From: an uncultured Oscillospiraceae bacterium
GTDB lineage: Bacteria; Bacillota; Clostridia; Oscillospirales; Oscillospiraceae
Assembly (NCBI GenBank): GCA_951801655.1
Contig: CATONV010000018.1
Location: forward strand, 1-38,606
Direction: 5' to 3'
DNA length: 38,606 nt
The translations under genes were made by a program, and so were the position numbers. Every line of letters starts with the position of its first letter. Positions within the stretch are counted from its first letter, which is position 1. The notes under the pieces are model-generated. The model was not told the origin of the DNA. It did not search any database and worked only from the letters and a program-made list of their open reading frames with translations. Positions 1 through 38,606 of this stretch are shown here, one piece after another.

Positions 1-71
1 ATCGGTAGTAAATTCCTTGTCCATATCCGCGAAAGTGCCTGTATTTCAAGGCTTTGCAGAGATAATCAAGG

Positions 72-101
72 TTGTTAGAAGAACATAAATAAGCATATGT
101 T
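72..101 (+). promoter_or_regulatory. Putative sigma-A promoter for the FRG/MORN operon
   Basis: A TTGTTA hexamer at 72-77 and TATGTT at 96-101 are separated by 18 bases, about 26 bases ahead of the FRG start codon. Both boxes depart from consensus, so this is a plausible rather than a firm call. Confidence 0.35.
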
Positions 102-127
102 AGAGAATTTTTTATAGAGGGCCCGCT

Positions 128-1111
128 ATGATCTATACCGATATATTTGAAGCTATTCGCGCCTTTTCACCCCAGGATATCGTATTGAATATCAAGGATC
201 GCGTCGGCACAGGGAGGCTGGTTCGCAGGCTCTCCTTTGATGCTCTCGGCACTGGTAAAGGCGATTTCGTGATTCTTCCCCGAACAGGAATGAACATACT
301 GTTTTACCGAGGGCAGACCGATGCCTCCTGGCCGGCCATACCGTCTACATACCGTGAGGCCACGCCGGAAACACTGATGGTCGATTCTATCAAATTCCTT
401 GACTTTTCAATGATCCTTGAGCGCTTCCCCCAAGTGCGGTGTGCGCGAAAGCAAGGGGTTCGGGTAGACAAACTGGCACTGGCCCAGCACTACGGCCTGC
501 GCACAGATATGCTTGATCTGACTTCAGATATTGCGGTAGCGGCATTTTTTGCCACGACGCAGTTCCAAAACGGAAGATTTGTGCCGGTCGAAAAAGGGAT
601 CGGATCGATCAGCAGGATGCTGATCCTTATGGGCATGACGGAAGATGACGAGATCTTTCGCCCTGTAGGGCTCCAACCCTTTCAGCGGCCGGGACAGCAG
701 TGCGCCTTTGGGATAAAGCTGGCAGAGGGACAGACAATAGATGATTTACAGTTTGTCGATACACTGCAATTCCACCAAAACAGGGCCTGTGGGCAGGCAT
801 TCCTTGACCTGTTCGGATCTAAAATGCCCAATCGCCTATTTCCGCAGGAAGCGATCGCTCAGATCGGGGCAAAAATTCGACGTAGTGACAAAGTGACCCA
901 GGCTGCGGTATCCGCCTATTGCAAAGAACAGGGGCTTTCGCGGGATACCGTGAAGCAAACTTTAAGAGGAATGGGGATCTCCGTCGAGCCGAAGTCTGTA
1001 TTCGCTCCTTCGCCCCGGCAGCTGGCAAAGGAGCGAATGCAGGTGATGCGGCACGGCGCGTTTGGAGGAGAGATCATTTTCAGTCGTCTGGCGTATCTAC
1101 CGGAGGGATGA
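128..1111 (+). CDS. FRG-domain protein
   Basis: A 327-residue soluble protein. The FRG signature is visible near residues 58-65 (FYRGQ followed by PS-Y-RE), and the second conserved block ALAQHYGLRTDMLDLTSD, then AAFFAT, lies near residues 117-140. These are the defining parts of the FRG family (PF08867), a domain of unsettled biochemistry often met in mobile islands and near defence genes. The C-terminal ~100 residues are basic and resemble a helical nucleic-acid-binding tail, but I recognise no named domain there. No signal peptide or membrane segment is seen. The stop codon lies two bases before the start of the MORN gene, so the two are surely cotranscribed. A role in defence or stress is inferred from the family's company only. 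Confidence 0.85.
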   Translation: MIYTDIFEAIRAFSPQDIVLNIKDRVGTGRLVRRLSFDALGTGKGDFVILPRTGMNILFYRGQTDASWPAIPSTYREATPETLMVDSIKFLDFSMILERFPQVRCARKQGVRVDKLALAQHYGLRTDMLDLTSDIAVAAFFATTQFQNGRFVPVEKGIGSISRMLILMGMTEDDEIFRPVGLQPFQRPGQQCAFGIKLAEGQTIDDLQFVDTLQFHQNRACGQAFLDLFGSKMPNRLFPQEAIAQIGAKIRRSDKVTQAAVSAYCKEQGLSRDTVKQTLRGMGISVEPKSVFAPSPRQLAKERMQVMRHGAFGGEIIFSRLAYLPEG

Positions 1112-1113
1112 TA

Positions 1114-2325
1114 ATGGAACTATCTTTTATTGAGCTCATGGAGAACACCTCACTGTGGCTCCTTGCGCTGACCGCCGCGCCAAATAAGGATAATGCCTTT
1201 TCCGCAGAAGGTGTGGCCAGCCTCATCGTGGCGATCCTCACTTTGGTGGCCACCGTATTTATTGCGGTATTTGTCTATGCCCTCCAGCAAAAAGATGCGC
1301 AAAAGGCCACTGAAAAGCAGAAGGCCGGAGCAAAGAAGATCCTGTTCACCGAACTGAGCTCCGGGCTGGAAACTGTGATCCACGCGCCGCGGTCAGGAGG
1401 AGTGGGGGACGTGAGCGGCCAGCTTTCCCTGCTGTTGATTGCCTATCTGCCCTATATCCAGGAAAGCTTTGAGCCTGAACAGCTCCACCATCTGCTCCAG
1501 CTGGTGGAGGTCATGTCCGGCACGGCAAAACAGGCGGCTTCCGAGGACACCGCGGCCGCTGCGGAGTACATCCAGGGCCAGATGGGGCTGTTTGTGGAAG
1601 AACGTTTTGTCCCCGCGATGAGAAGCCAATACGCCGAGCAGTTCCTCAGGCTTGACGATTACCGCAGGGTGCTCACTCCGCTGACCCGCTCCATACTGAA
1701 GATCCTATCCGGAGAACCTTTGCCCCCCGCCGCCGGAAATCGACTTACAGCGATAGACGGGGCCCTGCTCCTGGAGGTGGATCCAAATGGTTACACCAAA
1801 ATCTACGACACAACAGGCAACCCCCTCTGCAATGCCCTTTTAGACACGGATGCTGTAGGGGGCTATGGCATAGAAGCCGGCTGGGCAAAGACGAAACTAT
1901 ATGTAGGAGACTTTCAAGGCGGCAAGAGGCATGGACAAGGCTGCAGCTATTCTTTGTGGGGGCATCATAAAATATTTGATGGGAAATGGGAGGATGATAA
2001 GCCCAAAACAGGCACCCTGTTTCATCTGGTGTTTGAAAAGGATTCCTGTGATGGTAAGTATAAAGATCTTTTTCCGTATTGGGATACGCATACGCTGTCC
2101 CATCAAGTGACTGACTATCTGACCCGCCGGGATGACCTTTTGCCGACGCAGATCCTGGCAGGACTCTTCATCGCAGAGAAGGTCTGGGTGGAAAATGAGG
2201 ACTTGTTCTATGACACCGATACTTTTTGCCCATTATCCGACTTTATGGAAAAGCATGACCCTGACGGCTTTTCGAGGGTGCGGAAACTTAATGACATATT
2301 TGGCTATGATGAGGAAAGCGAATGA
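1114..2325 (+). CDS. Membrane-anchored protein with MORN-type motif
   Basis: A 403-residue protein starting at the ATG at 1114, which lies 7 bases after GGAGG at 1102-1106. The ATG at 1108 is in frame and overlaps the FRG stop but would sit directly on the ribosome site; an even longer frame from 919 lies inside the FRG gene. One strong membrane helix spans about residues 34-58 and is followed by a Lys/Gln/Ala-rich stretch and a helical domain. From about residue 261 the sequence YVGDFQGGKRHGQG, and later FDGKWEDDKPKTG, matches the MORN pattern (Y-G-W/F--G--HG-G). MORN repeats commonly bind lipids or proteins. Tight coupling to the FRG gene suggests a two-component membrane/effector unit, which is inference. 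The remainder of the sequence is unrecognised. Confidence 0.75.
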   Translation: MELSFIELMENTSLWLLALTAAPNKDNAFSAEGVASLIVAILTLVATVFIAVFVYALQQKDAQKATEKQKAGAKKILFTELSSGLETVIHAPRSGGVGDVSGQLSLLLIAYLPYIQESFEPEQLHHLLQLVEVMSGTAKQAASEDTAAAAEYIQGQMGLFVEERFVPAMRSQYAEQFLRLDDYRRVLTPLTRSILKILSGEPLPPAAGNRLTAIDGALLLEVDPNGYTKIYDTTGNPLCNALLDTDAVGGYGIEAGWAKTKLYVGDFQGGKRHGQGCSYSLWGHHKIFDGKWEDDKPKTGTLFHLVFEKDSCDGKYKDLFPYWDTHTLSHQVTDYLTRRDDLLPTQILAGLFIAEKVWVENEDLFYDTDTFCPLSDFMEKHDPDGFSRVRKLNDIFGYDEESE

Positions 2326-2350
2326 CCTGATCAAAGGAAACAAGATCCCG

Positions 2351-2380
2351 GATCTGCGCCCCGTCGGGGGCAGATTTTTT
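2351..2380 (+). terminator. Rho-independent terminator of the FRG/MORN operon
   Basis: ATCTGCGCCCC pairs with GGGGGCAGAT across a GTC loop with one bulged G, followed by six T. It lies 25 bases after the MORN-gene stop. A better-paired version sits in the right-hand repeat at about 29015-29040. Confidence 0.75.
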
Positions 2381-2455
2381 CTATCTGTGGTCATTTATGT
2401 GGTCAAGGAGAAAAATCAAAAATTGAAGCTGCGCGAAAAGTGATTAGAAGAAAAG

Positions 2456-2491
2456 AAACCCGCTGGAAATCATTTGATTTCCAGCGGGTTT
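2456..2491. terminator. Perfect 17-bp hairpin, covarying with the right copy
   Basis: The arms 2456-2472 and 2475-2491 are exact reverse complements around a TT loop, flanked by A and T runs, so it could terminate transcription in either direction. Compared with the hairpin at 29117-29152, three stem positions differ and each change is matched on the opposite arm. Confidence 0.7.
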
Positions 2492-2492
2492 G

Positions 2493-2537
2493 TGGTGGAG
2501 ACTACAGAACTCGAATCTGTGACCTCTTGCGTGTGAA
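2493..2537 (-). other. tRNA-Val(CAC)-like 3' half (attachment-site remnant)
   Basis: Read on the minus strand this is an anticodon loop TTCACACGC, variable bases AGGTC, a T-arm with perfect 5-bp stem ACAGA/TCTGT around TTCGAGT, an acceptor 3' strand and CCA. The 5' half of a tRNA is absent, so no functional tRNA can be made. It is identical over 45 bp to 29154-29198. Such 3' halves are typical cores of tRNA-targeting integrases. Confidence 0.7.
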
Positions 2538-2651
2538 CGCCGGGAGAAAACTTTTTTGCATAATTTGTGGTGGTTTTTAGTGGTTTCTGTTCTATTTTGA
2601 TTGCTATATGATGGTGTTTAACTGCGATGTCTCCGAGTGTTCCGGGTGCGT

Positions 2652-2711
2652 CTGTGGTCAGTTATGTGGTCAAACGGGAAAAGGGCCTCGCCATCACTGG
2701 CGCGGCCCTTT
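2652..2711 (+). other. Third copy of the GTGGTCA motif followed by a hairpin
   Basis: CTGTGGTCAGTTATGTGGTC at 2652-2671 differs by one base from the motif at 2385 and 29046. It is followed by a hairpin at 2680-2711 (AAAGGGCC/GGCCCTTT with an inner GCC/GGC). The rest of 2538-2734 holds no gene that I can support. The pattern suggests an older, decayed copy of the same end sequence. Confidence 0.45.
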
Positions 2712-2734
2712 CTGATTTCGGAGAGAAAACAGGG

Positions 2735-2763
2735 AAAATTTTACTACGCCGTAATCATAAAGG
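2735..2763 (+). repeat. Dispersed ~30-bp motif, copy 1
   Basis: AAAATTTTACTACGCCGTAA continuing TCATAAAGG. Related copies lie at 16191-16220, 18979-19008 and 23151-23180. All read in the same direction and all sit just beyond a gene end. It ends six bases from the HEPN stop codon. It may be a recombination site or the remnant of a short coding segment (see findings). Confidence 0.55.
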
Positions 2764-2768
2764 GGATG

Positions 2769-3179
2769 TCAAGTTTCTTCGCCATAGCGCCCAGCCAAGT
2801 ATTTTTCCACTTCCGCACAGAAAGATTCCGCCCTGGTAAACAACGCATTTGTATCTGCGACCGAACAGATATAGAAGTCCTCATAGTCGCTGCGGTTCCG
2901 AATCAGTGAGGCATTGGAAATCAGCTTGCTGTATTCTCTGGGCAGTATTTCAGGCTTCAGGTAATTCAGCGTGAAACGGGCAATAACTGCCGAATGCTTT
3001 TTATAGTCTTCCCCATCCAAAGCAAGTACTGCCCTTATAGCGTGAAAAATGGCGTAATATGCCCGGTTATTGGCGGAAGCGTAGTCCTTCGCGTCCATAT
3101 CCCGTTTGGCGGATGCCAGCATCTCCTTTGCCTTCTGCAAACGATACCGGGACAGGTCGATCCTCGTGATATCAGGCAC
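2769..3179 (-). CDS. HEPN-domain protein (putative toxin of MNT/HEPN pair)
   Basis: A 136-residue all-helical protein of the PF05168-like HEPN type, starting at GTG 3179 inside the end of the upstream MNT gene (8-base overlap). The hallmark is NRAYYAIFHA at about residues 38-47, giving R-x6-H followed by further helices and KKHS. In this superfamily the Arg/His pair forms a ribonuclease site at a dimer interface, and MNT partners silence it by nucleotide transfer or binding. Translational coupling to the MNT gene strongly supports a two-gene module. Activity as a toxin is inferred; some PF05168 members have other roles. Length is normal for the family. Confidence 0.8.
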   Translation of the reverse strand: MPDITRIDLSRYRLQKAKEMLASAKRDMDAKDYASANNRAYYAIFHAIRAVLALDGEDYKKHSAVIARFTLNYLKPEILPREYSKLISNASLIRNRSDYEDFYICSVADTNALFTRAESFCAEVEKYLAGRYGEET

Positions 3180-3513
3180 TTATCCGCACCCCTTCCCGGT
3201 TAACATTGCGATAAAACGGCAAAACATTTACATTCCTATTGAAATATTCCCGGTTTTCTACGATTGGGGACACTACAATTCCATAATTCAGCAAAAACTC
3301 CGCAGCCAAATCCCCCACCTGCCAATTCCGCGCGGATATATCCTGGCGGGATGCGTCTACAAGGATCAGCACATCAATATCCGATCCCGGCTCCGCGTCG
3401 TCTCTGGCATAGGAGCCAAACAGGATGGCTTCAATTTGATCTTGAGGGAACAGGGATGCCATGCTGGCGCACAGCTCCTCAATAATCTTGTTCACCTCTT
3501 GTATTGTCCGCAC
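3172..3513 (-). CDS. Minimal nucleotidyltransferase (MNT), putative antitoxin
   Basis: A 113-residue MNT-fold protein. The catalytic signature GSYARDDAEPGSDIDVLILV sits near residues 32-51, giving the GSxxR element and the Asp-x-Asp pair that binds metal. The start is set at GTG 3513 because AGGAGG lies 7 bases before it; an upstream in-frame TTG at 3534 has no such site. It is the first gene of a two-gene unit on the minus strand and overlaps the HEPN gene. In characterised pairs the MNT enzyme adds AMP to the HEPN toxin; here that role is inferred from gene order and motifs. Confidence 0.85.
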   Translation of the reverse strand: MRTIQEVNKIIEELCASMASLFPQDQIEAILFGSYARDDAEPGSDIDVLILVDASRQDISARNWQVGDLAAEFLLNYGIVVSPIVENREYFNRNVNVLPFYRNVNREGVRISA

Positions 3514-3703
3514 AAGGCATCCTCCTCTCCCCAAATTTCCTATTGGCTTGGATTTAGTGTACCACAGCGGGGCGCAAAATACAAGCGCCCCCCATGCAAA
3601 TCTTGCGCCGCTGTAAACAATAAGAGAGTCTCATCCCGGATTATTTCTCTCGACTTCCTCCCCAAAGTATGGTATGTTACATTGCTTAAAGGAGGCGAGC
3701 ATT

Positions 3704-3796
3704 TTGGTACGACAGAGAAAGGGCACCTATCGAAATTATACGGAAGCGGCTGTTTCCCATTGCGGGAGACAGCTGCTTTCCCTTCCTCTGAGCTAA
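3704..3796 (+). CDS. Possible 30-residue leader or remnant ORF
   Basis: A TTG start follows AAAGGAGGCGAGC closely and opens a 30-codon basic ORF (begins MVRQRKGTYRNYTEAAV) ending at TAA 3794-3796, 62 bases before the serine recombinase. A possible promoter, TCGACT at about 3650 and TATGTT 17 bases later, lies upstream. The strong ribosome site argues for translation, but the product matches nothing I know, and it could be the truncated start of a lost gene. Apart from this I see nothing in 3535-3858. Confidence 0.25.
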   Translation: MVRQRKGTYRNYTEAAVSHCGRQLLSLPLS

Positions 3797-3858
3797 ATTC
3801 ATATTGTACAGAGCCATAGCTCCCCTAAAATGAAGCTATTACAAAAAGGAGGAGCGTT

Positions 3859-4443
3859 ATGGGTACATACGGATACGTCCGGGTTTCCACGAAGGAACAG
3901 AACGAAGATCGGCAGATCATCGCCATGCGGGAATTCGGGGTTCAAAACGACAGCATTATCATGGACAAGCAGTCAGGCAAGGACTTTGACCGCCCCGGAT
4001 ACCGGCAGCTGGTACGCAAGCTAAAAGCCGGCGACACCCTTGTCATCAAGAGTATTGACCGGCTGGGGCGGAACTATGATGAAATTCTGGAACAGTGGCG
4101 GCTGTTGACCAAGGAAAAGCAGGTGGCCATCGTGGTGCTGGATATGCCCCTGCTGGACACCCGCCAAGGCCGGGATCTCACCGGTGTGCTGATTGCCGAT
4201 ATTGTTCTCCAGCTGCTGTCCTACGTGGCGCAGACAGAGCGGGAATTCAACCGCCAGCGGCAGGCGGAGGGGATCGCGGCGGCCAAAGCCAAGGGCGTCC
4301 ACTTCGGGCGGAAGTTCAAGGAGCGGGGCGGGGACTACGAGGGTGTGATGGCCGCCTGGAAACGGGGCGAGATCAGCGGCAGGGCGGCGGCCAAGAAGCT
4401 GGGTGTGGCCCACGGCACCTTCCAGCGGTGGTGTAAGGAGTAA
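3859..4443 (+). CDS. Serine recombinase, resolvase/invertase family
   Basis: A 194-residue small serine recombinase. The catalytic Ser lies in YGYVRVSTKEQNEDRQ at about residue 11. The conserved DKQSGKDFDRPGYRQL and IKSIDRLGRNYDEI blocks supply the active-site arginines, and the long helix E runs through TEREFNRQRQAEGIAAAKAKG. A C-terminal helix-turn-helix reading GRAAAKKLGVAHGTFQRW would bind the site. Length is normal for resolvases or invertases, so it is not a large transposase-type integrase. AAAAAGGAGGAGCG precedes the ATG. It may resolve cointegrates or invert a nearby segment; I found no clear paired res or inversion sites around it. Confidence 0.9.
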   Translation: MGTYGYVRVSTKEQNEDRQIIAMREFGVQNDSIIMDKQSGKDFDRPGYRQLVRKLKAGDTLVIKSIDRLGRNYDEILEQWRLLTKEKQVAIVVLDMPLLDTRQGRDLTGVLIADIVLQLLSYVAQTEREFNRQRQAEGIAAAKAKGVHFGRKFKERGGDYEGVMAAWKRGEISGRAAAKKLGVAHGTFQRWCKE

Positions 4444-4592
4444 ATTGGACTATAAAGCGTGGGTTGCAGTCCACCGAAAAAGAGCTGTGTCTCTGGGCTA
4501 AAATTGCCGTTTTGAACAACGGCCTGCTGCCTTTTTCGCAGTTTAAGCGAGGTAATTTTACCATGCGATGCAAAAAAATGCAATAGGGAGCG

Positions 4593-4620
4593 TGGCTTAC
4601 AACCCACACGTTGTGAGCCA
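4593..4620. terminator. 11-bp hairpin between recombinase and SLH cassette
   Basis: TGGCTTACAAC pairs with GTTGTGAGCCA around a 6-base loop with one wobble pair. No T-run follows. It could end recombinase transcription or act in the leader of the next gene. The rest of 4444-4674 shows only weaker inverted repeats and a possible TTGTGA/TACAAG promoter. Confidence 0.4.
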
Positions 4621-4674
4621 GAGCCAGCATTCTTACAAGAGAGCGCACTTTACTAATAATTAGGAGATGATTGC

Positions 4675-5790
4675 ATGAAAAAATTCACATCCCTGCTGCT
4701 GAGCATCGTCTTGCTCCTGTCGCTCTGCGCCCCCGCCTCCGCCACTGGCATTTCCGGTTTTGAGAAAAAGATGGATTACAAGGAAGGCCAGTTTGTCGAC
4801 GTCCCCGCCGGAAGCCTGTGGTCGGCCAACGTGAAAACTGCCTATGAATTTGGGCTTATGAATGGCGTGTCAAACACCGAGTTCCAACCCGATGGCAACG
4901 TGACCATCGGCCAAGCCATTATTATGGCCTGCCGCCTGCATAATACATACTACGCGAATGAGGCGACCTTTCAGGCCCGCGGGGCGCAGAACTATTTGGA
5001 GCCCTATGTGGAGTATGCTTTGGGGCAGGGGATCATTGCCAAAAAGTATGAGAACCTTAATTCTCCTATCAGCCGAGCCACTTTCGCCATGATTTTGGGG
5101 GCATCCCTGCCCAATGCCGTCCTCCCAGCGGTCAATACCGTAGTGGACGGCGCTATCCCCGATGTGGAGAAAGGGGCCGATTATTATGACGCCGTGTACC
5201 GCTTGTACCGGGCGGGCATCCTTACCGGCAACGATACAATAGGTACCTTTGCCCCGTCTTCCAACATCACCCGCGGCGCGGCCGCGGCCATCGTCAGCCG
5301 CATGGCAAATACATCCCTGCGGAAAACCATCACGCTTGATGCGCCTTATTTCGCGGCGGTGCCCATGAAGCAGCTGGCAAACCTGAAAAGCATTCGGGAA
5401 AACCTTTCGGACGCCGAGCTCACTGAGGCTTACAACGCCGCGCTGAAGATTGTCGCCCCCTATGCGGGGATGAGCCGGGAGGAGCAGCTCTATGGCATCG
5501 CGTCGGAACTGCGGCGGCTGGCGGAGGACGGCATAAAGTACTCCACTTCGGAGGCGCACTACAGCGACCCCTACGGCTATTTTGTCCTGGGCGTGGCCTC
5601 CTGCGCGGGGTGCGCCAGGGCCACCGGCCTCTGTCTGAGTATCTTGGGAATCCCCTACGAACACGTTAACGAGAATCAGTGGAGCCACCAGTGGTGCCGC
5701 GTCAATGTGGATGGTATCTACTGGATTTGCGACGCCTACGGCCTTTACTGCGGGCCGGAGCCGGCCCCCTACAAACATCCGTACCTGTAA
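4675..5790 (+). CDS. SLH-domain surface protein with transglutaminase-like domain (copy 1)
   Basis: A 371-residue exported protein. The first ~23 residues are a signal peptide ending in APASA. Three SLH repeats follow at about residues 35-220 (FVDVPAGSLWSANVKTAYEFG; YRLYRAGILTGND; ITRGAAAAIVSRMA), which would hold it to cell-wall polymers. The last ~65 residues look like a papain-fold transglutaminase/protease core: SCAGCARATG gives Cys310, SHQWCRVNVDG gives His338 and WICDAYG gives Asp353. This would be an extracellular Cys-His-Asp enzyme, a cross-linker or peptidase. A near-identical catalytic end recurs in the gene at 10278. The next gene starts 38 bases on, so they are probably one transcript. 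Substrate unknown. Confidence 0.8.
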   Translation: MKKFTSLLLSIVLLLSLCAPASATGISGFEKKMDYKEGQFVDVPAGSLWSANVKTAYEFGLMNGVSNTEFQPDGNVTIGQAIIMACRLHNTYYANEATFQARGAQNYLEPYVEYALGQGIIAKKYENLNSPISRATFAMILGASLPNAVLPAVNTVVDGAIPDVEKGADYYDAVYRLYRAGILTGNDTIGTFAPSSNITRGAAAAIVSRMANTSLRKTITLDAPYFAAVPMKQLANLKSIRENLSDAELTEAYNAALKIVAPYAGMSREEQLYGIASELRRLAEDGIKYSTSEAHYSDPYGYFVLGVASCAGCARATGLCLSILGIPYEHVNENQWSHQWCRVNVDGIYWICDAYGLYCGPEPAPYKHPYL

Positions 5791-5828
5791 GCGTGATCCG
5801 ACGGAAACACAAAAAGGAGTTGAATATT

Positions 5829-8294
5829 ATGAAAAAACGGGTATTCTCCATGTTCCTGTGGCTGTGCATGGTGTTCACCTTGGTGGGCACCATTGTGCCG
5901 ACAGCATGGGCCATCACAGATGAAGACAGACGTGAAATTGATGCGTTTATAGAAAAGCATGGCGCATATATTACTGCAAATAATCCGAAAAATCCTTATT
6001 ATGGTTCAGAAAAGGGTACACAAAATTTAAAACCTGGAGAAAAATATCCAGATGGTAGTCCGAAAAGGACTTGGCGATGTACAGCTTATGTTTGGCAAAG
6101 GGTATACAACGATCTTGGTTTTAAGTTGTCGGAGTCGAGATGGGGAGACGCAAAGGATTGGTTAGATGCGGCAGACGAAGCCGGCTATGAGACAGGACCT
6201 ACGGCTAAACCCAATTCTATTGTGGTGTATTCTGGCTATACATATGGACATGTTGCGCTTGTAACGGCTGTGAATGGGGATAAAATGACAGTCGATGAGG
6301 CGGGGCGCACACTTGATTGTTATCAGAAAGATGGCGGGATTGCGACTGAAAGCAACAGAAATACATCGGGTGCCGCAGGTGGCACCATGGGTAATGGATA
6401 TACAGTTAAGGGATACATCTATTTGCCGGTTGCCCCCCCTCCCCCGCCCGACCCGCCCAAAAACATCACCGGCAAATGGACATCCAGAGGCCCCCAATGG
6501 CAGGCCGAGATCTCCTGGGATTCGGTCAGCGGCGCGACAGGGTATCATGTAGAATACCGGACGCCCACAACGAATGGATGGAGTGCATGGAAAACAGACG
6601 GGGATTATAAATCCGGCAACTCCTACATCTCCAAAGGCTTGGGTAACTATAATTTCTATGAATACCGAGTGCGGGCCTATAACTCAGGCGGCGCATCTAA
6701 CTGGGTAAATTACACTTTGCCCAAGTACGGGCCAGAACCTGGGACAGAGTCAACCAAACCAACAATATCAACGCCGCCGGATAAGCCGAAATTTGTTTCT
6801 GCCACCTGGTCTGGGGCGGCGAGCGCCCGAGTCTCCTGGTCCGCTGTCAGCGGGGCTGACTCTTACAAGGTTCAGGGTAAAAAAGCGACAGGAAACTATT
6901 GGACTTCCGAATTTATTGTCAGATCCGGAACATCTTGTACTTTGCCTGGGCTGGATGTGAATACCTCCTGGTATTTCTATGTAGAAGCGGTCAACGCCGC
7001 AGGGTCTTCCGGCTGGACAGAGTATCGTCTTCCTGCTCAAAAAACAATTGTTGAGGATTTGGCAGCGAAAGAACCTACGCCTCCCTCAGCGGTTGCCGCG
7101 CCCACCAACGTTTCCGGGAAATGGAAGTCAACGGGAAGCAACGCCACTGCGGAGCTGACGTGGAGCACGGTCAACGGTGTTGATCACTACGAAGTTGGCT
7201 ATAAAAAAGACGGCGGGAATTGGGTTGACATCCCCCTGTGCGTCATGAGCACAAATACCTCCTACGTCTTCAACAACCTGGACAGCAGTTCGGCTTATTC
7301 TTTCCGTATCAAGGCTGTTAAGTCCGATGTATCTTCCGCTTGGACAGAATGCAAGCTCGACAAGTCAGAGGCAGGGAAACTTGCCGCCCCCAATGGCGTA
7401 TCAGGTGAATGGACCTCCACCGGCCCCAAGTGGCAGGCCAGAATCTCCTGGAACGCGGTCAGCGGCGCAACACGCTATGAGGTGCAGTATCGGACGCCCA
7501 AAACGGGCAACGCATGGAAGACAGACGGGGATTATTCCTCCGGCACCTCCTACATCTCCACCGGCTTGGGTGACTATAATTCCTATGATTACCGAGTGCG
7601 GGCGGTGAATGCGAACGGCGCTTCCGACTGGACAGAGTATACGCTTGTCAAAACAGTGTCAATTCCAGATCCGGCGCCTGTTGTCACAGCACCCACCCCT
7701 GTAATGCCTGCGGCACCCACCAATGTCTCCGGAACCTGGACCTCCACCGGCCCCAAGTGGCAGGCCAGGATCTCCTGGGATCCAGTCAGCGGCGCGGCAC
7801 GTTATGAGGTGCAGTACCGGACGCCCAGTACGGGCTATGCGTGGAGGGCCGATGCGGATTATTGCTCCGGCACCTCCTATATCTCCACCGGCTTAGGCAA
7901 TTATAATTCCTACGATTACCGGGTGAGGGCGGTTAACGCTGCCGGGGCCTCCGCCTGGACAGAGTATACGCTTGTCAAGACGGTATCAACGCCGGATCCG
8001 GCGCCTGTCACCACAGCACCTGCGGCTCCGACGAACGTCTCTGGGACTTGGACATCCAGAGGGCCTAAATGGCAGGCCCGGATCTCCTGGGAAGCGGTCA
8101 GCGGCGCGACATACTATGAGGTGCAGTACCGGACGCCCACAACAGGCAATGAATGGAGAACCGACAGGGATTATTCCTCCGGTACCTCCTACATTTCCAT
8201 CGGCCTGGGCAACTATAATTCCTACGATTACCGGGTGAGGGCAGTCAATGCCAATGGAGCTTCCGAATGGACAGAATATACGCTCTATAAATAA
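5829..8294 (+). CDS. Secreted CHAP-domain hydrolase with six FN3 domains
   Basis: An 821-residue exported protein, started at ATG 5829 where a signal peptide (MKKRVFSMFLWLC to AWA-28) begins. Residues 30-200 form a CHAP-type amidase/peptidase: Cys84 in TWRCTAYVWQR and His141 in YGHVALVTAV are the likely catalytic pair, consistent with peptidoglycan cleavage. A proline-rich linker leads to six fibronectin type III domains; the last three are nearly identical, each running from PTNVSG-W-S-GPKWQARISW to DYRVRAVNA--AS-WTEYTL. The coding sequence for the CHAP domain is clearly richer in A+T than the FN3 part, suggesting domain shuffling. It likely acts in the wall beside the SLH proteins. Confidence 0.85.
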   Translation: MKKRVFSMFLWLCMVFTLVGTIVPTAWAITDEDRREIDAFIEKHGAYITANNPKNPYYGSEKGTQNLKPGEKYPDGSPKRTWRCTAYVWQRVYNDLGFKLSESRWGDAKDWLDAADEAGYETGPTAKPNSIVVYSGYTYGHVALVTAVNGDKMTVDEAGRTLDCYQKDGGIATESNRNTSGAAGGTMGNGYTVKGYIYLPVAPPPPPDPPKNITGKWTSRGPQWQAEISWDSVSGATGYHVEYRTPTTNGWSAWKTDGDYKSGNSYISKGLGNYNFYEYRVRAYNSGGASNWVNYTLPKYGPEPGTESTKPTISTPPDKPKFVSATWSGAASARVSWSAVSGADSYKVQGKKATGNYWTSEFIVRSGTSCTLPGLDVNTSWYFYVEAVNAAGSSGWTEYRLPAQKTIVEDLAAKEPTPPSAVAAPTNVSGKWKSTGSNATAELTWSTVNGVDHYEVGYKKDGGNWVDIPLCVMSTNTSYVFNNLDSSSAYSFRIKAVKSDVSSAWTECKLDKSEAGKLAAPNGVSGEWTSTGPKWQARISWNAVSGATRYEVQYRTPKTGNAWKTDGDYSSGTSYISTGLGDYNSYDYRVRAVNANGASDWTEYTLVKTVSIPDPAPVVTAPTPVMPAAPTNVSGTWTSTGPKWQARISWDPVSGAARYEVQYRTPSTGYAWRADADYCSGTSYISTGLGNYNSYDYRVRAVNAAGASAWTEYTLVKTVSTPDPAPVTTAPAAPTNVSGTWTSRGPKWQARISWEAVSGATYYEVQYRTPTTGNEWRTDRDYSSGTSYISIGLGNYNSYDYRVRAVNANGASEWTEYTLYK

Positions 8295-8333
8295 GTCTAC
8301 TAAAGAAACCTATAGGAATAACGAACATCAAAC

Positions 8334-8410
8334 GCCTGGGGATGGGATCAAGATCCCGTTCCCAGGCTGCACAGCCGGTTCAGACATCCACACCGGTTCA
8401 GACATCCACA
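8334..8410 (+). repeat. Hairpin and 18-bp perfect tandem repeat after CHAP-FN3 gene
   Basis: An interrupted inverted repeat (GCCTGGG and GGGATC with their complements, 8334-8367) is followed by two head-to-tail copies of CCGGTTCAGACATCCACA at 8375-8392 and 8393-8410. The hairpin may terminate the upstream transcript, although no T-run follows. I see no gene in 8295-8681. Confidence 0.5.
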
Positions 8411-8681
8411 GCGGCTACTATGACCGAAACCTTGCCGTGGCTTTGGAGGAAGCTGTCTCGGGCATATGGTATTATGACGCTGCAAAGTTTGCCGGCAGGG
8501 TATTATTAAAGGGCAAACGGTATCCTTACTCCAATTAGGAAAAGCGGCTCGTGCGGAAATGGCCCAGATACTCAAAAAACTATCTCTACCTGGATAAATA
8601 ATAGCTGTTCTGTTGGTATTTCAATATCTCAACTAATGCACTTGTCTTTACAATTTGTTTTTGAAGCTGGAGGATTGTGCA

Positions 8682-10160
8682 ATGAAAAGAAACCTCATGC
8701 TAATTATTATGCTCATGGCTTTATTGGTACTGACATCATGTGTAAAGCATTCCACTTTAATTTGTGATAAGTGTGGCAAAACATTTGAAGGTGATGATGA
8801 TTATTCCAAACAATTAGCTCGGGAAGAAGAAATCATGTCTGCGCTTGGCATTGACTTGTATAGCTTCTTTTGTGATGATTGTAATGACCGTTTCGCTACG
8901 TGTATTGCTTACAAGGCTATGACCCCCGAGGATGCTGCACGATTGGAGGCATATGATGCCGGCAAGGAAATTATTGCTTCTGTTGGAGTTGATGCCAATG
9001 TTGAAATTCTTGGGCCTACAGATTTGGATCAGTATTATATTGCAGAAGACAATTTAACTGGACTATATGGCATCTATGATATTTCTTTGAATATTTGGAA
9101 AACTGAACCCATTTTTTCTGCTATCTATGCTTTTGATGCTAACGGTCTTGCCTTAGCAATGAAAAATGATTACTATGGATATATTGACTCCAATGGTAAC
9201 ACCGTTATTGGCTTTCAATTTCTTGAGGCTGATCCATTTACCAATGGGGTTGCACGAGTCCGTGTAAATAAGTGGGGAGTAATTGACACAGAAGGTTCTT
9301 TTGTTGTCGATCCAATGTATGAGGGAATCTCCATTTATGACAATGGTTACATAAGCGTATACGATGGTGAATGGTACGGCCTTTGCGATCCCACTGGAAG
9401 ACAAATTATTGATATTAAGTTTCTTGAGGGCTTCAAATTTACAGAATCAAGAATTTATGCCTGCTGTCGAATAGAAAAAGATAATAATAGATTTTGGTAT
9501 AAGTTATTTGACTACGAAGGTAATAATCTTATGGATGCTCTTAGTGTTAAAAATTCGCAGTACGTTTCGTATCCATATGAGAACGTGCAAATTCTGTGCT
9601 ATAAGCTCCAAGAAATAGACAACAAATTTTACAATGTTTTGGATGAAAATCTCAATGTCATATTTGGTGACGGGTGTGCATATATTTCCGAGTTTAGTTC
9701 ATTTGGTTATGCTGTTGCGATTTCTACACCAACTTATTCAATATCCTGGGGAAACGTAGAGCTAAACTATGAAGGATTGTTTGTGATTGATAAGTCCGGC
9801 ACACGCGTATGCCATCTTCCTAACTTGCCTTCGTATGATACGCAGTACTCCAGCGGAGGTAGTGAATGGCGGTATACCTATGATTTCTATGTTAATGAAT
9901 ACTGTGCCATTGCGATGGGTGGCAGCAGTGGTTATCTCATTAATCTCCAGACTTTAGAATATTCACAATGGAAAAGGATTGTACCGCTAAAAGACTCGAA
10001 TTATGTAATGGTTCAAGATAAAAATACTGAACTATGGAGTCTTTATAACGGAGACAATTTAATCGAAGACAATTGTACCAATATTGAATATTCTGACTCA
10101 GGGATAAATTCACAGTTCAAGTTGTATCATGGCAACGAATATATATTGTATCCATCCTAA
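8682..10160 (+). CDS. WG-repeat lipoprotein with N-terminal zinc-ribbon-like motif
   Basis: A 492-residue protein whose start at ATG 8682 gives a lipoprotein signal: hydrophobic stretch and lipobox LTSC with Cys20 as acylation site. GGAGG precedes the ATG. CDKCGKTF and FFCDDCNDRF supply two CXXC pairs like a zinc ribbon. From about residue 110 it shows WG-type beta repeats (GLYGIYDI, YYGYIDSNGNTVI, KWGVIDTEGSFVVDP, EWYGLCDPTGRQII), typical of surface scaffold proteins of unknown ligand. Codon use is distinctly A+T rich against its neighbours, suggesting separate acquisition. It sits between the two SLH-transglutaminase paralogues and is anchored in the membrane rather than the wall. Confidence 0.8.
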   Translation: MKRNLMLIIMLMALLVLTSCVKHSTLICDKCGKTFEGDDDYSKQLAREEEIMSALGIDLYSFFCDDCNDRFATCIAYKAMTPEDAARLEAYDAGKEIIASVGVDANVEILGPTDLDQYYIAEDNLTGLYGIYDISLNIWKTEPIFSAIYAFDANGLALAMKNDYYGYIDSNGNTVIGFQFLEADPFTNGVARVRVNKWGVIDTEGSFVVDPMYEGISIYDNGYISVYDGEWYGLCDPTGRQIIDIKFLEGFKFTESRIYACCRIEKDNNRFWYKLFDYEGNNLMDALSVKNSQYVSYPYENVQILCYKLQEIDNKFYNVLDENLNVIFGDGCAYISEFSSFGYAVAISTPTYSISWGNVELNYEGLFVIDKSGTRVCHLPNLPSYDTQYSSGGSEWRYTYDFYVNEYCAIAMGGSSGYLINLQTLEYSQWKRIVPLKDSNYVMVQDKNTELWSLYNGDNLIEDNCTNIEYSDSGINSQFKLYHGNEYILYPS

Positions 10161-10277
10161 TGTGTTTTGCGAATTCTTTCGCGATGAACATGAGCATATA
10201 GAATAAAACTCAACTTTAATTTTCCTGCACTATTAGCAGCTTAATATACAAAAATCAAGCAAAGAGAAGGAAGCAAT

Positions 10278-11507
10278 ATGATAAAAAAACTCGCATCACT
10301 ATTTCTGGCCATTAGTATGGTTCTTGCATTACATACCCCATCCTTTGCGGCGAATGATACCGATTTTCAAAAAATCAATACTTATCAGCCAGGGCAATTC
10401 TCCGATGTATCTGCCACTGACTGGTATGCAGAAAATGTGAAGATCACCTATGAATATGGGCTGATGACGGGAAAAAGCAACAACCTGTTTGACGTAGGTG
10501 GTAATCTGACAGTAGCAGAGGCAGTCGCAATCGTTTGCCGGCTCCATAACGCCTACAATAGAAATAACGCAGATTTTGGTGCCGCTTCCCCATGGTATCA
10601 ACCTTATGTAGATTACGCGAAGGCAAACGGGATTATTGAACGGGACTACAGCTATGCGGCACCGATCAGCCGTCTGGATTTTGCTTTTTTCATAAGCAAC
10701 GCCTTGCCCGATGCAGCCATGCCAAAACTCAATGAGGTGGCGCAAAATGACATTCCGGATTTGTATGCCGGCTCCCCCTGCCAGGATGCCATTGCAGCTT
10801 TGCAAGGGACAGGGGTATTGGAAGAGGTCAGCACCTCTCGCCTTCAACATCTGTCAACTGTCATATGCGGCAGCATTGGCACTATTCCATCCTCAAAAGA
10901 ACAGGAGGCTGTCTACCGCCTGTACCGGGCGGGGATCCTGACAGGCAACGATGAGCACGGAACCTTCGCCCCAGAAACGAATATTACCCGCAGCGCGGCA
11001 GCGGCTATTGTGAGCCGTGTGGTGGAGCCGTCGCTGCGCAAACACATTGTGCTGACGAAAAAAGCGCCCGAGCTTGTGCCGGTAAGCCAGTTGGCAAATT
11101 TGCCAAGCGTTAAGGAAAGGGCGAGCTCCGAGCAATTCGCGCTGGCTTACGAGGAAGCAAAAAGAATCGTTGATCCGATTAGGGGGTTAAGCCGGGAAGC
11201 GCAGTTGTGCGCGATTGCCCTTGCCACACGAGTAATCGCAGAGAAAAACATAACCTATTCTATGGAGTCCGCCCACTATGCCGATCCCTATGGTTTCTTT
11301 GTAGATCATTCCGCCTCCTGCGCCGGATGTACCCGGGCTACCGGGTTGTGTCTCAATATGTTAGGGATTCCCTATGAACACGTCAACGAAAACGCCTTTT
11401 CACATCAGTGGACAAGGGTAAATGTGAACGGCACCTACTGGATATGTGATGCTTATGGTCTGTACTGCGGGCCAGAGCAGGTTCCGTATCAGCACCCGCG
11501 TTTCTAA
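10278..11507 (+). CDS. SLH-domain surface protein with transglutaminase-like domain (copy 2)
   Basis: A 409-residue paralogue of the protein at 4675, with signal peptide ending PSFAA, SLH repeats (FSDVSATDWYAENVKITYEYG onward) and the same catalytic end: SCAGCTRATG (Cys348), SHQWTRVNVNG (His376), WICDAYG (Asp391). Compared with copy 1 it carries about 40 extra residues in the third SLH region: a decayed half-repeat (CQDAIAALQGTGVLEE) comes before the intact YRLYRAGILTGND, as if the segment had been partly duplicated. One Cys of copy 1 (SHQWC) is Thr here. It has its own ribosome site, AGAGAAGGAAGC. Function as for copy 1: a wall-anchored Cys-His-Asp enzyme of unknown substrate. Confidence 0.8.
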   Translation: MIKKLASLFLAISMVLALHTPSFAANDTDFQKINTYQPGQFSDVSATDWYAENVKITYEYGLMTGKSNNLFDVGGNLTVAEAVAIVCRLHNAYNRNNADFGAASPWYQPYVDYAKANGIIERDYSYAAPISRLDFAFFISNALPDAAMPKLNEVAQNDIPDLYAGSPCQDAIAALQGTGVLEEVSTSRLQHLSTVICGSIGTIPSSKEQEAVYRLYRAGILTGNDEHGTFAPETNITRSAAAAIVSRVVEPSLRKHIVLTKKAPELVPVSQLANLPSVKERASSEQFALAYEEAKRIVDPIRGLSREAQLCAIALATRVIAEKNITYSMESAHYADPYGFFVDHSASCAGCTRATGLCLNMLGIPYEHVNENAFSHQWTRVNVNGTYWICDAYGLYCGPEQVPYQHPRF

Positions 11508-11642
11508 TAATATTCGCAGTTTTGCATATCCCACATAATTTGATTATGAAGCATTATGGAAATCTCAATTTTTGTTTCAAAGGATTGATGCCATTGAAAG
11601 CGTCAGTCTTCTGGAAAATATACTAAAAAGGAGAGGCACAAC

Positions 11643-12779
11643 ATGAAGAAAAGATTTTTGGCGATATTCCTGGCCCTTGCTTTTTGCACGGGGCTGGTTT
11701 TCCCGGCATTCGCGGCTCCATCTTCCGAGGAAGCAGCAAAAAACTTTTCCTTGACCTACGAAATAAATGGCAAGACGTTCGAGTACATTAAAAATGGCGT
11801 TTTTTGCGAATTTGACGAGCGCACTCATGTATCAAAGGATATGAAACTTGCTCTGGCGGATGGCAGAACCCTCACTGGGGGCGGATATAATGCGGTCACT
11901 TCCGACACAGTTTTTACTGCAAAGCACACTGGAACAGTTAGCGATGGCAGTTACATTGTGATTCATTCAACAGCTTTTGTGAACAATGGGAACGGGGTAT
12001 ACGAACAGGACTGGGTAACCAGTCAGGTGCTAACCAAAGACGGCTTTTTTAAGGATACCAACGTGGCAGAGGTAGTCGGCGGCATAGTTCAGCTCAGCGC
12101 GGGCCAGTCCGTTCAATTTAAGCTTCCAGCAGTATACACACTGGGGGAACTTGAGGAGGATGTATTTTATTTCTTGGAACTGTATCTTTATTATCCTGGC
12201 TCCAGTAACATTTACACTATGGGTATGCTGCCGTTTAAGTTGGATAGCGAAGCGGTGAGTACTTTCCTGCCCAGCCAGGAACCCACTGCCCCCACCTTTA
12301 CCGATGTGCCCGCAGGGGAGTGGTATGCAGACCCTGTGGCCTGGGCCGTGGAAAAGAACATCACCAACGGAACAACGGCAACCAAATTCTCTCCCGGGCA
12401 GAACTGCACCCATGCCCAGATCCTGACGTTGCTTTACCGTGCGGCCCGGGATGGGGGCGTGGCCTCCGCGGAGGATATGGACAAGGCTGTCGAGTGGGCG
12501 CGGGAGAAGGACATGATTGACAACACTTTTGATGGCAACAAGGGTTGCACTCGGGCCGAGGCGGTCAACTATATCTGGCAGGCGTGTGATAAGCCCACGG
12601 CCAAGAATACCGCCAGTTTCACCGATGTGGATGCCAACGCAGACTATGCCGGGGCCGTGTCCTGGGCGATAGAAAAGGGAGTGACCAACGGCAGCAACAC
12701 CGACGGCACCACGTTCAGTCCTGACCAGGTATGCACCCGGGGGCACATCGTTACCTTCCTATATCGAGCGTATCATTGA
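11643..12779 (+). CDS. SLH-domain surface protein, C-terminal SLH repeats
   Basis: A 378-residue exported protein with a signal peptide (MKKRFLAIFLALAFCTGL to AFA) and AAAAGGAGAGG before the ATG. Residues 30-210 form a beta-rich region with no family I recognise (YEINGKTFEYIKNGVF onward). After a short linker, three SLH repeats occupy about residues 215-378 (FTDVPAGEWYADPVAWAVEKNITNGT; ADYAGAVSWAIEKGVTNG; TFSPDQVCTRGHIVTFLYRA). The SLH block is at the C-terminus, unlike its three neighbours where it is N-terminal, and is of the WAVEKNITNGT type common in gut Clostridia. It probably displays its N-terminal domain on the wall. Confidence 0.85.
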   Translation: MKKRFLAIFLALAFCTGLVFPAFAAPSSEEAAKNFSLTYEINGKTFEYIKNGVFCEFDERTHVSKDMKLALADGRTLTGGGYNAVTSDTVFTAKHTGTVSDGSYIVIHSTAFVNNGNGVYEQDWVTSQVLTKDGFFKDTNVAEVVGGIVQLSAGQSVQFKLPAVYTLGELEEDVFYFLELYLYYPGSSNIYTMGMLPFKLDSEAVSTFLPSQEPTAPTFTDVPAGEWYADPVAWAVEKNITNGTTATKFSPGQNCTHAQILTLLYRAARDGGVASAEDMDKAVEWAREKDMIDNTFDGNKGCTRAEAVNYIWQACDKPTAKNTASFTDVDANADYAGAVSWAIEKGVTNGSNTDGTTFSPDQVCTRGHIVTFLYRAYH

Positions 12780-12841
12780 GAGATGTTAATGCTATTTCAG
12801 ATTGATGCGTAATCACAACTATGCGAGAGGAGATTTTCCTC

Positions 12842-13972
12842 GTGAAACTCAGATATCATATCACATCGATCCTGCTGGCCGTGGCTATGGCTTTCAATGT
12901 GCTGCCGCCCACCTCATCTGCTGCCGAGGGCACGGGAAATTTCAGGAGGGTCAACACTTATCAGAGCGGAATGTTTACCGATGTCCCATCCGAAGCATGG
13001 TATGCGAGTGGGGTACGTTCTGCGTATGAGCTTGGGCTAATGAAAGGGAGCGACGGCGCATTTTCTCCCAACGGCCCTGTCAAGCTGTCTGAAGCGATTA
13101 CAATGGCCGCACGGCTGCATTCCATTTACTATAACGGTTCAGAAAACTTCCAGCAGACATCGCCGTGGTACTCCGTATACGTTGACTACGCAAAGCGTGT
13201 CGGGATTCTAACCCAAGATTATCTGGACTACAATGTCGCGACGACTCGTATACAGTTTGCCACTATTTTTGCCCATGCACTCCCGGCATCTGCCCTGCAA
13301 AGTATTAACAACATTGCTGACGGTGCGATTCCAGACGTCAATGTATCTACCGCAAATGCCCAGGAAGTTTATTCTCTCTATAGGGCCGGTGTGCTGACGG
13401 GATCAGACGATAAGTTGACGTTCCATCCCTCATCTTCCGTTCTCCGTTCGGAGGCAGCTGCGATTGCCACCCGTATGGCTTTGCCGGAACAGCGTGTCAC
13501 GATAAAAACCAACATACAGCCCACTCATACATGGCAGGGGGATCCGTCGCTGGATTTCACAGCGCAGCTTAGCACAGGGGAAAGTTTTACCCTTTCAAAG
13601 CAAGCAGGAAAAGTTGTAGTGGTCAATTTTTGGGCTACATTCACATGGGGTGTTACCGGGGAACCCTCAGTTTTTTCCCGACTTTATAGCGAATACGACA
13701 CAGATGAAGTGAAGATGGTATTTATCAACTGCGGAGAAGACCCCAAAACTGTGCAGAGCTTCCTTGACGGAGTGGGATGTACTCTCCCCGTAATCTGCGA
13801 CACCAATGATACCATTTCGTCTGCCTATGCGTCTACCTACGGAGCCACATTGATTCCTCGAACTGTGATTTTTGGGAAGGATGGAACCATTTCTGCGGAT
13901 TACCTTGGACTCCGGAACTATCAAACAGTCAAATCTCTTATTGACAGTGCATTGGAAGGCCGGACAGATTGA
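12842..13972 (+). CDS. SLH-domain protein with redoxin-like domain lacking CXXC
   Basis: A 376-residue protein. GTG 12842 is chosen because AGAGGAG lies 9 bases before it and it opens directly into a signal peptide (MKLRYHITSILLAVAMAF). N-terminal SLH repeats (MFTDVPSEAWYASGVRSAYELG; YSLYRAGVLTGSDD) resemble those at 4675 and 10278. From about residue 235 a TlpA/AhpC-like thioredoxin fold follows: DFTAQLSTGESFTLS, VVVVNFWATF, the cis-Pro block TLIPRTVIFGKDG, and a final helix. Where active redoxins read WATWCPPC, this protein reads WATFTWGVTGEP, so both catalytic cysteines are missing. It is therefore unlikely to be a thiol oxidoreductase; a binding or scaffold role is more likely. Confidence 0.8.
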   Translation: MKLRYHITSILLAVAMAFNVLPPTSSAAEGTGNFRRVNTYQSGMFTDVPSEAWYASGVRSAYELGLMKGSDGAFSPNGPVKLSEAITMAARLHSIYYNGSENFQQTSPWYSVYVDYAKRVGILTQDYLDYNVATTRIQFATIFAHALPASALQSINNIADGAIPDVNVSTANAQEVYSLYRAGVLTGSDDKLTFHPSSSVLRSEAAAIATRMALPEQRVTIKTNIQPTHTWQGDPSLDFTAQLSTGESFTLSKQAGKVVVVNFWATFTWGVTGEPSVFSRLYSEYDTDEVKMVFINCGEDPKTVQSFLDGVGCTLPVICDTNDTISSAYASTYGATLIPRTVIFGKDGTISADYLGLRNYQTVKSLIDSALEGRTD

Positions 13973-14012
13973 ATAAAAACCACATATAACTTTTGATAGA
14001 ATGCGAGTAGAC

Positions 14013-14048
14013 GAAACCGCCCTCACATTTTCAAATGGGGGCGGTTTT
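14013..14048 (+). terminator. Terminator closing the SLH cassette
   Basis: AAACCGCCC at 14014-14022 pairs with GGGCGGTTT at 14039-14047, with a further CATTT/AAATG inner pairing and T's at the end. It lies 41 bases after the SLH-redoxin stop. Confidence 0.75.
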
Positions 14049-14166
14049 CATATCAATCTGCTGTAGGCCGTAATCGTGTTGTGATCGTTTTTGCGTAATC
14101 ATGGGTATTCCTTTCTTTCCGTTGCTTCAAACAGGCATCCCGTTTTCAATCCCATCCAACAGGCCA

Positions 14167-14195
14167 TTGCACTAAGACGGCGCTGGTGCTAAAAT
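14167..14195 (+). promoter_or_regulatory. Sigma-A promoter of the mobile-element regulator
   Basis: TTGCAC at 14167-14172 and TAAAAT at 14190-14195 with exactly 17 bases between, the best match to consensus in the window. Transcription would begin near 14202, followed directly by AAGGAGG and the ATG at 14220, so the leader is very short. Confidence 0.7.
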
Positions 14196-14219
14196 GTAGG
14201 CATCGAAGGAGGTGGATAG

Positions 14220-14915
14220 ATGGCGGACAGGCGGATCTACGCGGGGTACTACCGGCGCTATGACAGCAAACTTATTTATGTTGTCACCGTGGCAAAGGAT
14301 GCGGACACAAGCGAAGAAATGGTCGTCTGGACGCCAGCCACCTATTCGGAGAAGCACACCTACTACACCACCAGCAAGCAGTCTTTTTGCGAGTCTGTTT
14401 TGGTGGGCGGTGTGCGCCGGCCGAAGTTCAAACGGCAGACCCAGATGCGGGTACTGGACTCGGTGGTGGAGAGCTTTGAAGCGGAGGGCTTTTTTCGTTC
14501 GCCACGCAAGGCAGATGACCATATCAATGACGAGTACGATATTTGGTGCCGGCCCTGTGCCGCCTCCTATTATGAGTACGCGAAAAAGCTCTGTGAGGGG
14601 TACCGCTTCAGCCTGTCCAAGTATGAACTCTGCGTCAGGGAGAAGCGGTACATCGGAATATCGAAAGAGGATTTTCGAGAGCTCAAAAGCGACCTGGCTT
14701 TTTTGAAAAGCTGCCTGAAAACGGTTCTGAATGATTACGCCAGCTATTTCGAGGAACGGTTTGTAACCGGCCTGTCCATCCGTAAATATGCCGAGGCTCA
14801 TAATCTCAACCGAGGGAGTGTGGATCATCTGCAGCGAAAATTTTTTACCGCCCTTGCCCAAGCCCTGAAGGAACGGGATGAGGCCGAAGGACGAAACCGA
14901 CTCCGGGAAAATTGA
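14220..14915 (+). CDS. DUF1653-like protein with sigma-type helix-turn-helix
   Basis: A 231-residue protein. Residues 5-40 (YAGYYRRYDSKLIYVVTVAKDADTSEEMVVW) match the core pattern of DUF1653, a small beta domain. The C-terminal third contains a sigma-70 region-4-like helix-turn-helix (GLSIRKYAEAHNLNRGSVDHLQRKFFTAL). Such proteins commonly head the regulatory block of integrative elements in gut Clostridia; here it lies upstream of the excisionase-like gene and carries its own strong promoter and terminator, so it is a single-gene unit. A regulatory role in the element is inferred. The middle section is unrecognised and contains several Cys residues. Confidence 0.6.
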   Translation: MADRRIYAGYYRRYDSKLIYVVTVAKDADTSEEMVVWTPATYSEKHTYYTTSKQSFCESVLVGGVRRPKFKRQTQMRVLDSVVESFEAEGFFRSPRKADDHINDEYDIWCRPCAASYYEYAKKLCEGYRFSLSKYELCVREKRYIGISKEDFRELKSDLAFLKSCLKTVLNDYASYFEERFVTGLSIRKYAEAHNLNRGSVDHLQRKFFTALAQALKERDEAEGRNRLREN

Positions 14916-14922
14916 ATACCCC

Positions 14923-14958
14923 AGCAAAACCCCCGCCATCATCGGCGGGGGTTTTGCT
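14923..14958. terminator. Perfect 15-bp terminator hairpin
   Basis: AGCAAAACCCCCGCC at 14923-14937 and its exact complement at 14944-14958 flank a 6-base loop. The A-run and T-run inside the stem make it effective in both directions. Confidence 0.85.
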
Positions 14959-15046
14959 ATGTCAAGATTATGTCAAAATTCAGCGAGTTCGGATTAATTA
15001 AGTAAGGGGGTAAAAAATATTTTTAAAGAATGCATAAAAAAGCCGC

Positions 15047-15068
15047 TCCCAATGCCTACACATTGGGA
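15047..15068. promoter_or_regulatory. 8-bp inverted repeat ahead of the excisionase-like gene
   Basis: TCCCAATG and CATTGGGA flank a 6-base spacer, ending 25 bases before the ATG. It may be an operator or a leader hairpin. Upstream, ATGTCAA occurs twice at about 14958-14980, another possible protein-binding repeat. Confidence 0.4.
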
Positions 15069-15093
15069 AGAAAATTTGAAAGGAGTGAGACAC

Positions 15094-15303
15094 ATGAAAA
15101 TCTCAAGTTACAAAAACTATGATGACCTACCGCTGTTTCTCAATGCGGCAACCGTGGCGAAGGTGCTGGGTATTGCTCCATCCAGCAGCTACGAACTATT
15201 ACATGAGCCGGACTTCCCGGTTCTAAAAATCGGCAGCCGGATGGTAGTGCCGAAGGAGAAGTTCATGGAGTGGGTAGAGCGGCATACGGGAGAACAGCAA
15301 TGA
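15094..15303 (+). CDS. Excisionase-like small HTH protein
   Basis: A 69-residue protein started at ATG 15094, which follows AAAGGAGTGAGACAC; an upstream in-frame ATG at 15052 lies inside the hairpin and lacks a ribosome site. The sequence LFLNAATVAKVLGIAPSSSYELL, then FPVLKIGSRMVVPKEKFMEWV, is the winged-helix MerR/Xis pattern of excisionases and DNA-binding directionality factors. It would bend DNA at the element ends to steer the recombinases at 20465-23142 toward excision. Its stop overlaps the start of the next gene as ATGA. Confidence 0.75.
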   Translation: MKISSYKNYDDLPLFLNAATVAKVLGIAPSSSYELLHEPDFPVLKIGSRMVVPKEKFMEWVERHTGEQQ

Positions 15304-16046
15304 GGGGTGCGTGGTCAGCGGCAGCAGCGCCTCCCAATGAGTTCTGCTTGCCGCACGAAGTGTTCAAGCTCGGCCTGGGGCATGGGCCGCTGCCGGTGTA
15401 TCTCTACCTGATCTACTGCAAAAGTATGGGACACCGCGCGGACAAGATGAGCTGCACCATCATCAGCAAAGCTGTCGGTTGGTGCGAGAAAACAGTGCGG
15501 ACACACCTACGCGCATTGGATAATGCTGGGCTCGTTAAGCTGGAGCATTGTGGGCAAAGGTTCTCCTACGCCCTGTGTCCCATCCAAGCCAAGGTGCATA
15601 GGTGCTATGCGGTACCCCGTAACCGATGGATATCCACAAAGCGCGACTGGCTCACCGACGAGGTGTTTGACGCGGTGTTCCCCGTGCCAAATGAAGTATT
15701 CCAACTCGGTCTCAAGCCTGGTGAACTGCTGGTGTACATTTACCTGCACTACCAAAAGGGTGTGCGGAGCGGTCAGTGCTGGCCCAGCTATGCCACCATC
15801 GGCGCGTCGGTGGGCATGAGCCGGAAGACTGTCCAGAAGCACATCGGATCGCTGATAAACAAGAGGCTGATCCAAGCGGAGGAAACCATGATCCGCCGGA
15901 AGGATGGACGCCGCTGCAACGGCCGCCTGCGCTACACGGTCACGCCAATCCGCCAAGTGTTGAGGGTGCGGGAGAAGGAATTTTTGGAGCAGTTGAAACT
16001 TGCGGAAGCCCAGCGGAAGTGGGCCTCCACACAGCAACGGGCGTGA
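15300..16046 (+). CDS. Duplicated winged-helix protein, possible replication initiator/regulator
   Basis: A 248-residue protein whose ATG overlaps the excisionase stop; an in-frame ATG 30 bases earlier would lie within that gene. It contains two similar ~75-residue units. Unit one reads FCLPHEVFKLGLGHGPLPVY and later CEKTVRTHLRALDNAGLVKLE; unit two reads FPVPNEVFQLGLKPGELLVY and later SRKTVQKHIGSLINKRLIQAE. Each ends in a MarR/RepA-like winged helix, so this is an internal duplication. Homologous one-unit domains occur in replication-initiation and helix-turn-helix proteins of mobilizable elements. Translational coupling to the excisionase suggests replication or excision control; the exact role is not settled. 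Confidence 0.6.
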   Translation: MRGAWSAAAAPPNEFCLPHEVFKLGLGHGPLPVYLYLIYCKSMGHRADKMSCTIISKAVGWCEKTVRTHLRALDNAGLVKLEHCGQRFSYALCPIQAKVHRCYAVPRNRWISTKRDWLTDEVFDAVFPVPNEVFQLGLKPGELLVYIYLHYQKGVRSGQCWPSYATIGASVGMSRKTVQKHIGSLINKRLIQAEETMIRRKDGRRCNGRLRYTVTPIRQVLRVREKEFLEQLKLAEAQRKWASTQQRA

Positions 16047-16072
16047 CCGCCCCTGTTTCGCGTTTTGAAACC

Positions 16073-16165
16073 CCTTGTGCCCATCCTGTGCGCCGGGTGG
16101 CATCCGTGTACACCTCCCACCCTCTGAAACGCGGTGTCGGCCCCTGTGTGGCCCGTTGTGGGTAG
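16073..16165 (+). repeat. Dispersed ~90-bp noncoding repeat, copy 1
   Basis: A stretch containing TGCCCATCCTGTG, GGTGGCATCCGTGTACACCTC and AAACGCGGTGTCG recurs at about 19933-20020 with the same order and spacing. It lies directly after a gene end in both places. Its forward translation (CAHPxxxVASV, then KRGVxPxVxRC) is also shared, so it may be either a structured repeat or a decayed coding piece. Confidence 0.5.
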
Positions 16166-16190
16166 GCGGGCCATGTAGGGACCAAAAACG

Positions 16191-16220
16191 GAAATATTTA
16201 CCACGCCGTAATCAGTAAGG
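16191..16220 (+). repeat. Dispersed ~30-bp motif, copy 2
   Basis: GAAATATTTACCACGCCGTA continuing ATCAGTAAGG. It matches 23151-23180 at 28 of 30 positions. The two copies bracket the 7-kb block holding the relaxase and both recombinases. Confidence 0.65.
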
Positions 16221-16632
16221 GCCATCACGGCACAGGCCCGAAGGGCAGCCCAGCCGGGGCCCCGCCGCAACCCAGCCGTTAGGTGGCGAAGCCGCCCCAG
16301 GCCTAAGCGGGCCGGAGGCCCGCCCACGGCGAAGCGGTTGCGGTGGGGAGAGGAGGGGCAAGGGATCGCAGTGGGGAATGCCCGGAAGGGCGTTTCCCAC
16401 GGAGCGGACGTTGCCCCGATGACAAGCAGGATAAACGCTGGCGTCACAAGTGACGCCCGGCAGGTCACATCGGCCCGCAGTGCGGACCGTTTTCAAGGGC
16501 TTCCGGGGCTTCCCGCGGGGCTCTTGACAGGCGTCTGTTTTGGGCTGGAAATCGCCTAATGGCGTCTGATTTTCAAGAAAACCAGTTGCCTCAACGGTTT
16601 GAGGCGGCGTCTATCAAGAATTTGGAGGTATT
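16221..16632 (+). other. Probable oriT / transfer-origin region
   Basis: A 412-base GC-rich gene-free stretch directly ahead of the relaxosome genes. It contains a 13-bp hairpin at 16371-16400 (GTGGGGAATGCCC with its complement, two wobble pairs, GGAA loop) and a perfect 8-bp inverted repeat at 16440-16457 (GGCGTCAC, AA, GTGACGCC). Inverted repeats next to a nic site, located upstream of the accessory and relaxase genes, are the usual layout of oriT. The nic site itself cannot be named from sequence alone. Confidence 0.55.
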
Positions 16633-17061
16633 ATGAGTACAGAAAACAAGGATCGTCTGGCCCTACGCATGAAGCCGGATACCAGGCGAAAAATCGACCA
16701 ATGGTACACAGCGGCGGGCTGTGTCAGCCGGAACCAGTTCGTGGAGCGGGCCGTGAACTTCTACGTGGATCACCTGGCCGTCCAGGACGACAGCGGCACA
16801 CTGCCCAGGGCTGTCCTCTCGTCCCTGGACGGGCGGCTGGGGATGTTTGAGGACAGGCTCTCCTCCCTAATCTACAAGCATGCGGTAGAGCTGGACATGG
16901 TGATGGGCATCCTGGCGGACGCCTACGAATTCACTCCAGAGGATATCCGCCGTCGCCGGGCGGAGAGTGTCCACAACGTCAAAAGCACAAACGGACGGCT
17001 GCCTTTCGAAGAAAAGATCCGCAGGCCGGATGACGGCATGGAGTCCGAATGGCCCGGCTGA
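16633..17061 (+). CDS. Ribbon-helix-helix relaxosome accessory protein (MobC-like)
   Basis: A 142-residue protein preceded by TTTGGAGGTATT. The N-terminal ~55 residues (RLALRMKPDTRRKIDQWYTAAG, then CVSRNQFVERAVNFYVDHL) fit a ribbon-helix-helix DNA-binding domain with an adaptor helix, as in MobC/TraY-type proteins that bind oriT and help the relaxase open it. The C-terminal part is charged and variable. It overlaps the relaxase gene by 13 bases, so the two are translationally coupled, which is the main support for this role. Confidence 0.75.
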   Translation: MSTENKDRLALRMKPDTRRKIDQWYTAAGCVSRNQFVERAVNFYVDHLAVQDDSGTLPRAVLSSLDGRLGMFEDRLSSLIYKHAVELDMVMGILADAYEFTPEDIRRRRAESVHNVKSTNGRLPFEEKIRRPDDGMESEWPG

Positions 17062-18971
17062 TTTTGAAAAGCCCATTCATCAAGGGCGGCAAAAGCGCAA
17101 GCGGCCACGCCAAGTACATCGCTACCCGGGAACGGGTGGAGTTGGTGCCCGATGGCCGACCCGCCACACAAAAGCAAGAGCATTTGATTGCTGAACTGAC
17201 AAAAGATTTTCCTGACGCGAAAAAGCTGCCGGAGTACGGCAGCTATCGTGACGCACCTACCAAGGTCAATGCCTCGGTGTTCATCACCCGGACGCTGGAG
17301 GAGCACTGGTCTGACGTTCAGCAAAGCGATATCTACGCGGAGTATATTGCCACCCGTCCTCGAGTGGAGCGTGTGGGCAACCATGGCCTGTTCGGTGACG
17401 AGGACTATGTTGATTTGAAAAAAGTGACGGCAGAGCTGCAAAGCTGTGAGAAAAACGTGTGGACGCACATCATCTCGCTGAAACGAGAGGACGCCGCACG
17501 TCTGGGCTACGACAACGCCAGAACCTGGCGCAATCTAATCCGCACCCACCGCAACGACATCGCCGCCGCCATGAACATCCCGCCCAATGACTTCCGATGG
17601 TACGCCGCGTTCCACGATGAGGGCGACCATCCCCATGTCCACATGATGGCCTGGTCTGCCGGGGATGCGCCGGGGTATCTCAGCCCGGTAGGTATTGGGA
17701 AGATCAAGTCCAAGCTGACCAACGATATCTTCCATCAGGAGATGCTCCACGTCTACGAGCAGAAAGGCCAATCCCGGGATGAGCTGGTGGCAGAGGCCCG
17801 CCGCGCCATGCTGGAGCTGGCTGACGAAATGAAGCGGGGCGTCTGTGAACACCCGGAAGCGGAACAGATGTTGCTGACGCTGTCCTGTGAGCTGAAAAAT
17901 GCGAAAGGCAAAAAGCAGTATGGCTATCTCCCCCAGCGTATGAAAAAGCAGGTGGATGAAATTGTGGATCAGATGGCGCGGCTGTCCTCGGTAAAATCGT
18001 GCTATGAAAAGTGGCTGGAGCTTCAGCAGGAGATAAACGAGTTCTATTCAGGAAAACCAGTGGAGCGTGTGCCGCTGTCCCAACAGAAGGAGTTCCGCGC
18101 CATCCACAATGCTGTCGTCCAGGCGGCGCTCCGGCTGGAACACCTTACCTTTGAGGACAGGGATGTGGCGCGGCACGATGAGCCAGAAGATGTTCTCCGG
18201 GACAGCGAAACCTGCGGACAGCTCTGGGCGGCGGTCTGTGACGGCAGTCTCCCGCTGGATCTGCGTGATGAAGCGGTGACGCACCTCCAAACACAAGCGG
18301 AGGGCGGCGATCCCCATGCCCAGCTTCTCCTGGGCAGGCTGTACCGGGACGGCCCCCTGCTCACGCCGGATTCTGTGGAGGCGCGGTATTGGTTCGGGCA
18401 GGCGGTGCGGGAACTGCCGGACGCGCAGTACGCCCTGGGCAAATTGCTGCTGACCGATGATGTGGAAGTTTACGACCGGGAGCAGGGTATCCACTGGCTG
18501 ACACAGGCCGCTGAGAGCGGCCATGAGTTTGCCGCATACCGTCTGGCCAAAGAACTCTTGAAAGATGGCAATGTTGCGGAGGCCCTACCCTGGCTCACAG
18601 CGTCGGCAGAGGCGGGAAATCCCTACGCCGAATACCTGCTGGGCAAGCTCTATTGGGAGGGCGGGGACATCCCCCAGGACATGGAGCAGGCCCTCTACTG
18701 GCTGAGCCAGGCAGCAGCGCAAGGGCACGCCTATGCCCAGATCCTGCTGGCACGGCAGGACAGCCCGTCCCGACCCTCCGCCATCCTGGCGGTGAACAGT
18801 TTGCTCCATTCGATAGGGCAGATTTTCCGGGACAACGCCCAAGCCGTGAACGACACCCGTGACCATCACACCGACCGCAAGCTGCGGCGCAGAATCCAGG
18901 AGAAGAAAATCGCCATGGGTCATAAGCCGGACGATCACGAGGAGCAGGGCTGGGGTGGCATGACCATGTAA
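17049..18971 (+). CDS. MobP3-type relaxase with C-terminal Sel1 repeats
   Basis: A 640-residue DNA-nicking transfer protein. The N-terminal half carries the MobP3-like blocks: LILKSPFIKGGKSASGHAKY, YIATRPRVERVGNHGLFGDE, then WTHIISLKREDAARLGYDNA, and the metal-binding histidine motif FHDEGDHPHVHMMAWS at about residue 195. It would cut one strand at oriT, stay attached to the 5' end by a tyrosine and lead the strand into a recipient, using a conjugation apparatus from another element. From about residue 410 at least four Sel1-like (TPR-type) repeats follow (DPHAQLLLGRLYRDG; NPYAEYLLGKLYWEG; HAYAQILLARQ), a likely protein-docking module. No coupling protein or type IV secretion gene is present in the window, so the element is mobilizable, not self-transferring. 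Confidence 0.88.
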   Translation: MARLILKSPFIKGGKSASGHAKYIATRERVELVPDGRPATQKQEHLIAELTKDFPDAKKLPEYGSYRDAPTKVNASVFITRTLEEHWSDVQQSDIYAEYIATRPRVERVGNHGLFGDEDYVDLKKVTAELQSCEKNVWTHIISLKREDAARLGYDNARTWRNLIRTHRNDIAAAMNIPPNDFRWYAAFHDEGDHPHVHMMAWSAGDAPGYLSPVGIGKIKSKLTNDIFHQEMLHVYEQKGQSRDELVAEARRAMLELADEMKRGVCEHPEAEQMLLTLSCELKNAKGKKQYGYLPQRMKKQVDEIVDQMARLSSVKSCYEKWLELQQEINEFYSGKPVERVPLSQQKEFRAIHNAVVQAALRLEHLTFEDRDVARHDEPEDVLRDSETCGQLWAAVCDGSLPLDLRDEAVTHLQTQAEGGDPHAQLLLGRLYRDGPLLTPDSVEARYWFGQAVRELPDAQYALGKLLLTDDVEVYDREQGIHWLTQAAESGHEFAAYRLAKELLKDGNVAEALPWLTASAEAGNPYAEYLLGKLYWEGGDIPQDMEQALYWLSQAAAQGHAYAQILLARQDSPSRPSAILAVNSLLHSIGQIFRDNAQAVNDTRDHHTDRKLRRRIQEKKIAMGHKPDDHEEQGWGGMTM

Positions 18972-18978
18972 ACCCACG

Positions 18979-19008
18979 CAAAATTTGCTATGCCGTAAAC
19001 AAGGAAAG
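18979..19008 (+). repeat. Dispersed ~30-bp motif, copy 3 (divergent)
   Basis: GCAAAATTTGCTATGCCGTA continuing AACAAGGAAAGG, eight bases after the relaxase stop. It keeps the core ATTT-C-A-GCCGTAA of the other copies but is the most diverged. Confidence 0.4.
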
Positions 19009-19144
19009 GGTCTGCCTGGTCACTGTACAAAATGCTTCGTTTCCCCCCCTGTTTTTCTCCACGTTGCTGCTCTGATTGTTCTCGACTTCTGCTCGGTTCT
19101 TCGATATGGTGTTGCTTACCAAAAACCGAAAGGAGCGACACAGC

Positions 19145-19849
19145 ATGAACAGAAAACGGGAAGCAGTATTTATGGGGCTCGGCATCCTTGCCGGTCTCGC
19201 CCTGAGCGGTCCCGCCGCCCAGGCGGCGGATCATCTCACCGCCCGGCCCAGCAACCAGCCCATCTACGTGGACGGCCAGCGGATCAGCATGACTGCCTAC
19301 AACATCGGAGGAAACAACTACGTCCTCCTCCGGGACATCGGCAGGGCGGTGGACTTCGGCGTGATCTACAATGCCGCCACCAACTCCGTCTACATCGACA
19401 GCGCCCAGCCCTACCGGGAGGAACCCTCTGCCACACCGCTTTCTCCCACGGAAGAAAGTGTGCAGGCCACCCTGGCGCAACTGAAGCAAGCCTACCCCAC
19501 GGGCACAGTTTACGGCGAGTTTTATCGTCCCAATGATCCGCTCAACCGGCCATTCAGCAACTGCGACCACTGTGCGGGCTGGGCGATGCTCTGCTCCGAT
19601 GCCGCGTTCGGCGCCTTGCCCTGGAAGCGGATCGCCGACCCAGGCTGGGAGCAGATCCGCCCCGGCGACCTGATCCACTACGACAATAGTACCAGCGGTC
19701 ACGTAGTCGTGGTGGTGAAGAAAACAGACGAGTACATCAAAGTCACCGAGAGCGGGCTGAACAACAAAGCCCGCTGGGGCGGGCAGTACTTCAAGTGGTG
19801 GCTGGAGGAACAACCTGGGTATACGCTGTACACCCGCTACCCAGAATAG
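19145..19849 (+). CDS. Exported protein: copper-amine-oxidase-N-like domain plus Cys/His hydrolase domain
   Basis: A 234-residue protein started at ATG 19145 after GAAAGGAGCGACACAGC. A signal peptide ends at AAQAA. Residues 40-85 (IYVDGQRISMTAYNIGGNNY, VLLRDIGRAVDFGV, then VYIDS) match the small beta domain known as copper amine oxidase N-terminal/stalk domain, usual in wall-associated Firmicute proteins. The C-terminal half resembles NlpC/CHAP-like enzymes: SNCDHCAGWAM provides the likely Cys, GDLIHYDNSTSGHVVVVVKK the His. Such secreted amidases may open the wall during conjugation or modify the surface. It sits between relaxase and integrases, inside the element's core, which supports a transfer-linked role; that is inference. 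Confidence 0.7.
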   Translation: MNRKREAVFMGLGILAGLALSGPAAQAADHLTARPSNQPIYVDGQRISMTAYNIGGNNYVLLRDIGRAVDFGVIYNAATNSVYIDSAQPYREEPSATPLSPTEESVQATLAQLKQAYPTGTVYGEFYRPNDPLNRPFSNCDHCAGWAMLCSDAAFGALPWKRIADPGWEQIRPGDLIHYDNSTSGHVVVVVKKTDEYIKVTESGLNNKARWGGQYFKWWLEEQPGYTLYTRYPE

Positions 19850-19867
19850 AAATTCTGAGGTACAGGC

Positions 19868-19899
19868 GGGCGGCGCTCCGCATCCGCGGAGCGCCGCCC
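19868..19899. terminator. Perfect 14-bp GC hairpin
   Basis: GGGCGGCGCTCCGC at 19868-19881 and its exact complement at 19886-19899 flank an ATCC loop, 18 bases after the hydrolase stop. There is no T-run, so it may be a processing or stabilising hairpin rather than a classic terminator. Confidence 0.6.
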
Positions 19900-19932
19900 A
19901 CGTTGTTCCCCCGTGTCCGTCCCTGTGAAGCG

Positions 19933-20020
19933 CTTTGCGCCCATCCTGCGGGGCAAGTGGCATCCGTACACCTCACGCAAGTAAAGCGCGGTGTCGTCCC
20001 CTTTGTGCGCCGCTGTGCAG
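19933..20020 (+). repeat. Dispersed ~90-bp noncoding repeat, copy 2
   Basis: Partner of 16073-16165: GCGCCCATCCTGCG, AGTGGCATCCGTACACCTCA and AAGCGCGGTGTCGTCCCC occur in the same order. I see no gene in 19850-20165 apart from this and the hairpin before it. Confidence 0.5.
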
Positions 20021-20165
20021 GGACGTGGATTGCACCAGTGTCTTCAAAGAAAAGAGACATCAGCTCCAGCCAAAAAAGATATGTCTGAATTGATAATCTT
20101 TCCCGTTTGCCATGGCTATTCCCGCCAGCCTGTGGTATGGTGTGTCGCTACAGGAGGCGATACCA

Positions 20166-20462
20166 GTGAGAAAGACCTTGGAAGATCTCTACTACGGCAA
20201 TATCACACCCAACGCGCAGGACATGGCCCCCTATTCAGAACTGAAGCGGGCAACAGACCGCGTGACCCGCTTCGAAAACCAGCTCACGGAGCAGCTTGAC
20301 GGGGCCGGTCAAACGATTTTGGCCAAGCTCATTGAATCACAGCAGGAAATCGACAGCATCACCGCCATGGAAAACTTCATCCTGGGTTTCCGGCTGGGTG
20401 TCCGAATAATGGCCGAATGCATGGATAGCAATGATGGCGATATCAGAACTGGAGGTGAATAG
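20166..20462 (+). CDS. Small element-borne protein, DUF6809-like
   Basis: A 98-residue protein started at GTG 20166, 8 bases after AGGAGG; the in-frame ATG at 20112 has no ribosome site and would add an unrelated leader. The sequence KTLEDLYYGNITPNAQDM, then RVTRFENQLTEQLDG and AMENFILGFRLGVRIMAECM, matches small helical proteins found ahead of tyrosine integrases in Clostridial mobile elements, which I associate with DUF6809. It is predicted to be a helical bundle. The integrase starts three bases after its stop, so it is cotranscribed and may modulate recombination; no activity is known to me. Confidence 0.6.
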   Translation: MRKTLEDLYYGNITPNAQDMAPYSELKRATDRVTRFENQLTEQLDGAGQTILAKLIESQQEIDSITAMENFILGFRLGVRIMAECMDSNDGDIRTGGE

Positions 20463-20464
20463 TC

Positions 20465-21676
20465 ATGGCAAAGCGCCGACCATCTGGCGACGGCATGGTA
20501 CGCAAACGGGAGGATGGCCGCTGGGAGGGGCGGATCGTAGTAGGGCACAAGGAAGGCGGAGATCCCATCTTCCAGTACGTCCTCGCACCCACGCAGAAAG
20601 CCCTTCTCGCCAAGCTTCACCAAAATATTGAGATCTTCCGGGATGTGGAGCTATGCGGGGACAGCCGCATGACGCTGGCACAGTGGCTGGGTCGTTGGCT
20701 GGACGAGTACGCCGCCCTGCGTCTGCGGGAGAGCACGATGAGCGGTTATCGTGTGTATGCCGAACAATACATCAAGCCCCATCTGGGGGACAAGAAAATG
20801 AACTCGATCACTCCAGCAGATATTCAGCGAATGTACACAAAGCTGAAAAAGGAGGGGCGCGTCCGTGAGCATCCCAAGTATGGCCGTGCCCTGTCCGTTG
20901 GCACCGTCCGGCGCATCCACACCATGCTCCACCGGGCGATGGCGGACGCGGTTCGCGCCCATATCATCCCACGCAACCCCACCGAGGGGTTGACGCTGCC
21001 GAGAGCAGACAGTCCGGCCAAACGTGTCCTCACAGACCGGGAACTGAACAAATTCATGGAGGTCATCAAGGCTGACCCCATCTGGCACGATTTCTTCTAC
21101 ACAGAACTCACCACCGGCCTGCGCCGGGGAGAAATTTGCGGGCTCCAGTGGCAGGATTTTGAGGCCGGGGCGGGGACGCTGCAAATCAACCGAACCCTAC
21201 ATAGAAAAGCGAACGGTGGATTTGAGACGGGCGAAACGAAAACCGGGCGGGGGAAACGCAAGATTTTGCTGCCGGACAGTACCGCGAACCTGCTGCGGGA
21301 GCGTCAGAAAACGATCCTCGGCAAGTGGATCTTCCCCAACCCATTCAAGCCGGAGCAACCCATCTCTCCTGATGCGGCATACCGACGATTAAAGGCCCTG
21401 CTGTGCGAGGCCGGGATCATGGCGAACATTCCGTTCCATGGATTGAGACACACGTTCGCCACCCATGCCTTAGCCAGTGGTGTGGACGCGAAAACGCTGT
21501 CCGGCATCCTGGGCCACACCGACGCCGCGTTCACGCTGAACACCTACACCCACGTCACCGGCGATATGCAGCGGCAGGCATCGGCTATTGTGGGTGGCTT
21601 TATGGAGGACATTTTCGGAAAGGAGCTGAAACCTTGGCAAAACGCAGAAAACGGGGGGACGGAAGCGTCCACTTGA
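20465..21676 (+). CDS. Tyrosine recombinase/integrase 1
   Basis: A 403-residue integrase with GGAGGTGAATAGTC before the ATG. An N-terminal arm-binding beta domain (GDGMVRKREDGRWEGRIVVG) is followed by a SAM-like core-binding domain (TLAQWLGRWLDEYAALRLRES) and the catalytic domain: TTGLRRGEICGLQW carries the first Arg, HGLRHTFATHAL the His-x-x-Arg, LGHTDAAFTLNTYTHV the second His and the nucleophilic Tyr. All key residues are present, so it should be active. It overlaps integrase 2 by 43 bases. Two adjacent integrases with similar N-termini suggest an ancestral duplication. It probably drives integration and excision of the element together with the Xis-like protein at 15094. Confidence 0.92.
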   Translation: MAKRRPSGDGMVRKREDGRWEGRIVVGHKEGGDPIFQYVLAPTQKALLAKLHQNIEIFRDVELCGDSRMTLAQWLGRWLDEYAALRLRESTMSGYRVYAEQYIKPHLGDKKMNSITPADIQRMYTKLKKEGRVREHPKYGRALSVGTVRRIHTMLHRAMADAVRAHIIPRNPTEGLTLPRADSPAKRVLTDRELNKFMEVIKADPIWHDFFYTELTTGLRRGEICGLQWQDFEAGAGTLQINRTLHRKANGGFETGETKTGRGKRKILLPDSTANLLRERQKTILGKWIFPNPFKPEQPISPDAAYRRLKALLCEAGIMANIPFHGLRHTFATHALASGVDAKTLSGILGHTDAAFTLNTYTHVTGDMQRQASAIVGGFMEDIFGKELKPWQNAENGGTEAST

Positions 21677-23142
21677 GAAAGGATGGCCGCTGGGAAGGCC
21701 GGGTGGTAGTGGGCTACGATGACAAGGGCTTGCCCATCACAAAAAACGTGCTGGCAAAGACAAAAACAGCGTGTTTAGACAAGCTGAAACTGCTGAAGGA
21801 ATCCTGCGATGAGAAACCCAACGAAAATCTGCGCCCGGATATGACCTTCGGCGAGTGGCTGGATTTTTGGTATCAGAACTACTCCAAACCCAAGCTCCGG
21901 CCCACTACCCAGGCGGGGTACGAAAACGCCATCTACAAGCACATCATCCCCGCACTTGGGAAAACCCTGCTACCCGAATTGAGTACAAATGATCTCCAGC
22001 AATTTTATGCAACGTTGAAAAAGGAAGGGCGTTTGATCTGCACAGAATCCTACGGCAAAGGGGTTTCGGATCGCACCGTGTGGTCTTGCCACACCCGGAT
22101 CAGAACGGCGCTGGATCGTGCGGTGCAGGATGGCCTCATCCGAATCAACCCCGCCGCCGACTGCAAGCTGCCGCCCCAAAACCCGAAAGAAATGCAGCTT
22201 TTATCCCGAGAGGAAATGCAGAGATTTTTGATCCAGGCAAGGGAAGAAGGATACTATGAATTGTTTCTTCTGGAGCTTGCCACGGGCCTGCGCCGGGGCG
22301 AGGTGCTGGCCCTCCAATGGGACGATCTGGACATCGAAACTGGGGTGCTTTGCATCCAACGCCAGGTCTACCGGGCCAGCGGTGAGCTGGTGGTGTCCGC
22401 GCCCAAGACGAAAGCCGCCCTGCGTACCATCATCCTGCCCCCAACCCTGCTGGGAGTGCTGGAAGAATACCACCAACAGGCGGAGTCCCGCTGGATGTTC
22501 CCTTCCCCGGCAAAGGAGGACTCGCCCCTCGACCCCGCCACTGTTCGGAAACGCCTCCAGACCATCCTGGAACACGCTGGATGTAAAAGGGTTCGCTTCC
22601 ACGACCTGCGCCACCTGTTTGTGACCACCGCGCTGGAAAACGGGATGGATGTGAAAACCCTGTCCGCCATTACCGGGCACGTTTCCGCCAAGACCACGCT
22701 GAACGTCTACACCCACGTTACTGACACCATGCGGCAGACAGCGGCGGCGAAAATCGATCGGGGAATCGGCAAATGTGAGCCGCCGGATGACCCCGGCGAG
22801 GATTTACCCACCAAAACGTCCAAGCCACCCTCAAAGGCGCCGTTTGAGCCCTACAAAGGCAAAATTCGCAAACCGGGGACAGGCTGTGTGACGCAAATCA
22901 ACGACCATCTCTGGGAAGGAAAATTCTCCCCCAAGTGGCCTGATGGGAAAATCCACTCCCGCAGTATCTACGCCGGCACCGAGACCGAATGTGAGGAAAA
23001 GCTGGCTGGGCTGATCCGGCAGATGAAAATGGAGGTTGCGGAGGCAAAGCGTCTGGCCGCTGAGGGAAAGTGGGAAGCAGCCATGACGCTGGCCACACAG
23101 AAGAAAGCGAGAGGAACAAGAAAAACAGAACTCCTTACGTAA
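21634..23142 (+). CDS. Tyrosine recombinase/integrase 2 with a second, C-terminal arm-binding-like domain
   Basis: A 502-residue integrase. The start is TTG 21634 with AAGGAGCTGAAACC ahead of it, which makes the N-terminus (AKRRKRGDGSVHLRKDGRWE) line up with that of integrase 1; the frame is open further upstream inside integrase 1 but has no such site. Catalytic blocks are complete: ATGLRRGEVLALQWDDL, HDLRHLFVTTALENG, ITGHVSAKTTLNVYTHV. After the catalytic domain come about 100 extra residues in which GTGCVTQINDHLWEGKFSPK, and then a Thr-Glu-rich helix, mirror the N-terminal arm-binding unit. An integrase with arm-binding domains at both ends is unusual. Overlap with integrase 1 implies coupled translation and likely joint action. 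Confidence 0.9.
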   Translation: MAKRRKRGDGSVHLRKDGRWEGRVVVGYDDKGLPITKNVLAKTKTACLDKLKLLKESCDEKPNENLRPDMTFGEWLDFWYQNYSKPKLRPTTQAGYENAIYKHIIPALGKTLLPELSTNDLQQFYATLKKEGRLICTESYGKGVSDRTVWSCHTRIRTALDRAVQDGLIRINPAADCKLPPQNPKEMQLLSREEMQRFLIQAREEGYYELFLLELATGLRRGEVLALQWDDLDIETGVLCIQRQVYRASGELVVSAPKTKAALRTIILPPTLLGVLEEYHQQAESRWMFPSPAKEDSPLDPATVRKRLQTILEHAGCKRVRFHDLRHLFVTTALENGMDVKTLSAITGHVSAKTTLNVYTHVTDTMRQTAAAKIDRGIGKCEPPDDPGEDLPTKTSKPPSKAPFEPYKGKIRKPGTGCVTQINDHLWEGKFSPKWPDGKIHSRSIYAGTETECEEKLAGLIRQMKMEVAEAKRLAAEGKWEAAMTLATQKKARGTRKTELLT

Positions 23143-23150
23143 AAACGGAG

Positions 23151-23180
23151 GAAAGATTTACCACGCTGTAATCAGTAAGG
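23151..23180 (+). repeat. Dispersed ~30-bp motif, copy 4
   Basis: GAAAGATTTACCACGCTGTA continuing ATCAGTAAGG, eight bases after the integrase 2 stop. Its position beside the integrase is what is expected of an attachment site, and it pairs with the copy at 16191. The rest of 23181-23266 shows no gene. Confidence 0.65.
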
Positions 23181-23266
23181 ATCGATCCCTTCGTCGCCCA
23201 AACCAACCGCGCCCTCGTAGCTACTGCGCCGCAAGGGGGTTCAAGTACGATTCAATTCCGTGTTAT

Positions 23267-24295
23267 TCAAAGGGTAAAGGCCTGTTGAAGCGCTTGGGTA
23301 CGCTTTTCCACCATGGCCTTTGATATCTCTTTGCCCGCGAAAAAATCAAATCCGTGGAAGGTACCCTTCACGTCCTCCAACTGTACCGCCACCCCCGCCG
23401 CCTCCAGCGCTTTGGCGTAGGCTGCCCCCTCGTCGTGGAGGCAGTCGAACTCCTCCACCTCCACATAGGCGGGCGGGAGGCCTGAGAGATCGTCTGACAG
23501 CATGGGCGCGGCATACTGGGGCATCCCGTGATCCCCATCCCGCAGGTATAGCTCCCACATCTTCCGATTCAGTTCCGCATTCCACAATGGGCTGTCCGTA
23601 TAGTTCTGCATGGAGGCTGTCTCCATCCGGCTGTCGGTAACCGGGTAGACCAGTAGCTGGAAGCACAGCTTTGAACCGCCCTCGTCCCGGGAGCGCAAGG
23701 CGCAAGCAGCGGCCAGGGTACCTCCGGCGCTGTCCCCGCCCACGGCGATCCGGGCCCGGTCAAGCCGCAGCTTTGGGGCGTTGTCCCACACCCAGCCCAG
23801 GGCGGCATAGCAGTCCTCAAAAGGTGTGGGGAAGGGGGCGGCGTCCGCCGTGCGGTAGTGGACGAACACCACCACGCACCGCGCACCCTGGGCGTACTGG
23901 GCGGCATAGCGGTGGATGTAGCCCACGTCTCGGACGCAGAACCCGCCGCCGTGGAAGTACACCAGGCAGGGGGCGGCCCAGTCCAGCCCCTCTGGGCGGT
24001 AGATCGTCAGCCGGACGGGCGTGCCGTCCGCCGCAAAAAACTGTATGCCAAAACGCTCCACCCCTTGGGGCAGGGCGGGCGGCATCAGCGCCATCCGGTC
24101 CAACGCCCGGTTGGCCAACTTCGCGGTCTCCAGGTTTACCGCCCAGCCGGGGACTGCCAGCTTGTTGACAAAGCGCAGCTCCTTCCGGATCGGGTATTTT
24201 TTGTCCCGGTGGGCGCACCACGCGCCGATCCCCGCGCCTGCCGCCAGCGCGGCCCAAGCCTTCTTCCTCACAGGTATCCGCCCCATTCTGGACAT
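23267..24295 (-). CDS. Alpha/beta hydrolase, HSL/esterase-lipase family
   Basis: About 342 residues when started at ATG 24295 (next in-frame ATG at 24286); the longer open frame to 24445 would run into the divergent gene. The oxyanion motif YFHGGGFCV, nucleophile elbow GGDSAGG, acid EEFDCLHDEG and base GTFHGFDFF give the full Ser-Asp-His triad of the hormone-sensitive-lipase group. A single hydrophobic segment near the N-terminus (AWAALAAGAGIGAWC) suggests membrane attachment. It would hydrolyse short-chain carboxylic esters; the substrate is unknown. It is divergent from the TauE fusion gene with a gap of about 55 bases, so both promoters share this space. GC-rich codon use separates it from the integrase block. 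Confidence 0.88.
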   Translation of the reverse strand: MSRMGRIPVRKKAWAALAAGAGIGAWCAHRDKKYPIRKELRFVNKLAVPGWAVNLETAKLANRALDRMALMPPALPQGVERFGIQFFAADGTPVRLTIYRPEGLDWAAPCLVYFHGGGFCVRDVGYIHRYAAQYAQGARCVVVFVHYRTADAAPFPTPFEDCYAALGWVWDNAPKLRLDRARIAVGGDSAGGTLAAACALRSRDEGGSKLCFQLLVYPVTDSRMETASMQNYTDSPLWNAELNRKMWELYLRDGDHGMPQYAAPMLSDDLSGLPPAYVEVEEFDCLHDEGAAYAKALEAAGVAVQLEDVKGTFHGFDFFAGKEISKAMVEKRTQALQQAFTL

Positions 24296-24350
24296 TTCGT
24301 CCGTTCCATGATACCATAAGGGGGCAGTTGAACGCAAGGAGCGGATGCGT

Positions 24351-25868
24351 ATGCTGGAGTATGTTTGGTATATCCTGGCCTCGGTGCTGGCCGGGGTGGG
24401 GACGGGGCTGGTGGGCCTGTCGGCGGCCACGGTGATGGTGCCCATCCTGATCGTGCTATGCCCCTCATTCGCCGGGGAGACGGGGGCTTATCAGGCCACC
24501 GCTATCGCTCTGGCCTCGGACATCCTGGGTTCCGCAGTCACCACCGCCACTTACATCCGCCACAAAAACATCGACCTGCGCCGGGGCTGGATCATGCTGG
24601 CCTGCATCATCGGGATGTGCACCGTGGGCAGCTTTGCCGCCTGGAAGGCCGGGAACGTGGTGCTGGGGGGCTTCACCCTGATCCTGACCTTCTGCATCGG
24701 CATCCGCTTCCTGGTGAAGCCCTCCACGGAGCGGGCAGACGCCGGGGCCAAAGGCGCGGCACTGGACTGGAAGGGCGTTGCCATCTCCCTGTTTTTCGGC
24801 ATGACCATCGGCTTCGGCACGGGCTTCGTGGGCTCCGGCGGCGGCATGATGATGCTGGTGGTGTTCACCGCCTTTCTGGGCATGGAACTGAAGGCCGCCG
24901 TGGGCACCAGCACCTTCATCATGACTTTCACCGCGCTCATCGCCTCGGTGAGCCATATCCTCATCCACCCCGCCATCCTGCTGGAGCGGTGGCCGGTTCT
25001 GATCCTGTGCATGACAGTGGCCACGGCGGCGTCCCTGGCCTCTGCCCGGTTCGCAAACCGGGTGGACAGCCGCACCGTAGGGCTGGTGACGGGGGTGGTG
25101 CTCACCCTGCTGGGCGGGGCACTGATTTTGCTCCACTACTGGGATCTCATTACCGCCCACCCCCTGATTTTGGCTGCCCTGAAATGCTTCGGGGAGTACC
25201 TGCTGTTCATTGTCCCGGCGGCGCTGGTCCTGATCGCCCTCCACTTCGCGGCCCATATCCCCAAGGTGGTGTTCCGCAAGCTGCTCCACCTGCCCGCCTT
25301 CTGCTCGGCTGCCGTGGTGGTATGGCGGGCGGACTGTTGGCAGGCGGCCAGCCTGACGCTGGCGCTGTTCGCCGCCATTGTCTACCCGGCGCTGCACCTG
25401 TGCGAGCGTTGGCAGGGTTACGGCGGGCTGTTTGTGGAGAAGAAGCCGGGGGAGATCAAAAAGAGCCTGCTCCTGCTGTTCCTTACCGACGCGGCCCTGG
25501 TGGCCTTGTGCTGGGGGGCGTTCGATCTACCCTGGGCGGCGGTGACGGCCATCCTCATGTGGGGCAGCGGGGACGGCGCGGCGGCGCTGGCGGGGCACCG
25601 CTTTGGCAAGCACCACGTCCACCTGCCCCTGGCCGATCCGAAAAAGACCTGGGAGGGTTCCGCCGCCATGGTGTTTGTATCGGCGTTGGTGGGAACGGTC
25701 TCCATGCTGGTCATGACGGCCATGCCATGGTATCAATGCCTGCTGTTCGCGCTGGTTGCGGCCATCCCCGGGGCGTATACTGAACTGATTTCCCGGGGCG
25801 GCAACGACACGGTGACGGTGCCGGTGGCGAATACGGCGGTGCTGCTGGGGATTTCACTGCTGCTCTGA
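24351..25868 (+). CDS. TauE/SafE permease fused to a polyprenol-kinase/CdsA-like membrane domain
   Basis: About 505 residues; ATG 24351 is preferred over ATG 24345 because AAGGAG at 24336-24341 is then 9 bases away. Residues 1-265 are a TauE/SafE sulfite/organic-anion exporter: two repeats, GVGTGLVGLSAATVMVPIL and GFGTGFVGSGGGMMMLVVF, each starting a membrane bundle. Residues 280-505 form a second polytopic domain with RKLLHLP, GSGDGAAALAGHRFGKHH, PKKTWEGSAAM and AYTELISRGGNDTVTVPVAN, the conserved blocks of the dolichol/phytol kinase and phosphatidate cytidylyltransferase superfamily. The joined frame is uninterrupted. The combination suggests coupling of anion export with CTP-dependent lipid phosphorylation, but no function is established. 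Confidence 0.8.
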   Translation: MLEYVWYILASVLAGVGTGLVGLSAATVMVPILIVLCPSFAGETGAYQATAIALASDILGSAVTTATYIRHKNIDLRRGWIMLACIIGMCTVGSFAAWKAGNVVLGGFTLILTFCIGIRFLVKPSTERADAGAKGAALDWKGVAISLFFGMTIGFGTGFVGSGGGMMMLVVFTAFLGMELKAAVGTSTFIMTFTALIASVSHILIHPAILLERWPVLILCMTVATAASLASARFANRVDSRTVGLVTGVVLTLLGGALILLHYWDLITAHPLILAALKCFGEYLLFIVPAALVLIALHFAAHIPKVVFRKLLHLPAFCSAAVVVWRADCWQAASLTLALFAAIVYPALHLCERWQGYGGLFVEKKPGEIKKSLLLLFLTDAALVALCWGAFDLPWAAVTAILMWGSGDGAAALAGHRFGKHHVHLPLADPKKTWEGSAAMVFVSALVGTVSMLVMTAMPWYQCLLFALVAAIPGAYTELISRGGNDTVTVPVANTAVLLGISLLL

Positions 25869-25876
25869 CAAAGCGG

Positions 25877-25912
25877 ACGAGACCCACCCCTTGCTCCAGG
25901 GGCGGGTCTCGT
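25877..25912. terminator. Bidirectional terminator between convergent genes
   Basis: ACGAGACCC-A-CCCC at 25877-25890 pairs with GGGG-C-GGGTCTCGT at 25899-25912, one mismatch, followed by TTTTCTTT. It serves the TauE fusion gene and the opposing YyaL-type gene. Confidence 0.8.
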
Positions 25913-25918
25913 TTTCTT

Positions 25919-27916
25919 TCAAGGCCGATCCAAAAGGGCTGCCAACTCCGGGATGCTGGCCACAGGCTGGGCGCAGGCCCCGTCCCGGCACAGGTAGTAC
26001 CGCGCCCCCTGAGTGGGCACGGGGTACTCCCTGGTGAACGGGGCCGGCTCTACCAGGGAAGCGGCGTTTTCCGGGGTCTTGCCCAGCACCGTCAGCCCCG
26101 GGCGGGGTGTTTCTCGCAGAAAGGCCCGCAATTCCTCCGGTATCTCATGTGCTGTGACCACCAGCTCAGCGGTCGGCCACAAAGCTTCCAGTAAAGTCAG
26201 CATGGCAAAGCTGTGTCCGGCGGGATAGCCATCCGCCGCCCCGGCCAGCCAGGACAATTGGAGCTCCGCCGCCTCCCACCACCGCCCCTCCCCGGTGAGC
26301 CGCGCCAGCCGGGACAGCACCAGCGCCGCCGCGGAATTTCCTGAACGGCATGGCCCCGTCATAGGCTTCCTTGGTCCGGGTCAAAAGCTGCTCCCCATCC
26401 GAGGCATAGGGGTAGAAGCCGCCCTGTTCCCAGTCAAAAAAGTATTGCTGCATCATGTCCGCCAGTCCGGCGGCACGGGTCAGGTACGCCGCGTCAAATG
26501 TCACGCCGTACAGCTCCAGCAGCCCCAGGCGTAAAAGGCGTAGTCGTCCAGCTTGCCGGGGTGGGCAGCGTCCCCGTCCCGCCAGCGGGCCAGCAGCCGT
26601 CCGTCCGGGCCGGTGAGCCGTTCCGCCAGGAAGTCCGCCGTCCGGCGGGCGGCGTCCAGATACCGGGGCTCGTCCAGCACCAGGCCCACCCGGGCCAGTG
26701 CCGCCAGTGCCAGCCCGTTCCAGGCGGTGAGCACCTTGTCGTCCCGGTGGAGGGCCGTCCGGCCCAGGCGGTAGGCGTACACTTTTTCCCGCAGGGCGTC
26801 CACCCCCTCCGGCTCCCGGTCAAAGTGCGGCTGTCCCAGGAGGTTGGGGATGCTTTTGCCCTCAAAATTGCCTGCCGGGGTGACGCCGTACCACCGGCAG
26901 AAGTGCTCCGCATCTGCCCTGCTCAAAACGGAGACCAACTCGTCCGGGGCCAAGACATAGTATTTTCCCTCCACGCCCCCGCTGTCCGCGTCCTGCCCGC
27001 AGCACAGGCCCCCCTGGGGATCGGACAGCTCCCGCAGCACATAGTCCAGGGTGCGGCGGGCGGTCTGCCCATACAGCGGGCGGCGGGTGTGCTGGAACGC
27101 CTCAGTATAGGCCAGGGCCAGCAGGGCGTTGTCATAGAGCATCTTCTCAAAATGGGGAACCAGCCAGCGTTCGTCGGTGGAGTACCGTGAAAATCCGCCG
27201 CCTACGTGGTCGAACAGCCCGCCCCGGTACATGGCCTCCAGGGTGCGCAGGGCCATTTCCCGGGCGTGGCCGTCTCCGGTGAGCTGTGCGTACTGCAGCA
27301 GAAAAATCAAGTTGTGGGGCGTGGGGAATTTGGGCGTAGGGCCGAAGCCACCCCATTGCGGGTCAAAGCTCCGGGCAAACAGGTCAGCCGCCTGCCGTAC
27401 CAGTTTCCGGCTGGGCGCGCCGGGTCGGTGTTCCGCCTCCCGCCGCAGGTGGGCGGTGAGGGTCTCGCCGGCGGCCAGCACCCCCGCCCGGTTCTCCCGC
27501 CACAGGCGGGCGGCCTCGCCCAGCAAGTGAAGGAGCTGGGTTCTGGGTAGGTAAGTGCCTGCCCAAAAGGGCTTTTGATCCGGGGCCAGCAGCACCGTCA
27601 GCGGCCAGCCGCCCGAGCCGTTCATGGCCACGCACGCCGCCATATACACCGCGTCCACGTCGGGCCGCTCCTCCCGATCCACCTTGACCGGGAGGAAGTC
27701 CTTGTTAACGGCCCGCGCCACCGCCTCATCCTCAAAGGACTCGTGGGCCATAACGTGGCACCAGTGGCAGGTGGAGTAGCCAATACTGAGAAAAACGGGA
27801 CGGTCCAGACGCACGGCTTCCTCAAACACCTCCAGCCCCCAGGGGTGCCAGTCCACCGGGTTGTCCGCGTGCTGGAGAAGATAGGGGGAGTGTTCCATAC
27901 TCAGGCGGTTGCTCAT
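25919..27916 (-). pseudogene. yyaL: YyaL/DUF255 thioredoxin-like protein, broken by two frameshifts
   Basis: Starting at ATG 27916 (GGAAAGGAGCACCC ahead), the protein begins like all YyaL/spermatogenesis-associated-20 proteins: [19 protein letters not shown] and [16 protein letters not shown] (thioredoxin-like CHWC), then an alpha/alpha six-hairpin-glycosidase-like domain ([20 protein letters not shown]). At about 26525 one base is missing: the frame reads [14 protein letters not shown], while the next frame continues [14 protein letters not shown]. At about 26343 one T is extra: the frame turns from YDGAMP to FRKFRG, whereas SGNSAAALVLSRL continues in the first frame. The -1 and +1 changes offset one another, so about 60 codons are misread and an in-frame stop arises. 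Either a recent pseudogene or two sequencing errors. Confidence 0.85.
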
Positions 27917-27965
27917 GGGTGCTCCTTTCCGGCCCTCAGAGGGCCCAGCAGCTTGATAGGTGCAG

Positions 27966-27989
27966 TATTTGCCGTCCGGCGGGCAAATA
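27966..27989 (-). terminator. Hairpin after the short-chain dehydrogenase gene
   Basis: TATTTGCC and GGCAAATA flank an 8-base GC-rich loop, directly beyond the dehydrogenase stop. There is no long T-run, so it may allow read-through into the YyaL-type gene. Confidence 0.45.
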
Positions 27990-27990
27990 T

Positions 27991-28878
27991 TTAACCGCCC
28001 ACAATGGTGCCGCCGTTGGGGTGGAGCACCTGTCCGGTCATGTAGCTGGAGTCGTCCGAGGCCAGGAACACATAGCAGGGGGCAACTTCGCAGGGCTGGC
28101 CCGCCCGGAGCATGGGCACCTTGGAGGTGCCGGAACCGAAGGTGCGCACCTCCTCCGCCGAGTAGGAGGCGGGGATCAGCGGTGTCCAGATGGGGCCGGG
28201 GGCCACGGCGTTCACCCGGATACCCTGATCTACCAGGGACAGGGCCAGGGAGCGGGTGAGGGCCACGATGGCCCCCTTTGTGGCGCTGTAATCGATGAGG
28301 TCTTTGTTGCCCTGGTAGGCGGTGACGGAGGTGGTGTTGATGATAGAACTGCCTTCGCGCAGATGGGGCAGGGCCGCTTGGATCAGGTAGAAAAAAGAGT
28401 ACACGTTGTTCTGGAACACCAGCGAAAGCTGTTCCCGGGAGATATCCAGGATATTGCGCCGGATGAATTGGACGGCGTGGTTGTTCACCAGGATGTCCAA
28501 CCCGCCGAAGCGCTCCACTGTCCGCTCCACGCAATCTTTGGTAAAAGCCGGGTCCTTCAGGTCGCCCCGGAGGAGCAGACATTCGCCGCCCAGTTGGCGG
28601 ACGCGTTCAGCGGTCTCCTGGGCGTCCCGATCCTCATCGTAGTAGGCGATGGCCACCTTTGCCCCCTCTTTGGCAAAGGCGTAGGTCACCGCGCGCCCGA
28701 TCCCGCTGTCCCCGCCGGTGACCAGGGCCGTGCGGCCAGCCAGCCTGGGGCCAGACGATCCGCACTCCGAGATAGGGCGTGGATTCATCTGATACTCCAA
28801 GCCGGGCTGCTGGTTCTGATGCTGCGGCGGAAAGCTGCGGGGCGCGGTCTGTCCGAAGGGACAATTTTGACATTCCAT
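27991..28878 (-). CDS. Short-chain dehydrogenase/reductase (general-stress type)
   Basis: A 295-residue NAD(P)-dependent oxidoreductase with GGAAGGAGGG ahead of the ATG. The N-terminal ~40 residues ([10 protein letters not shown], then [13 protein letters not shown]) are the proline-rich lead typical of the YdaD/YhdF/YhxC group. The Rossmann motif [11 protein letters not shown] binds the cofactor; NNHAVQ replaces the usual NNAG-type block; the catalytic set is Ser in NTTSV, Tyr and Lys in YSATKGA. Members of this group are stress-induced in Bacillus, with natural substrate unknown. It lies upstream of the YyaL-type gene in the same direction with 74 bases between, so a shared transcript is possible. 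Confidence 0.9.
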
Positions 28879-29116
28879 AAAAAATCCCTCCTTCCGCCCA
28901 TTTTATGGCAGATGAGGGAGGGGAGTGCAGAGAGAATATGTCGGTGCAGTACCATCTAAAAATATTTCGCAGACTACTGTGCATGAACAAGGTTATGGAA
29001 GCCAAACGCCCGCCCTGCCCCCAGCCGGGGGCAGATTTTTTCTGTCTGTGGTCATTTATGTGGTCAAGGAGAAAAGTTGGAAATTGATATCGTAGAAAAA
29101 GTGATTGGAATAAAAG

Positions 29117-29152
29117 AAAACCGACGGAAATCAAATGATTTCCGTCGGTTTT
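29117..29152. terminator. Perfect 17-bp hairpin, covarying with the left copy
   Basis: Arms 29117-29133 and 29136-29152 are exact complements around AA. Relative to 2456-2491 three stem pairs differ (C-G to A-T twice and T-A to C-G), each with the matching change on the other arm, showing selection for pairing. Confidence 0.7.
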
Positions 29153-29153
29153 A

Positions 29154-29198
29154 TGGTGGAGACTACAGAACTCGAATCTGTGACCTCTTGCGTGTGAA
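29154..29198 (-). other. tRNA-Val(CAC)-like 3' half, second copy
   Basis: Identical over 45 bp to 2493-2537. On the minus strand it runs from the anticodon loop through an intact T-arm to CCA. No 5' half lies next to it. Confidence 0.7.
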
Positions 29199-29329
29199 GA
29201 TTCGTATGAACATAAAATTGGTGCTTTTGTGTCCGTTTGGCGCTGTTTAGCCGGCATGGGGTTGCTTTTTAGCGCAGCCCTGTTCATTGTTTCCATCCGC
29301 TCGTTTCGCGGTCTGGGTCGGAGTATGGG

Positions 29330-29626
29330 TCAGCCTACTTCGCGGAGAGGGTCATCCACCACCGGACAGGACTCATACATTTCGCAGGGGTCAAAATCAA
29401 TACAGGTGCGGGGATCCCGCGTGCCATCCATGTCCCAGGCGACAGCATCGTTGAGGACAATCAAATGAATGTGGAAAAAGTCCTCATTCTGTAGCGGAAG
29501 AAACACACCGCCCTGTTCGATTAGCGTCTTCGCGTCGAAACGCCGCACCGTTCCATCATGGAAGTAAGTGTAAACAATATAGTCCTCGCCAGCCACAGCT
29601 TGGGTGACTTTAGGGATGATATCCAT
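29330..29626 (-). CDS. DUF2442-domain protein
   Basis: A 98-residue protein started at ATG 29626 behind AAAGGAGTG. IPKVTQAVAGEDYIVYTYFH, then DGTVRRFDAKTLI and WDMDGTRDPRTCIDFDPCEM, match DUF2442, a small beta domain that binds the DUF4160 partner or DNA in many small two-gene units. It overlaps the end of the DUF4160 remnant upstream, the usual order for such pairs, which have been proposed as toxin-antitoxin-like modules. The C-terminal YESCPVVDDP adds a Cys-containing tail. Confidence 0.75.
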   Translation of the reverse strand: MDIIPKVTQAVAGEDYIVYTYFHDGTVRRFDAKTLIEQGGVFLPLQNEDFFHIHLIVLNDAVAWDMDGTRDPRTCIDFDPCEMYESCPVVDDPLREVG

Positions 29627-29912
29627 AAGAAACACTCCTTTCAAGCCAGCGGGGCAATATGGTTGGTTTGGTATCCTTGGAGAGTTCCCAGTTCTGCATG
29701 AGTTCATCCCTGTGAAGCTCACACCAGGCCAAAATCAATTTCAACTGGCGGGAGGGGAGGGCACCGCGGATGACATAGCCGCCTTGGATGTCGATCAATG
29801 CCCTTATAGTCCACATATTCCGCATGGAAATGGGGTGGGTTAATGTCTCCTTCCTCACGATTGTAGTAATAGTACAAGGTGAACAAAAGAATGCCGCAAA
29901 GATATATGCCAC
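29610..29912 (-). pseudogene. DUF4160 gene broken by a frameshift
   Basis: On the minus strand two frames together give a DUF4160 protein. One frame reads LYYYYNREEGDINPPHFHAE and YVDYK, the hallmark NPPHFHAEY block; the other continues ALIDIQGGYVIRGALPSRQL and LILAWCELHRDELMQNWELS. They join near 29800, where one surplus G after TATAAG shifts the frame. The start is also unclear, as no ATG with a ribosome site stands ahead of the first part. Its DUF2442 partner downstream is intact, so the pair is probably inactive or the break is a sequencing error. Confidence 0.75.
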
Positions 29913-30506
29913 CCTATTGCCGACTGGGTCAGCTATTATAGCAATGACTATACACTATTTTTATTAAACATTTTGATGCGGCTATAATCCAAAAAGCACG
30001 GGCGGCAGTTTTACAACAAAACTGTGTTTTTTAATATTTTTATGTTATAAGCAAGTTTACCTCATCCAAGACGAGCATACAAGAAGGGCAACGAAAAATA
30101 GAGCTGCGAGACGCGAATATCTGCCCACCGCTTGGCGAGGGGGGAGCCCTGCATCAGATGGCGGGGTATATATGAACAAAACGAAACAGAACAGATAAAA
30201 CCCACTCCCTTCTGCCGAAGGGGCATCAGCGCAAACCGGCAGAGGCCGGTATATTTCACTTGATATTGACACAGATGCAACGGGAACGTTTTGCCGTTGA
30301 TGTTTTGCGCTCGGTATGATATTATTATAATTACGGCTAAAAAATCGCGAACCAAAATCCTGTAATTTTGCAACGTCCACCGCGTATGCCCATTCAGGAC
30401 AGTTCTTTCATAATTGTCAGTAGTCATTGCGAAACTGCTCACACTTTTTCTAGACGCAAGAATTATGCAGAATCTGCCCACCAAATGGAGATAGGAGAGA
30501 AAAGCT
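29913..30506. other. 594-base gene-free stretch with one terminator-like hairpin
   Basis: CAGTTTT/AAAACTG at 30006-30024 followed by GTTTTTT resembles a terminator, and a TATAAT lies just upstream at about 29982, but no gene joins them. A promoter-like TTGATG, 17 bases, TATTAT at about 30297-30325 could serve the gene at 30507. The open frames here have no recognisable protein character, and I see nothing else. Confidence 0.4.
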
Positions 30507-31970
30507 TTGGGGAAAGAGCGATTGTTTGAAGCAAAGGAAAGGGCGGAACGCGGTAAAACCGCTTTGGATGCCCACGAAATGAGATGCCGGGAAATGTTTG
30601 ATGAAATTGAACGTGGCGAGAGCGTCTATATCAGCGTTGACCGCCAGATTATGGAGGGCGAGGTGGAAAATGCGTACGCAAACGAGGTAACCGCCGGGGA
30701 TGGACAGTGTGTCCGTGTCTCACTACTGTCGGATCAAATGCTTACATATGACGGCGCAATGTTTGAAACCAGGGACAAAGCAGAACTTTTGAATAAATAC
30801 AAGCCCTATTTTGCGAGTTTTATTGTGCCGCTGGAGGAAAACAGCCTGCATGAGATCGCGGGTCTGGGCCGCGAGTGGCACATTGGTCAGTTTATAAGCA
30901 ATGAGAAATCAAATGAAAATGATGAGATTTTGCCAGGTGCGGTTTTACTAAACGGAATCCTGGAGACAAGCGCAAGCCCTGTCAGCTATTTGGAAGGGAA
31001 ACTACTGGTATTCAGAAACAAAGCGATCAGCCCATCCCTGCTGGGCCGGATCAACCGCACGTATAATCCAAAAAATTTCACGTTTACAAACAGCGGGGAT
31101 ATTGAAAGTATATTGCAAGCCGCCTGGGATCGGGATATCCTGAACAAGATCGATATTTACAACGTAGGCCACGGAAACGCCGATTATATACGGGGCACAC
31201 ATCATAGAATCCTATATGACGTCGGATATAATTATCGTTCCCTTCCGCAGCAGCGCATGGGCAAGTATCAGAAAGCAGCTGCCGCGATCCGACATTTGAA
31301 GCCGGACTGCGTGATTTTATCCCATTGGGATTTGGATCATATCATTGGATGCACCTATGCTGAACAGGATATATTTGTCAGGAAATGGATCGCGCCACAT
31401 CTGGTGTCAAGCAAGGATAAAAAAGCGTCGTCCAATTCTGTGCGCCTTGCACAGTACCTGAATATTCTAGGCAGCCTCTGCCTCGTGGACAGGGATCAGC
31501 CTGATAAGCTCATCGCAACGGTTTCCTGTGCCGGCCAGGTGAAAATAAAGGTATGGCTGGGGAGCGGCACAAGCGCCCTGACCGCAAAAAACAGGGAGGG
31601 GTTGCTCATAGAGATTCTGCACAAGAGTGGGGCATACCCCCACGTACTGCTAGCTGGCGACGTGCCATACCAGTGTATGCCCAATCATATACTGCAAAAT
31701 CCCATTGACTTTATGCACGTGCCCCACCACTGCTCTAAGATGGAATTAAGCAGGCTGAAAAAAATACCTGGCGGCGGGGCCTGCGCGGTGATCTCTACAA
31801 ATCGCAAAAAGGATAAAAAGCTTAATTGCGATGCGTGCCATTATTGTAGATTGAAAGATAAATACACGAGTGTAGTTGCCACAATAGAGCATCCATCAGG
31901 AAACGATGCGGAAAATCTATCCGTTGAGATCAGTTATAGCAAGTCGGGCATAACACATAGCTTGCGGTAG
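30507..31970 (+). CDS. MBL-fold metallohydrolase, ComEC-C-terminal-like
   Basis: A 487-residue soluble protein started at TTG 30507 with AGGAGA 8 bases ahead. The first ~210 residues are charged and unrecognised. From about residue 212, IDIYNVGHGNADYIRG and RILYDVGYNY open a metallo-beta-lactamase fold, and LSHWDLDHIIG at about residue 271 is its HxDxDH metal site. Later blocks HVLLAGDVPYQCM and DFMHVPHHCSK supply the remaining metal ligands. The arrangement matches the nuclease-like MBL domain found at the end of ComEC and in stand-alone relatives. Hydrolysis of nucleic acid or nucleotides is thus likely. It stands alone and converges on the membrane operon; several such genes belong to defence loci, which is only suggestive here. 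Confidence 0.8.
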   Translation: MGKERLFEAKERAERGKTALDAHEMRCREMFDEIERGESVYISVDRQIMEGEVENAYANEVTAGDGQCVRVSLLSDQMLTYDGAMFETRDKAELLNKYKPYFASFIVPLEENSLHEIAGLGREWHIGQFISNEKSNENDEILPGAVLLNGILETSASPVSYLEGKLLVFRNKAISPSLLGRINRTYNPKNFTFTNSGDIESILQAAWDRDILNKIDIYNVGHGNADYIRGTHHRILYDVGYNYRSLPQQRMGKYQKAAAAIRHLKPDCVILSHWDLDHIIGCTYAEQDIFVRKWIAPHLVSSKDKKASSNSVRLAQYLNILGSLCLVDRDQPDKLIATVSCAGQVKIKVWLGSGTSALTAKNREGLLIEILHKSGAYPHVLLAGDVPYQCMPNHILQNPIDFMHVPHHCSKMELSRLKKIPGGGACAVISTNRKKDKKLNCDACHYCRLKDKYTSVVATIEHPSGNDAENLSVEISYSKSGITHSLR

Positions 31971-32075
31971 ATCTTCTTGCCGTATTTCTGTACCGCCTGA
32001 TCCTAATCACGGGAATGGTATACACTTTTGAACAAAAGCTTTTATATCGGCAGATGCATTAGTTTGAATGATCGG

Positions 32076-32127
32076 AGGAGACAGCAGGCCCGCACAGCCA
32101 TTTGACTGTGCGGGTCTGCTGTCTCCT
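32076..32127. terminator. 22-bp bidirectional terminator hairpin
   Basis: Arms 32076-32097 and 32106-32127 pair fully with one G-T wobble around an 8-base loop. It lies between the convergent MBL and membrane-protein genes. The rest of 31971-32243 shows nothing else. Confidence 0.75.
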
Positions 32128-32243
32128 GATGGATATTTTCTCGCATCTATTTATTAGTACCTTGAATAGCGAAGGAGAGCGTTTTAATGTTACTACGGGC
32201 TAAGGAAAGATTCTAACGCATTGACTGTTATGTGGCATTTGAA

Positions 32244-34568
32244 TTATTCCTTTGGCGGGACAGAATCCTCTGATATAATATAGATAGCGATGATTTTTGT
32301 TCCTTCCTGATTCAGCGCGACCACAATAATGTATCCTTTCTCATGATCCAATTTTTCTGCGGGAAGGACATCAAAAAAACCGTTACCAAAATGATATACA
32401 GGTGTGTTGGTCGAAGCAGCACCAACAAATTCACTGGTTCCGTTCTGCGTTACCATTAGAAGCCCCTGGTCATAATTGATTGAACAGTCCCGATAAATGC
32501 CATCTCTGGGCCCTCCCGGGACACCTCTAAATAAGAGGCCGGATTGCTTGGACACCTTAATCATTTTTTTGCCCTGCCACACGTAGAACCCAGTACCCAT
32601 ATTTAAATCCTGGTACTCAATGTCATCTTCTTTTCCGTTCTCAATCGTTTTATATGTTATAATGTCATCAAGGCACATGAAGTCCCCAGTAAGAAATGTA
32701 TACCTGTTCATTCCTGGATAAACGGTCCACCAGTCATCTGGATCAGTATGTAGCAAGTCGACATCTGGATTATTTTCCCTTGCGGAGGAATCCTCCTCAT
32801 TAGGAGATACACGGTCAATAATCACGCCAGTAATGAACGCTGAAATATCCAGGAGAAGTGCTACAATGAGAGAAAATAGGGCAATATGCCAATATGGACT
32901 TGTGAGGTATATAATGCCCTCTTGAGCAGCGTTGTGATCGCTAAGGTACAGGCGAATTGCCTCATCCAGATTTTGAGTAGATGCCGCTCTGTCATAGGCG
33001 CTCAATTCAGCTGAGCTGAGCGCATTCTCACCATTATCCGTCAATATATAAACGGGCAATCCCCCGATTCTGGCTTTCAAGTTGTTAAATTCATGCACCC
33101 ACGCTTGCTTCCAGTTAGTATCAGATGCTTCCCCATTTCCCACCAAATTATTGCCGTCATTCTGTAGATTTGGGGAAGAACTTGGATTATCCTGAGGGGG
33201 AGTAGACGGAGCTTCACTCACATCAGGCGTGTCTGCCGGATTTTCTTCTGCCGCTGGAGATTCGCTTTCTGGGGACGAATCCCCATCCGCAGGTTCGGTA
33301 GACGGCTCGGTTACAGGTTTCGCAGATGGCGCTGGTGCAGTTTCAACCCCTAACGCAAGAATGGTTCCGTCAGATAACTGGTGGATGGTGTCTTTTAGCG
33401 CTGAACTCGTTTCCTTGATAGAACGATAATTTTCAATATCTTGGATAAAGCTATTCATGGATGAAAGGAAATTATGATATGCAGATTCTGTATCCTCGCT
33501 TGCGCCCAAATCAACGCCGCTTTGGAGGCGATCAAATATTTCCGTAGCAAGATCCCTCATCCGATCCAAATCCGGGTTTGTCTGAAACAGCTCTTTTTGA
33601 ATCTCACGTAGATTCTCCCCCACGAAATAGGTGTTCACGCCGTCTTCAGTCATACCCAGGATAAGCATATAATAGGATACCCTCTGCTCAGCCCTCTCAT
33701 AATCGTCCCTTTGCTGGCCCAACTCGTTCTGCCTGGATATTGCCCTGTTATAATTTTGGGCGGCAGTATTCACCGCGTCAAGGAGCATTGTGGTGTCCAC
33801 ATTATCTGACGCATTTTCCAATCGCCTTTGTGCACTCTGCAAACTCGCTTCGGTTGTTGTCACTTCGGAGCTGGCACGCTGTAACTGTGTATCAATTCGG
33901 TCTAATTCACTTTGTAAGCTTGCCTGAATCCCCGTGAGTGCCGATGATGCCTGTTCTCTCACATTTTGAGTTGCATCTTTAGCCATTGCGCTTGAAGCAG
34001 CATCAATAGCCGTACTCAGCAAATCTCTTGCAGCTGACCCGTTAGCGTTTGCTCGCTCATCATCCCAATTGATTTGCTGATTCACAGTTACCTTATTTTG
34101 CTCCATTTTTGATGCTTGATCATATAACGCGATGATTTGATCCGCCAATTCATTTTCGAGTTGTGTTCCATAGCGTTCTGCATATGTATCTGCTCTGAAA
34201 AGTTCATCACGGTAAATGGATTGGGCCAGAATACGACATTCGGTGTCCCACGATTTCCCATATGCCTGCCCCGCAATATACAGATAGCTGAACCAAGACG
34301 AGCAAAACAGCAGCACCAACGTCATACTTAGTAATATTCCCTTCTTCCACCAACCTTTAGATTTTTCTAAAAATTTAGGTAGGGCAAAATTTAATCCCAG
34401 CAGAAGCCCCTGAATCCCCAAAGAAGCCGCATACGCCTGCCAGCTTTTAGGAAATGTGTACTCTATCATACCCTGTGCGGTAGACCAGAAAGAGACCGCC
34501 GCTAAAAGGATCGTACAAACACGAAGCATGGTGATAATTCCGCTCATTTGACGTTTATTATTTCCCAT
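32244..34568 (-). CDS. Large membrane protein with extracellular coiled-coil and cytoplasmic tail domain, unknown function
   Basis: A 774-residue protein started at ATG 34568, one base after the upstream gene's stop; an in-frame extension to 34658 lies inside that gene. Three N-terminal membrane helices (about residues 12-34, 50-70, 78-102) are followed by ~440 residues predicted outside the cell: an Ala/Gln/Glu-rich coiled coil (IQASLQSELDRIDTQLQRAS), then a Pro/Ser/Glu linker (SPESESPAAEENPADTPDVS). A fourth helix (IALFSLIVALLLDISAFITG) returns it to the cytoplasm, ending in a ~190-residue beta-rich domain (GMNRYTFLTGDFMCLDDIIT). I do not recognise the family. The layout suggests a sensor or scaffold reaching into the wall. 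Cotranscribed with the gene at 34570. Confidence 0.75.
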   Translation of the reverse strand: MGNNKRQMSGIITMLRVCTILLAAVSFWSTAQGMIEYTFPKSWQAYAASLGIQGLLLGLNFALPKFLEKSKGWWKKGILLSMTLVLLFCSSWFSYLYIAGQAYGKSWDTECRILAQSIYRDELFRADTYAERYGTQLENELADQIIALYDQASKMEQNKVTVNQQINWDDERANANGSAARDLLSTAIDAASSAMAKDATQNVREQASSALTGIQASLQSELDRIDTQLQRASSEVTTTEASLQSAQRRLENASDNVDTTMLLDAVNTAAQNYNRAISRQNELGQQRDDYERAEQRVSYYMLILGMTEDGVNTYFVGENLREIQKELFQTNPDLDRMRDLATEIFDRLQSGVDLGASEDTESAYHNFLSSMNSFIQDIENYRSIKETSSALKDTIHQLSDGTILALGVETAPAPSAKPVTEPSTEPADGDSSPESESPAAEENPADTPDVSEAPSTPPQDNPSSSPNLQNDGNNLVGNGEASDTNWKQAWVHEFNNLKARIGGLPVYILTDNGENALSSAELSAYDRAASTQNLDEAIRLYLSDHNAAQEGIIYLTSPYWHIALFSLIVALLLDISAFITGVIIDRVSPNEEDSSARENNPDVDLLHTDPDDWWTVYPGMNRYTFLTGDFMCLDDIITYKTIENGKEDDIEYQDLNMGTGFYVWQGKKMIKVSKQSGLLFRGVPGGPRDGIYRDCSINYDQGLLMVTQNGTSEFVGAASTNTPVYHFGNGFFDVLPAEKLDHEKGYIIVVALNQEGTKIIAIYIISEDSVPPKE

Positions 34569-34569
34569 C

Positions 34570-36009
34570 TTATTTGCGCCTCCTCCATGTACGAGTTCTC
34601 CAGAATTTCCGGAACCCTCCATTTGGATTTCTGGAACCACCGTTCGGATTATCTGCAATATCGTCTAGTTCCTTAAAAACCAGCTTATTCAAAATTGAAT
34701 CAATACGCTTCTGCAACTTCTCGTTCTGTTCGGGAAATACCAGATAGAACAGGGAAGATATGAGTGACTGAATTCGGAATTTTGTAACGACACTCAAAAT
34801 GAAGTCGGCAAAGAATTCAAGCGTTACAACAAAGATCAATCGGAGCAGCTTGTTCAAAAGGGAATCCGGCAGCAAGCACTGCGCCAGTGTAAGCCTTACC
34901 AGTTCAACGGCAGTCAGGCACACCAGAATAAACATAATGACCATAAACAGGGTCATCCAAATATTGGTGATCCCATCAAACAGATCTACTCCCCCGAGTA
35001 TCAATGCCAGCATCATGCCTGCTACGATAAGGATCGCGGCAGGTGCGCCGTATTTATCTGACAATGCGGCTCCTATTGAGTTTTTCCGTTGAGGATTGTG
35101 CGCAAAAATTCTGGAGAGGATGGAAAAAACGCCGCCCACTACGCATATAGCAAGGAAATACAGTATGGCATAGTAAAACAAGGCGTCCATTGGAGTTTTA
35201 ATTCTGTTTCCAAGCAGAGATTTCATCAGTTCCTGGACATTTTCCATCCAAGGTCTACCGCCAGGGAGTTGGAATTGGAAAACGGGGAACAGGAAGAAAA
35301 GCACAATTATGGCAACCAAAACAAGCGCTTTTACAACATTCCACACCCAATTGGGAGTATTTGAAATGAATCTTCGAATCCTTGCCCATACAGTTTGGGA
35401 TTCGTTATAGTTTTTGCGTTGCTTTTGACGTATATGCTCTTCTTTAGCAGTCTGAATCTCTATTTTGTGCGTATACCGCTGCTCCGCCGATTCTGCTTGA
35501 TGTGTGTGCTTTTGTTCAGACAAATCTACCCGATGGTTTTGTTTTGCGATTGATTGCCGCGCCCACGTTTCTTTTTTCTCCATCCGCAGGCGCCGAGATA
35601 TTCCTTTAGCGTTTTCCCAATCCTCTTGCGTCCAACGGAACAGCCGTATCAGTATCACGAGAAAGGCAGCAATAGAAACAAGCAGAGCAATTAACCACGC
35701 TTTTGCCCACATGGGCAGTCCCATCAGCGTAATCATTTCGCTGCCGTCCATCTGAACATTGATGTATGAGGCCAGGGCGCAAATAATCATCGAAGATGCG
35801 AAAAAGTAAGCTTTGCGCCTATTTATGTATTCAATAAAGCCAACCGCTAATTCTAGCAGGGCAAAAGGGATGCAGAGGATGTTTACAACAGTGAGGCTCA
35901 ATGCAGAAAAGATGCCCAAGGCATATATACCCACCAGAAGAACAGCCAGAATGCAGGGAAGTAAGCACAAAAACAACGTGAGTGTATTTCTATTCCTTGA
36001 TGTCTCCAC
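34570..36009 (-). CDS. Polytopic membrane protein with internal coiled coil, unknown function
   Basis: A 479-residue protein with about nine membrane helices: four in residues 9-125, then a charged segment about 135-215 rich in Gln/Lys/Glu/His (QSIAKQNHRVDLSEQKHTHQ) likely forming a cytoplasmic coiled coil, then five more helices in 222-415 (ALVLVAIIVLFFLFPVFQF; AAILIVAGMMLALILGGVDL). The C-terminus is basic and repeats NPNGGSR/NPNGGFR. No transporter or enzyme motif is evident. It is first of a two-gene minus-strand operon, and the gene at 32244 starts one base after its stop, implying a complex. It diverges from the double-HTH regulator across 310 bases. Confidence 0.75.
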   Translation of the reverse strand: METSRNRNTLTLFLCLLPCILAVLLVGIYALGIFSALSLTVVNILCIPFALLELAVGFIEYINRRKAYFFASSMIICALASYINVQMDGSEMITLMGLPMWAKAWLIALLVSIAAFLVILIRLFRWTQEDWENAKGISRRLRMEKKETWARQSIAKQNHRVDLSEQKHTHQAESAEQRYTHKIEIQTAKEEHIRQKQRKNYNESQTVWARIRRFISNTPNWVWNVVKALVLVAIIVLFFLFPVFQFQLPGGRPWMENVQELMKSLLGNRIKTPMDALFYYAILYFLAICVVGGVFSILSRIFAHNPQRKNSIGAALSDKYGAPAAILIVAGMMLALILGGVDLFDGITNIWMTLFMVIMFILVCLTAVELVRLTLAQCLLPDSLLNKLLRLIFVVTLEFFADFILSVVTKFRIQSLISSLFYLVFPEQNEKLQKRIDSILNKLVFKELDDIADNPNGGSRNPNGGFRKFWRTRTWRRRK

Positions 36010-36319
36010 TACCTAACACCTCTTTGCTCATTAAACTATACCAGGAAATGGACGGCAAGTTGACTCATGGAACCCAAAGAAAGATAGTATGATGGGCCTG
36101 CCACGACGGAGGTACCTTATGCGTGCAAAAAAGCTGTTTTGCTCCGAATAAACAGGATCACTACGTGCGGATTCATACACCGAATAAGCAATGGCAAAAC
36201 AGGTTCGTTGATTTTTGCAACACTTATTCAAAAAGATTTTCAAATTTTCTTCCAAAGCACATTAAATTATGATACAATAAATTTAGTTTATATGTTTCAA
36301 AATAAGGGGGTGTATAACT
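36010..36319. promoter_or_regulatory. Divergent regulatory region
   Basis: This gene-free gap separates the membrane operon from the regulator. AT-rich sequence at about 36240-36300 includes TACAAT and TATATG boxes suitable for the regulator's promoter, and AAGGGGG lies 9 bases before its ATG. No strong palindrome stands out, so an operator cannot be assigned. Confidence 0.4.
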
Positions 36320-38167
36320 ATGCCACTGACCCAAACGATCCCCAAAACACAAATTGACCGCATCGGCCAGTATATTGGACAGGTGCGCGTCTATAAAGGT
36401 ATTTCCCTGGAACTTCTCTCCAAGGGCCTGTGCACTCCGGCTTACCTCTGCCGGGTAGAAAGCGGAAGACGAGAGGCGGACAAGCTTCTGACTGACGCGC
36501 TCCTACAACGGCTGGGATCCCCGACAGAACTCTTTTGGCGACTTCTAGATCAAGATGAATTTCAGCAATGGCAGCGGCGTCAAGACATCCTAACCTATCT
36601 GCGCCGGGGTGATATCACCTCGGCGCAGACAGGCATTGCCGCATATCGAGCAAAAACCCCGTTGGAGCGGCAGTTCCTTCAAACAACGGAAATCAACCTC
36701 CGAGCCCTACGGGGCGCGCGGGCGGCAGAACTACGTGACCGGACGCTGTCGGTCCTCCAGCTGACCCAGCCAGCTTTTGAAAAATGCGAGATAGAAGAAC
36801 TGGTTCTAAGTCAAGCCGAGGGCTATTTATTACTGGCATATTTGGAACAAGAGGAACGGCTAAACGGCCCAGATGCTGTGGAAAATTCCTACCGCGCATT
36901 GCTGCGACTGCTGCGGCGGAGCTATTACGATACGCGGGAGCGGGTATATCTTTTCCCCTACGTCGCCTGTCATATGATAGAAATCGAATATCGGAGGGGG
37001 CAGTTGTTCTCGGCCCTATCCCTTTGTGAGGATACTCTGGCAGAATTGTCTAGCGAGGGGAGGCTGTACGCCTATGAGTCCCTTTTGGCGTGGAAGATAC
37101 GCCTGCTGGATGCGTCCGGAATGGATGCCAGCGCCCCCCGGAAACTGTTGGAATGGCTGCGAGTTCTCCGGCCCAGTTGTCCAAAGCATCCACAGATGCT
37201 GATCCCATTCGTCGAGCGTGGCTGTGTTTGCTGTTTGAACCAGGTCATCCGGGATCGGCGCGAGCTTCTGGGCCTGTCCCAAGAAGAGTTGGCTGCCGGT
37301 GTCTGCGATATCAGCACTCTGTCCCGAATTGAAACCTGGAAAAGCACACCACAAAAGCGGGTGCGCCGTCTTCTCTTACAAAAGCTCCATATGTCCGGCG
37401 AACGGTACGACTCTGAGATTATCCCCGAGCGGCATGATGACTACATTCTGCGCAGCGAAATTGACCGGGCTCACGACCTCGGTGAATATGACCGGGAAGC
37501 TCGTTTGCTTGCCGGCCTGCGGCGGCGTATCTGCCATACTGACACCAATCTGCAATTCTTGGAACAGCGTGACAGCCGGCTTTTGGCGCTCGGCACCGGC
37601 AAAGCCGATCCCCCAATCACTCCGTCGGAAGAGCTTGCCATGTTGAAGGTTTCCCTGCGCCGGACGCTTCCCCTCCGTGTTGAAAAGATCCACACATGGC
37701 CTGTCAGCTCCCTATCTATCAACGAGGTTTTGCTCCTACTGAACATTTCCCTCCGCTTCAAGGAAGAAGGACAGCCGCAAATTGCTCTCTCCATTGCGCA
37801 GTATGTTCTGGAATGCTTAAATCACATGAATTTGGGCAACGTCTGCTGCAACGAAGAGCTTAATACCCTGGCTTGCCTAAATGTTCTCAGGTACCTGGGT
37901 GATTGCGGCCGCTATGACGAGTCTAATCACTTGGCATGGGTGTGTGTATCTCAAGAGTCGCAAAGAAACCGTATCGTACAAACAGCAAAAATTCTATATA
38001 ATATTGCTTGGAACCTGGAACACCAGCATGATATAAGCCAGCAGCATCTATCCTATTCGTTCCAATTAGCCTATGCTGCTGCGCTGTTGGAGGCAGATCA
38101 AGTAGGACAGAAGCATATCCAAAAGCATTACTTGGAATTATTTGGGAAAGAACTGCAGTTGATCTAA
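36320..38167 (+). CDS. Regulator with two XRE-type HTH domains and TPR-like helical repeats
   Basis: A 615-residue protein. An XRE helix-turn-helix lies at residues 12-66 (GQVRVYKGISLELLSKGLCT, then PAYLCRVESGRRE). About 240 residues of paired helices of the TPR type follow. A second XRE domain begins near residue 309 (RRELLGLSQEELAAGVCDIS, then LSRIETWKSTP), and a second helical stretch runs to the end. Single-HTH plus TPR is the RRNPP plan (Rgg, PlcR, PrgX), in which an imported peptide binds the repeats and alters DNA binding. The internal duplication is unusual. A secreted-peptide-like ORF ends one base from its stop on the other strand, which fits a peptide receptor. Likely targets: that ORF and the divergent membrane operon. 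Confidence 0.75.
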   Translation: MPLTQTIPKTQIDRIGQYIGQVRVYKGISLELLSKGLCTPAYLCRVESGRREADKLLTDALLQRLGSPTELFWRLLDQDEFQQWQRRQDILTYLRRGDITSAQTGIAAYRAKTPLERQFLQTTEINLRALRGARAAELRDRTLSVLQLTQPAFEKCEIEELVLSQAEGYLLLAYLEQEERLNGPDAVENSYRALLRLLRRSYYDTRERVYLFPYVACHMIEIEYRRGQLFSALSLCEDTLAELSSEGRLYAYESLLAWKIRLLDASGMDASAPRKLLEWLRVLRPSCPKHPQMLIPFVERGCVCCLNQVIRDRRELLGLSQEELAAGVCDISTLSRIETWKSTPQKRVRRLLLQKLHMSGERYDSEIIPERHDDYILRSEIDRAHDLGEYDREARLLAGLRRRICHTDTNLQFLEQRDSRLLALGTGKADPPITPSEELAMLKVSLRRTLPLRVEKIHTWPVSSLSINEVLLLLNISLRFKEEGQPQIALSIAQYVLECLNHMNLGNVCCNEELNTLACLNVLRYLGDCGRYDESNHLAWVCVSQESQRNRIVQTAKILYNIAWNLEHQHDISQQHLSYSFQLAYAAALLEADQVGQKHIQKHYLELFGKELQLI

Positions 38168-38168
38168 T

Positions 38169-38327
38169 TTATTTCTCAGTGCTGCTATTACCCCAGTCAT
38201 CCCCACAGACAGAAATTCCCGGATCCTCATCTGGTGGAGTCCCTTCGCCGGCGGGAGGCATGGGGATGGGCGTCAAGATGGAAAGGGCCAATGCAAGGCT
38301 GAGTATTTGCGCTACGAATTTTTTCAT
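38169..38327 (-). CDS. 52-residue signal-peptide-bearing small protein, candidate pheromone precursor
   Basis: On the minus strand AAAGGAGAAATCAAA precedes an ATG at 38327 that opens a 52-codon ORF ending at TAA 38169. It begins MKKFVAQILSLALALSILTP, a classic signal sequence, followed by a short Pro-rich part (IPMPPAGEGTPPDEDP) and an acidic tail GISVCGDDWGNSSTEK with a single Cys. The gene is tail-to-tail with the double-HTH/TPR regulator, one base apart, and has its own promoter-like box. Size, export signal and position match precursor peptides of RRNPP systems. It might instead be an unrelated secreted microprotein; the mature form is unknown. Confidence 0.65.
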   Translation of the reverse strand: MKKFVAQILSLALALSILTPIPMPPAGEGTPPDEDPGISVCGDDWGNSSTEK

Positions 38328-38372
38328 TTTGATTTCTCCTTTACACAAACATATACTTACTTAATTTGAGGT

Positions 38373-38401
38373 ATTATAATGCCATTCGGCATAAAGCGCC
38401 A
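38373..38401 (-). promoter_or_regulatory. Putative promoter of the small secreted peptide
   Basis: On the minus strand a perfect TATAAT (38373-38378) lies 46 bases before the ATG. The -35 position 17 bases upstream reads TGGCGC, a poor match, and overlaps the end of the palindrome at 38399-38441. A weak -35 touching a palindrome suggests activator or repressor control. Confidence 0.5.
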
Positions 38402-38441
38402 TGGCAAAGCTGGAAAAAATTTTTTGCCAGCTTTGCCATGG
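38399..38441. promoter_or_regulatory. Long palindrome upstream of the peptide gene
   Basis: CCATGGCAAAGCTGG and its exact complement flank AAAAAATTTTTT plus one bulged G, so nearly all 43 bases pair. It could be an operator for a dimeric HTH protein such as the neighbouring regulator, or a terminator for an upstream gene, since TATTTTTATT follows on the plus strand. Confidence 0.6.
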
Positions 38442-38606
38442 TATTTTTATTCGTTCACAAATAAAATATTTATGTTTAGATCTTCTTTAATTTTGACAAA
38501 AGCGGCTAACACTTTTGCATATTGAATGCCGACGGCCCACATCTTGTGCCGGAAAGCCGCACCTTGTGCAAAGGCGCTTGCGCGGGGCGGAAAACCGCCC
38601 CATAAT
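38442..38606. other. Gene-free window end with small hairpin
   Basis: No gene is visible. GGGGCGG/CCGCCCC around AAAA at 38584-38601 forms a hairpin near the cut edge, preceded by two CACATCTTGTGC/CGCACCTTGTGC-like half repeats. The sequence is cut off before any function can be read. Confidence 0.35.

Follow-up and report, generated by a model that had tools for sequence, protein, structure and literature searches.

The window, the whole stretch of DNA analysed here (38,606 nucleotides, from an uncultured Oscillospiraceae bacterium), carries near its end a large regulator gene, a small convergent ORF and a long palindrome lying between opposed -10 boxes. The regulator ORF (615 aa, + strand, 36320..38167) encodes two HTH-TPR modules in one chain, as seen from profile matches, AlphaFold2 modelling and Foldseek. 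The first HTH (residues ~13-66; 36356..36517) is followed by a TPR-like helical module (residues ~67-296; 36518..37207), and the second HTH (residues ~306-357; 37235..37390) by a second TPR-like helical module (residues ~358-615; 37391..38164), all on the same strand.

Pfam reports the second HTH alone in this protein (HTH_3, residues 310-344, E 1.7e-8) and gives no report for the first. The first HTH is recognised by a profile match, by its alignment to the second HTH region (E 3e-4, from one comparison), and by the helices at residues 30-34, 40-47 and 55-64, which are present in both the whole-protein and the N-module models. In a comparison with a profile built from single-module relatives, the first module, which is absent from that profile, scores 74 bits, and the second module, itself 1 of the profile's 16 rows, scores 289 bits. 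The AlphaFold2 model of the whole receptor, computed from an input of 10 sequences, has a pLDDT of 81.6 and a pTM of 0.81, and PlcR ranks first when this model is submitted to Foldseek. The N-module modelled alone reaches a pLDDT of 87.8, with PlcR again as the top Foldseek match (3u3w, E 1.5e-6); its VIA Z value of 14.8 is level with those of unrelated TPR proteins. The profiles of both modules match PlcR over almost its full length, and that of the N-module (the window being 1 of its 15 rows) covers positions 11-286. The match of the N-module profile to Rgg2 is confined to positions 13-115, the HTH part. On these comparisons of sequence and modelled fold, the window protein is best described as a head-to-tail fusion of two PlcR-like HTH-TPR receptors. 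The sequence-only reading had seen two HTH domains and helical repeats in the 615-residue protein and had proposed kinship with the RRNPP receptors; both points are borne out, and the repeats are now assigned to two PlcR-type modules.

The small ORF (52 aa, 38169..38327, - strand) is convergent with the receptor gene, and a single base (38168) separates the two stop codons. It is preceded by the ribosome site AAAGGAG (38336..38342, - strand), read directly from the sequence 8 nt before the ATG. The N-terminus of the encoded peptide combines positive charge with a hydrophobic stretch and is thus signal-like by a simple hydropathy rule, as distinct from a SignalP call; the tail past the hydrophobic stretch contains seven acidic residues and one lysine. 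Hereafter, we call this ORF, which recurs in relatives, the propeptide gene.

Upstream of the propeptide gene lies a 43-nt palindrome (38399..38441), the likely operator, whose arms begin CCATGGCAAAGCTGG. The 21-nt arms are 95% complementary and are separated by 1 nt. The half-site CCATGNCNNNNNNGGAAAA occurs exactly at 38399-38417 and with one mismatch at 38423-38441. In a half-site search of the source genome, the palindrome was found at one place, together with one half-site, at 3 mismatches, on another contig (C64). Rfam gave no match across positions 36000-38606.

The palindrome is flanked by two outward-facing -10 boxes, each 42.0 nt from its centre. The near-side box, TATAAT (38373..38378, - strand), would belong to the propeptide promoter, while the mirror box on the far side, TAAAAT (38462..38467, + strand), marks a possible divergent promoter that runs towards the contig end. 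At the 17-nt spacing, the near-side -35 position reads TGGCGC, which agrees with TTGACA at 3 of 6 letters and overlaps the palindrome edge by 3 nt, and the far-side position reads TGGTAT. Any divergent target gene in the window would lie past the contig end. The small ORF with its ribosome site, signal-like start and one-base distance from the regulator stop, the near-perfect 43-base palindrome, and the TATAAT box whose -35 position overlaps it had all been claimed from the letters alone, and all were found as described, the signal by the hydropathy rule.

Other genes of the window can be outlined briefly. Two overlapping ORFs (32244-36009, - strand) are divergent from the receptor gene; one has a weak, sub-threshold match to Tmpp129, and the other encodes 804 aa with no family match. 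Farther away, region 15270-23142 contains mobile-element genes, namely an HTH_36 replication-like protein and a MobL relaxase with Sel1 repeats, as well as two adjoining phage-type integrases of identical domain make-up.

The convergent ORF beside relatives of the receptor

Does the convergent ORF recur beside relatives of the receptor? The first receptor set (loci L001-L153) comprised 151 ORFs, 119 of them distinct. After the removal of duplicates, locus L003, ORFs open at the 3' end, matches with E >1e-30, matches that did not reach profile position 270, and ORFs with <150 nt downstream, 93 receptors were left: 78 last-or-single receptors, the window's among them, and 15 first-of-tandem receptors. 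Since near-identical strains were retained, the counts refer to ORFs, not to independent events. Under a strict rule (an ATG, an SD, a signal-like start, and a stop near the receptor stop), a convergent ORF was found at 36 of the 78 last-or-single receptors, as compared to 0 of the 15 first-of-tandem receptors and 3 of 262 other genes of the same loci. The mean in shuffled sequences was 0.24 of 78. Relaxing the limits while still demanding an SD added few ORFs. Some of the misses lacked only a recognised SD, and a looser rule was therefore adopted. It raised the count to 48 of 78, against 0 of 15 and 11 of 262, respectively. These 48 are made up of 8 of the 11 fused (double) receptors and 40 of the 67 single or second-of-tandem ones. 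The doubles L034, L130 and L133 and 27 of the 67 singles or second-of-tandem receptors lack a convergent ORF by this rule.

The looser rule was set after the first set had been viewed, and the clean test is therefore the second set alone. A profile built from ten doubles found matches in 41 of the 348 genomes available for one family; three candidates were scored per genome, so that copies per genome are lower bounds. The resulting 50 loci yielded 51 receptor ORFs absent from the first set. Among them were 39 ORFs of at least 540 aa, 36 of these being 590-720 aa long, from 23 genomes, five of which contributed three each. With the rule unchanged, a convergent ORF was found at 25 of the 39 doubles, 3 of the 8 singles and 0 of the 4 first-of-tandem receptors. 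Two of the 14 doubles without an ORF by the rule (L194 and L179) likely have one outside it, and most of the others show no convergent ORF. Orphan receptors thus exist. The sequence-only reading had proposed to test whether a convergent signal-peptide ORF lies beside the regulator's homologues each time: the association is well above the control level, but it is not universal.

The nearest relative of the window receptor, L162, deserves a comment. Its ORF at -3 resembles the window propeptide by eye, with a KKFV start and a GTPP-PG stretch. This ORF has the 4-nt stop overlap seen in most relatives, and no ATG, GTG or TTG precedes KKFV. The second-set count scores L162 by an ORF at -46, which is probably the wrong one; the ORF at -3 is the better candidate.

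The coding character of these ORFs was assessed in 11 related propeptide pairs, several of which share a member and none of which includes the window propeptide. The dN/dS ratio, obtained for 9 pairs, is ~0.19-0.30 in eight and ~0.55 in L104/L105, and the third codon position is the most changed in every pair compared. These values indicate that the reading frame is conserved in related pairs, and so the loss of frame that would have spoken against the sequence-only reading was not observed in these pairs. The tails themselves are highly variable among relatives. A shared pheromone core, [IVLM][ST]x[CY], is striking by eye, and its counts are weak: it occurs in 2 of 8 first-set doubles, 7 of 25 second-set doubles, 4 of 14 tandem and 5 of 29 single loci, and 100, 1, 7 and 16 of 1000 shuffles, respectively, reach at least the observed count. 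We do not claim it.

We favour the reading in which the receptor senses a peptide derived from its own convergent ORF. In an alternative that we consider unlikely, the secreted peptide would be an effector, such as a bacteriocin-like or matrix peptide, under the control of a receptor that senses something else. The strong variation of the tails would suit such a product, and so would the gene surroundings: of 44 loci no shorter than 5 kb, 11 contain a radical SAM relative and 14 an ABC exporter relative; the matches of the radical SAM relatives to NCBIfam maturases are all below the curated cut-offs. In addition, when ORFs on the far side of the palindrome were chosen by a mechanical rule in 66 loci, 15 of the 52 obtained had a signal-like start; the L036 radical SAM gene is also among these 52. 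Against the effector reading, the ORF tracks the receptor stop, with a 4-nt stop overlap in 28 of the 48 first-set cases, both modules are homologous to a peptide-binding receptor, and 15 of the 29 loci with a convergent ORF in the radical SAM/ABC survey have neither relative. In the window, neither a radical SAM nor an ABC exporter domain was reported in the 12 other proteins scanned.

Two further arrangements were noticed among the loci. In L074 (1653-2894 and 4-1529, - strand), L036 (3472-4869, + strand) and similar loci, radical SAM and exporter-type ABC proteins stand beside single or tandem receptors; the radical SAM proteins match Pfam above the cut-off, and maturase names appear only below the NCBIfam cut-offs. 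It is possible that these loci are peptide natural-product clusters under pheromone control. In L137, L138, L141 and L142 (Gottfriedia/Bacillus), receptors of 425 aa are accompanied by a near-identical 50-aa signal-peptide ORF, which runs in the same direction and overlaps the receptor stop; this is another receptor-propeptide layout.

The palindrome and its putative flanking promoters

Palindromes with a score of at least 13 lie upstream of the propeptide genes in 19 of 47 first-set and 16 of 27 second-set regions, while 0 were obtained in each of 6 shuffles for both sets; of the control downstream regions compared with the first set, 7 of 120 contained one. Half of the upstream regions (37 of 74, both sets) have no palindrome scoring at least 12.5. 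Across 155 loci, exact matches to CCATGNCNNNNNNGGAAAA coincide with the operator sites of the window, of L005, L110, L112, L114 and L127 and of duplicate loci, and one lies elsewhere, in L117. The half-site was written after the loci had been compared, with the window in view, and therefore the chance figure (a mean of 0.33 matches) serves as a guide only.

The -10 boxes were surveyed 36-50 nt from the centres of 37 palindromes scoring at least 12.5, the window included, from the 74 regions of both sets. A box is present on the near side in 25, on the far side in 26 and on both sides in 20 of the 37, as compared to 0.148 per side around random nearby centres, a null that took in coding DNA and may therefore underestimate the chance rate in AT-rich promoter sequence. 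A fairer null is given by mispairing: 10 of 21 palindromes have a -10 box at a distance of 38-47 nt from the centre, as against a mean of 3.0 and a maximum of 8 in 500 mispaired trials. In 17 of the 20 palindromes with both boxes, the two distances to the centre differ by at most 1 base. The near-side -35 positions are weak, with a mean of 3.0 of 6 matches as compared to 2.6 at random positions (n=25). A palindrome between two outward -10 boxes is placed as the operator of a divergent promoter would be, and the comparison across loci supports the idea that it behaves like an operator in many of them.

Six of the 37 palindromes (L014, L086, L123, L129, L167 and L191) have no -10 box on either side; in the first tree, L123 and L129 stand close to the window protein. 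The palindromes of L123 and L129, likewise upstream of the propeptide, begin CAAGGGACAGAA, unlike the CCATG type, and have no -10 box at the usual distance.

Could the palindrome instead be the transcription terminator of the regulator mRNA? This mRNA would then extend across the propeptide gene in antisense, and the -10 boxes would be there by chance. The + strand RNA of 38385-38465 has a folding energy of -34.1 kcal/mol (z -6.1), with TATTTTTATT after it, and 7 of the 120 control downstream regions likewise contain a palindrome of this kind. However, the terminator scan did not list the palindrome, its half-site letters recur in the palindromes of other loci, and -10 boxes flank it symmetrically. 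We therefore regard a terminator with chance boxes as quite improbable; the palindrome may serve as both operator and terminator.

Distribution and history of the fusion

At E 1e-5, the whole receptor matched its own genome only, among 60 genomes that included 36 others of the same genus. Plasmids searched at E 0.01 yielded no match, single-protein scans of genome contigs and viral contigs found no relative of the window receptor, and the L034 protein had no match in viral contigs. At wider range the receptor family is sparse: matches were obtained in 19 of 394 genomes of the order at E 1e-12 and in 6 of 391 genomes of the class at E 1e-30, the source genome being counted in these figures. The relatives include Faecalibacterium and Lachnospiraceae, and gut bacteria are among those in which the layout is found again. 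All nine doubles with a named record belong to the Lachnospiraceae, Roseburia inulinivorans among them, and the second-set genomes presumably do as well. L162, the nearest receptor, is 39% identical in the N-module and 36% in the C-module. A fused receptor (L034, MT837868.1) and a tandem pair (L036, MT837634.1) are found in two unverified records that are labelled as bacteriophage from human faeces. The GC content of the receptor gene, 0.53, is close to the window mean, two genes being at 0.65 and six others measured at 0.37-0.52; this value says little, and hence horizontal gain is not claimed.

A quick tree of 137 modules was built, in which support is given by SH-aLRT with no bootstraps, 38 of 54 singles were left out and many end branches are long. 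In this tree, 42 of the 47 fused N-modules cluster with 9 of the 14 first-of-tandem genes (SH-aLRT 99), and 42 of the 47 fused C-modules cluster with 7 of the 13 second-of-tandem genes and one single (SH-aLRT 92), or with three more singles when the cluster is widened (SH-aLRT 90). Most of the fusions and many of the tandem pairs thus appear to descend from one old duplication. The positions of L109/L120, L202/L203 and L184 outside the main clusters suggest further fusions.

Unfused tandem receptor pairs are common among the relatives, several of them with short overlaps, as they would be if the fused protein were an accident of assembly or annotation that had joined tandem genes, and the small ORF a chance antisense ORF, but this very improbable reading is largely refuted by the recurrence of fused ORFs (11 in the first set and the 36 of 590-720 aa in the second), by the shared sister of the N- and C-modules of the window (L162, with supports of 99 and 97), and by the scarcity of convergent ORFs beside the control genes under both the strict and the looser rule.

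A putative circuit and its known counterparts

We propose that the locus encodes an RRNPPA-type (PlcR-like) signalling circuit, in which two complete modules are fused to form the receptor. Judged from the sequence features, namely the two PlcR-homologous modules, the convergent propeptide ORF, the palindrome between opposed -10 boxes, and the recurrence of this set in many relatives, the circuit is probably real, and we put its probability at roughly 0.7. First, the propeptide would leave the cell by Sec and would be cut down to a short fragment of its acidic tail. Then, the mature peptide would return through an oligopeptide importer; the source genome has three SBP_bac_5 genes, encoding importer-type binding proteins, which makes re-entry feasible without going further. 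The returned peptide would bind one or both TPR modules. Finally, the fused receptor, probably as a dimer with four HTHs, would bind the palindrome. As there is no good -35 element on either side of the window palindrome, the receptor would act mainly as an activator of both promoters, closing a positive loop on the propeptide and firing the divergent target gene.

More tentatively, at somewhat less than even odds, we suggest that the fused proteins form a Clostridia receptor class with two covalently joined peptide-sensing, DNA-binding modules. One chain would read two signals or one signal twice, the dimer would grip four half-sites in a palindrome of ~40-70 nt, and the pheromone gene and a target operon would be fired in opposite directions. 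Some genomes, with at least three fused receptors, would then possess several private channels. To our knowledge, little is known of peptide signalling in these families. If the circuit works as proposed, the receptor, the pheromone precursor and the switch can all be read from each locus, so that synthetic peptides could be used to test dozens of channels directly. The symmetric operator would provide a simple readout, and the fusion raises the question of how two peptide sensors in one chain share their labour. Considering the radical SAM gene in 11 of the 44 larger loci, some of the peptides may unlock silent clusters for peptide natural products.

Among the known systems, PlcR-PapR of the Bacillus cereus group is similar in its HTH and TPR-like peptide receptor and its small adjoining propeptide. 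It differs in that the PlcR chains in the PDB consist of one module (264-293 residues) and the window receptor of two fused ones, with a convergent propeptide; papR lies downstream of plcR in the same direction. TprA of the pneumococcal TprA/PhrA system is likewise a single receptor module. The window agrees with the RRNPPA (PlcR-like) members in having an HTH followed by TPR-like repeats homologous to theirs, and a propeptide gene directly adjacent, at 1 nt.

TprA/PhrA resembles the window in that the genes of the regulator and of the small peptide occupy opposite strands, as is described for tprA2 and phrA2, with ABC transporters and a lanthipeptide-type cluster close by (PMC5436883). For the RRNPPA core, five TPRs are given, to which an HTH and four further TPRs may be added, and the accessible part of that description mentions no two-HTH form (PMC12700828). 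Candidates of RRNPP_Detector have a small exported propeptide directly adjoining a TPR receptor, often with an HTH, and the tool, as far as the available portion of its paper states, keeps receptors of 250-500 aa (PMC10075063). Fusions of 590-720 aa fall outside this range, as does the 615-aa window receptor, while each of its modules alone would fit. The literature searched, a scope that excludes most subscription papers and supplements, contained no two-receptor (two-HTH) RRNPP fusion.

The Rgg/SHP group III systems of streptococci share the convergent layout: in the accessible text on them, the SHP genes overlap the receptor 3' end convergently (PMC13361665). The window differs from them in several respects. 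Rgg is a single receptor, whereas the window has two in one chain, stops that are 1 nt apart, a signal-like leader and an acidic tail, and its match to Rgg2 extends over the HTH part only. Because Rgg group III is already convergent, the tail-to-tail layout by itself is not new and does not define a distinct class. The distinct class put forward in the sequence-only reading is therefore upheld in one of its two parts: the layout has a precedent in Rgg group III (PMC13361665), and the novelty lies in the joining of two receptors.
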